A stretch of DNA of 37,415 nucleotides, from the NCBI GenBank assembly GCA_020721085.1, contig DYNJ01000002.1, positions 2,917 to 40,331 of the forward strand. Direction: 5' to 3'. The stretch's first letter is position 1; each line of letters opens with the position of its first letter. Both the position numbers and the translations under genes were made by a program. Source of the DNA: Sulfurovum sp. Its GTDB lineage: Bacteria; Campylobacterota; Campylobacteria; Campylobacterales; Sulfurovaceae. This document shows positions 1 through 37,415 of this stretch, piece after piece. The notes beneath the pieces were generated by a model. That model searched no databases, was not told the DNA's origin, and saw only the letters and a program-made list of their open reading frames with translations.

Positions 1-1
1 T

Positions 2-790
2 TTATCTAAATGTCGTTCCGCCATCGACGACCAAAGTATGCCCTGTGATCCAGCTTGCCTCATCGGTGCAGAGAAAATAGACAGCGCCCGCGATATCTTC
101 GGGCTGCCCCATCCTGTCCAAAGCTGATCGTTTGATCGTCTCGGCTTTGACCTCTTCGTAGTTGGTGAAGGCTTTGAGAGCATCTGTATCGATAGGTCCG
201 CCTGAGACGGCATTGACCCGTATATTCATCTCGCCCAGCTCCACCGCCGCGTAACGGCTCATTGCTTCAACGGCTGCTTTGTTGGTGCCGTGACCGGCAT
301 AATTGTCGATATAGATCAGATTGCCTGTGCTTGACATAGTCACGACTGCTCCTCCGCCTACCTTTGCCATCCGTTTGGCCGCCTCTTGGGTGCCCACTAC
401 AAAGGCATTGACAGTCGCAGTATAGATGTTGTTGAGGCCCTTCGGCTTGAGCCTCATAAATTTGCCATAACCGCCTACGACCGGACGGCCGTAGATCATC
501 GCGTTGGAGATAAAAAAGTCAACACGGTCAAAATCAGCATCGATAGCCTCAAAAAGCGGTTTGAACTCATCAGGTTCGAGGATATTGAGAGGATAGGCTC
601 TGGCTTTGACGGAATATTCGATTTCCCATTTGGCTGCCAGCTCATTGGCTACCGCCTCGTTGCTGTTGAAGGTAAAGGCGACATTTACCCCTTCTTGGGC
701 AAATTTTTCGGCGATCGCCTTTCCTATCCCTTTGGTGGCGCCGGTGATAACTACTGTTTTGCCTTTCATTGCAACATTTGATCTTGACAT
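2..790 (-). CDS. fabL: FabL-type enoyl-[acyl-carrier-protein] reductase (SDR family)
   Basis: This 262-residue short-chain dehydrogenase has the Rossmann nucleotide-binding motif TGATKGIG at residues 16-23. The usual SDR Tyr-x3-Lys is absent: His sits at the Tyr position. A Tyr-x6-Lys arrangement (NYAGHGTNK) is present instead, which is the signature of enoyl-ACP reductases. The stretch VNAVSGGPIDTDALK closely resembles Bacillus FabL as I remember it. The likely reaction is NAD(P)H-dependent reduction of the enoyl-ACP double bond in the last step of fatty-acid elongation, in the cytoplasm. The ATG at 790 has GGAG seven bases upstream; a second Met lies at residue 8. The gene is last in the pyrD operon, two bases after dapA. 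Homologues at this locus are often annotated only as SDR or 7-alpha-hydroxysteroid dehydrogenase, so the enoyl reductase role is an inference. Confidence 0.8.
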   Translation of the reverse strand: MSRSNVAMKGKTVVITGATKGIGKAIAEKFAQEGVNVAFTFNSNEAVANELAAKWEIEYSVKARAYPLNILEPDEFKPLFEAIDADFDRVDFFISNAMIYGRPVVGGYGKFMRLKPKGLNNIYTATVNAFVVGTQEAAKRMAKVGGGAVVTMSSTGNLIYIDNYAGHGTNKAAVEAMSRYAAVELGEMNIRVNAVSGGPIDTDALKAFTNYEEVKAETIKRSALDRMGQPEDIAGAVYFLCTDEASWITGHTLVVDGGTTFR

Positions 791-792
791 TC

Positions 793-1686
793 TTACACTC
801 CTACAATCTGATAATTTTTAATGGTCTCTTCGATCTTTTTCATATTTTTGATACTTGGCTTTACCAAAGGCAGTCTATACTCGAGTTTATCTATCAATCC
901 CGCGATATACATCGCGGCTTTGATAGGGATAGGATTGCTCTCGCAAAAAAGGATTTTGTTGAGCGGGAAAAGCTCGTCATTGATCGCTTTGGAGGCCTTG
1001 AAATCTCCTGCAAACGCAGTATGCACCAAACGGCTTTTGAGATCCGGCAAAAGGTTGGCAGTCACTGATGTGATACCTTTGCCGCCGTTGGACAAAATGG
1101 CATAATCTATCGCATCATCACCGCTGAAAAGGTAAAGACCCGGTCTGCGGTAAAGCAGCTCAATGGTTCTCTCTATGGAACCTGTAGCCTCTTTGATACC
1201 GAAGATGTTGGGCAGATCATCGAAAAGTCTGCATACTGTATCGGGCTGGAGATCCACACCTGTTCTGCCCGGTACATTGTAGAGCATGAATGGCACTTCT
1301 ACCGCGGAGGCGATCGCCTTGTAGTGCTGATAAAGCCCCTCCTGGCTTGGCTTGTTGTAGTACGGAGTCACAGAGAAGATAGCGTCCACTCCGCATGATT
1401 GCGCATGTTTGGCGATATCGACAGCTTCATGTGTGGCATTGCTGCCGGCGCCGGCGAGTACTTTGCAAGCTGTATCTTTGCACACTTCTACAGCGATCTC
1501 TATACATCTTTTGTGTTCGTCGTGGCTGAGTGTGGCGCTCTCGCCTGTGGTGCCGACCGGACAGACGGCATCGATGCCGTGGTTGATCTGGCGCAAGATG
1601 AGTTTGGCGTAAGTAGGCTCATCAAGTTTGCCGTTTTTGAATGGTGTGATAAGCGCGGTGGTTGCGCCTGAAATAAGTGAATTCAT
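793..1686 (-). CDS. dapA: 4-hydroxy-tetrahydrodipicolinate synthase
   Basis: DapA condenses pyruvate with aspartate semialdehyde, the first committed step to diaminopimelate (for peptidoglycan) and lysine. The 297-residue TIM-barrel protein has normal length. The Schiff-base lysine is K165 in GIKEATG. The catalytic tyrosine is Y136 and the carboxylate-binding arginine R141 in LYNVPGRTG. The GTTGES motif lies at 45-50 and TPYYNKP at 107-113. The ATG follows an AGGAAAAG ribosome-binding site and overlaps the stop of the M16 peptidase gene by four bases, so the two are probably translationally coupled. Confidence 0.97.
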   Translation of the reverse strand: MNSLISGATTALITPFKNGKLDEPTYAKLILRQINHGIDAVCPVGTTGESATLSHDEHKRCIEIAVEVCKDTACKVLAGAGSNATHEAVDIAKHAQSCGVDAIFSVTPYYNKPSQEGLYQHYKAIASAVEVPFMLYNVPGRTGVDLQPDTVCRLFDDLPNIFGIKEATGSIERTIELLYRRPGLYLFSGDDAIDYAILSNGGKGITSVTANLLPDLKSRLVHTAFAGDFKASKAINDELFPLNKILFCESNPIPIKAAMYIAGLIDKLEYRLPLVKPSIKNMKKIEETIKNYQIVGV

Positions 1687-3023
1687 TTACTTTTCCTAAA
1701 TATTACTGTTGTAGAGTGATTGTGGTCAAAATATTTTTCAGCGACACGGCTGATCTCTTGGACTGTAAGTTTATCCAGTTTCTCTTCATAGGTCAATAAA
1801 GGCTTGATATTGCCCCGTGCCAGATAGTCTCCAAAAAGAGAGGTTACATTGCCGGAGTTTTCGAGCGAGTAGATAAATTCTGCCTTTGCGTTGATCTTGA
1901 GTTTGTCTAGCTCTTCTTGGGTTACATCGCCCTTTTTGAGTCTGTCAAGCTCGAAGATGATCTCTTTTTCGGCATCTTCTGCCTTGATATCCGGATTACA
2001 CAGTGCCATGAGCAGAAATACACCCGGGTCTTTGAGCTCCATATTGTAGGCAGTGACCATATTGGTGAGGTGTTTGTCATGGACGAGACTTTTTTCCAGA
2101 CGGCTGCTTTTGCCCGAGCTCAGAATCTCACTGATAGCCGACAGCGCTGCTTGATCCTCGTGTTCAAAGCTGGGGATCGGGTAGGTGATCGCCAAGGTAT
2201 CGACTTGGTTGTTCTCTTTTTGGAGTATCGCGCGTTTGGCTCCGTCAATTTTGGGCTCTACTGCTTTGACCGGCGGGATCTCATGTCTGTTTTTGATAGA
2301 TCCGAAGTATTTTTCTGACTCGGCAAAAACAGTTTCCGGTTCTATGTCGCCCGCGACTATCAGGATCGCATTTGCCGGCTGGTAGTAGCGGTGATAAAAT
2401 GTTCTGATGTCCTCTATATCCCACGACAAGATGTCTTCCATAAATCCGATCGGAAGCCAATGATATGGATGATAGGTATAGTGCATATTGAAGATTCTAA
2501 AATAGAGGTATCCCAGCGGATTGTTGTCTGTTCTCCAGCGTCTCTCCTCTGCGACTACATTGCGCTCTTTTTGGAACTCTTCATCTTTAAGCAGGAGGTT
2601 GTGCATCAATTCACTAAAGAGCTCCAGTGTCATGCCGATATTTTTGCCGGAAGTTGTGATGTAGTAGTGGGTGATGTCAAAACCGGTACTGGCATTGTTG
2701 ACGCCGCCGTGGCTTTTGACGATCTTGTCAAATACCCCCTCTTTGTACTTTTGGGTCGATTTGAAGTTCATGTGTTCGAGCATATGCGCGATCCCGCTTT
2801 TGCCCATTGTCTCATTGCGGCTGCCTACTTTGTAGTAGATGTCGCTGGTGATGACGCCAGAACCGTTATCCATCGGAATGACGATCACCTCCATCTTGTT
2901 TTTGAGTGTTTTAGAAAAATACTTTGGCAGAGAATTGGCCATCGAGACTCCTGTAAAAAGTGAAATTACCAATACTGTTTTGATCAATAGTGAAATTGGC
3001 AGTATGGTCATACCTGTTTCCAA
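1683..3023 (-). CDS. Secreted M16-family zinc peptidase (PqqL/processing-protease type)
   Basis: This is a 446-residue single-unit M16 peptidase. The inverted zinc motif HxxEH is intact (H80, E83, H84), and acidic residues around E159-E160 in VVAEERR supply the third ligand. The C-terminal half looks like the inactive M16 partner domain. Residues 5-29 form a hydrophobic signal peptide ending in SMAN, so the enzyme probably acts in the periplasm on small proteins or peptides; the substrate is unknown. An alternative ATG at 3011 overlaps the pyrD stop as ATGA and would give a cleaner signal peptide; it may be the true start. Homologues sit between pyrD and dapA in Helicobacter and Campylobacter. 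Confidence 0.9.
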   Translation of the reverse strand: METGMTILPISLLIKTVLVISLFTGVSMANSLPKYFSKTLKNKMEVIVIPMDNGSGVITSDIYYKVGSRNETMGKSGIAHMLEHMNFKSTQKYKEGVFDKIVKSHGGVNNASTGFDITHYYITTSGKNIGMTLELFSELMHNLLLKDEEFQKERNVVAEERRWRTDNNPLGYLYFRIFNMHYTYHPYHWLPIGFMEDILSWDIEDIRTFYHRYYQPANAILIVAGDIEPETVFAESEKYFGSIKNRHEIPPVKAVEPKIDGAKRAILQKENNQVDTLAITYPIPSFEHEDQAALSAISEILSSGKSSRLEKSLVHDKHLTNMVTAYNMELKDPGVFLLMALCNPDIKAEDAEKEIIFELDRLKKGDVTQEELDKLKINAKAEFIYSLENSGNVTSLFGDYLARGNIKPLLTYEEKLDKLTVQEISRVAEKYFDHNHSTTVIFRKSK

Positions 3024-4078
3024 TCCGCGCCGACCGCTTGGCTGATGTGTGTGTATCCGTCTTGTTTGAGCAGTCTCACAAGACCTTCATTGATCTCTTT
3101 GACGAGAGAAGGACCTTTGTAGATAAACATACTGTAGAGCTGGATGAGCGAAGCACCGGCTTTGATACGGCGATACGCCTCCTCAGCACTGTCTATGCCG
3201 CCGACGCTGATCAGCACAGTTTTGCCATAGAGCTCTTTGGCTATTGCGTTAAACAGTGCGAAGCTCTTTTCTTTGAGCAAGCCACCGCTTATCCCTCCAA
3301 ATTTTTGGGCATGAGGAGTGAGAGTGTAGTCGATCGTTGTGTTGGTCGCTATGATGCCGCTCGCACCCGCTTCGATCGCTGCTTTGCACAGCGCTATAGC
3401 GTCTTCGGGCATCATATCAGGAGCGATCTTGAGCAGGATCGGCTGGTCGGTGACCGTGCGTGCCATCGCGAAAAGCGCCTTGATGAAAGCTTCGTTTTGG
3501 AGGTCTCTCAAACCGGGTGTATTGGGAGATGAGATATTGACTGCAATATAGGTGCCGTACCCTTTGAATGCTTTTAAGAGTGTTTCATAGTCTTGGAGTG
3601 CCTCTTTGTCGTCAGTAGATTTGTTTTTGCCTATATTGATGCCTATCGGATAGTCAAAATGATAGAGTTTTTTGAGACGCTGCAGCATGGCATAACTGCC
3701 TTTGTTGTTGAACCCCATGGCATTTTGGATGGATTGGTCTTCGATCAGGCGGAAGAGTCTTGGTTTGGGATTGCCTTCTTGAGGCTTTGGTGTGACAGTC
3801 CCGATCTCGGTAAAGCCAAATCCAAGCGCAGGAGCGGAGATAATGTATTCTCCGTTTTTGTCAAATCCGGCTCCCAAGCCAACCGGGTTGAGAAACTTTC
3901 TGCCCCATAGATCCTGCCGGAGTATCGGATGAGTGTAGAGATTTTCCTTTTGGCAATAGCGCATCAATGAAGTACAGTGACCGGCTGCTCTTAGAGCTAT
4001 GCCCACACAGTTGTGCGCTGTTTCAGGATCTAGTTTGAAAAGAAGCTGTTTGGCGGTTTCGTAAGAGAGAAGTGACAC
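3008..4078 (-). CDS. pyrD: Dihydroorotate dehydrogenase (quinone), class 2
   Basis: PyrD oxidises dihydroorotate to orotate in pyrimidine synthesis and passes electrons to the quinone pool at the inner membrane. It has 356 residues, including an N-terminal helical extension typical of membrane-associated class 2 enzymes. FMN-binding GLGAGFDKNG lies at 67-76. NISSPNTPGLR at 181-191 contains the catalytic base serine (S184 by analogy with the E. coli enzyme). The start is GTG, with AGGAG six bases upstream; a TATAAT box lies about 27 bases before it. It is the first gene of the operon pyrD, M16 peptidase, dapA, fabL. Confidence 0.97.
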   Translation of the reverse strand: MSLLSYETAKQLLFKLDPETAHNCVGIALRAAGHCTSLMRYCQKENLYTHPILRQDLWGRKFLNPVGLGAGFDKNGEYIISAPALGFGFTEIGTVTPKPQEGNPKPRLFRLIEDQSIQNAMGFNNKGSYAMLQRLKKLYHFDYPIGINIGKNKSTDDKEALQDYETLLKAFKGYGTYIAVNISSPNTPGLRDLQNEAFIKALFAMARTVTDQPILLKIAPDMMPEDAIALCKAAIEAGASGIIATNTTIDYTLTPHAQKFGGISGGLLKEKSFALFNAIAKELYGKTVLISVGGIDSAEEAYRRIKAGASLIQLYSMFIYKGPSLVKEINEGLVRLLKQDGYTHISQAVGADWKQV

Positions 4079-4104
4079 GGCGGGCTCCTAAATAATTTTG
4101 AGAT

Positions 4105-4110
4105 ATTATA
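4105..4110 (-). promoter_or_regulatory. -10 box of the pyrD operon
   Basis: A perfect TATAAT on the minus strand, preceded by TTTTTTGGG. Transcription would start about 20 bases before the pyrD GTG. No clear -35 box is visible, as is normal for the vegetative sigma factor of this phylum. Confidence 0.6.
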
Positions 4111-4158
4111 CCCAAAAAAGATTAGAGGCTGAGATTCCGTCAGATTTAAGAGAGTGTC

Positions 4159-4704
4159 TTAAAAGAAATAGTGCAAAGAGATCATCGGTCCGCCGATATG
4201 GTCAACAGTATTGATTTTGTCGGTCACCAAATAGAGATATTCTACACTTAGGTCGATCTGATCGCTGAGATAGTACATCAATCCGGCAGAACCTCCGTAT
4301 GCATAGCCTTCAGTCTCCAACGGTTCGGTATCGATATTTTCTGTCTGTACGGAATCGTACCCGATCAATCCTCCTGCGACACCCAGATAGATGCGTCCTT
4401 TGCCGCCAAAGAGTCCGGCAACCAGCGTTCTGTCCACTTCGGCAAGCAAGGCTTGATATTCGCCAAAGTTGCTCTCTAATGTGAACACGGTTCTCCAGAT
4501 GTTGTTTTGCATTCCGAAACGCAAAGCCCCGATACCCTCTTGGTCGAGATCAAGAGTATCGGCATATCCGGCTGTTATGCCGACAAAAGGATATTGTTCG
4601 ATTTTGTCGATCAAAAGATCTTGCGCATATATTTGTGTCGATGCCAGTTCTGCACCGATCAGTAGCGCACTTAAAAGAGTCAGTCCAAAAAGAGCCCGTT
4701 TCAT
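4159..4704 (-). CDS. Small outer-membrane beta-barrel protein, function unknown
   Basis: This 181-residue protein has a lysine-arginine start and a hydrophobic signal peptide ending around ALAST/YAQ near residues 22-28. The rest alternates in short amphipathic strands rich in Gly, Tyr and Leu. It ends in Tyr-Phe-Phe, the C-terminal aromatic signature recognised by the BAM complex. The size fits an eight-stranded barrel of the OmpW/OmpX/Opa class, but I cannot assign a family member. I chose the ATG at 4704, eight bases after GGAG; a GTG directly before it (4707) is the alternative. It lies 80 bases upstream of pyrD, whose own promoter is in the gap. Confidence 0.7.
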   Translation of the reverse strand: MKRALFGLTLLSALLIGAELASTQIYAQDLLIDKIEQYPFVGITAGYADTLDLDQEGIGALRFGMQNNIWRTVFTLESNFGEYQALLAEVDRTLVAGLFGGKGRIYLGVAGGLIGYDSVQTENIDTEPLETEGYAYGGSAGLMYYLSDQIDLSVEYLYLVTDKINTVDHIGGPMISLHYFF

Positions 4705-4764
4705 CACATTCTCTCCTATGCGTAGAATTATGACACAATCATATCATATAATATCATAAATTAA

Positions 4765-6165
4765 TCATAATTTTTCCCATGTTGTTCCATCTGAGGTGTC
4801 CATGATTCTGATACCCATGGCGTCAAGCTGATTCCTGATCGCATCAGAGGCGGCAAAGTCTTTGGCTTTTTTGGCTTCGGTACGCTTGGAAATGAGTCTT
4901 TCTGTCTCTCGTTTGAGCTCTTCGTCGATACCGATCTGGAAATATTCAGTCGGTATTTTGCCTCCAAAGCCGAGCAGTTCATCGATCAGCCTGATATTTG
5001 CGGCTGTTTCGCTTTTCAGCGCTTTATCTTTGGGATTGAGATCGAGTTTTTCGTTGGCAGAGGCTATCATGGCATCTATAACAGAGAGTGCAACGGAGAT
5101 ATTAAGATCATCAGACATGGCATCAAGGAGGGCTTTTTTGAACTCTTCTGATGGAATAGACAAAGATATAGGGGCGAGGCGATTTTTAAGGCGGTAGAGC
5201 TTATCCAGTCTTTTTTTGGCGACTTGGAGATCGTCTTCATTGAAGTTGAAATCATTGCGATAATGTACGCCGATGAGGTAGTATCTCAATATCTCACCGT
5301 CATAAACATTCAGCGCATCTTTCAGAAAAAAGCTATTGCCAAGCGATTTGCTCATCTTAGCGCCGTCAATCTGTACAAAACCGTTATGCATCCAATATTT
5401 GGCCAGTTCGTGCCCGGTAGCGCACCTGCTCTGTGCCGCTTCGTTTTCGTGATGCGGGAAAAGCAGATCCGCACCGCCTCCGTGGATATCTATAGAGTAT
5501 TGGCCGCTGCCGTGAAAATGAGCGTCGATCATCGCCGAACACTCTATATGCCATCCGGGGCGGCCTAGACCGAAAGGAGCCTCGAAGCAGATCGTCTCAC
5601 CCGTCTTGCAGGCTTTCCAGAGGACAAAATCTTTCGGGTTTTTTTTCTCCTCGACAAATTCGATCCTCTTTTGGCTCTCGGCATCATCGCCTATCCGACC
5701 GGAAAGCTCACCGTAATGGCTGTCGCGCGAGGTATCGAAATATATATCTCCGCTGCCGATACGATAGGCAAACCCCAAATCCATAAGTTTTTGGATCATA
5801 GCAGTCATCGCATCCAAGGATTCTGTAGCTTTTGGTTCGATATCCGCACGCCCTATATGCAGCGCTTCCATCTCTTTGAGATAGCGGTCTATATAGTAGC
5901 TTGTTATCTCCTGGAGGCTTTTGCCGGTCTCTTTAATCTTTTTTATGATCTTGTCATCCACATCGGTAAAGTTTTTTGCCATAATGACTTTATAGCCGAC
6001 CATTCTCAGTGTGCGGGCAAGCAGATCGAAACTGAGCGAACTGCGCGCATGACCGAGATGGGCATCATCGTAAACAGTAGGACCGCATATGTAGAGGGAT
6101 ACTTCCCCGGCTTTGATGGGCTCAAGGAGAAGTTTTGTTTTTTGGACGCTGTCATAGATGAACAT
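4765..6165 (-). CDS. cysS: Cysteinyl-tRNA synthetase
   Basis: CysS charges tRNA-Cys with cysteine. The 466-residue class I synthetase is full length. It has HLGH at 36-39 (HIGH box) and KMSKS at 270-274. C27, C209 and the HHENE stretch at 238-242 supply the active-site zinc ligands that discriminate cysteine. The C-terminal DALR and anticodon-binding region ends in the conserved IMDTSDGTTW. The ribosome-binding site is weak, with only AAAAGG about 12 bases upstream. The 190 bases before it contain one copy of a dispersed repeat (6221-6245). Confidence 0.98.
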   Translation of the reverse strand: MFIYDSVQKTKLLLEPIKAGEVSLYICGPTVYDDAHLGHARSSLSFDLLARTLRMVGYKVIMAKNFTDVDDKIIKKIKETGKSLQEITSYYIDRYLKEMEALHIGRADIEPKATESLDAMTAMIQKLMDLGFAYRIGSGDIYFDTSRDSHYGELSGRIGDDAESQKRIEFVEEKKNPKDFVLWKACKTGETICFEAPFGLGRPGWHIECSAMIDAHFHGSGQYSIDIHGGGADLLFPHHENEAAQSRCATGHELAKYWMHNGFVQIDGAKMSKSLGNSFFLKDALNVYDGEILRYYLIGVHYRNDFNFNEDDLQVAKKRLDKLYRLKNRLAPISLSIPSEEFKKALLDAMSDDLNISVALSVIDAMIASANEKLDLNPKDKALKSETAANIRLIDELLGFGGKIPTEYFQIGIDEELKRETERLISKRTEAKKAKDFAASDAIRNQLDAMGIRIMDTSDGTTWEKL

Positions 6166-6220
6166 AATATGAAGTAACCTTTTTCAATATTGTAGATTAT
6201 AGACTCAACTTTTGCATATG

Positions 6221-6253
6221 CCGCCATCCTCCTGCTTGATACGGGAATGACGA
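6221..6253. repeat. Dispersed intergenic repeat, copy 1
   Basis: On the minus strand this reads GTCATTCCCGTATCAAGCAG and continues into GGATGGCGG. Bases 6221-6245 match 21 of 25 bases of a second copy at 33078-33102. The GTCATTCC end is shared, in opposite orientation, with the ATTCC/GGAAT palindrome at 32843-32863. It resembles the short palindromic intergenic repeats of many bacteria (for example Neisseria dRS3); that comparison is from memory. Confidence 0.6.
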
Positions 6254-6355
6254 AAAGTTTTTATATGCGAAAACTGTGATTGTAGATACGATTATAACAA
6301 AGCGCCTATCTCATTTTGCTTTGCAAAGTATTGTATTTTGTGAGCGGCTCTTTTT

Positions 6356-7348
6356 TTAGCGTCGTCTAATACGCTGATCAAAAAGTTCAAAAAATATAGC
6401 AAACAAAAGAAAAAATATAAGCAATGACAAGAAATCATCAGCATTTCTAAATTGATATCCGATTAATGTAAAAGCACCTTGAATCGATGCGAGCAATACA
6501 ACCACAAATCGTACATCTTTTTTGAAATTATACAAAAAATGGTGAATATGGGTTTTATCGGCACTGGCAGGGGAGATACCTCGTCGAAGACGACGAACGA
6601 TGACAATGAATGTATCCAATAATGGCAGAGCAATGATAAACAAAACAGCAGTCGGGCTGATGTATTTCAAAGATAAAATACTTAAGATTGCAATCGAAAA
6701 TCCGATCGTCAGTGAACCGCTGTCTCCCATAAAGATTTTGGCAGGATTCCAGTTGAAGAGTAGAAATGCGCCGATAGAGGCGATAAGCGTCATCGAAATG
6801 GTACTCATGAGAGGATCGTTATGAATCATTCCTATGGCTAAAAAAGCTGATAAAATAACTAGGGCAATGGCACCGGCCAGCCCATCCAATCCATCCATAA
6901 GATTTAAAGCGTTGGTAAAACCGGCGATAGCAAAAAATGTAAACGGAAAAACCATCCATGCGTGGAGGATCAAATCATGACCGAAATAGGTACCGACAGA
7001 TGTGATCCGTACATCATAAATGTATAGGATAATCGATGCAATAAATATAAATATAAATTTTAAACGGGGAGAGATATCAAACTTATCATCTAAAAATCCG
7101 ATCAAAAAGACAATAGAAATAGCGCCGTAAACATAATAATATTTGATAAAATGGTCAGTATTTAATAATAGCTGAGACAAGATAAAGCCGCTGAAAATGG
7201 CTATGCCGCCGCTGCGTGGAGTGTTTTTTATGTGGGCGCTTCTCTCGTTTGGAATGTCGATAATGCCAATAAAATCGGAATAACGAATGAGTAATATTAA
7301 CAAAACAGCAGTAATAGTAAAGGCTGATAATAAAAGTATGATTTGCAT
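6356..7348 (-). CDS. WecA/MraY-family polyprenyl-phosphate N-acetylhexosamine-1-phosphate transferase
   Basis: This 330-residue multi-pass membrane protein, with about ten or eleven hydrophobic segments, has the motifs of the MraY/WecA superfamily. These are the LDDKFD aspartates (D87, D88, D91), NALNLMDGLDG (N149, D152, D155), MGDSGS (D209) and the late HIHH motif (267-270). WecA-type enzymes transfer a UDP-linked amino sugar-1-phosphate to undecaprenyl phosphate, starting O-antigen, exopolysaccharide or protein-glycan synthesis. WecA fits better than MraY because the gene is not in a murein cluster and lacks the extended MraY loops. No other glycan genes are adjacent. The gene is visibly more AT-rich than its neighbours, which suggests separate history. 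There is no Shine-Dalgarno sequence before its ATG. Confidence 0.88.
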   Translation of the reverse strand: MQIILLLSAFTITAVLLILLIRYSDFIGIIDIPNERSAHIKNTPRSGGIAIFSGFILSQLLLNTDHFIKYYYVYGAISIVFLIGFLDDKFDISPRLKFIFIFIASIILYIYDVRITSVGTYFGHDLILHAWMVFPFTFFAIAGFTNALNLMDGLDGLAGAIALVILSAFLAIGMIHNDPLMSTISMTLIASIGAFLLFNWNPAKIFMGDSGSLTIGFSIAILSILSLKYISPTAVLFIIALPLLDTFIVIVRRLRRGISPASADKTHIHHFLYNFKKDVRFVVVLLASIQGAFTLIGYQFRNADDFLSLLIFFLLFAIFFELFDQRIRRR

Positions 7349-7359
7349 GATAGGATTTT

Positions 7360-7365
7360 ATTCTA
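7360..7365 (-). promoter_or_regulatory. Possible -10 box of the WecA-like gene
   Basis: TAGAAT on the minus strand, only 11 bases before the ATG. If used, the mRNA would have an extremely short leader. A second candidate, TAAGAT, lies ten bases further upstream. Confidence 0.35.
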
Positions 7366-7402
7366 TTTAATCTTAAAAATAAGGATAACCCCGTATTTAT
7401 GT

Positions 7403-7408
7403 TACAAT
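7403..7408 (+). promoter_or_regulatory. -10 box of the RMD1-like gene
   Basis: TACAAT lies 32 bases before the chosen ATG at 7441. Its position downstream of an in-frame ATG at 7399 argues that the longer reading frame is not translated. Confidence 0.45.
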
Positions 7409-7440
7409 ACTCAAACTCAAAATTAGAGGGAGCCGTTTTG

Positions 7441-8241
7441 ATGAGCAAAGAGATGGGATTGGTTGCGTTTTATCTGCCTAAGATCATGACGCGCGGCGAG
7501 ATTGAAGAGGCGCTCGGGATCCTGCTCAAAAAAAGGATTGAGGCTACTTATTATGCTCAGTTGGACAATAATGCTTTGATCACCTATACGCAGTTCAATG
7601 TTATTGCCATGATCAATCTGTCTCGAAACCAAATCGTAGAGATTCTAAAAAAGCTAAATATTCAGGATGCGGATAGATTTGACAGAACCGGACTCTATCA
7701 AGACTACCCTTTGTTTATCGATCCCGAAATTGATACTAAGTTTTCTATTGATAATAACGCTATCACTCTCAAAGAGTCTTCGCTAACCAATCTCGTCATA
7801 TCGGCATATGTTGTTTCTCAAAGTGTTGCTTTGGAGCTTTATGAGCAAAAACTTGCTGATTATTTTGAAAAAAGCCGTCATCTGATAGATTCTGTTGATA
7901 CATATTCTATGTTCAAACGCTCACAGATGGCCCGTTTCGCGAAAGAGCTGGTGATGACACGTCATGATATGGTTATAGATCTGCATTTGCTGGACAAGCC
8001 AAATATTCTGTGGGACAATGAAGATGCCGAGATGCTGTACAACAGTCTTGCCTCTTCATTGGAGCTCAAAGACCGTTTTGATATCGTAGAATATAAACTC
8101 AACAGCATAAAAGATGATATGATGATGGTAATGGATCTGACCAACCATAATCATAGCTCATTCTTGGAGTGGATCATTATAGGACTCATCGCGCTGGAAA
8201 TCTTCATGGGATTAGGGCTTTTCGAGTGGCTAAAGCCTTGA
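7441..8241 (+). CDS. RMD1/YagE (DUF155) family membrane protein
   Basis: This 266-residue protein belongs, by overall pattern, to the DUF155/RMD1 family. A soluble alpha/beta N-terminal part is followed by a long helical segment (around 150-235). The family's C-terminal feature follows: a charged helix, NHNHSSFLEWIIIGLIALE and one transmembrane helix at the very end. Eukaryotic members (Rmd1, Rmnd1) are mitochondrial; the bacterial role is unknown. The start at 7441 has GAGGGAG eight bases upstream. It reads in the same direction as pyrH but is separated from it by 130 bases holding two -10 boxes. Confidence 0.75.
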   Translation: MSKEMGLVAFYLPKIMTRGEIEEALGILLKKRIEATYYAQLDNNALITYTQFNVIAMINLSRNQIVEILKKLNIQDADRFDRTGLYQDYPLFIDPEIDTKFSIDNNAITLKESSLTNLVISAYVVSQSVALELYEQKLADYFEKSRHLIDSVDTYSMFKRSQMARFAKELVMTRHDMVIDLHLLDKPNILWDNEDAEMLYNSLASSLELKDRFDIVEYKLNSIKDDMMMVMDLTNHNHSSFLEWIIIGLIALEIFMGLGLFEWLKP

Positions 8242-8290
8242 CCGGGATAATTGCTGTAATGACTTGGTGTTCATTGGTGAATTTCTTTTG

Positions 8291-8296
8291 TATAAT
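8291..8296 (+). promoter_or_regulatory. First of two -10 boxes upstream of pyrH
   Basis: A perfect TATAAT (context TTGTATAATTC), 75 bases before the pyrH start. A -35 box is not evident. Confidence 0.5.
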
Positions 8297-8317
8297 TCGG
8301 GTTTAAACACCTTCTAA

Positions 8318-9079
<762 letters not shown>

Positions 9080-9118
9080 GTGATAATTTATTATAAATAA
9101 TAGACATAAAGGAAACAG

Positions 9119-9325
9119 ATGAGATTGGAAAAAGTTATAGCTCAGGCGTTGGAAAAAGTAGGTTTTGACAGATATCTTCTTGCCAGCGCAGTAGGCAAAA
9201 GAGCACAGGAGCTCTCCAGGGGATCAGAACCTCTGGTCAAGCTTGACAAAAAAAATGCAAAGTATGCAGATATTGCGCTTTATGAGATCGCCCAAGGTAA
9301 AATCGTCGTCAGCATAGAGGGCTAA
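9119..9325 (+). CDS. rpoZ: RNA polymerase omega subunit
   Basis: The omega subunit helps assemble and stabilise beta-prime and, in other bacteria, forms part of a ppGpp-binding site. This 68-residue protein has the family pattern: MRLEKVIAQAL, then RYLLASAVGKRAQEL, a charged KLDKKN segment and a C-terminal helix IALYEIAQGKI. It lies between pyrH and the (p)ppGpp synthetase gene, the same pairing as rpoZ-spoT in many Proteobacteria. AAAGGAAAC precedes the ATG. Confidence 0.95.
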   Translation: MRLEKVIAQALEKVGFDRYLLASAVGKRAQELSRGSEPLVKLDKKNAKYADIALYEIAQGKIVVSIEG

Positions 9326-9331
9326 AAATCT

Positions 9332-11494
9332 TTGGATGCTTTTTTAGCCAAAATAAAAGAGATCCATACCATTGATGAGGCAGAAGCACTTCTGCGTACG
9401 CAAATATCCTCATATCCCGGCACAGTTCAAAGAGCGCTTGATCTGTCAAAAAAAGCGCACGAGGGCCAGATACGCAAAAGCGGTGAGCCGTACATTGTCC
9501 ATCCTATTCTTGTAGCGGCTATTACGGCCTCTATCAGCGGAGATGAGACAATGGTCATCGCGGCGCTTTTGCACGATATCATTGAGGACACAAGCCATAC
9601 CATCGAGGATATCGAACATGAGTTTGGATCAGATGTCATCCATATCGTAGAAGGTTTGACAAAAATCGTAGAGATACGGGATAAGAAACTGATCCCTTCG
9701 ACTTCAGATGACCGTATGATCAACTCCGCGCTTAGCTTTCGCAAGATGCTGATCGCTTCGATCAAAGATGTGCGGGTGCTGATCATCAAGCTTTGCGACA
9801 GGCTGCACAATATGCTTACACTGGATGCCTTGTCGCCGCAAAAACAAAAACGCATCGCCGAAGAGACTTTGGTGGTATATGCTCCGATAGCGCATCGTTT
9901 GGGTATTGCGCGACTCAAAAACTATCTTGAAGATTTGAGTTTTTACTATATTTATCCGGAAGATTATGCCAAGATCGATACTTATATCAAATCAAACAAA
10001 CAAAACCTGCAGTTCAAGCTCAATGCATTTATTCAAAAAGTAAGAGATGCTATGGGTGTCGGCGGATTTGACCATGAACATTTTGAGATATTGGGCAGGG
10101 TCAAGCACCACTATTCTATCTACATCAAAATGCACCGCAAAGGGATCAGCATCGAAGAGGTGCTGGATCTTTTGGCGATCCGAATTATCGTCAAAGAGCC
10201 TATCGAATGTTATGAGGTGCTTGGATTGCTTCATCTGAACTTTACGCCATTGATCTCAAGATTTAAAGATTATATAGCGCTTCCAAAAGGCAACGGCTAT
10301 CAGACGATCCATACGACGCTATTTGATGATAACGGGATCATAGAGACACAGATACGAACGACGCAGATGCATCAGCTCGCAGAGTACGGCATCGCGGCAC
10401 ACTGGAAATACAAAGAGGGAACCGGCAAGGTCAATCTCGAATGGCTTGAGAGTCTTAACTATCAAAATGAATCTATCGAAGAGTTTTATGAGCTGGCAAA
10501 GGGCGATCTATACAGCGAGGATGTCGCTGTCTTTTCACCCAAAGGAGACTATTTCACGCTGCCAAAGGATTCTGTAGCGTTGGATTTTGCTTATGCGGTC
10601 CACTCTCAGATCGGCGCTACCGCAAGCGGAGCATTGATCAATAAAGAAAAATCATCTTTGCTGACTATCTTGAAAAACGGTGATATCGTCAATATTTTGA
10701 CTGATGCGGAATCTAAAATGCACTGCAGCTGGATCGAAACTGTCAAAACATCCAAGGCAAAAGAGGGGATTCGTTCTCGCTGCAGACAGCGTCTCAAAGA
10801 GACCGATGAGATAAGTGCATACAATATCTTGGCAATGCTGTTTGACGATACTGCCAAAGAGATGAAAGCGGTGGTGCTGGAGTTGGGGCTGGTGCATGGT
10901 ATCTACAAACTGCCTGTATCGATAGACTATTACAAAGATGTGATCAACAGAATCGCGGACTATCAGGGCAAAAAGCTTATTCGTTTTTGGGAACTGATGA
11001 AGAAAGGGTATAAAAAACCTTTTTTAAAAGAGATAGAATATTTCAAGTTTTATATAAATAGACCGATCGACGCGGTAGAGTTCGACTACTGCTGCCATCC
11101 AAAAGTAGGAGACAAGATAGTTGCTTTTTATAAGGACAACAAAGCTATCATACATCACAAATTGTGTAGTAAAGCCTATCAGAAGATTCAAGATGGCGAA
11201 TTGATGGTTTTTGTAGCATGGAAGAGCAATCAGCTTTCGCGCTATCGATTGATCGTGAGTCTGCAAAACCAAAAAGGTGCTTTGGCGGATCTGCTGGTCA
11301 AGCTCACCGCTTTGGATATCAATGTCAGCAGTATCGAGCTTGGCATCAGCAGCAGTGAGAGTGCGGAGTATTGCAGGATAGAAATAGAGAGCGCAGAATC
11401 CAAAAAGAATATTTTGCAAGCGCAAATCTCACAAAAAATTAAACTTATCGATATCATGAGTCTTGATGATGCGTACAGTCAAGAAGAGGGGTAA
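9332..11494 (+). CDS. spoT: Bifunctional (p)ppGpp synthetase/hydrolase (Rel/SpoT)
   Basis: This 720-residue long RSH enzyme makes and degrades the stringent-response alarmone. The HD hydrolase domain is intact (VHP with H57; HDIIED from H81). The synthetase domain has RFKD at 310-313, the RXKD variant found in bifunctional enzymes rather than the EXDD of synthesis-only RelA. GNGYQTIHTT and the QIRT..MH..AE.GIAAHW block follow. TGS (about 395-455) and C-terminal ACT (about 645-715) regulatory domains are present. The start is TTG, 11 bases after GAGGG and six bases after the rpoZ stop. It is the only RSH gene in the window. Confidence 0.96.
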   Translation: MDAFLAKIKEIHTIDEAEALLRTQISSYPGTVQRALDLSKKAHEGQIRKSGEPYIVHPILVAAITASISGDETMVIAALLHDIIEDTSHTIEDIEHEFGSDVIHIVEGLTKIVEIRDKKLIPSTSDDRMINSALSFRKMLIASIKDVRVLIIKLCDRLHNMLTLDALSPQKQKRIAEETLVVYAPIAHRLGIARLKNYLEDLSFYYIYPEDYAKIDTYIKSNKQNLQFKLNAFIQKVRDAMGVGGFDHEHFEILGRVKHHYSIYIKMHRKGISIEEVLDLLAIRIIVKEPIECYEVLGLLHLNFTPLISRFKDYIALPKGNGYQTIHTTLFDDNGIIETQIRTTQMHQLAEYGIAAHWKYKEGTGKVNLEWLESLNYQNESIEEFYELAKGDLYSEDVAVFSPKGDYFTLPKDSVALDFAYAVHSQIGATASGALINKEKSSLLTILKNGDIVNILTDAESKMHCSWIETVKTSKAKEGIRSRCRQRLKETDEISAYNILAMLFDDTAKEMKAVVLELGLVHGIYKLPVSIDYYKDVINRIADYQGKKLIRFWELMKKGYKKPFLKEIEYFKFYINRPIDAVEFDYCCHPKVGDKIVAFYKDNKAIIHHKLCSKAYQKIQDGELMVFVAWKSNQLSRYRLIVSLQNQKGALADLLVKLTALDINVSSIELGISSSESAEYCRIEIESAESKKNILQAQISQKIKLIDIMSLDDAYSQEEG

Positions 11495-11496
11495 GA

Positions 11497-12696
11497 ATGA
11501 TACAGGAAGCGCTAGCCGAGATCGCCAGAGGTACAGCTGAGATCATCGATACGGAGCGGATAGAAAAGCTGCTTAGGGGTTATTTTGAAGAGGGGAAAAT
11601 ATATCAAGTCAAAGTAGGATTTGATCCTACGGCGGCCGATCTGCATCTGGGGCATACGGTGTTACTGCAGAAACTTGCTACGCTACAGCGATACGGGGCA
11701 CATGTGCAGCTGCTTATCGGTGACTTTACCGCCATGATCGGAGATCCTACCGGTAAGAGTGAAACGCGCAAAAGGCTTGATCGCCATACTGTTTTGGAAC
11801 ACGCCAAAAGCTATCAGGAACAGGTCTTTAAGATCTTGGATATCACGAAGACAGAAGTGGTGTTCAATTCAAAATGGCTAGAAGCCCTTGGTGTAGATGG
11901 TTTGGTAGGCTTGACAACGCTTTTTAGCGTAGCTCGTATGCTTGAAAGGGATGACTTCGATAAGCGCTACAAAGCAGGTCAAAATATCTCTATCTCAGAG
12001 TTTCTCTATCCTCTGTTGCAAGGCTATGACAGCGTCGAGCTCAAAAGCGACATGGAGATCGGCGGAACGGATCAGAAATTTAACCTTCTGATGGGCAGAC
12101 ATCTTCAGCGCGCTTATGGCGTGGGCAAGGAGCAGGCGATATTGATGATGCCGATCCTGGAGGGGCTTGACGGTGTACAGAAGATGAGTAAATCGTTGGG
12201 CAATTTTGTAGGGATCACTGAGCCTGCAAATACAATATATGCCAAGATTCTATCTATTTCAGATGAGCTTATGTGGCGTTATTACGAGCTTTTAAGCAAA
12301 CGGTCACTTGATGAGATCGCTCACTTGCAAAAGAGTGTTTCGGATGGATCATTTCATCCCAAAACCGCCAAAGAAAATCTAGCTTTGGAGATTGTGACAC
12401 GCTTTTATAACGAAGAATCTGCTAAGATAGCAAAAGAGGAATTTGACAATGTGTTTAAAGCCAATCAACTTCCAAGCGATATAAAAGAGTATGAGATAGA
12501 GACTGATTGCTGGATCTGTAAAGCATTGGTTGACGCAGAACTGGAACTTTCGACATCTCAAGCGAGAAGAGATATCCAACAAGGAGCTGTGCGGATCGAT
12601 CAAGTGAAGATCAGCGACGATCAGATGAAGCTCTGTGACGGAGAATACACTCTTCAGGTAGGGAAAAGAAAGTTTGCAAAAGTAAAGGTACGGTAG
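11497..12696 (+). CDS. tyrS: Tyrosyl-tRNA synthetase
   Basis: TyrS charges tRNA-Tyr. The 399-residue class I enzyme has HLGH at 50-53 and an intact KMSKS at 229-233. The tyrosine pocket segment GFDPTAADLH starts at residue 41. A C-terminal S4-like RNA-binding domain contains STSQARRDIQQGAVRID. The KMSKS form places it in the TyrZ-like branch rather than the KFGKT form of E. coli TyrS. It starts two bases after the Rel/SpoT stop and shares its last base with the next start. Confidence 0.97.
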   Translation: MIQEALAEIARGTAEIIDTERIEKLLRGYFEEGKIYQVKVGFDPTAADLHLGHTVLLQKLATLQRYGAHVQLLIGDFTAMIGDPTGKSETRKRLDRHTVLEHAKSYQEQVFKILDITKTEVVFNSKWLEALGVDGLVGLTTLFSVARMLERDDFDKRYKAGQNISISEFLYPLLQGYDSVELKSDMEIGGTDQKFNLLMGRHLQRAYGVGKEQAILMMPILEGLDGVQKMSKSLGNFVGITEPANTIYAKILSISDELMWRYYELLSKRSLDEIAHLQKSVSDGSFHPKTAKENLALEIVTRFYNEESAKIAKEEFDNVFKANQLPSDIKEYEIETDCWICKALVDAELELSTSQARRDIQQGAVRIDQVKISDDQMKLCDGEYTLQVGKRKFAKVKVR

Positions 12697-13793
12697 TGGC
12701 ATTAAAACCTCTTAAAATCGGAAAATATGTGGTCGACATACCTATCATCCAGGGTGGAATGGGTGTAGGTGTCTCTTGGGATCGTCTGGCCGGTACGGTA
12801 AGTTTGGAGGGTGCATTGGGCGTGATAAGCTCTGTGGGCACCGGTATCTACAAAAACCGTAAATATGCTGACAGAGTGATGGGTGCAGGGCATCCTTATG
12901 AAGCGCAGAATTTTTATTCCAAAAAAGCGCTTCATGCCATTTTTGAAAATGCAAGGGCGATTTGCGGCGACCGACCGCTTGCTTGTAATGTATTGTATGC
13001 TTCGAGCGAATACAATCGTATTGTGACAGATGCCTGCGAAGCCGGAGCAGACATGATCATCACGGGCGCAGGACTTCCTTTGACGATGCCTGAAGCCACC
13101 AAAGACTTCCCTGATGTCGCGCTCATACCGATCGTTTCTACCGCTAAAGCACTTAAGATACTTTGCAAGAGATGGGAGAAGACTCACGGCAGACTTCCCG
13201 ATGCAGTGATCGTAGAAGGACCGCTCAGCGGAGGGCATCAGGGTTTCAAATATGATGAATGTTTTCTTCCGGAAAATCAGCTGGAGGTGATTCTCCCCCC
13301 TGTGGTAGAAGAAGCCAAAAACTGGGGCAGTTTTCCGGTGATTGCTGCCGGAGGCGTTTGGGATCATCAGGATATTGTCAAGATGATAGAGCTCGGCGCT
13401 GACGGTGTGCAGATGGGGACACGATTTATCGGTACGGTCGAGTGTGATGCGCATGAGAATTTCAAACGCGTGATACTGGATGCTCGCAAAGAGGATATCC
13501 AGCTGTTCAAATCGCCGGTCGGATATCCGGCTCGGGGTGTCAAGACGCATCTGCATGAGATGCTTGCAAATCATACCGCGCCCAAAGTAGCCTGTATCTC
13601 CAACTGTGTAACTCCTTGCCATCGAGGCGAAGAGGCAAAGGCCGTCGGGTATTGTATCGCCGATAGACTCAGCGATGCATATGACGGGATAGTGGAATCA
13701 GGATTGTTCTTTACCGGCGCCAATGGATATCGGCTCAATGAGATTATCACTGTTAAAGAGTTATTGCATAAATTAGTAAATGGTGAAGCGTGA
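12696..13793 (+). CDS. Nitronate monooxygenase-like NAD(P)H-dependent flavin oxidoreductase
   Basis: This 365-residue FMN-binding TIM barrel belongs to the 2-nitropropane dioxygenase family. It has IQGGMGVGVS near the N-terminus, GADMIITGAGLP, EGPLSGGHQGF, IAAGGVWD and GADGVQMGTRFIGT (phosphate binding). Family members oxidise nitronates such as propionate-3-nitronate, or act as quinone or enoyl reductases; the substrate here cannot be told. FabK enoyl reductases are related, but the GHQGF-type active site and length fit the nitronate group better. The GTG start overlaps the tyrS stop by one base, with AAAGG eight bases upstream. The same gene follows tyrS in Helicobacter. Confidence 0.88.
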   Translation: MALKPLKIGKYVVDIPIIQGGMGVGVSWDRLAGTVSLEGALGVISSVGTGIYKNRKYADRVMGAGHPYEAQNFYSKKALHAIFENARAICGDRPLACNVLYASSEYNRIVTDACEAGADMIITGAGLPLTMPEATKDFPDVALIPIVSTAKALKILCKRWEKTHGRLPDAVIVEGPLSGGHQGFKYDECFLPENQLEVILPPVVEEAKNWGSFPVIAAGGVWDHQDIVKMIELGADGVQMGTRFIGTVECDAHENFKRVILDARKEDIQLFKSPVGYPARGVKTHLHEMLANHTAPKVACISNCVTPCHRGEEAKAVGYCIADRLSDAYDGIVESGLFFTGANGYRLNEIITVKELLHKLVNGEA

Positions 13794-15051
13794 TATTTTG
13801 AAGTCGTTTGTTTTTTTGTGGAGTTGGGTATTTTTGAGTGTTGCACTTTTTGCAGATATCAACATGCTCAAAAGAGTAGAGATAGCAAACAATGAGCTTC
13901 GTTTGGTATTTTCTTCGTGGCTGAATAAGGGCAATATAGATAAAATGGTGCTCAATGATCCTCCAAGACAAGTGATAGATATAAATAATGCCCGTTTGGA
14001 CACTCAAGGTTCTTTCCCTGATCTTTCGGCAAAGGGAGTTAACTCTTTGCGTATCTCGCAATACAAAGATGATGTTGTGCGGATTGTGATCGAGACAGAC
14101 AGACCATATGTGTGCAACCACTATCAGCCTATGATGTCACGTTCATATTATCAGATCCCGCTTCCTATAAAAAGCACCTACCTCAAAGAAGAGATGGTAA
14201 CTGCTTATGTCAAAGAAGTGCCTCAAGAGATTGAAAAGCAACGGCATGATCAAAAAAAGCCTGAAGTATTAGTGCAAAGAGAGGAGAAGATCGAAGAAGA
14301 GGTCTCCTTTTTCCCCTCTTTCTTTTCGACCGGAAGCTCTAAGGGACCAAAAAAAGACTATACGGTCGTAATAGATGCAGGTCATGGAGGACATGACAGC
14401 GGAGCTGTCGGTGAGGGGCGTTATATGGAAAAAGTTTTTGTGCTTCAGATGGCAAAACAAGTCGAAAAGCAACTCAAAAAAGAGGGATATACCGTCAAAA
14501 TGACCCGCTCAGATGACCGTTTCATCGAGCTCAAAAACAGAACCAAAATCGCCAACAGACATAAAGCGGATATTTTTATCTCTATCCATGCCAATGCAGC
14601 GCCGAACCAAAGCAAATATGCGTCTATGTATGGAGTCGAAACTTTCTTTTTGCAAATGACACGAAGCGAAAGAGCCAAAAATATTGCAGCCAAAGAGAAT
14701 AGCGTCGTACTCAATGCGAACGATTTTCTCAGCAATGATGTGATCCTCAATTCGGTGCTTTCCGGACCTAAGATAGAACTTTCGCATAAATTGGCGATCG
14801 ATGTGCAGACGAAAATCGTCAAAAATGCCAGACATCAATATAGTGGCGTCAAAGACGGCGGAGTCAGACCGGCTCCATTTTGGGTGCTTGTGGGCGCTCA
14901 GATGCCGTCCATCCTTGTAGAGGTAGGCTATATCTCAAACCCTGCGGAGAGGGCAAGACTCTTCTCTCCCGCATATCAAAAAGTCGTTGCCAAAGGTATC
15001 TCAGAGGGTGTGGACAGCTACTTGGTGAACCGGGAAAAAGAGTTTGAATAG
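13780..15051 (+). CDS. amiA: Periplasmic N-acetylmuramoyl-L-alanine amidase (AmiA/AmiC type)
   Basis: This 423-residue enzyme cleaves the bond between MurNAc and the peptide stem, as in septum splitting. A signal peptide covers residues 1-25. An AMIN domain follows (about 30-120), then a low-complexity charged linker (about 145-185) and an Amidase_3 catalytic domain (about 190-418). Zinc ligands and catalytic residues are visible as H202 (DAGHGGHD), E217 (RYMEK), H270 (SIHANA) and E381 (VEVGYIS). It overlaps the preceding gene by 14 bases. It is the last gene of the pyrH operon. Confidence 0.95.
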   Translation: MVKRDILKSFVFLWSWVFLSVALFADINMLKRVEIANNELRLVFSSWLNKGNIDKMVLNDPPRQVIDINNARLDTQGSFPDLSAKGVNSLRISQYKDDVVRIVIETDRPYVCNHYQPMMSRSYYQIPLPIKSTYLKEEMVTAYVKEVPQEIEKQRHDQKKPEVLVQREEKIEEEVSFFPSFFSTGSSKGPKKDYTVVIDAGHGGHDSGAVGEGRYMEKVFVLQMAKQVEKQLKKEGYTVKMTRSDDRFIELKNRTKIANRHKADIFISIHANAAPNQSKYASMYGVETFFLQMTRSERAKNIAAKENSVVLNANDFLSNDVILNSVLSGPKIELSHKLAIDVQTKIVKNARHQYSGVKDGGVRPAPFWVLVGAQMPSILVEVGYISNPAERARLFSPAYQKVVAKGISEGVDSYLVNREKEFE

Positions 15052-15354
15052 TAGTAGAACACCTCTAAGAACCATCTGCAGATCATAAAAGGCAAAAAAA
15101 GCATAGAGTATTGTATGGAAGATTTTTGTAAGCCTGGCCCAAAGCTAAGCTATGACAATCTGACGCTAGATTATGTAATATTTGCCTTCCTTCCAGGCTT
15201 TGCGATCTTTCCCTTACGCTATATTGCACCTCCTTGACTATACTCTTGCTGCATAGCCTTCGTCGGCACGCCTTGCCTAAGTCCAAAGCTTACAAAGCGA
15301 TGACCTATATGGTTTTTTAGAAGTCTCCTAGAGCATTGCCTCTGACTTTTTGTA
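15052..15354. other. 303-base spacer between the amidase and ppa genes
   Basis: This is the convergent gap between the amidase (rightward) and ppa (leftward). Almost all of it is the inverted-ended element described at 15058-15327. I see no protein-coding signal and no T-tailed hairpin terminator. Confidence 0.7.
15058..15327. mobile_element. Putative 270-bp MITE-like element or insertion-sequence remnant
   Basis: The left end AACACCTCTAAGAACCAT and the reverse complement of the right end, GAGACTTCTAAAAAACCAT, align with 14 matches in 19 columns including one gap. Both are then followed by ..TCAT. Flanks are gTAG (15054-15057) and CTAG (15328-15331), a possible TAG target duplication. CTAG-like targets and ends starting GAGAC recall IS5-family elements, but no transposase fragment is recognisable. 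It may be a non-autonomous element or an old remnant. Confidence 0.45.
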
Positions 15355-15876
15355 TTATGCTTTATATTTGGCGATAGCTTTTTCGAGTATCTGCGTGGCT
15401 GCTTCTTTGTCTTTAAATCCTGACACTTTTACCCATTTGTTCGGTTCTAGCATCTTGTATGTTTCAAAGAAGTTTCTGATCCTGTTGAGCGTATGGACTG
15501 GAATATCGTCTAAGTCATGGATATTTTGGTAGGTCGGGTCGATCTTTGTTGCCGGCACTGCCAAAAGCTTTTCGTCTCCTCCGCTCTCGTCTTCTGTCAA
15601 CAAAACACCAACCAAGCGGCATTTTATAACGCTTCCCGCTTGAAGTGTGTAATCGCTTAACACAAGAATATCGGCCGGATCGCCGTCATCAGAAAGTGTA
15701 TTGGCTACAAACCCATAGTTTGCAGGATAATGAACAGCAGAATAGAGTACACGATCTACCTCCACAGCACCGGAATCTTTGTCTATTTCGTATTTGATAT
15801 GTGAGTTGAGTGGTACCTCAATGATCGCTTTGACTGCATCCGGATTGTCACCATAGCCTACTTTAGAAATATCCAT
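15355..15876 (-). CDS. ppa: Inorganic pyrophosphatase (family I)
   Basis: Ppa hydrolyses pyrophosphate from biosynthetic reactions to phosphate, pulling those reactions forward. This 173-residue family I soluble enzyme has EVPLNSHIKYEIDKDSG, the YPANYGFVANTLSDDGDPADILV active-site region (with the D-x-D-P-x-D motif) and a conserved KIDPTYQNI. GGGAG lies about seven bases before the ATG. Confidence 0.97.
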   Translation of the reverse strand: MDISKVGYGDNPDAVKAIIEVPLNSHIKYEIDKDSGAVEVDRVLYSAVHYPANYGFVANTLSDDGDPADILVLSDYTLQAGSVIKCRLVGVLLTEDESGGDEKLLAVPATKIDPTYQNIHDLDDIPVHTLNRIRNFFETYKMLEPNKWVKVSGFKDKEAATQILEKAIAKYKA

Positions 15877-15942
15877 TTAATTTCTCCCTGAAAAAATTTA
15901 AGACTATCAATTACCCACTTTGGCAACGATCGCCTTTAAATA

Positions 15943-15948
15943 ATCATA
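15943..15948 (-). promoter_or_regulatory. Possible -10 box of ppa
   Basis: TATGAT on the minus strand, 66 bases before the ppa ATG, in an otherwise gene-free stretch of 157 bases. Confidence 0.35.
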
Positions 15949-16006
15949 GCATAATTAGATTGAAAACGAGGATTGAAGTATAAGAAAATCGGTATATTTG
16001 ATCCTA

Positions 16007-16025
16007 GCAAGAGAAAAACTCTTGC
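16007..16025. terminator. Stem-loop downstream of the cytochrome c peroxidase gene
   Basis: A perfect 7-bp stem (GCAAGAG / CTCTTGC) with a 5-base loop, nine bases past the peroxidase stop. It has no following T-run on either strand, so it is at best a weak intrinsic terminator or an mRNA 3'-end stabiliser. Confidence 0.35.
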
Positions 16026-16033
16026 AGATGATA

Positions 16034-17056
16034 TTAGTTTGAATCCGGCTGAGGTGTGCCGGTTTGGGAGACCGGCAGCTGAGGATAGATGATCTCAGGT
16101 TTTTTGCCCTCAAGCGCTTTTAGAAATGCAGTCATTGAAACAGCCTCCTGTTCGGTGAGTGTCACGCCTAGCTGTGTTTCTCCCATTATCTTGACCGCTT
16201 CGGCCAGATCCCATACTGTACCGTTGTGAAAGTATGGCGTAGTTTCGTTGATATTTCTCAATGTCGGTACTTTGACCATACTGTTTTTGTCTCCTTTGAA
16301 ATCACCGACATTGGCATGTTTAAACGGCTTAACGGCAGGGAATGGTTGCATCGTGCCACCCAGTGCGATACCGCTGTGGCAACTTGTACATCCTTTGTCG
16401 ATAAAGACTCTAAGCCCACTTTGCTCTTCCGCACTTAGAGCCTTGCTGTCGCCTGATAGGAAGGCATCATATCTGCCGGGCGTGACCAAGGTACGCTCAA
16501 ATACTGCGATACTGTCCGCGATTCTTTCGAAAGTGATCTTTCCATCACTATAGACTCCCTTGAACGCTTCCACATAGCCTGGCATTGAGCTGATTCTCTG
16601 TGTAGCCAGTTCCGGGCTGATCGCCATCTCCGGAGCGGCTTGCATAGGGCCTTGCGCCTGCTGCTCAAGATGAGGATCTCTGCCGTCCCAGAACTGGCTT
16701 CTCATAAATACGGCATTATATACGGTAGGAGAGTTGAGGTGGTGTGGATTTGCCGTCCATTTGTGACCGATAGCGGCGCCTACGCCGTCAGTACCGCCCA
16801 AACCCAGATTATGACAGGTATTACAACTGATCAAACCGCTTTTTGAAAGCCTTGGATCAAAATAGAGTTTTTTACCCAGCTCTATTTTAGCATCAGTGAT
16901 AGGATTTTTTGGATTGTCAATCAGTTTCATCAGAGCTTGTTTGTCGCTTGGGATCGGTTCAAGTCCTACCTTTTTTGCCTGATCGACCAGATCGTTAGCC
17001 GATCCCAGTGTTGACAATGCTACAATGGCAACTATACTCATCAGTGTGTATTTCAT
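16034..17056 (-). CDS. ccpA: Di-haem cytochrome c peroxidase
   Basis: This 340-residue periplasmic enzyme reduces hydrogen peroxide to water using electrons from cytochrome c. A signal peptide covers residues 1-20 (cleavage near GSA-ND). Two haem-binding CxxCH motifs are present (C78-H82 and C223-H227). The W-D-G-R segment at 123-126 and the TPYFHNGTVWDL stretch are typical of bacterial CCP. The C-terminus carries a proline-rich tail. AAGGAG sits six bases before the ATG and a TATAAT box lies 33 bases further upstream. Homologues are common in microaerophilic Campylobacterota. Confidence 0.96.
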   Translation of the reverse strand: MKYTLMSIVAIVALSTLGSANDLVDQAKKVGLEPIPSDKQALMKLIDNPKNPITDAKIELGKKLYFDPRLSKSGLISCNTCHNLGLGGTDGVGAAIGHKWTANPHHLNSPTVYNAVFMRSQFWDGRDPHLEQQAQGPMQAAPEMAISPELATQRISSMPGYVEAFKGVYSDGKITFERIADSIAVFERTLVTPGRYDAFLSGDSKALSAEEQSGLRVFIDKGCTSCHSGIALGGTMQPFPAVKPFKHANVGDFKGDKNSMVKVPTLRNINETTPYFHNGTVWDLAEAVKIMGETQLGVTLTEQEAVSMTAFLKALEGKKPEIIYPQLPVSQTGTPQPDSN

Positions 17057-17331
17057 AAATATCTCCTTAAATAATTTTTATCACTTACAATTATATATCT
17101 TTTTAGCTTAATTTTTTATAATTTTCTCATGGAAGCAATCAAAGATCGGATTTCAAAATCTAGAATTTTAAGTCATTTTCTTTGATAGCAATGATACAAT
17201 GCCTAGCTATAAATTTTACAAAGTTTGAAATTTATTTGCTTTAAGAAGGTTTTTGAACCAATAATGATTATATCTAATGGTAATATATGGATTTAAAAAA
17301 GATTTTATAACAAGCCGTTGAAAGGATATTG
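17057..17331. other. 275-base AT-rich divergent promoter region
   Basis: This gap lies between ccpA (leftward) and the FIST-PAS-GGDEF-EAL gene (rightward). It holds the ccpA -10 box and several weak TATA-like sequences facing right, for example TACAAT at 17195-17200 and TATAAA at 17208-17213. I see no ORF, no repeat and no recognisable FNR or sigma-54 site. Confidence 0.5.
17090..17095 (-). promoter_or_regulatory. -10 box of ccpA
   Basis: A perfect TATAAT on the minus strand (context GATATATAATTG), giving a leader of about 26 bases that contains the AAGGAG site. Confidence 0.55.
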
Positions 17332-20256
17332 ATGCATCACTATATGATGCGATATGAGTCAAATGAAAAGCTTGATGAGTGGTTTGAATCATTTTCTGTT
17401 TGTGCATCCGATTCGGTTTTGTTTCAAATCTTCAGCGGTATTATCGATCCAAATCTATTGCGCCGTATAAGTGAAAAAATCGCACATAGTTTTCCAAATG
17501 CAACTATCATCGGCACAACGACAGCCGGCGTGATACAAGAGTGCAAGATACTTGAAAAGAGTATTGTGATATCTCTATCCGTCTTCCGGCAAACTAAGCT
17601 AAAAAGTATCCATTTGGCCGGTATAGACTCTGAGACAATGGGACGCGAAGCAGCTCGCGCTATCGTGAATACAGAGACGAAATGTGTCATTATATTTGCA
17701 GATGGTCTTCAATGTGCAGGCGACGATATACTTTATGGATTTGACAGTGTATGCTCGCATGAGATTATTATCGCCGGAGGGATGTCCGGCGATAATAATC
17801 TCATGGCCAAAACCTATTGTATCCACGGAACAGATGTATTTGAAGGAGGAGTTGTAGCTGTTTCTCTCTCATCTTCAGTCCTCAAAGTTTTTTATACATA
17901 TAATCTCAGCTGGCTTCCGATCGGCAGAGAAATGACGATCACAAAAGCAGAAGGAAATATAGTTTACGAAATCGACAATACGCCTGTTTTGGATATTTAT
18001 GCCCATTATCTAGGTGATGAAGTAATTCGCAATATGCCCGGATCTATGATCGAGTTTCCGTTGATCTATCAGGAGGGAGGCATAGATATCGCCCGCTCTA
18101 CTCTCGGTCTATCCGGTGATGGAGGAGTGATGTTTGCCGGCAATATGATAGAAGGGAAAAATGTCCGTTTCGGTATCGGAAGTCCAGATATGATCTGCAA
18201 GGGTATAAAAACAAATTATGATTTGGCTATCAGAAATCCTATCGAAGGGATATTTGTTTATTCGTGTACCGGCAGAAAGATTTTTCTTGGCAATAACCTT
18301 GAGGCAGAATTTACCCCTCTTGCAAGCATTGCTCCACTTGGAGGATTTTTTACCTATGGAGAATTTTATCATGAATCCGTTAACAATAAGTTACTAAATA
18401 TGACGACAACGGTATTGGGACTTTCTGAAACGGATGAGGTCAAAGAGAAAAAAGATATCAAAGGGTTGATAGAACATAATTCCAGATTGACAATCAATGC
18501 ACTGATGAATCTTGTCGGTGCCGTGATGAACGAAGAAAAAGAAAAACTCGAAACCGAACTAACAGAAAGAAATAACAGCATGCGACAGCTGTCGCATGCT
18601 TTTCAGCAAAGCCCGAACACCATAGTTATTACTGATATTTTTGGGAATACCGAGTATGTGAATGATGCCTTTGTCAAAACCACCGGATATACGAAAGATG
18701 AAGCAATCGGTAAAAATCTAAATTTTTTATGGTCGGGAAAAACACCGCAAAATGTGTTTGAGAATATGCTGAAACATCTTAAAAAAGGCGATGAATGGAG
18801 CGGCGAGTTTATCAATAGAAGCAAATACGGGAATGAATACATCGTAGCTGTTAGAGCCTCTCCTGTCTTTGATGCAGACGGAAGTATCACACATTATGTT
18901 GTGATCAAAGAGGATATCACCGATAAAAAAAGCTCTGAAGGCCGGATATATTATCTTGCCAATTTCGATTTTCTTACCGGATTGCCAAATCGAAAACAAT
19001 TGGAAGATCGTTTTAATCTTATGCTTTTAAAAGCAAAACAGAGCAAAAACACATTTGCCGTGTTGTTTCTGGATATTGACAATTTTAAAGAGATCAACGA
19101 CTCTTTGGGGCATGGTGTCGGTGATGCATTGCTTGTCTTGTTGGCAAAACGACTCAAAACGATATCACGAAAAAAGGATACAGTATCACGAATGGGCGGT
19201 GATGAATTTGTATTGCTATTGTTTGATACCAATCTTGAAGAGGCAGGGAAAGCAGCGCTTAAAATACTTGAAATTATAAAGCAGCCTTTCGTGATAGAAC
19301 AACACGAGTTGACCATTTCGGCCTCTATCGGTATATCTATGTATCCTATGAATGGGTTAAGTCTAGAGGTACTTTTGCAAAATGCAGATACGGCGATGTA
19401 TCACACCAAAAAATACGGACGCAATGATTATTCCTACTTTACTGATGAGATGCAGGCAAAATCTCTATACAATTTACAATTAAGCAATGCGTTGCATCAT
19501 GCTCTTGATCGTAATGAATTTTATATGGTTTATCAGCCTCAAATATCAATAAGAACAGGTCGGATCATCGGTGTTGAAGCGCTGCTGCGCTGGAATCATC
19601 CTCAGTTTGGAAATGTGCCGCCTTCTGAATTTATTCCTATTGCGGAAGCGAATGGATCGATATTGCCCATTGGAGAATGGATATTTCATAACGCGATATA
19701 TCAATTGAAAGCATGGATGGATAAGGGTTTGCCTGCCATAGTTATAGCAGTTAATTTATCGGCAGTTCAGTTTCGTCAGCGTAAATTAGTAGAAATGATT
19801 GATCAAATTCTCAATGAAGCTGATATGTCTCCGGAATATCTCGAGATCGAATTGACAGAAAATATAACGATGAATGATCAGTATATGGCAGATAGAACTC
19901 TAGGTAATCTGCATAAAAAAGGTATTCGTCTATCAATCGATGATTTCGGAACCGGCTATTCCAGTTTGAGTAATCTCAAGAAATTCAAAATTGACAAACT
20001 TAAAATCGATCAATCATTTATTTTAGATATTGACACCAATCCTGAAGACAAAGCAATCGCAGAGACGATCATCAATATGGCGCACACTCTTGGAATGTAT
20101 GCTATTGCAGAGGGGGTAGAGAATATAGAACATTTTGAACACCTGCGTGAGATGGGATGTGATGAGGCGCAAGGGTGTTATGTTAGCAAACCGCTCTCTT
20201 CAGAAGAGTTTCTGTCATTTGCACGCTCTCATTTTGCCAAGTTTATGATGAGTTGA
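17332..20256 (+). CDS. FIST-PAS-GGDEF-EAL cyclic-di-GMP signalling protein
   Basis: This 974-residue protein has FIST_N (about 35-215) and FIST_C (about 220-375) ligand-sensing domains, a short coiled-coil segment (about 395-420), a PAS domain (about 420-530), GGDEF and EAL. It has no signal peptide or transmembrane helix, so it is a cytoplasmic sensor. The GGDEF motif is intact (622-626), with an RKKD product-inhibition site five residues before it. The EAL domain (EALLRW at 749) keeps ELTEN, DDFGTGYSSL, a following KIDQSF and AEGVE. Both cyclase and phosphodiesterase activities are therefore possible. FIST domains are thought to bind small ligands such as amino acids. I preferred ATG 17332 (five bases after AAAGGA) to the adjacent TTG. 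It ends eight bases from the convergent MFS gene. Two long perfect palindromes lie within the gene. Confidence 0.95.
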   Translation: MHHYMMRYESNEKLDEWFESFSVCASDSVLFQIFSGIIDPNLLRRISEKIAHSFPNATIIGTTTAGVIQECKILEKSIVISLSVFRQTKLKSIHLAGIDSETMGREAARAIVNTETKCVIIFADGLQCAGDDILYGFDSVCSHEIIIAGGMSGDNNLMAKTYCIHGTDVFEGGVVAVSLSSSVLKVFYTYNLSWLPIGREMTITKAEGNIVYEIDNTPVLDIYAHYLGDEVIRNMPGSMIEFPLIYQEGGIDIARSTLGLSGDGGVMFAGNMIEGKNVRFGIGSPDMICKGIKTNYDLAIRNPIEGIFVYSCTGRKIFLGNNLEAEFTPLASIAPLGGFFTYGEFYHESVNNKLLNMTTTVLGLSETDEVKEKKDIKGLIEHNSRLTINALMNLVGAVMNEEKEKLETELTERNNSMRQLSHAFQQSPNTIVITDIFGNTEYVNDAFVKTTGYTKDEAIGKNLNFLWSGKTPQNVFENMLKHLKKGDEWSGEFINRSKYGNEYIVAVRASPVFDADGSITHYVVIKEDITDKKSSEGRIYYLANFDFLTGLPNRKQLEDRFNLMLLKAKQSKNTFAVLFLDIDNFKEINDSLGHGVGDALLVLLAKRLKTISRKKDTVSRMGGDEFVLLLFDTNLEEAGKAALKILEIIKQPFVIEQHELTISASIGISMYPMNGLSLEVLLQNADTAMYHTKKYGRNDYSYFTDEMQAKSLYNLQLSNALHHALDRNEFYMVYQPQISIRTGRIIGVEALLRWNHPQFGNVPPSEFIPIAEANGSILPIGEWIFHNAIYQLKAWMDKGLPAIVIAVNLSAVQFRQRKLVEMIDQILNEADMSPEYLEIELTENITMNDQYMADRTLGNLHKKGIRLSIDDFGTGYSSLSNLKKFKIDKLKIDQSFILDIDTNPEDKAIAETIINMAHTLGMYAIAEGVENIEHFEHLREMGCDEAQGCYVSKPLSSEEFLSFARSHFAKFMMS
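17758..17805. repeat. Perfect inverted repeat with 20-bp arms inside the FIST domain
   Basis: CATGAGATTATTATCGCCGG (17758-17777) is followed by an 8-base loop and its exact reverse complement (17786-17805). It encodes residues 143-158, around IIIAGGMSGDNN in the FIST_N domain. Such a stem would be very stable in the mRNA. Confidence 0.97.
18577..18600. repeat. Perfect 24-bp palindrome in the linker before the PAS domain
   Basis: AGCATGCGACAG (18577-18588) is directly followed by its reverse complement with no spacer. It encodes SMRQLSHA at the junction of the coiled coil and the PAS domain. Confidence 0.97.
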
Positions 20257-20264
20257 AAAAATAT

Positions 20265-21449
20265 TTAGCTATATTTCTTCCGAAACCATAGATAGTAGAG
20301 CGCAGAACCGATAAATCCGACTCCCAAAACCAAAGTGATATTTTGCAAACTCATCCCCCATTTGGCGCTATAGCCGATGAACAGCGCCACAAATACATTG
20401 GCAAGCATAAAAAACATATCATTATAAGAGATGATGCGACCCATAAATCTAGGCTCAATTTCCTCCTGAATCAAAAGATAGGTATAGGACCAGAGGGTGG
20501 TGGTAAAAAATCCTGTCACAAAAAGCCCGATCAGACTTGCATAAAAATCAAACTGCAGAAATGCCCAAAGGATGACACCGAATGCCTGTAAAATGAAAAA
20601 AATATGAAGATTATTTTTATTGATCAGTTTGCCGACAAGAAAGGGGCCGATCATCAATGCAAGCGCTCTGGCGGTATTGATCCAGCCTATAGCCAACGGA
20701 ACCGCTATCACCTCTTTGTAGGCAAAATCCGCCAGAAGCGTGACTAGCGCATCAAAGCTTGTCAGGCCAAGTGTCGCATGAATGAGCACGAGATGAAGTA
20801 TCTTTGGATTGAAGATCAGGTATCTCGCGCCATCGCTAAACATACTCCGGTTTGATTGGGTATGCACCTCTTGCTCCAGTGAGATGTGAAGTCCCATCAG
20901 GAGTGTTGCCGCTAGGCAGTAGAGCAGGGCATCGGCGAGAAAGGCGGTGTCAAAGCCGAAGTAAAATGTGGCAACCCCGCCCGCGGCCATACCGGAAGCA
21001 TAGCTAAGTGACCAGATGACGGAGTGGATCTCGTTGGTGTTTTTGAGCATCTCTCCATTGATAATCTTGGGAAAAAGAGACATTTGCGACGAAAAAAGCA
21101 TAGAGGCTGCCGATGAGCGGACAAAGATCAGGATCATCAATATCCATATAGAGTCCAAAGAGTTGATCAGCATAAACGAAAGCGTCATCGTGATCTCGAT
21201 CATCAAAAGCCACAACATAAGCCTTTTAAATGCAATACGGTCGATGACGATGCCGATCACCGGAGCGAGGATGACAGCCGGAAGCATACTCATGGCAGCG
21301 ACCAGTGCAATCGTAATCTCATCGGCTTCGTAGGCAACCAGCATAGAAAAGATGGCGACTTGTGAAAACCAAGTACCAAAATAGGAGATAAGCTGGATCA
21401 GCGAAAGTCTGGCAATGACGGGGTGTTTGAGTGTTTCTATGTATCGCAT
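20265..21449 (-). CDS. Major facilitator superfamily transporter (MFS_3/EntS-like)
   Basis: This 394-residue membrane protein has about 12 hydrophobic segments split by a central loop around residues 195-215. A basic loop (DRIAFKRL) between helices 2 and 3 resembles MFS motif A. The N-terminal pattern and length fit the MFS_3 group (enterobactin exporter EntS and macrolide or drug exporters); the substrate is unknown. There is no Shine-Dalgarno sequence, but it starts 11 bases after the stop of the gene before it, so translation may be coupled. It converges with the cyclic-di-GMP gene with only eight bases between. Confidence 0.85.
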   Translation of the reverse strand: MRYIETLKHPVIARLSLIQLISYFGTWFSQVAIFSMLVAYEADEITIALVAAMSMLPAVILAPVIGIVIDRIAFKRLMLWLLMIEITMTLSFMLINSLDSIWILMILIFVRSSAASMLFSSQMSLFPKIINGEMLKNTNEIHSVIWSLSYASGMAAGGVATFYFGFDTAFLADALLYCLAATLLMGLHISLEQEVHTQSNRSMFSDGARYLIFNPKILHLVLIHATLGLTSFDALVTLLADFAYKEVIAVPLAIGWINTARALALMIGPFLVGKLINKNNLHIFFILQAFGVILWAFLQFDFYASLIGLFVTGFFTTTLWSYTYLLIQEEIEPRFMGRIISYNDMFFMLANVFVALFIGYSAKWGMSLQNITLVLGVGFIGSALYYLWFRKKYS

Positions 21450-21460
21450 GGCTAGACTAT

Positions 21461-22216
21461 CTAGTCATTGTGTTCATCGGTAAGATCAAAGGGGATGGAT
21501 CTGCTTTTGAGTGTATTGATATATATCTCAAATGCGCTTTTTGCAAGCAGGTAATCATAGGAAGCTACTGATATAGTGACTTTCCAGCCTTCTTGATAAA
21601 GTTTTGGCAGTGATGAAAATTCAATCCCTTTTGGCATTTGGCGCATTGCAGGGATGAGTTCATTCTCTTTGCATTGTGCCGTCAGAGTGAATCTGTGATA
21701 GACTGCAGGCAAAGGCAGAAAAGTTTGGAGGATTTTATCAACCATGGGATGGCTCATCTCGGGGAAGCCCGGCATAAAATAGTAACGATCATCAAGGCTG
21801 AATGCCGGCATTTGGTTGACAGGATTGGAGATAAGTTTGGCTCCTTGTGGCAGGTCCGCCATCAAGATAGGGAACGGATAGGCATCTTTGCCTAAGACTG
21901 TTTCGATAATCTCTTTGGCTTCCGGATGAGTGACAAGCTTGCCGTCATGCAGCGCAGCGGATGCGCATTGGCGTGTATGATCATCCGGAGTCGATCCGAT
22001 GCCGCCGAAACTGAAAAGGATACTGTCAGGCTGTGAAGCGATCAATCTTATCGTCTCTGTGATAAGCTGCGGTTCATCCTCGATGATAAACGATCCGCTG
22101 AGTTTTGTTCCATGTTGAGCCAGGGCGCGTGTGAGAAAATCAAAGTGCTTGTCGCTGCGGCGGCGGTTGAGGATCTCTGTGCCAATGATCAGCGCAAAAA
22201 AGTTGAAATGAGGCAT
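21461..22216 (-). CDS. Molybdopterin-binding (MoCF/CinA N-terminal-like) domain protein
   Basis: This 251-residue protein starts at ATG 22216, five bases after AGGAG. The first 170 residues show the MoaB/MogA/CinA fold: ALIIGTEILNRRRSD and SFGGIGSTPDDHTR, corresponding to the GGTGxTxxD loop. A following stretch has NPVNQMPAFSL and FMPGFPEM. The last 80 residues are unassigned. In CinA this domain is linked to pyrophosphate or nucleotide hydrolysis, but the amidase domain of full CinA is missing, so the role is unknown. An upstream in-frame ATG (22264) lacks a ribosome-binding site. It lies between rpoD and the MFS gene on the same strand. Confidence 0.8.
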   Translation of the reverse strand: MPHFNFFALIIGTEILNRRRSDKHFDFLTRALAQHGTKLSGSFIIEDEPQLITETIRLIASQPDSILFSFGGIGSTPDDHTRQCASAALHDGKLVTHPEAKEIIETVLGKDAYPFPILMADLPQGAKLISNPVNQMPAFSLDDRYYFMPGFPEMSHPMVDKILQTFLPLPAVYHRFTLTAQCKENELIPAMRQMPKGIEFSSLPKLYQEGWKVTISVASYDYLLAKSAFEIYINTLKSRSIPFDLTDEHND

Positions 22217-22277
22217 TACGACTCCTGTCAGGTATGCAGAGCATGATTGTTTTGCCGTGATCAAGCCGGCCTTAGAT

Positions 22278-24152
22278 CTATTCTTCTATGTAGTTTTTAA
22301 GCTTTCTTCCGACCTTGGGGTGTTTGAGCTTTTTGATCGCAGAGGATTCGATCTGTCTGACCCTTTCTCTAGTGACGTTGAGTGCTTTGCCTATCTCTTC
22401 AAGTGTGCGGTCGCTTTCATCTTCGAGCAGCCCGAAGCGCATACGCACGACTGCCTTTTCACGCTCATTGAGCTGATCAAGTACATCATCGATCTGTTTG
22501 TTGAGGTCATCTCTAAGCACCGCATCAGTCGGATTGATCGTGTTTCTGTCTTCGATAAAGTCGCCGAATCTTCCATCATCCTCATCTCCTACAGGTGTTT
22601 CAAGGCTGATGGGTTCTTTGGTGATTTTGATCACATTTTTGACCTTGTCGATCGAGAGACCGACCTCTTTCGCTATCGTTTCCAGATCGGGTTCTTTGCC
22701 TGTCTCCTGGAGATATTTTCGCATGATTTTGTTGATACGGTTGATCGTCTCTATCATGTGAATAGGTATTCTGATCGTACGGGCCTGATCTGCGATCGCA
22801 CGGCTGATAGCTTGACGAATCCACCATGTGGCATATGTAGAAAATTTGTACCCCTTTTGGTATTCGAACTTGTCGACAGCCTTCATGAGACCGATATTTC
22901 CCTCTTGAATCAGATCCAAAAACGGCAGACCGCGGTTGGTATAGCGTTTGGCGATAGAGACAACCAGTCTAAGGTTGGATTTGGCCATACGGGTTTTGGA
23001 TTTCTCGCTTTTTGCTTTGCCTCTGCGGATTTGGTTGAGGATCTCTTCTAGTTTTTCTGGACTCAGATCAAAACTGTTTTTACTCGCTTCTCTAGTCTCA
23101 AAAAGTTTTTTGATCTCTACATATGTGCCGACCATGGTCATTTCAGGTACAGCATCAGTGATATCATCTTTGTTCATTTTGATGATATTGCTGAGAATTT
23201 TTTGGTGGTTTGCTTTGAGAGCATCATTGAATAGCGGCAGTTTGTACTCAAGGCGTTTGAGCTCTTTTTCGAAAGAGTCATCGCTTCTGAGTGCTGTTTC
23301 CATTGCTTTGACCAGTTCGTTGATCAGTTTGCTTGTCGGTCCAAGAGCAAGTAAGGCTTTTTTGAGCTGCTCTTTTTTGAATGCTACTTTAAGTTTCTCA
23401 TGGAAAAAATCAGTATCAGAACTCTCTTTGTCCAAAAGTTTACGAAGATCGTCACGCTCTTTCATCCACTCTTTTTTACTTTTTTCAAGATTTTTGAAAC
23501 TTTCAAGAACCTGTAATGATCTTTTATTGTCTTTCGGCGAATCATCTTTTTTCAGATTCTCTTCACGGGTGTCTATATGTTCGTCAGTGTCGCTGTCGTC
23601 GGACTCCTCATCTTCGCTGTCTGCCTCATCAAAACTCTTAAATAGTTCTTTGACGCGCCTCTCACGATCCAAAAGCGGCTTTCGGTAATTGAGGATATAA
23701 TCGATCAGATAGGGAACAGAGCATATCGCATCGATGATGACATCCTCTCCCTCTTCGATCTGCTTGCTGAGATATACTTCTTCTTCTTTGTCCAAAAGAG
23801 GGATTTTGCCCATCTCACGCAGGTACATTCGTACAGGGCTGTCGCTTCGGCTCCATTCGAGCAGCTCTTTTTCTTTAGTGAAATCAAACTCTTCCTTGAT
23901 GACATTTTCTGTAAGCTTCTTTTGGGCGGCATCGTGTCGTTTGTCATCTTTGATGGTGAGATGTTTGGCGTGTTCAGAGGCTGAGACGATAGAGATATGT
24001 TTGTCTATCGAGTATTGAAGGATTTTTTTGGCTTGAGCTGCCGTGATCTGCTTATCAAACTCTTTTGCAATATTTTCAAAAGTTACATAATCACCTTTTT
24101 TTTTAGACTCCCAAAGCTCTTCTATCCGTTTTGTACTATCTTTTGATGTCAT
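22278..24152 (-). CDS. rpoD: RNA polymerase primary sigma factor (sigma-70)
   Basis: This 624-residue protein is the vegetative sigma factor. The N-terminal region 1.1-like domain (about 1-85) precedes region 1.2 ([20 protein letters not shown]). A large acidic non-conserved region follows (about 165-215, rich in Asp, Glu and Ser). Regions 2-4 carry [11 protein letters not shown], the DNA-melting and -10-binding [16 protein letters not shown] near 430-450, and the C-terminal helix-turn-helix [15 protein letters not shown], which binds -35 elements. AAGG lies six bases before the ATG. A minus-strand TATAAT and a small inverted repeat are upstream. Confidence 0.98.
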
Positions 24153-24189
24153 CTAAAGCCTTTTTTTGTGTATTTGTAAAAAAGATGTT

Positions 24190-24204
24190 TAGGTTTTTAA
24201 CCTA
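24190..24204. promoter_or_regulatory. Inverted repeat in the rpoD leader
   Basis: TAGGTT-TTT-AACCTA, 6-bp arms with a 3-base spacer, lying between the predicted rpoD -10 box and the start codon. It could be an operator or a small mRNA hairpin. Confidence 0.35.
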
Positions 24205-24221
24205 TTTAATTTAAGAAAGAT

Positions 24222-24227
24222 ATTATA
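24222..24227 (-). promoter_or_regulatory. -10 box of rpoD
   Basis: A perfect TATAAT on the minus strand (context CGGTATAATATC), 69 bases before the rpoD ATG. Confidence 0.55.
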
Positions 24228-24410
24228 CCGAAATTTTGTCAATTTTGCATAGATCACACTATAAACTTCGCTCTAATAGCCTCTATAGAGCAGAGAAGCG
24301 TAAGAATTTGCCGCTATTTTAAAAATGAGACCTGTTGACGGCTGCGGAATTTCTCAGCTAGTTTTTGATGTCAATAATTTGTGCTGTTTGTCAATTTTCA
24401 ACTTTTTGGC

Positions 24411-24416
24411 TAAAAT
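24411..24416 (+). promoter_or_regulatory. -10 box of leuD
   Basis: TAAAAT preceded by TTTTTGGC, 30 bases before the leuD ATG; the leader contains AAGGG. Confidence 0.45.
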
Positions 24417-24446
24417 TACAACCTATTTATCTCAAAGGGAAAAGTA

Positions 24447-24956
24447 ATGCAAGGTAGAGTTTGGAAATTCGGCGACAATATCGATACGGATCTGATCATC
24501 GCGGCAAGGTATCTCAATACCAGTGAACCAAAAGAGTTGGCAAAGCATGTGATGGAAGATGCCGATCCGGCGTTTGTGATCAAAATGCAGGTAGGCGATA
24601 TCATTGTAGCGGGTGAGAATTTCGGATGCGGAAGCAGCCGCGAACACGCACCCATCGCACTCAAGGCAGCAGGGGTCAATGCTGTCATCGCTCCTACTTT
24701 TGCAAGGATTTTTTATCGCAATGCGTTCAATATGGGCTTGCCTATCTTTGAGCTTCGAGAGGCTGATGAAATCAATGAGGGCGATACCGTCAAAATCGAT
24801 ATGGACGCAGGTACCGTTACCAATATCACGCAATCAAAGAGCTATAAATTCGTGCCTATCCCTGAGTTTATGCAGGAGCTGGTTGATGCGGGCGGATTGA
24901 TCGAGTTTGCCAAAAAAGAGATCGCGAGCAAAGACAAAAAGGACAAAATGATATGA
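24447..24956 (+). CDS. leuD: 3-isopropylmalate dehydratase small subunit
   Basis: LeuD pairs with the iron-sulfur subunit LeuC to isomerise 2- to 3-isopropylmalate in leucine synthesis. This 169-residue protein has the swivelling-domain motif GCGSSREHA (about 60-68), [10 protein letters not shown] at the start and [18 protein letters not shown]. The length is usual for the short bacterial/archaeal form. leuC is not in the window. It overlaps leuB by four bases (ATGA). Confidence 0.96.
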
Positions 24957-26026
24957 GTAGAAGTTATACAATAGGCATCATCAAAGGTGACGGTATAGGT
25001 CCGGAGATCGTGGATGAGGCTATCAAAGTGCTTGATGCTGTTTCTGTTGCAGAGGGTTTTGATCTAGACTACAAAGAGATGCTTTTAGGCGGTGCGGCGA
25101 TCGATGCGACCGGTGTGCCACTGCCGGAAGAGACTATCGCTGGTGTCAAAGAGTGTGATGCGGTGCTTTTCGGTGCGATCGGCGGACCCAAATGGGATAA
25201 GCTTGAACGCCATCTCAGGCCCGAAACCGGGCTTCTCGGACTTCGTAAAGCTATGGGAACCTTCGCCAATTTGCGTCCCGCGACCGTATATGATGAACTG
25301 GCCAATGCTTCTACACTCAAGCCGGATGTGGTGCGAGGCGTGGATCTGATGGTAGTGCGTGAACTAACCGGCGGGATCTATTTTGGAGAGCCTAGAGAAT
25401 TGCTCAAAGACCGCGCTTACAATACGATGGTATATACCAAAGGAGAGATTGAACGGATAGCCAGAGTCGCCTTCGATATCGCTATGAAGCGAAGCAAAAA
25501 GGTCTGTTCTGTGGATAAGGCGAATGTATTGGAGGTGAGTCAGCTTTGGCGCGATACGGTCACTCTTATCGCCAAGGATTATCCGGAGGTTGCGCTTTCG
25601 CATATGTATGTTGACAATGCTGCGATGCAGCTTGTCCGCGATCCCAAGCAGTTTGATGTCATTCTCACAGGCAATATCTTCGGCGATATCCTCTCAGATA
25701 TTGCCAGCATGCTCAGCGGTTCTATCGGGTTGCTGCCAAGTGCGAGTACCGGCGAGGGGGTCGGGCTTTTCGAGCCGATCCACGGTTCTGCTCCGGATAT
25801 AGCAGGACAAGGGATCGCCAATCCGCTGGCTACTATTTCAAGTGCGGGCATGATGCTTCGATATGCTCTTGGTCTGGACAATGCTGCCAACAGGATCGAC
25901 AATGCGATCAAAAGAGCTTTGAGAGAGGGTTATCGCACAGGAGATATAGGTGCGTATGATGCCAAAGAGATCGTAAGCTGTTCACAAATGGGCGACATCA
26001 TCGCTAATTACGCTTCAAGAAAATAA
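24953..26026 (+). CDS. leuB: 3-isopropylmalate dehydrogenase
   Basis: LeuB oxidatively decarboxylates 3-isopropylmalate to 2-ketoisocaproate with NAD+. The 357-residue protein carries [14 protein letters not shown] and [19 protein letters not shown] (substrate arginines). Further on are [30 protein letters not shown] and the metal-binding NIFGDILSD. The late [16 protein letters not shown] segment belongs to the NAD site. AAGGAC precedes the ATG inside leuD, and the overlap implies coupled translation. Confidence 0.98.
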
Positions 26027-26075
26027 ATCACACCGTTTTTAGCGGTTGCTTAGTTTGACTAATGAGGAGGAGCCA

Positions 26076-27236
26076 TTGCTTCTGCCTGCCAAATATCTTT
26101 CCAGAAAAGAATTTTTCGCACACACTTCCACGGAACTTGCGGAAGATATTCTGTTTGTGGAGGAATTTCTTCAAAAGTATTATCATGCAAGATGCTATAT
26201 CGCAGGCGGGGCTGTGCGGGATGTGCTTTTGGGACTCAAATGTAAAGACATCGATATCGAATGCTATGATATCTCGGTCGAAGATTTTGAGATCGCGATG
26301 GGGAACTTGGGAGCACAAGGGGCAGGCAAAAGCTTTTTTGTATATAAATACCGTCAGCTTGACATTTCGCTTCCTCGAACAGAACGAAAGACCGGAGTCG
26401 GGCACAAAGGCTTTGAGGTCACTTTGACGACACAGGCAAAAGAAGCTTCTCAAAGAAGAGACTTCACGATCAACGCTATGATGTATGATATCCAAAATCA
26501 ACAAATACTTGACTTTTGGTATGGCATAGATGATTTGAAACATAAAGTCCTAAGAGTCGTCGATCCTCATTCGTTTGGGGATGACAGTCTGCGTGTGCTG
26601 CGGGCGATGCAGTTTGCTTCCAGGTTTGGTTTCAAAGTAGAGCCCCAAAGCTGTCTTTTGTGTCAAAAAATAGCCTTGTCTGATCTGCCCAAGGAGAGAG
26701 TGTTTTTAGAATTTGAAAAGATGTTTGTCGGAGACTATCCTTATTATGGGCTTTATTATCTTTTTGCTTTAGGGATAGCTGATAAGATATTTGGTATATC
26801 TCTTGAGCGTAAAAGTTTCATGCTTTTGGCACGGCGGCTTTGCAGGGCACAGGATGGGTTTATGGATGCTTTACGACCCTACTATTTTTTGTATATTATC
26901 TCACCTTTTTTGGGATATACCGTCAAACTGCTGCTTGACCGTATCGGCGCACCCAATATATACTACCGCAAGATAGCCAAAGCGCCTCCATTGCCGGACA
27001 GAATAGACTCTGCTTTTGTTGCCAATATGGCTTTCAGGCACGGCATCAATGAGTTTGTGGGAAACTACCATCCCGAAGTAGCGGAGATCGCCCGAAGGCT
27101 CAATATTTGGGAGAAACCATACGATAAAAGCGGTATCATAAAGGAGTTGATAGCAGATGGTTTTGAGGGCATATCTTTGGGGCAAGAGCTCGAAAGAAGA
27201 GTGCAAAAAAAGATAGGAGCGTTGGATTTGCCATGA
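26076..27236 (+). CDS. cca: CCA tRNA nucleotidyltransferase / poly(A) polymerase family protein
   Basis: This class II nucleotidyltransferase-fold enzyme, 386 residues, adds or repairs the CCA end of tRNAs. GGAVRD lies at 44-49 and the metal-binding DxD at D58 and D60 (KDIDIE). ASQRRDFTINAMMYD and LRVLRAMQFASRFGF are the RNA-binding and base-recognition segments. I chose TTG at 26076 because a strong GAGGAGG lies five bases before it; a TTG at 26046 would add ten residues but has no ribosome-binding site. Poly(A) polymerase and CCA enzymes are not separable by eye. It overlaps the following gene by four bases. Confidence 0.85.
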   Translation: MLLPAKYLSRKEFFAHTSTELAEDILFVEEFLQKYYHARCYIAGGAVRDVLLGLKCKDIDIECYDISVEDFEIAMGNLGAQGAGKSFFVYKYRQLDISLPRTERKTGVGHKGFEVTLTTQAKEASQRRDFTINAMMYDIQNQQILDFWYGIDDLKHKVLRVVDPHSFGDDSLRVLRAMQFASRFGFKVEPQSCLLCQKIALSDLPKERVFLEFEKMFVGDYPYYGLYYLFALGIADKIFGISLERKSFMLLARRLCRAQDGFMDALRPYYFLYIISPFLGYTVKLLLDRIGAPNIYYRKIAKAPPLPDRIDSAFVANMAFRHGINEFVGNYHPEVAEIARRLNIWEKPYDKSGIIKELIADGFEGISLGQELERRVQKKIGALDLP

Positions 27237-27985
27237 GAATTGCTTTGAGTTTTAGCGGAGGAGGGTTGAGGGGCGCTGCGCATATCGGGGTGTTAAAGTT
27301 CCTTGAAGAGGAGGGAGTGGAGATCTCTGCTGTTTCCGGGAGTAGCGCGGGAGCTATGGTGGCTTTAATGGTTGCCAGCGGTATGAATGCAGATCAAATT
27401 TATACTTTTTTGAAACAGATCAAACAAAAAGATCTTTTCAGACTCAGTACCAACCCCGGTCTTTTTACTTTGAAAAACTTAGAAGATAAGCTTTATGAGT
27501 TGATCACGGCTAGAAGCTACGAAGAGATGCATATACCGCTTTACACATGCGTGACGGATATCAACACAGCAGAGAGCATATATCTAGATAGCGGTGACCC
27601 TATCGCCAACACCATCGCTTCCTCGTCATTGACTCCTATCTTTGAGGCAAAAGAGATTGACGGGAAGCAATATGCAGATGGAGGTTTCAGTGATAATCTG
27701 CCTGTAAGTCCGCTTAAGATGATAGGAGAAAAGGTGTTGGCGATCAATGTCAACCCCCTCACCGGTGGCAATCCCAAAGGATTCAAATCGCTTCTTGTCC
27801 GCTCGATATTGATCATGCTCCATGCCAATGTCAGGCCTTCGCAGAAGATCACCGATGCCTATATCGACATCGAAGGGGTTGCACGAATGCATCTGTTCAA
27901 TTTCAAAGAGATGGACGATGCCTATAGAGCAGGATATGGGGAGATGAAGGAGAAGTGGAGAGAGTTGAAAGAAAAATTGGTATAA
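27233..27985 (+). CDS. Patatin-like phospholipase family protein (RssA-like)
   Basis: This 250-residue serine lipase-like protein has the oxyanion motif GGGLRG (about 9-14). The nucleophile elbow GSSAG carries S38 and the catalytic aspartate is D149 in ADGGFSDNLP, so the Ser-Asp dyad is complete. There is no signal peptide, so it is probably cytoplasmic and acts on membrane lipids or acyl esters; the substrate is unknown. The ATG overlaps the stop of the CCA enzyme gene. Confidence 0.93.
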   Translation: MRIALSFSGGGLRGAAHIGVLKFLEEEGVEISAVSGSSAGAMVALMVASGMNADQIYTFLKQIKQKDLFRLSTNPGLFTLKNLEDKLYELITARSYEEMHIPLYTCVTDINTAESIYLDSGDPIANTIASSSLTPIFEAKEIDGKQYADGGFSDNLPVSPLKMIGEKVLAINVNPLTGGNPKGFKSLLVRSILIMLHANVRPSQKITDAYIDIEGVARMHLFNFKEMDDAYRAGYGEMKEKWRELKEKLV

Positions 27986-27986
27986 T
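27981..27986 (+). promoter_or_regulatory. Possible -10 box for purU
   Basis: TATAAT overlaps the stop codon of the patatin-like gene, 34 bases before the purU ATG. It could give purU an internal promoter in the leuD-glyS direction run. Confidence 0.4.
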
Positions 27987-28020
27987 TTGTTATCAGCAAT
28001 ATATTGGCTAAAGGGAAATG

Positions 28021-28857
28021 ATGGCAAAGCGTGCTCGTATACTTATAGACTGCAAAGATGCAAAGGGGTTAGTGTATCATATCAGTAAGATCTTTTATGA
28101 GCGCAATCTCAATATCGACAGCAACCGTGAATTTGTCGATAAAGAGAATAGCAAGTTCTTTATGCGCACCGTTGTGACAGGGGAGTTTGAGAGCGAAGAA
28201 CTTCACAGGGCGCTTGCATCTGTTTTGCCTGCTGAGGCTCAGATCAGAGTGATAGTGCCCAAGCCCAAAAAGATTGTCATCATGGTGACCAAAGAGTCCC
28301 ATTGTCTAGGGGATATCTTGATACGCTGGGCGGACGGTGAGTTTGAAGCGGATATTGAGGCTGTGATCTCCAATCGCTACAATCTTAGGGACTTGACAAG
28401 ACGCTTTGATATCCCGTTTTTTTATGTATCTTCCGATGATTGCAGCAGGGAAGAACATGAGCACCAAGTGCGTGAGATCCTTGGAGAGTTGAACTTTGAT
28501 TTTATCGTCCTTGCCAAATATATGCGCATATTAAGCAGCGATTTCGTTCGGCAGTTTCCTGAACGAATCGTCAATATTCATCATTCATTTCTTCCTGCGT
28601 TTATCGGAGCAAATCCTTACAGGCAGGCTTATGAGCGCGGTGTCAAGATCATTGGGGCAACAGCGCATTTTGTGACGACCGATCTCGATGAAGGACCGAT
28701 CATCTCCCAGGATGTGGTCTCAGTGACCCATCGTCACGGATGGAAGGATATGCAAAGAGCAGGCGGTGATGTAGAAAAGATAGTCTTGGCACGTGCTCTC
28801 TCGCTGGTTCTCAATGATCGTGTCTTTGTCAACGGTAACAAAACTATAGTCTTTTAG
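28021..28857 (+). CDS. purU: Formyltetrahydrofolate deformylase
   Basis: PurU hydrolyses 10-formyl-THF to formate and THF, balancing one-carbon pools and supplying formate (for example to PurT). The 278-residue protein has an N-terminal ACT domain (about 5-85) and a formyltransferase-like C-terminal domain. NIHHSFLPAFIGANPY and TAHFVTTDLDEGPI carry the catalytic Asn-His-Asp set. I chose the second of two tandem ATGs, five bases after AAGGG; the first is at 28018. Confidence 0.95.
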   Translation: MAKRARILIDCKDAKGLVYHISKIFYERNLNIDSNREFVDKENSKFFMRTVVTGEFESEELHRALASVLPAEAQIRVIVPKPKKIVIMVTKESHCLGDILIRWADGEFEADIEAVISNRYNLRDLTRRFDIPFFYVSSDDCSREEHEHQVREILGELNFDFIVLAKYMRILSSDFVRQFPERIVNIHHSFLPAFIGANPYRQAYERGVKIIGATAHFVTTDLDEGPIISQDVVSVTHRHGWKDMQRAGGDVEKIVLARALSLVLNDRVFVNGNKTIVF

Positions 28858-28865
28858 GCATTGGT

Positions 28866-29339
28866 GTGTTCAATATTGTCCTTGTGCATCCTCAAATCCC
28901 TCACAACACAGGAGCCATAGGGCGTCTCTGTGTCAATCTTGACGCGACATTGCATCTAATCAAACCGTTGGGATTTTCGATAGATGACAAAGCCGTGAAG
29001 CGTTCCGGACTTGACTATTGGCATAAGCTCAAACTGGTAGTTTGGGAGAGTTTTGAGGATTTTTTAGAAGCTCATCCCATCGACAGACACACCCATTTGG
29101 CTACTACCAAAACAGATCGCCCATATTGGGATGCAAGCTTCAGCCTAGGAGACTATCTGCTCTTTGGATCTGAGACGACAGGTATCGATCAAAGTGTATT
29201 GTTGACACATACTTCGCGTTGTATCACTATACCGATGTGTAACGCAGGCAGGAGCCTCAACCTCAGCATGAGTGTAGGCATCGTCAGCTATGAGGCGTTT
29301 CGCCAGAGTAGTCAGCATATCCAAAAGGAGTTAAAGTGA
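28866..29339 (+). CDS. trmL: tRNA (cytidine(34)-2'-O)-methyltransferase, SPOUT family
   Basis: This 157-residue SPOUT-fold enzyme has the same size as E. coli TrmL. TrmL methylates the wobble-base ribose of tRNA-Leu isoacceptors. The N-terminus VLVHPQIPHNTGAIGRLC is typical. Knot motifs are LLFGSETTGI, ITIPMC and RSLNLSMSVGIVSYEAFRQ. The start is GTG, eight bases after an AGG that overlaps the purU stop. It sits in a tRNA-rich neighbourhood with the CCA enzyme, glyS and an MnmC-like gene. Confidence 0.93.
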   Translation: MFNIVLVHPQIPHNTGAIGRLCVNLDATLHLIKPLGFSIDDKAVKRSGLDYWHKLKLVVWESFEDFLEAHPIDRHTHLATTKTDRPYWDASFSLGDYLLFGSETTGIDQSVLLTHTSRCITIPMCNAGRSLNLSMSVGIVSYEAFRQSSQHIQKELK

Positions 29340-29500
29340 GTATCGGGGATATTTTTTATATCATTGCAATGATATTATTTGCTTGGATCACCTTTGTGAT
29401 CATCCGAAACTATTTTCGCAGCAAATTTAACGAAGATGGGCAGAGGATAGATATGCTTGGACAAAACGATAGTGATGACGATGGAGGTGACGGAGATTGA
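29336..29500 (+). CDS. 54-residue single-pass membrane protein, unknown function
   Basis: This short ORF begins with GTG that overlaps the trmL stop (GTGA), with a near-ideal AAAAGGAG five bases upstream. The protein has one hydrophobic helix (about 7-23, IFYIIAMILFAWITFVI) followed by RNYFRSKF, and then an acidic tail rich in Asp and Gly. The positive residues after the helix predict a cytoplasmic C-terminus. I do not recognise a family. The coupled start and strong ribosome-binding site make it very likely to be translated. Confidence 0.78.
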   Translation: MSIGDIFYIIAMILFAWITFVIIRNYFRSKFNEDGQRIDMLGQNDSDDDGGDGD

Positions 29501-29569
29501 AAATTTTAACCCCTAATTTATGATGGCTTTGATTGCACCTTTAATTCTTTGTATTAACCAACTATTAGG

Positions 29570-29575
29570 TAAAAT
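29570..29575 (+). promoter_or_regulatory. Possible -10 box of glyS
   Basis: TAAAAT (context TTAGGTAAAATTAAAT), 34 bases before the glyS ATG, in the 109-base gap after the small membrane protein gene. Confidence 0.4.
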
Positions 29576-29609
29576 TAAATCTTACAAAACCACCACAGGA
29601 TCTTAGAAA

Positions 29610-31658
29610 ATGAGACAACCGCTGCTTATAGAGATTGGAGTTGAAGAGCTTCCTGCCATTCCTTTGCTCAAGATTGTTGATGAGATCAAACAATCTTGGG
29701 CAAACCTTCTTAAAGCCTATCAACTTGCTTGTGAGTTTGAATTTTTTTATACGCCTAGACGATTGGTGCTGATGCACTCAGCCATTCAGATCAGACAAAA
29801 CAATACCACAATTGAGCTTTGGGGTCCTCCTGTCGAGGCGGCATTCAAAGACGGCAAGGCTACAGGCGCAGCTGAAGGGTTTGCGCGCAAATGTGGTGTA
29901 GCCGTAGATCAGCTCAAGCAGAGCGACAAGGACGGGCGCAAACTGCTCTACTTCATAGAGGAGCGAGAGGGGCAGGAGACGGCTTTGCTGCTGGGTGAAA
30001 TGATAAACAAGTGGATCGCCTCTATGCCCTTTGGCAAAATGATGCGCTGGGGGAGCAGAAGTGATGAGTTCATCCGACCGGTCAGGTGGCTTCAGGTGCG
30101 TCTTGGCGACAGCTCTATACCTGTTGAGCTGTTCGGTGTCCAAAGCGCAACACATACCTTTGTGCATAGAATGGTGGATTTTGCTCCCGTGGAGGTCGGC
30201 ACGATAGACTCATATGAGGAGATTTTGAGACAAGGCGGCGTGACGCTCCGTCCATTGCAAAGAGAGGCGATGATCGTTGAGGCATTTGACAGGATCGAAG
30301 CACAAAATGGGATCTTTATCGAACGAGACCTTGATCTGATGGCAGAAGTTGTCGCGATCACGGAAAACCCCAAAGTATTGCTGGGGAGTTTTGATGAAAG
30401 TTTTCTGGAGCTTCCCCCCGAGGTGATCATCACCTCCATGAAGGAGCATCAGCGCTATTTTGCAGTTTATGAAGGTGCCGGGCTCTCCAACAAGTTCGTC
30501 GTTGTCAGTAATGCTTATACGAACGACTATAGCAAGGTTTTAGCGGGAAATGAGCGTGTCTTAAAACCTAGATTGGCAGATGGGATGTTCTTTTATTATA
30601 ATGATCTCAGGCGTGGACTTTCGGTGGATGGACTGGAGAAGATCCAGTTTATGGATGGACTCGGCACACTTAAAGATAAGTTACACAGAGAGTCCGAGAT
30701 CGCTCAAAGGCTGCTGACGCGCTATATTGATCAGGTTTCCAAAGAGAGCGGCCGGCGCAGTGGTGATCTGGAATCACTTATGCTCCGTGCCATGAAGCTT
30801 GCCAAGGCTGATCTGAATAGTGAAATGGTCTATGAATTCACCGAGCTTCAAGGTCTGATGGGGTACTACTATGCGAAAGCTCTGGGCGAAGATCCGCTAG
30901 TCTATACCGCGATCAAAGAGCAGTATATGCCAGTAGGTGAGGGGGCGGAGCTGCCATCTTCTATCTTCTCTTCTATTGTGGCGATGTCGATCAAGCTCGA
31001 TACCTTGCTGGGGCTTTTCAGTATCGGCAAGATCCCGACCGGCTCCAAAGATCCATTTGCGCTGAGACGGGCTGTAAACGGTATCGTGCGGATCGTGACG
31101 GCATATGATCTCTCTTTTGATATGGATGAAGTGATTGCGTTGCTCAAAGAGAGCTATGCTTCGTTTGATGTGGAAAAACTGCAAGCGTTTATCATCGAGC
31201 GCATCAACAAATCACTTGATGCCAATCCCTCTGTGATCGCTTCTGTGCTGGCTTCCGGTGAACGGGATATCAATGAGATCGCCAAAAAAGTATCTGCACT
31301 CAACAGCATCGTGGGAAATGATGCTTTTAAAGAGCAGTTTGTGACCTTCAAGCGCGTAGCGAATATCTCCAAAGAGGTTGATCTTGACGGTGTGCTGGTG
31401 ATCGATACTGCTTTGTTCACTGAAGATGCCGAGGTATCACTATATAATGCGTACGAAAAGACGGTCAATACCAGATATACTGACTACAAAAGCAGACTTG
31501 AGGCGCTTTTTGCGCTCAAAGAGACGCTTGACCGCTATTTTGATAAAGTCTTGGTCAATACAGACAGACAGGAGCTTAGAGTTAACCGTCAAAATATGAT
31601 TGCGTCAGTTTATAGAAGTTTCAAGGAGATCGCCGATATCAAAGAGATCTCTATTTGA
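29610..31658 (+). CDS. glyS: Glycyl-tRNA synthetase beta subunit
   Basis: GlyS is the large subunit of the alpha2beta2 bacterial glycyl-tRNA synthetase and recognises tRNA-Gly. The 682-residue protein shows the family N-terminus LLIEIGVEELPA and FFYTPRRLVL. Also present are MRWGSRSDEFIRPVRWL, ITSMKEHQRYFAV and KPRLADGMFFYYND, then an HD-like region and the C-terminal anticodon-binding helices starting near SKDPFALRRAVNGIVRI. The alpha subunit (glyQ) is not in the window. AGGA lies nine bases before the ATG. Confidence 0.97.
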   Translation: MRQPLLIEIGVEELPAIPLLKIVDEIKQSWANLLKAYQLACEFEFFYTPRRLVLMHSAIQIRQNNTTIELWGPPVEAAFKDGKATGAAEGFARKCGVAVDQLKQSDKDGRKLLYFIEEREGQETALLLGEMINKWIASMPFGKMMRWGSRSDEFIRPVRWLQVRLGDSSIPVELFGVQSATHTFVHRMVDFAPVEVGTIDSYEEILRQGGVTLRPLQREAMIVEAFDRIEAQNGIFIERDLDLMAEVVAITENPKVLLGSFDESFLELPPEVIITSMKEHQRYFAVYEGAGLSNKFVVVSNAYTNDYSKVLAGNERVLKPRLADGMFFYYNDLRRGLSVDGLEKIQFMDGLGTLKDKLHRESEIAQRLLTRYIDQVSKESGRRSGDLESLMLRAMKLAKADLNSEMVYEFTELQGLMGYYYAKALGEDPLVYTAIKEQYMPVGEGAELPSSIFSSIVAMSIKLDTLLGLFSIGKIPTGSKDPFALRRAVNGIVRIVTAYDLSFDMDEVIALLKESYASFDVEKLQAFIIERINKSLDANPSVIASVLASGERDINEIAKKVSALNSIVGNDAFKEQFVTFKRVANISKEVDLDGVLVIDTALFTEDAEVSLYNAYEKTVNTRYTDYKSRLEALFALKETLDRYFDKVLVNTDRQELRVNRQNMIASVYRSFKEIADIKEISI

Positions 31659-31681
31659 TCAGCTCTTGCAAAGGACTTTGA

Positions 31682-32791
31682 GTGACGGATAATACTTATG
31701 ATACTATCGTCATCGGTGCGGGTATAGCAGGCGCATCAACCGCCTATTTTCTGCGTCAAAAAGGACAAAGAGTGCTTGTCGTCGATCGTGACGGCATCGC
31801 AAGCGGGGGCTCCGGAGCTGCCGGAGCCTTTATCTCCCCCAAGGTCGGCAAAGGCGGATCACTGCAGCAGCTTACCAATGAAGCTTTTGCTTTTGCAGTT
31901 CGTTTTTATCTCGACCGTTTTCCGACTCTTTTTCATCAGACAGGTGTCATTCGTATCCCCAGAGATGAAAAAGATGCAGAACAATTTACTGTTTATGAGC
32001 CATACAATCAAAACAATTATACCAGGATCGACCCTGAAACTGCCCGAAAGCAGGGGGTAAAATTGCCTTATGAGAGTTTTTTGTTTGATGAAGCCGGCGC
32101 GTGCGATGCGCCACAGCTTTGCGAGGCGCTTTTGGATGGTATAGATATTGCCAGGCTCGAAGTAGCAAGTATTGAGCAAACCCCAGTTGGCTGGGAAACA
32201 GATGGTTGCAAAGCAAAAAATATAGTACTCGCCACAGGCTATAAAAACAGCCTGTTTGATATGAGATATATGGGCGTACACGGCAGATGGGGCAATAGAG
32301 GTGATTTTGTCTCAGCTCTGCCGCTAGCAGTGAGCATGCATCAGTCGATGTCAATCTCGGCAAATATTGACGGCATCATCAGACTCGGCGCAACATATGA
32401 GCTTCAGATCAAGGAGCCAACTGCTTGCGATGATAAACAAGCGCTTGGCTTGCGGGAACTTGCAGGCAGATCGGTCGATACGACGGATTTCGAGCTTTCC
32501 CAAACATATTGCGGTATGCGCTCAGGAAGCAAGGATTATGCCCCGCTGACCGGCAAAGTAGTCGATGTGCCGTGGATGCTCGAACAGCATCCTAATCTCT
32601 CCAAAGGCGCCAGAGCGCCTCTGAAATATATTGACAATCTCTATATTTGCAACGGTCTGGGAGGCAGAGGGTTTGTCATGGCTCCGTACCTGGCCAACAC
32701 ATTGGCTTCGCACATCATCCAAGGCTCCCCTCTTGATAGCAGAGCTGATCCGGATAGGCTTTTTTTGAAGTGGTGCAGAAGGGAGCTATGA
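31682..32791 (+). CDS. mnmC: FAD-dependent oxidoreductase, MnmC oxidase domain-like
   Basis: This 369-residue DAO-fold flavoprotein has VIGAGIAGAST at 10-20 and the AGAFISPKVGKGGSLQQLTNEAF segment typical of MnmC C-terminal domains. Later come YCGMRSGSKDYAPLTG and GLGGRGFVMAPYLA. MnmC's oxidase half removes the carboxymethyl group from cmnm5(s2)U at the tRNA wobble position. The N-terminal methyltransferase half of E. coli MnmC is absent, so a separate MnmD-like protein would be needed. The GTG start has AAAGGA six bases upstream. A perfect 14-bp hairpin begins three bases after the stop. Glycine-oxidase-like enzymes are the main alternative. Confidence 0.82.
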   Translation: MTDNTYDTIVIGAGIAGASTAYFLRQKGQRVLVVDRDGIASGGSGAAGAFISPKVGKGGSLQQLTNEAFAFAVRFYLDRFPTLFHQTGVIRIPRDEKDAEQFTVYEPYNQNNYTRIDPETARKQGVKLPYESFLFDEAGACDAPQLCEALLDGIDIARLEVASIEQTPVGWETDGCKAKNIVLATGYKNSLFDMRYMGVHGRWGNRGDFVSALPLAVSMHQSMSISANIDGIIRLGATYELQIKEPTACDDKQALGLRELAGRSVDTTDFELSQTYCGMRSGSKDYAPLTGKVVDVPWMLEQHPNLSKGARAPLKYIDNLYICNGLGGRGFVMAPYLANTLASHIIQGSPLDSRADPDRLFLKWCRREL

Positions 32792-32794
32792 TGA

Positions 32795-32832
32795 GGATTG
32801 TTGTGTCATTGCGTACCTTGACACAACAATCC
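32795..32832. terminator. 14-bp perfect hairpin after the MnmC-like gene
   Basis: GGATTGTTGTGTCA (32795-32808), a 10-base loop, then the exact reverse complement (32819-32832). No T-run follows on either strand, so it may act as a bidirectional terminator or mRNA end stabiliser between convergent genes, or be part of an intergenic repeat. Confidence 0.55.
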
Positions 32833-32842
32833 GCAAGAGCAG

Positions 32843-32863
32843 ATTCCAAATCAAGTTCGGAAT
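32843..32863. repeat. ATTCC-N11-GGAAT palindromic repeat
   Basis: ATTCCAAATCAAGTTCGGAAT followed by GAC. The GGAATGAC end and the central TCAAG match the repeats at 6221-6253 and 33078-33102, indicating one family of short palindromic units. Confidence 0.55.
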
Positions 32864-33012
32864 GACTATCCCAGCCCCGTCGTTGATTGTTTATATTCGC
32901 TTTTATAAAACAGTAGTGAAAAGAAAAAGAATGAGATTGTTTTTGCTTCATGTTCAGATCCTGAAATGAGTTCTGGACGATGGCAGTATTTGACTCTTCT
33001 GTTATCCGTTCA

Positions 33013-33036
33013 TACTTCGACAAGTTCAGTACGAAC
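33013..33036. repeat. CTTCGACAAGTTCAGTACGAAC-type intergenic repeat
   Basis: The unit has TTCG/CGAA ends and a CAAG core. Closely similar short sequences occur between genes in many unrelated bacteria, from memory. A diverged relative (GCACTGAGCATGCTGAAG) lies at 37214-37231. Confidence 0.45.
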
Positions 33037-33077
33037 AGAAGGCTATATCACCAATGACTATTTACTATTTTGTGGAT

Positions 33078-33102
33078 CCCGTGTCAAGCACGAGGATGAT
33101 GG
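33078..33102. repeat. Dispersed intergenic repeat, copy 2
   Basis: CCCGTGTCAAGCACGAGGAT plus five further bases. It matches 21 of 25 bases with the minus strand of 6221-6245. It contains an imperfect stem CCCGTG / CACGAGG around TCAAG. Confidence 0.6.
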
Positions 33103-33172
33103 AAACCGTTCGCCCTCAATATTTGGATAGCCACACGGGGTTACCGCTACCCCACAAGCCACCGGTCGCCAA

Positions 33173-33913
33173 TCACTGCCACTCCGGTTTATCTGTGATA
33201 TGCGGGAATCCATCAAGAAGCTCTTGAGGCTGGAAGTTGGGTTTATACGCAAAAGCTTTGCACCCTTCTACCCAATAGCCCAGATATACCCACTTCAGCC
33301 CCAGAATATTGGCAAGATTGATCTGATAGAGCAAAGAGTAGGTACCTAAAGATAGCGATGCATAGTCCGGATCATAATAGAAGTAGATCGAACTGATGCC
33401 GTCCTCCAAAACATCGATCAGATCGACTCCGATGAGTTTGTTGTCTTTGATATAGAGGATCTCTTTGCCAAAGTCATGGGCGCCGTCGACGAAATTTTCG
33501 CAATATTCTCTTTGCGAAATCTTCCGATATTTCCATTGATCTTTTTCTTGTTTGTGGAGATGGTATCGGTCGTAAAGTTCCAGATGTGCTTTGGTGACGG
33601 TAGGTTTTTGGATGATGATCTTCGTCTCTCGGTTGCGTTTGATAGCGCGGCGCTGGGATTTGGTATAGTGGTAATGATCGACATCTATCCGCAGACTTTT
33701 GCACGCATTGCAATCTCGGCAGATCGGATGAAAGTAGTACTTCCCGAAACGCCTCCATCCTCGCTGGATCACTGCCGTAGAAAATGCCTCGCTTGCCTGC
33801 TGCACATACTTGTAGCTCATGCGCACACTTTGACCAGGCAGATAGGCGCAAGGATAGTCAAGCATAGAAAAATCGGTTGATGGCGGATTGAGCAGATTTT
33901 CTTTTTCGTTCAT
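33173..33913 (-). CDS. bpt: Aspartate/glutamate leucyltransferase (arginyltransferase family)
   Basis: Bpt transfers leucine from Leu-tRNA to N-terminal Asp or Glu, creating N-degrons for ClpS-ClpAP. This 246-residue protein has the family N-terminus with a conserved cysteine (PCAYLPGQ, C22) and the CxxCxxC cluster C65, C68, C71 (HPICRDCNACKSLRID). A GNAT-like C-terminal domain follows, with SSIYFYYDPDY and LGLKWVYLGYWVEGCKAFAYK. The leucyl- versus arginyl-transferase choice is by bacterial family convention. The ATG at 33913 has no Shine-Dalgarno sequence. A longer in-frame extension to 34153 would cover the divergent gene and is unlikely. Confidence 0.92.
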   Translation of the reverse strand: MNEKENLLNPPSTDFSMLDYPCAYLPGQSVRMSYKYVQQASEAFSTAVIQRGWRRFGKYYFHPICRDCNACKSLRIDVDHYHYTKSQRRAIKRNRETKIIIQKPTVTKAHLELYDRYHLHKQEKDQWKYRKISQREYCENFVDGAHDFGKEILYIKDNKLIGVDLIDVLEDGISSIYFYYDPDYASLSLGTYSLLYQINLANILGLKWVYLGYWVEGCKAFAYKPNFQPQELLDGFPHITDKPEWQ

Positions 33914-33920
33914 AACCGCG

Positions 33921-33926
33921 ATTCTA
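33921..33926 (-). promoter_or_regulatory. Possible -10 box of bpt
   Basis: TAGAAT on the minus strand, seven bases before the bpt ATG. Use of this box would give a leaderless or nearly leaderless mRNA, consistent with the missing ribosome-binding site. Confidence 0.35.
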
Positions 33927-33942
33927 CCGAAATTTGATAAAA

Positions 33943-33948
33943 TATGAT
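33943..33948 (+). promoter_or_regulatory. Possible -10 box of the TrmN6-like gene
   Basis: TATGAT, 25 bases before the methyltransferase ATG, within the 60-base divergent gap shared with bpt. Confidence 0.35.
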
Positions 33949-33973
33949 ATATAAATTTTGATATTGGAGTGTT

Positions 33974-34669
33974 ATGTTTCTTTATCAGCCAAGCAGCGGT
34001 TATCATTACAATAGCGATTCGATCTTTTTGTATGACTTTATCACCTTGTTCAAACCCAAAGGGAGACTTTTGGATGTGGGATGCGGAGTAGGTATCGTGT
34101 CGCTGTTGCTGAGCCGTGATTTTGCTCTGCAAACATCCATTATCGACAAGCAAGAGACTATGCTCGAGTACGCCAAGCGAAATTTCGCGCTCAACCGTCT
34201 CGAAGTTGACTCCTTTTTGGGCGATTTTCTATCATTCCAGAGTGGTGAGCCTTTTGATATAATTGTATCAAATCCCCCTTTTTATGACAGTGCGGTGATG
34301 CAAAGCGCGCAAACCTCGCTCAATATCGCCCGCTATGCGCATCATCTACCGCTGGATGCTTTTGTGGCTAAGGTCAGAAGGATACTAAAGCCGAAGGGAT
34401 GGTTTGTCTTTTGCTATGATGCCAAGCAGATCGATCATCTGCTGACCGCATTGAAAACAAACGGTCTAAATCCGGAGGTTATCCGTTTTGTTCATGCGAA
34501 GATAGACAGAGAGTCCAAATTGGTGTTTGTCGCTGCGCGGGCAAATTCAAAATCGATGACACGGGTCAGAGCTCCGCTGATCGTTTTTGATGAGCATGAC
34601 AACTATAATGCAGAGGCGGTGCAAGCTTTCAGAAGAGCTAAAACGCATAGCATCAAAGCAGAACCATAA
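33974..34669 (+). CDS. Class I SAM-dependent methyltransferase, TrmN6/YfiC-like
   Basis: This 231-residue Rossmann methyltransferase has the SAM motif LLDVGCGVGIVSLLL (from about 32) and NPPF at 100-103, the signature of N6-adenine or N5-glutamine methyltransferases. The N-terminal YQPSSGYHYNSDSIFLYDF matches the TrmN6 pattern, where E. coli YfiC methylates A37 of tRNA-Val. TTGGAG lies five bases before the ATG. The following YkgJ-type gene starts 13 bases after its stop. Confidence 0.85.
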   Translation: MFLYQPSSGYHYNSDSIFLYDFITLFKPKGRLLDVGCGVGIVSLLLSRDFALQTSIIDKQETMLEYAKRNFALNRLEVDSFLGDFLSFQSGEPFDIIVSNPPFYDSAVMQSAQTSLNIARYAHHLPLDAFVAKVRRILKPKGWFVFCYDAKQIDHLLTALKTNGLNPEVIRFVHAKIDRESKLVFVAARANSKSMTRVRAPLIVFDEHDNYNAEAVQAFRRAKTHSIKAEP

Positions 34670-34682
34670 GGAGCATACAAGT

Positions 34683-35078
34683 TTGGATTGGATAAAACAG
34701 GAAGGATATAGCTATGGATTTGATCCGTCTGTGTGTGCATCGTGTGGCGGACATTGCTGTACCGGCGAGAGCGGATATATCTGGGTGAAATATGAGGAAA
34801 TCGAAGCAATCGCGCAATTTTTAGAACTTAGTATCGAAGATTTCGCTACAATATATATCAAAAAAGTCAAACATCGCTATAGCCTGATGGAGTATTACAG
34901 AGTCAAAGAGGATGATAATGCGTGTATTTTTTTTGATGATCAGCTAAAGCGTTGTTCGATCTATCCGGTGCGGCCTCTCCAGTGTCGCACATTTCCCTTT
35001 TGGGATCAGTTTAAAAATGACATAAAAGAGGTACAAAAAGAGTGTCCAGGAATTATAACAAATTATTTGCAGCAGTAG
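34683..35078 (+). CDS. YkgJ-family cysteine cluster protein (zinc/iron-chelating)
   Basis: This 131-residue protein begins at TTG 34683, nine bases after AAGGAG. It carries the UPF0153/YkgJ pattern of eight cysteines: CxxCxxxCC at 18-26, then C81, C91, C101 and C121, with YPVRPLQCRTFPFW between. The family is thought to bind a metal cluster; its function is not established. A longer frame to the left would lie inside the methyltransferase gene and lacks a ribosome-binding site. Its last 37 bases overlap the TPR gene start. Confidence 0.88.
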   Translation: MDWIKQEGYSYGFDPSVCASCGGHCCTGESGYIWVKYEEIEAIAQFLELSIEDFATIYIKKVKHRYSLMEYYRVKEDDNACIFFDDQLKRCSIYPVRPLQCRTFPFWDQFKNDIKEVQKECPGIITNYLQQ

Positions 35079-36385
35079 TATCACTGATCGCTGCCAGCGC
35101 TTTTTCGGCTCCGCAGACCTTGCCGCAAGAGCCTCAAACCATTCCTGTCGCGAAAGTAAAAAAAGTACAACCGCTAAGTATAGACGGTGTAAGTGAAGAT
35201 GAGTGGGTGATGCAGGCGATCTGGCATGAGGAGCAGAGTGATTTCGTGCAAAGCGGGAAGATCTACAGCAAACTCTATGCGGCTACTCAAAAAAAAGAGT
35301 ACCTTTTCAAAGAGGTAAGCAGCAGCATCTACGGCAAAACCGATACAAGAAAGGCGCTTAATAGGCTCAAAGAGTGGAATAAAGCCAATCCGAATGACCT
35401 CGCGGGCCAAAGACTGCTTTTGGCGCTATATCTGCATGAAAAAGCTTATGGCGAGGCTGAGAAGATCGGAGTCGGTCTGATACAAAAATCCGACAATGTA
35501 TCCGATCTGGAGTTGGCAGCCAATCCATATCTGCTGCAAGGCAACTACCAAAAAGGGGTAGATCTGCTCAATAAACTATACAAAAAAACAAAAGATGAGA
35601 GGGTTTTGCTGCGTATCGCAGCTATCATGACACAATATATGAAGCAACGACAACAGGCAATCCAGCTGCTTGAGACGCATAGGCGTATCGCGGATGCTTC
35701 TCCTGAGCTTTACAAGATGCTTATAGATCTTTATGTTCAAGATGAGAAGCTAGACAAAATCCTCAAAACTTACATTGCGTTGTATGAGGAGGAGCCGGAG
35801 GCGGAATATGCGCAGAAGATCATTGAAATCTATATCTACAATCGTGATTTCAAGGGAGCGATAGCTTTTCTTGAGAAGTATCCGTCTGATGATCTTATGC
35901 TTTATGAGTTGTATAAAAAAGAGAAGTATTTCAAAAAGGCGAGTCAGCTGGTCGAAAAGTTTTACAAGAAAGACAACGATCCAAAATGGCTGGCAGAGAA
36001 GGCGATATTGACCTACGAAGCGGCAATCGACAAAAATGACAAGAAGATGCTACAAGAGATAGTTTCTCTGTTTGAACAAGCTATCGCGGAAGGTGAAGAT
36101 GACAGCAACTATCTTAATTACTACGGCTATACCCTCATAGATAAAAGTATAGATATTGACAAAGGGATCAAAATCGTCCAAAAATCACTTGAGCAGCAAC
36201 CAGACAACAGCTACTATCTGGACTCCCTGGCGTGGGGGTATTTCAAGAAGGGCGAATGCAAAAAAGCATACAAGATCATGAAGCAGGTAGTTGACAAAGA
36301 GGGGCTTAGTGAGCCTGAGATCAAAGAGCACTGGGACAAGATCAGAGAGTGTATCAAGCCGCTCAATATAGGGCAAAGGATATAG
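35042..36385 (+). CDS. Exported tetratricopeptide-repeat protein
   Basis: This 447-residue protein has a signal peptide (about 1-22, ending SAFSA-PQ) followed by a proline-rich linker. Many TPR-like helical pairs follow from about residue 60 to the end. The best repeat units are near YAQKIIEIYIYNRDFKGAI and the C-terminal NSYYLDSLAWGYFKKGECKKAY. TPR arrays mediate protein contacts, so it is probably a periplasmic scaffold; partners are unknown. The start is GTG, inside the upstream gene. It ends directly before trpC, so the two are probably co-transcribed. Confidence 0.85.
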   Translation: MSRNYNKLFAAVVSLIAASAFSAPQTLPQEPQTIPVAKVKKVQPLSIDGVSEDEWVMQAIWHEEQSDFVQSGKIYSKLYAATQKKEYLFKEVSSSIYGKTDTRKALNRLKEWNKANPNDLAGQRLLLALYLHEKAYGEAEKIGVGLIQKSDNVSDLELAANPYLLQGNYQKGVDLLNKLYKKTKDERVLLRIAAIMTQYMKQRQQAIQLLETHRRIADASPELYKMLIDLYVQDEKLDKILKTYIALYEEEPEAEYAQKIIEIYIYNRDFKGAIAFLEKYPSDDLMLYELYKKEKYFKKASQLVEKFYKKDNDPKWLAEKAILTYEAAIDKNDKKMLQEIVSLFEQAIAEGEDDSNYLNYYGYTLIDKSIDIDKGIKIVQKSLEQQPDNSYYLDSLAWGYFKKGECKKAYKIMKQVVDKEGLSEPEIKEHWDKIRECIKPLNIGQRI

Positions 36386-37180
36386 ATGGCACAGATACTT
36401 GACGAGATCATCAAAAAAACAAAATATGATCTAGAAAAACGCAAAAAGGATTTTCCGATGGAGTGGCTTGGGCGCTCTCTGGCGTACAATCCGTTTATCC
36501 CCAAGGATGTCTGCTCGGCGCTGAGATCGACTGCTGATAATCCATATCGCATTATTGCTGAGGTCAAAAAAGCCAGTCCCAGCAAAGGTGTCATCAGGGA
36601 AGATTTTGATCCTATGTTGATCGCGCAACACTATACCAGTGGCGGCGCAGATGCTATCTCGGTCCTCACTGAACCGCATTTTTTCCAAGGAGACAAAGAA
36701 TATCTAGGCATGATCAGACGATATGTCAATGTGCCATTGCTCCGAAAAGATTTTATCATCGACAAATATCAGCTGGTCGAAGCATTGGCTTATGGGGCGG
36801 ATTTTGTGCTGCTGATCGCCAAAGTGCTGAGTCGCAAGGAGCTCAAAGAGCTTTATGAGTACAGTATCCATCTGGGTTTGGAAGTGCTGGTAGAGGTGCA
36901 TGACAAGAGCGATCTGATCAAAGCGATGTTTGCGGGGGCTACGATCATCGGGATCAACCATCGCAACCTTGAAACATTCGAGATGGATATGAGCCTTACC
37001 CAAAAGCTGATACCTCTTATCCCAAACGGCAAGATTATCGTAGCTGAAAGCGGTATCACAGATCATGAAACGGTTGTTGAGCTGAGCCGTATCGGCGCGG
37101 ATGCTTTTCTGGTCGGAGAGCATTTCATGCGTCAAGATGATATTACAGAAGCTGTCAGGAGCTTGAAGTACGGGAAATAA
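36386..37180 (+). CDS. trpC: Indole-3-glycerol phosphate synthase
   Basis: TrpC closes the indole ring in tryptophan synthesis, converting CdRP to indole-3-glycerol phosphate. This 264-residue TIM barrel has [14 protein letters not shown] (catalytic lysine region), [47 protein letters not shown] and FLVGEHFM. It is single-function, not fused to TrpF as in Helicobacter pylori. AAAGGA lies six bases before the ATG, which directly follows the TPR stop. No other trp genes are in view. Confidence 0.98.
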
Positions 37181-37342
37181 TAGGGTTTGCCAAAGGATTG
37201 AAATTACCTTTTTGCACTGAGCATGCTGAAGCATAAGTGGAGTACACACCATCCTAAATTTCTCGAATTACCTTTTGGCAGTCCTTCGAAATGTATCAAA
37301 ACCCCTCTACTTCAAGCATCAGTATTGCTTAGACAAACCCTA
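37181..37342. mobile_element. Possible MITE-like element with TAGGGTTTG ends
   Basis: TAGGGTTTGCC at 37181-37191 is mirrored by the reverse complement of 37332-37342 (TAGGGTTTGTC), 10 of 11 bases. Ends of the form TA-GGGTTTG fit a TA target duplication, as made by IS630/Tc1-type transposases. An inner direct repeat (GAAATTACCTTTTTGCA at 37200-37216; GAATTACCTTTTGGCA at 37265-37280) is also present. There is no ORF. Confidence 0.35.
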
Positions 37343-37415
37343 CTGCATAATCCGGGTTTTTCTCTATATAGTTTATAATTCTTCGTTCAAAAGAGTCCTC
37401 TCCTCTTTGGTTTCA
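37343..37415. other. Unassigned sequence at the right edge
   Basis: This AT-rich stretch has a TATAAT-like box (TTTATAATTC near 37374) and no complete ORF. It may be the start of the next gene's regulatory region. Confidence 0.3.

Follow-up and report, generated by a model that had tools for sequence, protein, structure and literature searches.

The stretch of DNA analysed here in full (37,415 nucleotides, hereafter the window) belongs to a Campylobacterota MAG of 1.58 Mb, which is 87% complete and distributed over 147 contigs. One of its genes, located at 17329-20256 on the plus strand, encodes a protein of 975 amino acids with an intact reading frame and with Pfam matches to FIST_N, FIST_C, PAS, GGDEF and EAL; its start codon is a candidate only, and the product is a predicted c-di-GMP enzyme. 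Roughly 430 nt into the coding sequence, at positions 17758-17805, there is a perfect inverted repeat, which the earlier note had placed within the FIST domain coding sequence, and the Pfam match indeed assigns this part of the intact frame to the FIST N domain. No solved structure of any FIST relative was found by sequence search. The same host gene contains, at 18574-18603, a 15-nt palindrome of 93% without a spacer (AACAGCATGCGACAG/CTGTCGCATGCTTTT), which appears terminator-like on the minus strand in the terminator scan. Elsewhere, window positions 1-55 form a short direct repeat with an identical copy at C67:2762-2816, some 100 bases further upstream on the same contig, and the segments 6242-6278 and 8249-8301, just past gene ends, have partners of 81-89% identity on contigs C11 and C76.

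The inverted repeat consists of 21-bp arms and a 6-nt loop, 48 nt in total, and reads CATGAGATTATTATCGCCGGA-GGGATG-TCCGGCGATAATAATCTCATG. It was originally described as having 20-bp arms and an 8-base loop, which was correct as to its perfection and incorrect as to its size, since the innermost A-T pair had been missed. The palindrome lies in codon register and covers 16 codons, HEIIIAG-GM-SGDNNLM, each of them wholly within an arm or the loop: the left arm (17758-17778, plus strand) encodes H-E-I-I-I-A-G, the loop (17779-17784, plus strand) G-M, and the right arm (17785-17805, plus strand) S-G-D-N-N-L-M. In the pairing of the arms, codon position 2 stands opposite position 2 and position 1 opposite position 3, which is 'phase 2' in the terms of PMC6649704. 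The loop appears to keep its ancestral orientation, with its glycine present in 98/98 homologs and its methionine in 42/98. Its inversion had been expected to alter about three residues; in fact the loop comprises two codons, Gly-Met, which inversion would turn into His-Pro. Because the present orientation encodes the invariant glycine, inversion would destroy it, and loop inversion was rejected as the event.

The palindrome is not a product of chance, which is ruled out on three nulls. As the earlier note had supposed for perfect arms inside a gene, the expected number of perfect repeats of at least 21 bp (loop 3-60) in the window is as low as 6e-7 under the independent-base model; with the peptide fixed and the codons drawn from the window's usage, a perfect one of 21 bp would arise with a probability of 1.0e-6. 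Equally long stems in synonymous shuffles, which had been named beforehand as grounds for doubt, did not appear: in 400 such shuffles of the host gene, the longest repeat was of 14 bp. The folding energies, also proposed as a check, gave an RNA minimum of -35.2 kcal/mol, while 1000 synonymous versions lay at -9.7 +/- 4.1, with 0/1000 as low, and for 88 nt including the flanks the z-score was -6.75. The palindrome also exceeds any other hairpin of the window, as previously stated, being its longest perfect inverted repeat; the runner-up of 14 bp lies at 32795-32832. The latter forms the 14 perfect pairs of a hairpin at 32792-32835 (17-nt arms at 94%), which starts right at the stop of the oxidoreductase gene 31682-32791 and is probably a terminator.

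The search was extended over 210 kb of the same genome, sampled as stretches and with the window included, and over 506 kb of Campylobacterota DNA around the homologs. In these sequences, no other perfect repeat of at least 15 bp was found in a long reading frame; the four other repeats of this size are all outside long frames, and so is the sole other 21-bp repeat of the scan. In bacteria, perfect inverted repeats are mostly intergenic, as surveyed in 118,019 genomes (PMC13155455).

The homolog set consisted of 98 distinct homologous FIST segments, 67 of them without gaps, with the best FIST matches being 55% identical; the named homologs come from Sulfuricurvum, Sulfurimonas and others, and it is by these that the genome is placed in the Campylobacterota. 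In the alignment of the homologs, a comparison recommended in the earlier note, the palindrome proved to be unconserved, with 0/98 segments carrying it. In the 67 ungapped homologs, 4-14 of the 21 positions are paired, with at most 3 contiguous pairs from the loop. The mean pairing of the homologs at this exact centre is 8.5 of 21, so that relatives do have an imperfect inverted repeat at the same place, as template switching would need. With the centres slid by up to 6 bases, the pairing was lower (3.7-7.8 in 15 gap-free homologs). The pairing of second codon positions in the 67 homologs, counted from the loop outward over the four inner codon pairs, amounts to 0.99, 0.88, 0.99 and 0.66. Because the FIST motif (I/V)-(I/V)-(A/S)-G-G-x-(A/S)-G-D-N is conserved around the GG turn, the second codon positions are complementary in most homologs: the hydrophobic residues before the turn (middle T) are opposite Asp and Asn after it (middle A), Ala/Ser is opposite Gly, and Gly is opposite Ala/Ser. 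Therefore, a quasi-palindrome is built into the DNA of the FIST family. Across the 16 codons, there is no gap between the window and its nearest homologs, and the perfect repeat is therefore a rewrite rather than an insertion.

As to which of the arms was rewritten, the residues of the left one are ordinary for the family, while the last codon of the right one (17803-17805) encodes Met, where the homologs have Phe (73), Leu (24-25) or Arg (1) and never Met. Among the 60 near-invariant FIST positions, i.e., those where at least 95% of the homologs have one of two residues, this Met is the only one where the window has an unseen residue. The window groups with L082, L083 and L084, and these together with L052, the nearest relatives, all have Phe at this position. 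When the outermost 9 nt of each arm are compared with L082, L083, L084 and L052, in this order, the identity is 33, 22, 33 and 44% in the right arm and 78, 78, 56 and 56% in the left, this deviation of one arm, with its unique Met, being seen in comparison with relatives no closer than 55% identity. To turn a Phe codon into that of Met, two bases or more must change, which is what would be expected from a multinucleotide event. Because of the unique Met and the divergence of the outer arm from the nearest homologs, the right arm was most likely rewritten, chiefly in its outer part AATCTCATG, with the left arm as an unchanged template. The two ATT Ile codons of the left arm, which are uncommon in the window (19% of Ile), mildly favour the opposite direction of copying; residue and codon frequencies multiplied by hand favour left-to-right copying by roughly 70:1, a ratio which hinges on one pseudocount for Met.

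The accumulation of ordinary substitutions on the family quasi-palindrome, with no copying event, could in principle lead to the same arms, since the motif begins with 8-9 of 21 pairs on average and the FIST genes are very numerous, so some of them will carry long stems; with relatives of at most 55% identity for comparison, stepwise change is conceivable. However, even with the final peptide given, the probability of such an outcome is about 1e-6, the best of the 67 homologs attains only 14 of 21 pairs, and the unusual Met falls exactly at the end of the arm, so this course of events is considered to be very unlikely. An artefact of sequencing, amplification or assembly, namely a fold-back chimera in the metagenome assembly, is a still poorer candidate. 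The assembly is fragmented, with its 147 contigs and 87% completeness, and fold-back chimeras are a known occurrence, but they normally end or duplicate a sequence, whereas here the length and frame agree with the nearest homologs, showing no insertion or truncation, the right arm retains the conserved SGDN, and the homologous sequence continues on both sides.

Among the readings compared, that of a lineage-specific quasi-palindrome conversion by replication template switching, in which the left arm was copied into the right one and the product was then carried neutrally, appears on the sequence evidence to be the probable one. A templated strand switch at a palindrome already present in a shorter form had been among the meanings initially offered, and it is this suggestion that is supported by the quasi-palindrome of the family, the absence of the perfect form in the homologs and the unique Met with which the right arm ends. 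The locus bears the marks of such a conversion, i.e., a pre-existing imperfect repeat, a short spacer, no net change in length, an aberrant end residue in one arm and no phylogenetic conservation, together with a perfect inverted repeat far beyond chance. From the comparison of sequences, we infer the template switching itself, its completion in one step, its direction and its neutrality. The sequence of steps would begin with the FIST motif, in which the second codon positions flanking the GG turn are forced to be complementary, giving an imperfect inverted repeat family-wide. In an ancestor of this genome, the replication fork may have paused at this quasi-palindrome; by folding back, or else by invading the sister strand, the nascent strand would have come to use the left arm as its template before resuming on the original one. 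This would have turned the right arm, outer codons included, into the exact reverse complement of the left, with the length and frame unchanged, and the replacement of Phe by Met would presumably be tolerated, since Met is likewise a large hydrophobic residue. The hairpin may have been retained since then without a specific function. The perfect state of all 21 pairs implies either a recent event or maintenance.

Maintenance would be expected of a functional mRNA hairpin, with selection acting on a stem that holds ribosomes back, shields the transcript or attenuates it. The predicted stem is very stable (about -35 kcal/mol, beyond every synonymous version tested), and its pairing is perfect; however, it is conserved in 0/98 homologs, lacks a terminator architecture, requires a residue otherwise avoided by the family, and its site is not repeated elsewhere in the genome except for one weak 29-nt match, which makes such a function unlikely. 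Transcription attenuation, one of the roles suggested at first, did not hold: there is no T-run after the stem on either strand (GCCAAAACC follows on the plus strand), the terminator scan called no intrinsic terminator at the palindrome on either strand, and a terminator or attenuator was accordingly rejected. Translation pausing and a protein-binding site, suggested along with it, are conceivable but gained no positive evidence, there being neither conservation nor a repeated site in the genome. A conserved structured RNA is not indicated either, with the structure absent in the 98 homologs and no Rfam family matched by the palindrome at the gathering score; the weak miRNA-precursor matches below the cut-off reflect the hairpin shape only. 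Selection could also be combined with copying, if template switching created in one step a selected coding hairpin that now tunes the co-translational folding or the expression of the predicted c-di-GMP enzyme, the price being a residue not seen in the homologs, but we regard this combination as quite unlikely.

The weak 29-nt match (L003 1501-1529, which is C125:6606-6634; 27/29) spans the greater part of the right arm together with 11 nt of the flank beyond it, and it lies just downstream of zapA on contig C125. It is what speaks for a protein-binding, recombination or mobile-element site, such as a REP-like sequence, a selfish palindromic insert of the Rickettsia type or a regulatory site. 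This origin is the least credible of all, because the palindrome has no family of copies in the genome and none in viral contigs, plasmids or phages, because nothing is inserted as compared with the nearest homologs, and because the C125 match is at the level of chance or weak paralogy and without a second arm. Apart from an 18-nt match on C125, the whole-genome pattern search with three mismatches returned no more than partial, scattered matches, and neither the exact scan of viral contigs nor the distant BLAST of plasmids and phages gave a match to the palindrome; the insertion and several copies typical of a Rickettsia-type or REP-like element were not found. As a null search with 12 kb of the window gave two matches as good as that on C125, we regard the latter as probably due to chance. 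On C125, the region following zapA has no Rfam match and is unconserved in the genus, and there is no second arm there; a decayed FIST paralog, a 6S RNA gene and a donor of the arm were considered and not favoured, and the region is possibly an uncharacterised RNA.

The favoured conversion by template switching has established precedents. In E. coli, quasi-palindrome template switching converts imperfect repeats to perfect ones (the thyA hotspot and lacZ reporters; PMC7202029), and the FIST case is similar in that an imperfect repeat in a coding gene of a bacterial chromosome would have been made perfect by arm copying; it differs in being recognised by comparison, in its natural 21-bp arm and in having no mutation rate. 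In yeast, REG2 passed from 5-bp to 16-bp arms through seven substitutions in one event (PMC8604942). Such homogenization of arms in Saccharomyces (REG2, UTP5; PMC8604942) is likewise a coding, in-frame, multinucleotide non-synonymous change in one arm, whereas the present case is bacterial, its arms are longer, its spacer is not inverted, and it comes from a single genome rather than from strains by which the event could be dated. Perfect palindromes arise by quasi-palindrome template switching in RNA genes as well (PMC8794818). The mitochondrial genes of nematomorphs contain many coding palindromes, with repeats of up to 284 bp, for which template switching has been proposed (PMC6649704); there, too, perfect repeats occur in conserved coding sequence with both arms protein-coding, but the FIST palindrome is a single 21-bp case in the second-position register ('phase 2') with no sign of active maintenance. 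The Rickettsia palindromic elements resemble it in lying within bacterial open reading frames; they are insertions (cited in PMC6649704), unlike the FIST palindrome, which has none with respect to its nearest homologs.

The palindrome is thus real, rare, non-random and well explained, and it is probably a new bacterial instance of a known mutational process, a clean natural one, whose arms are longer than those of the yeast coding cases in PMC8604942 (16 bp at most). It suggests how the DNA of a conserved protein motif can be made prone, by the motif itself, to being rewritten from its own sequence. Motifs with mutually complementary second codon positions may therefore be screened as hotspots for clustered, multi-residue changes, which would be misread as selection by ordinary substitution models.
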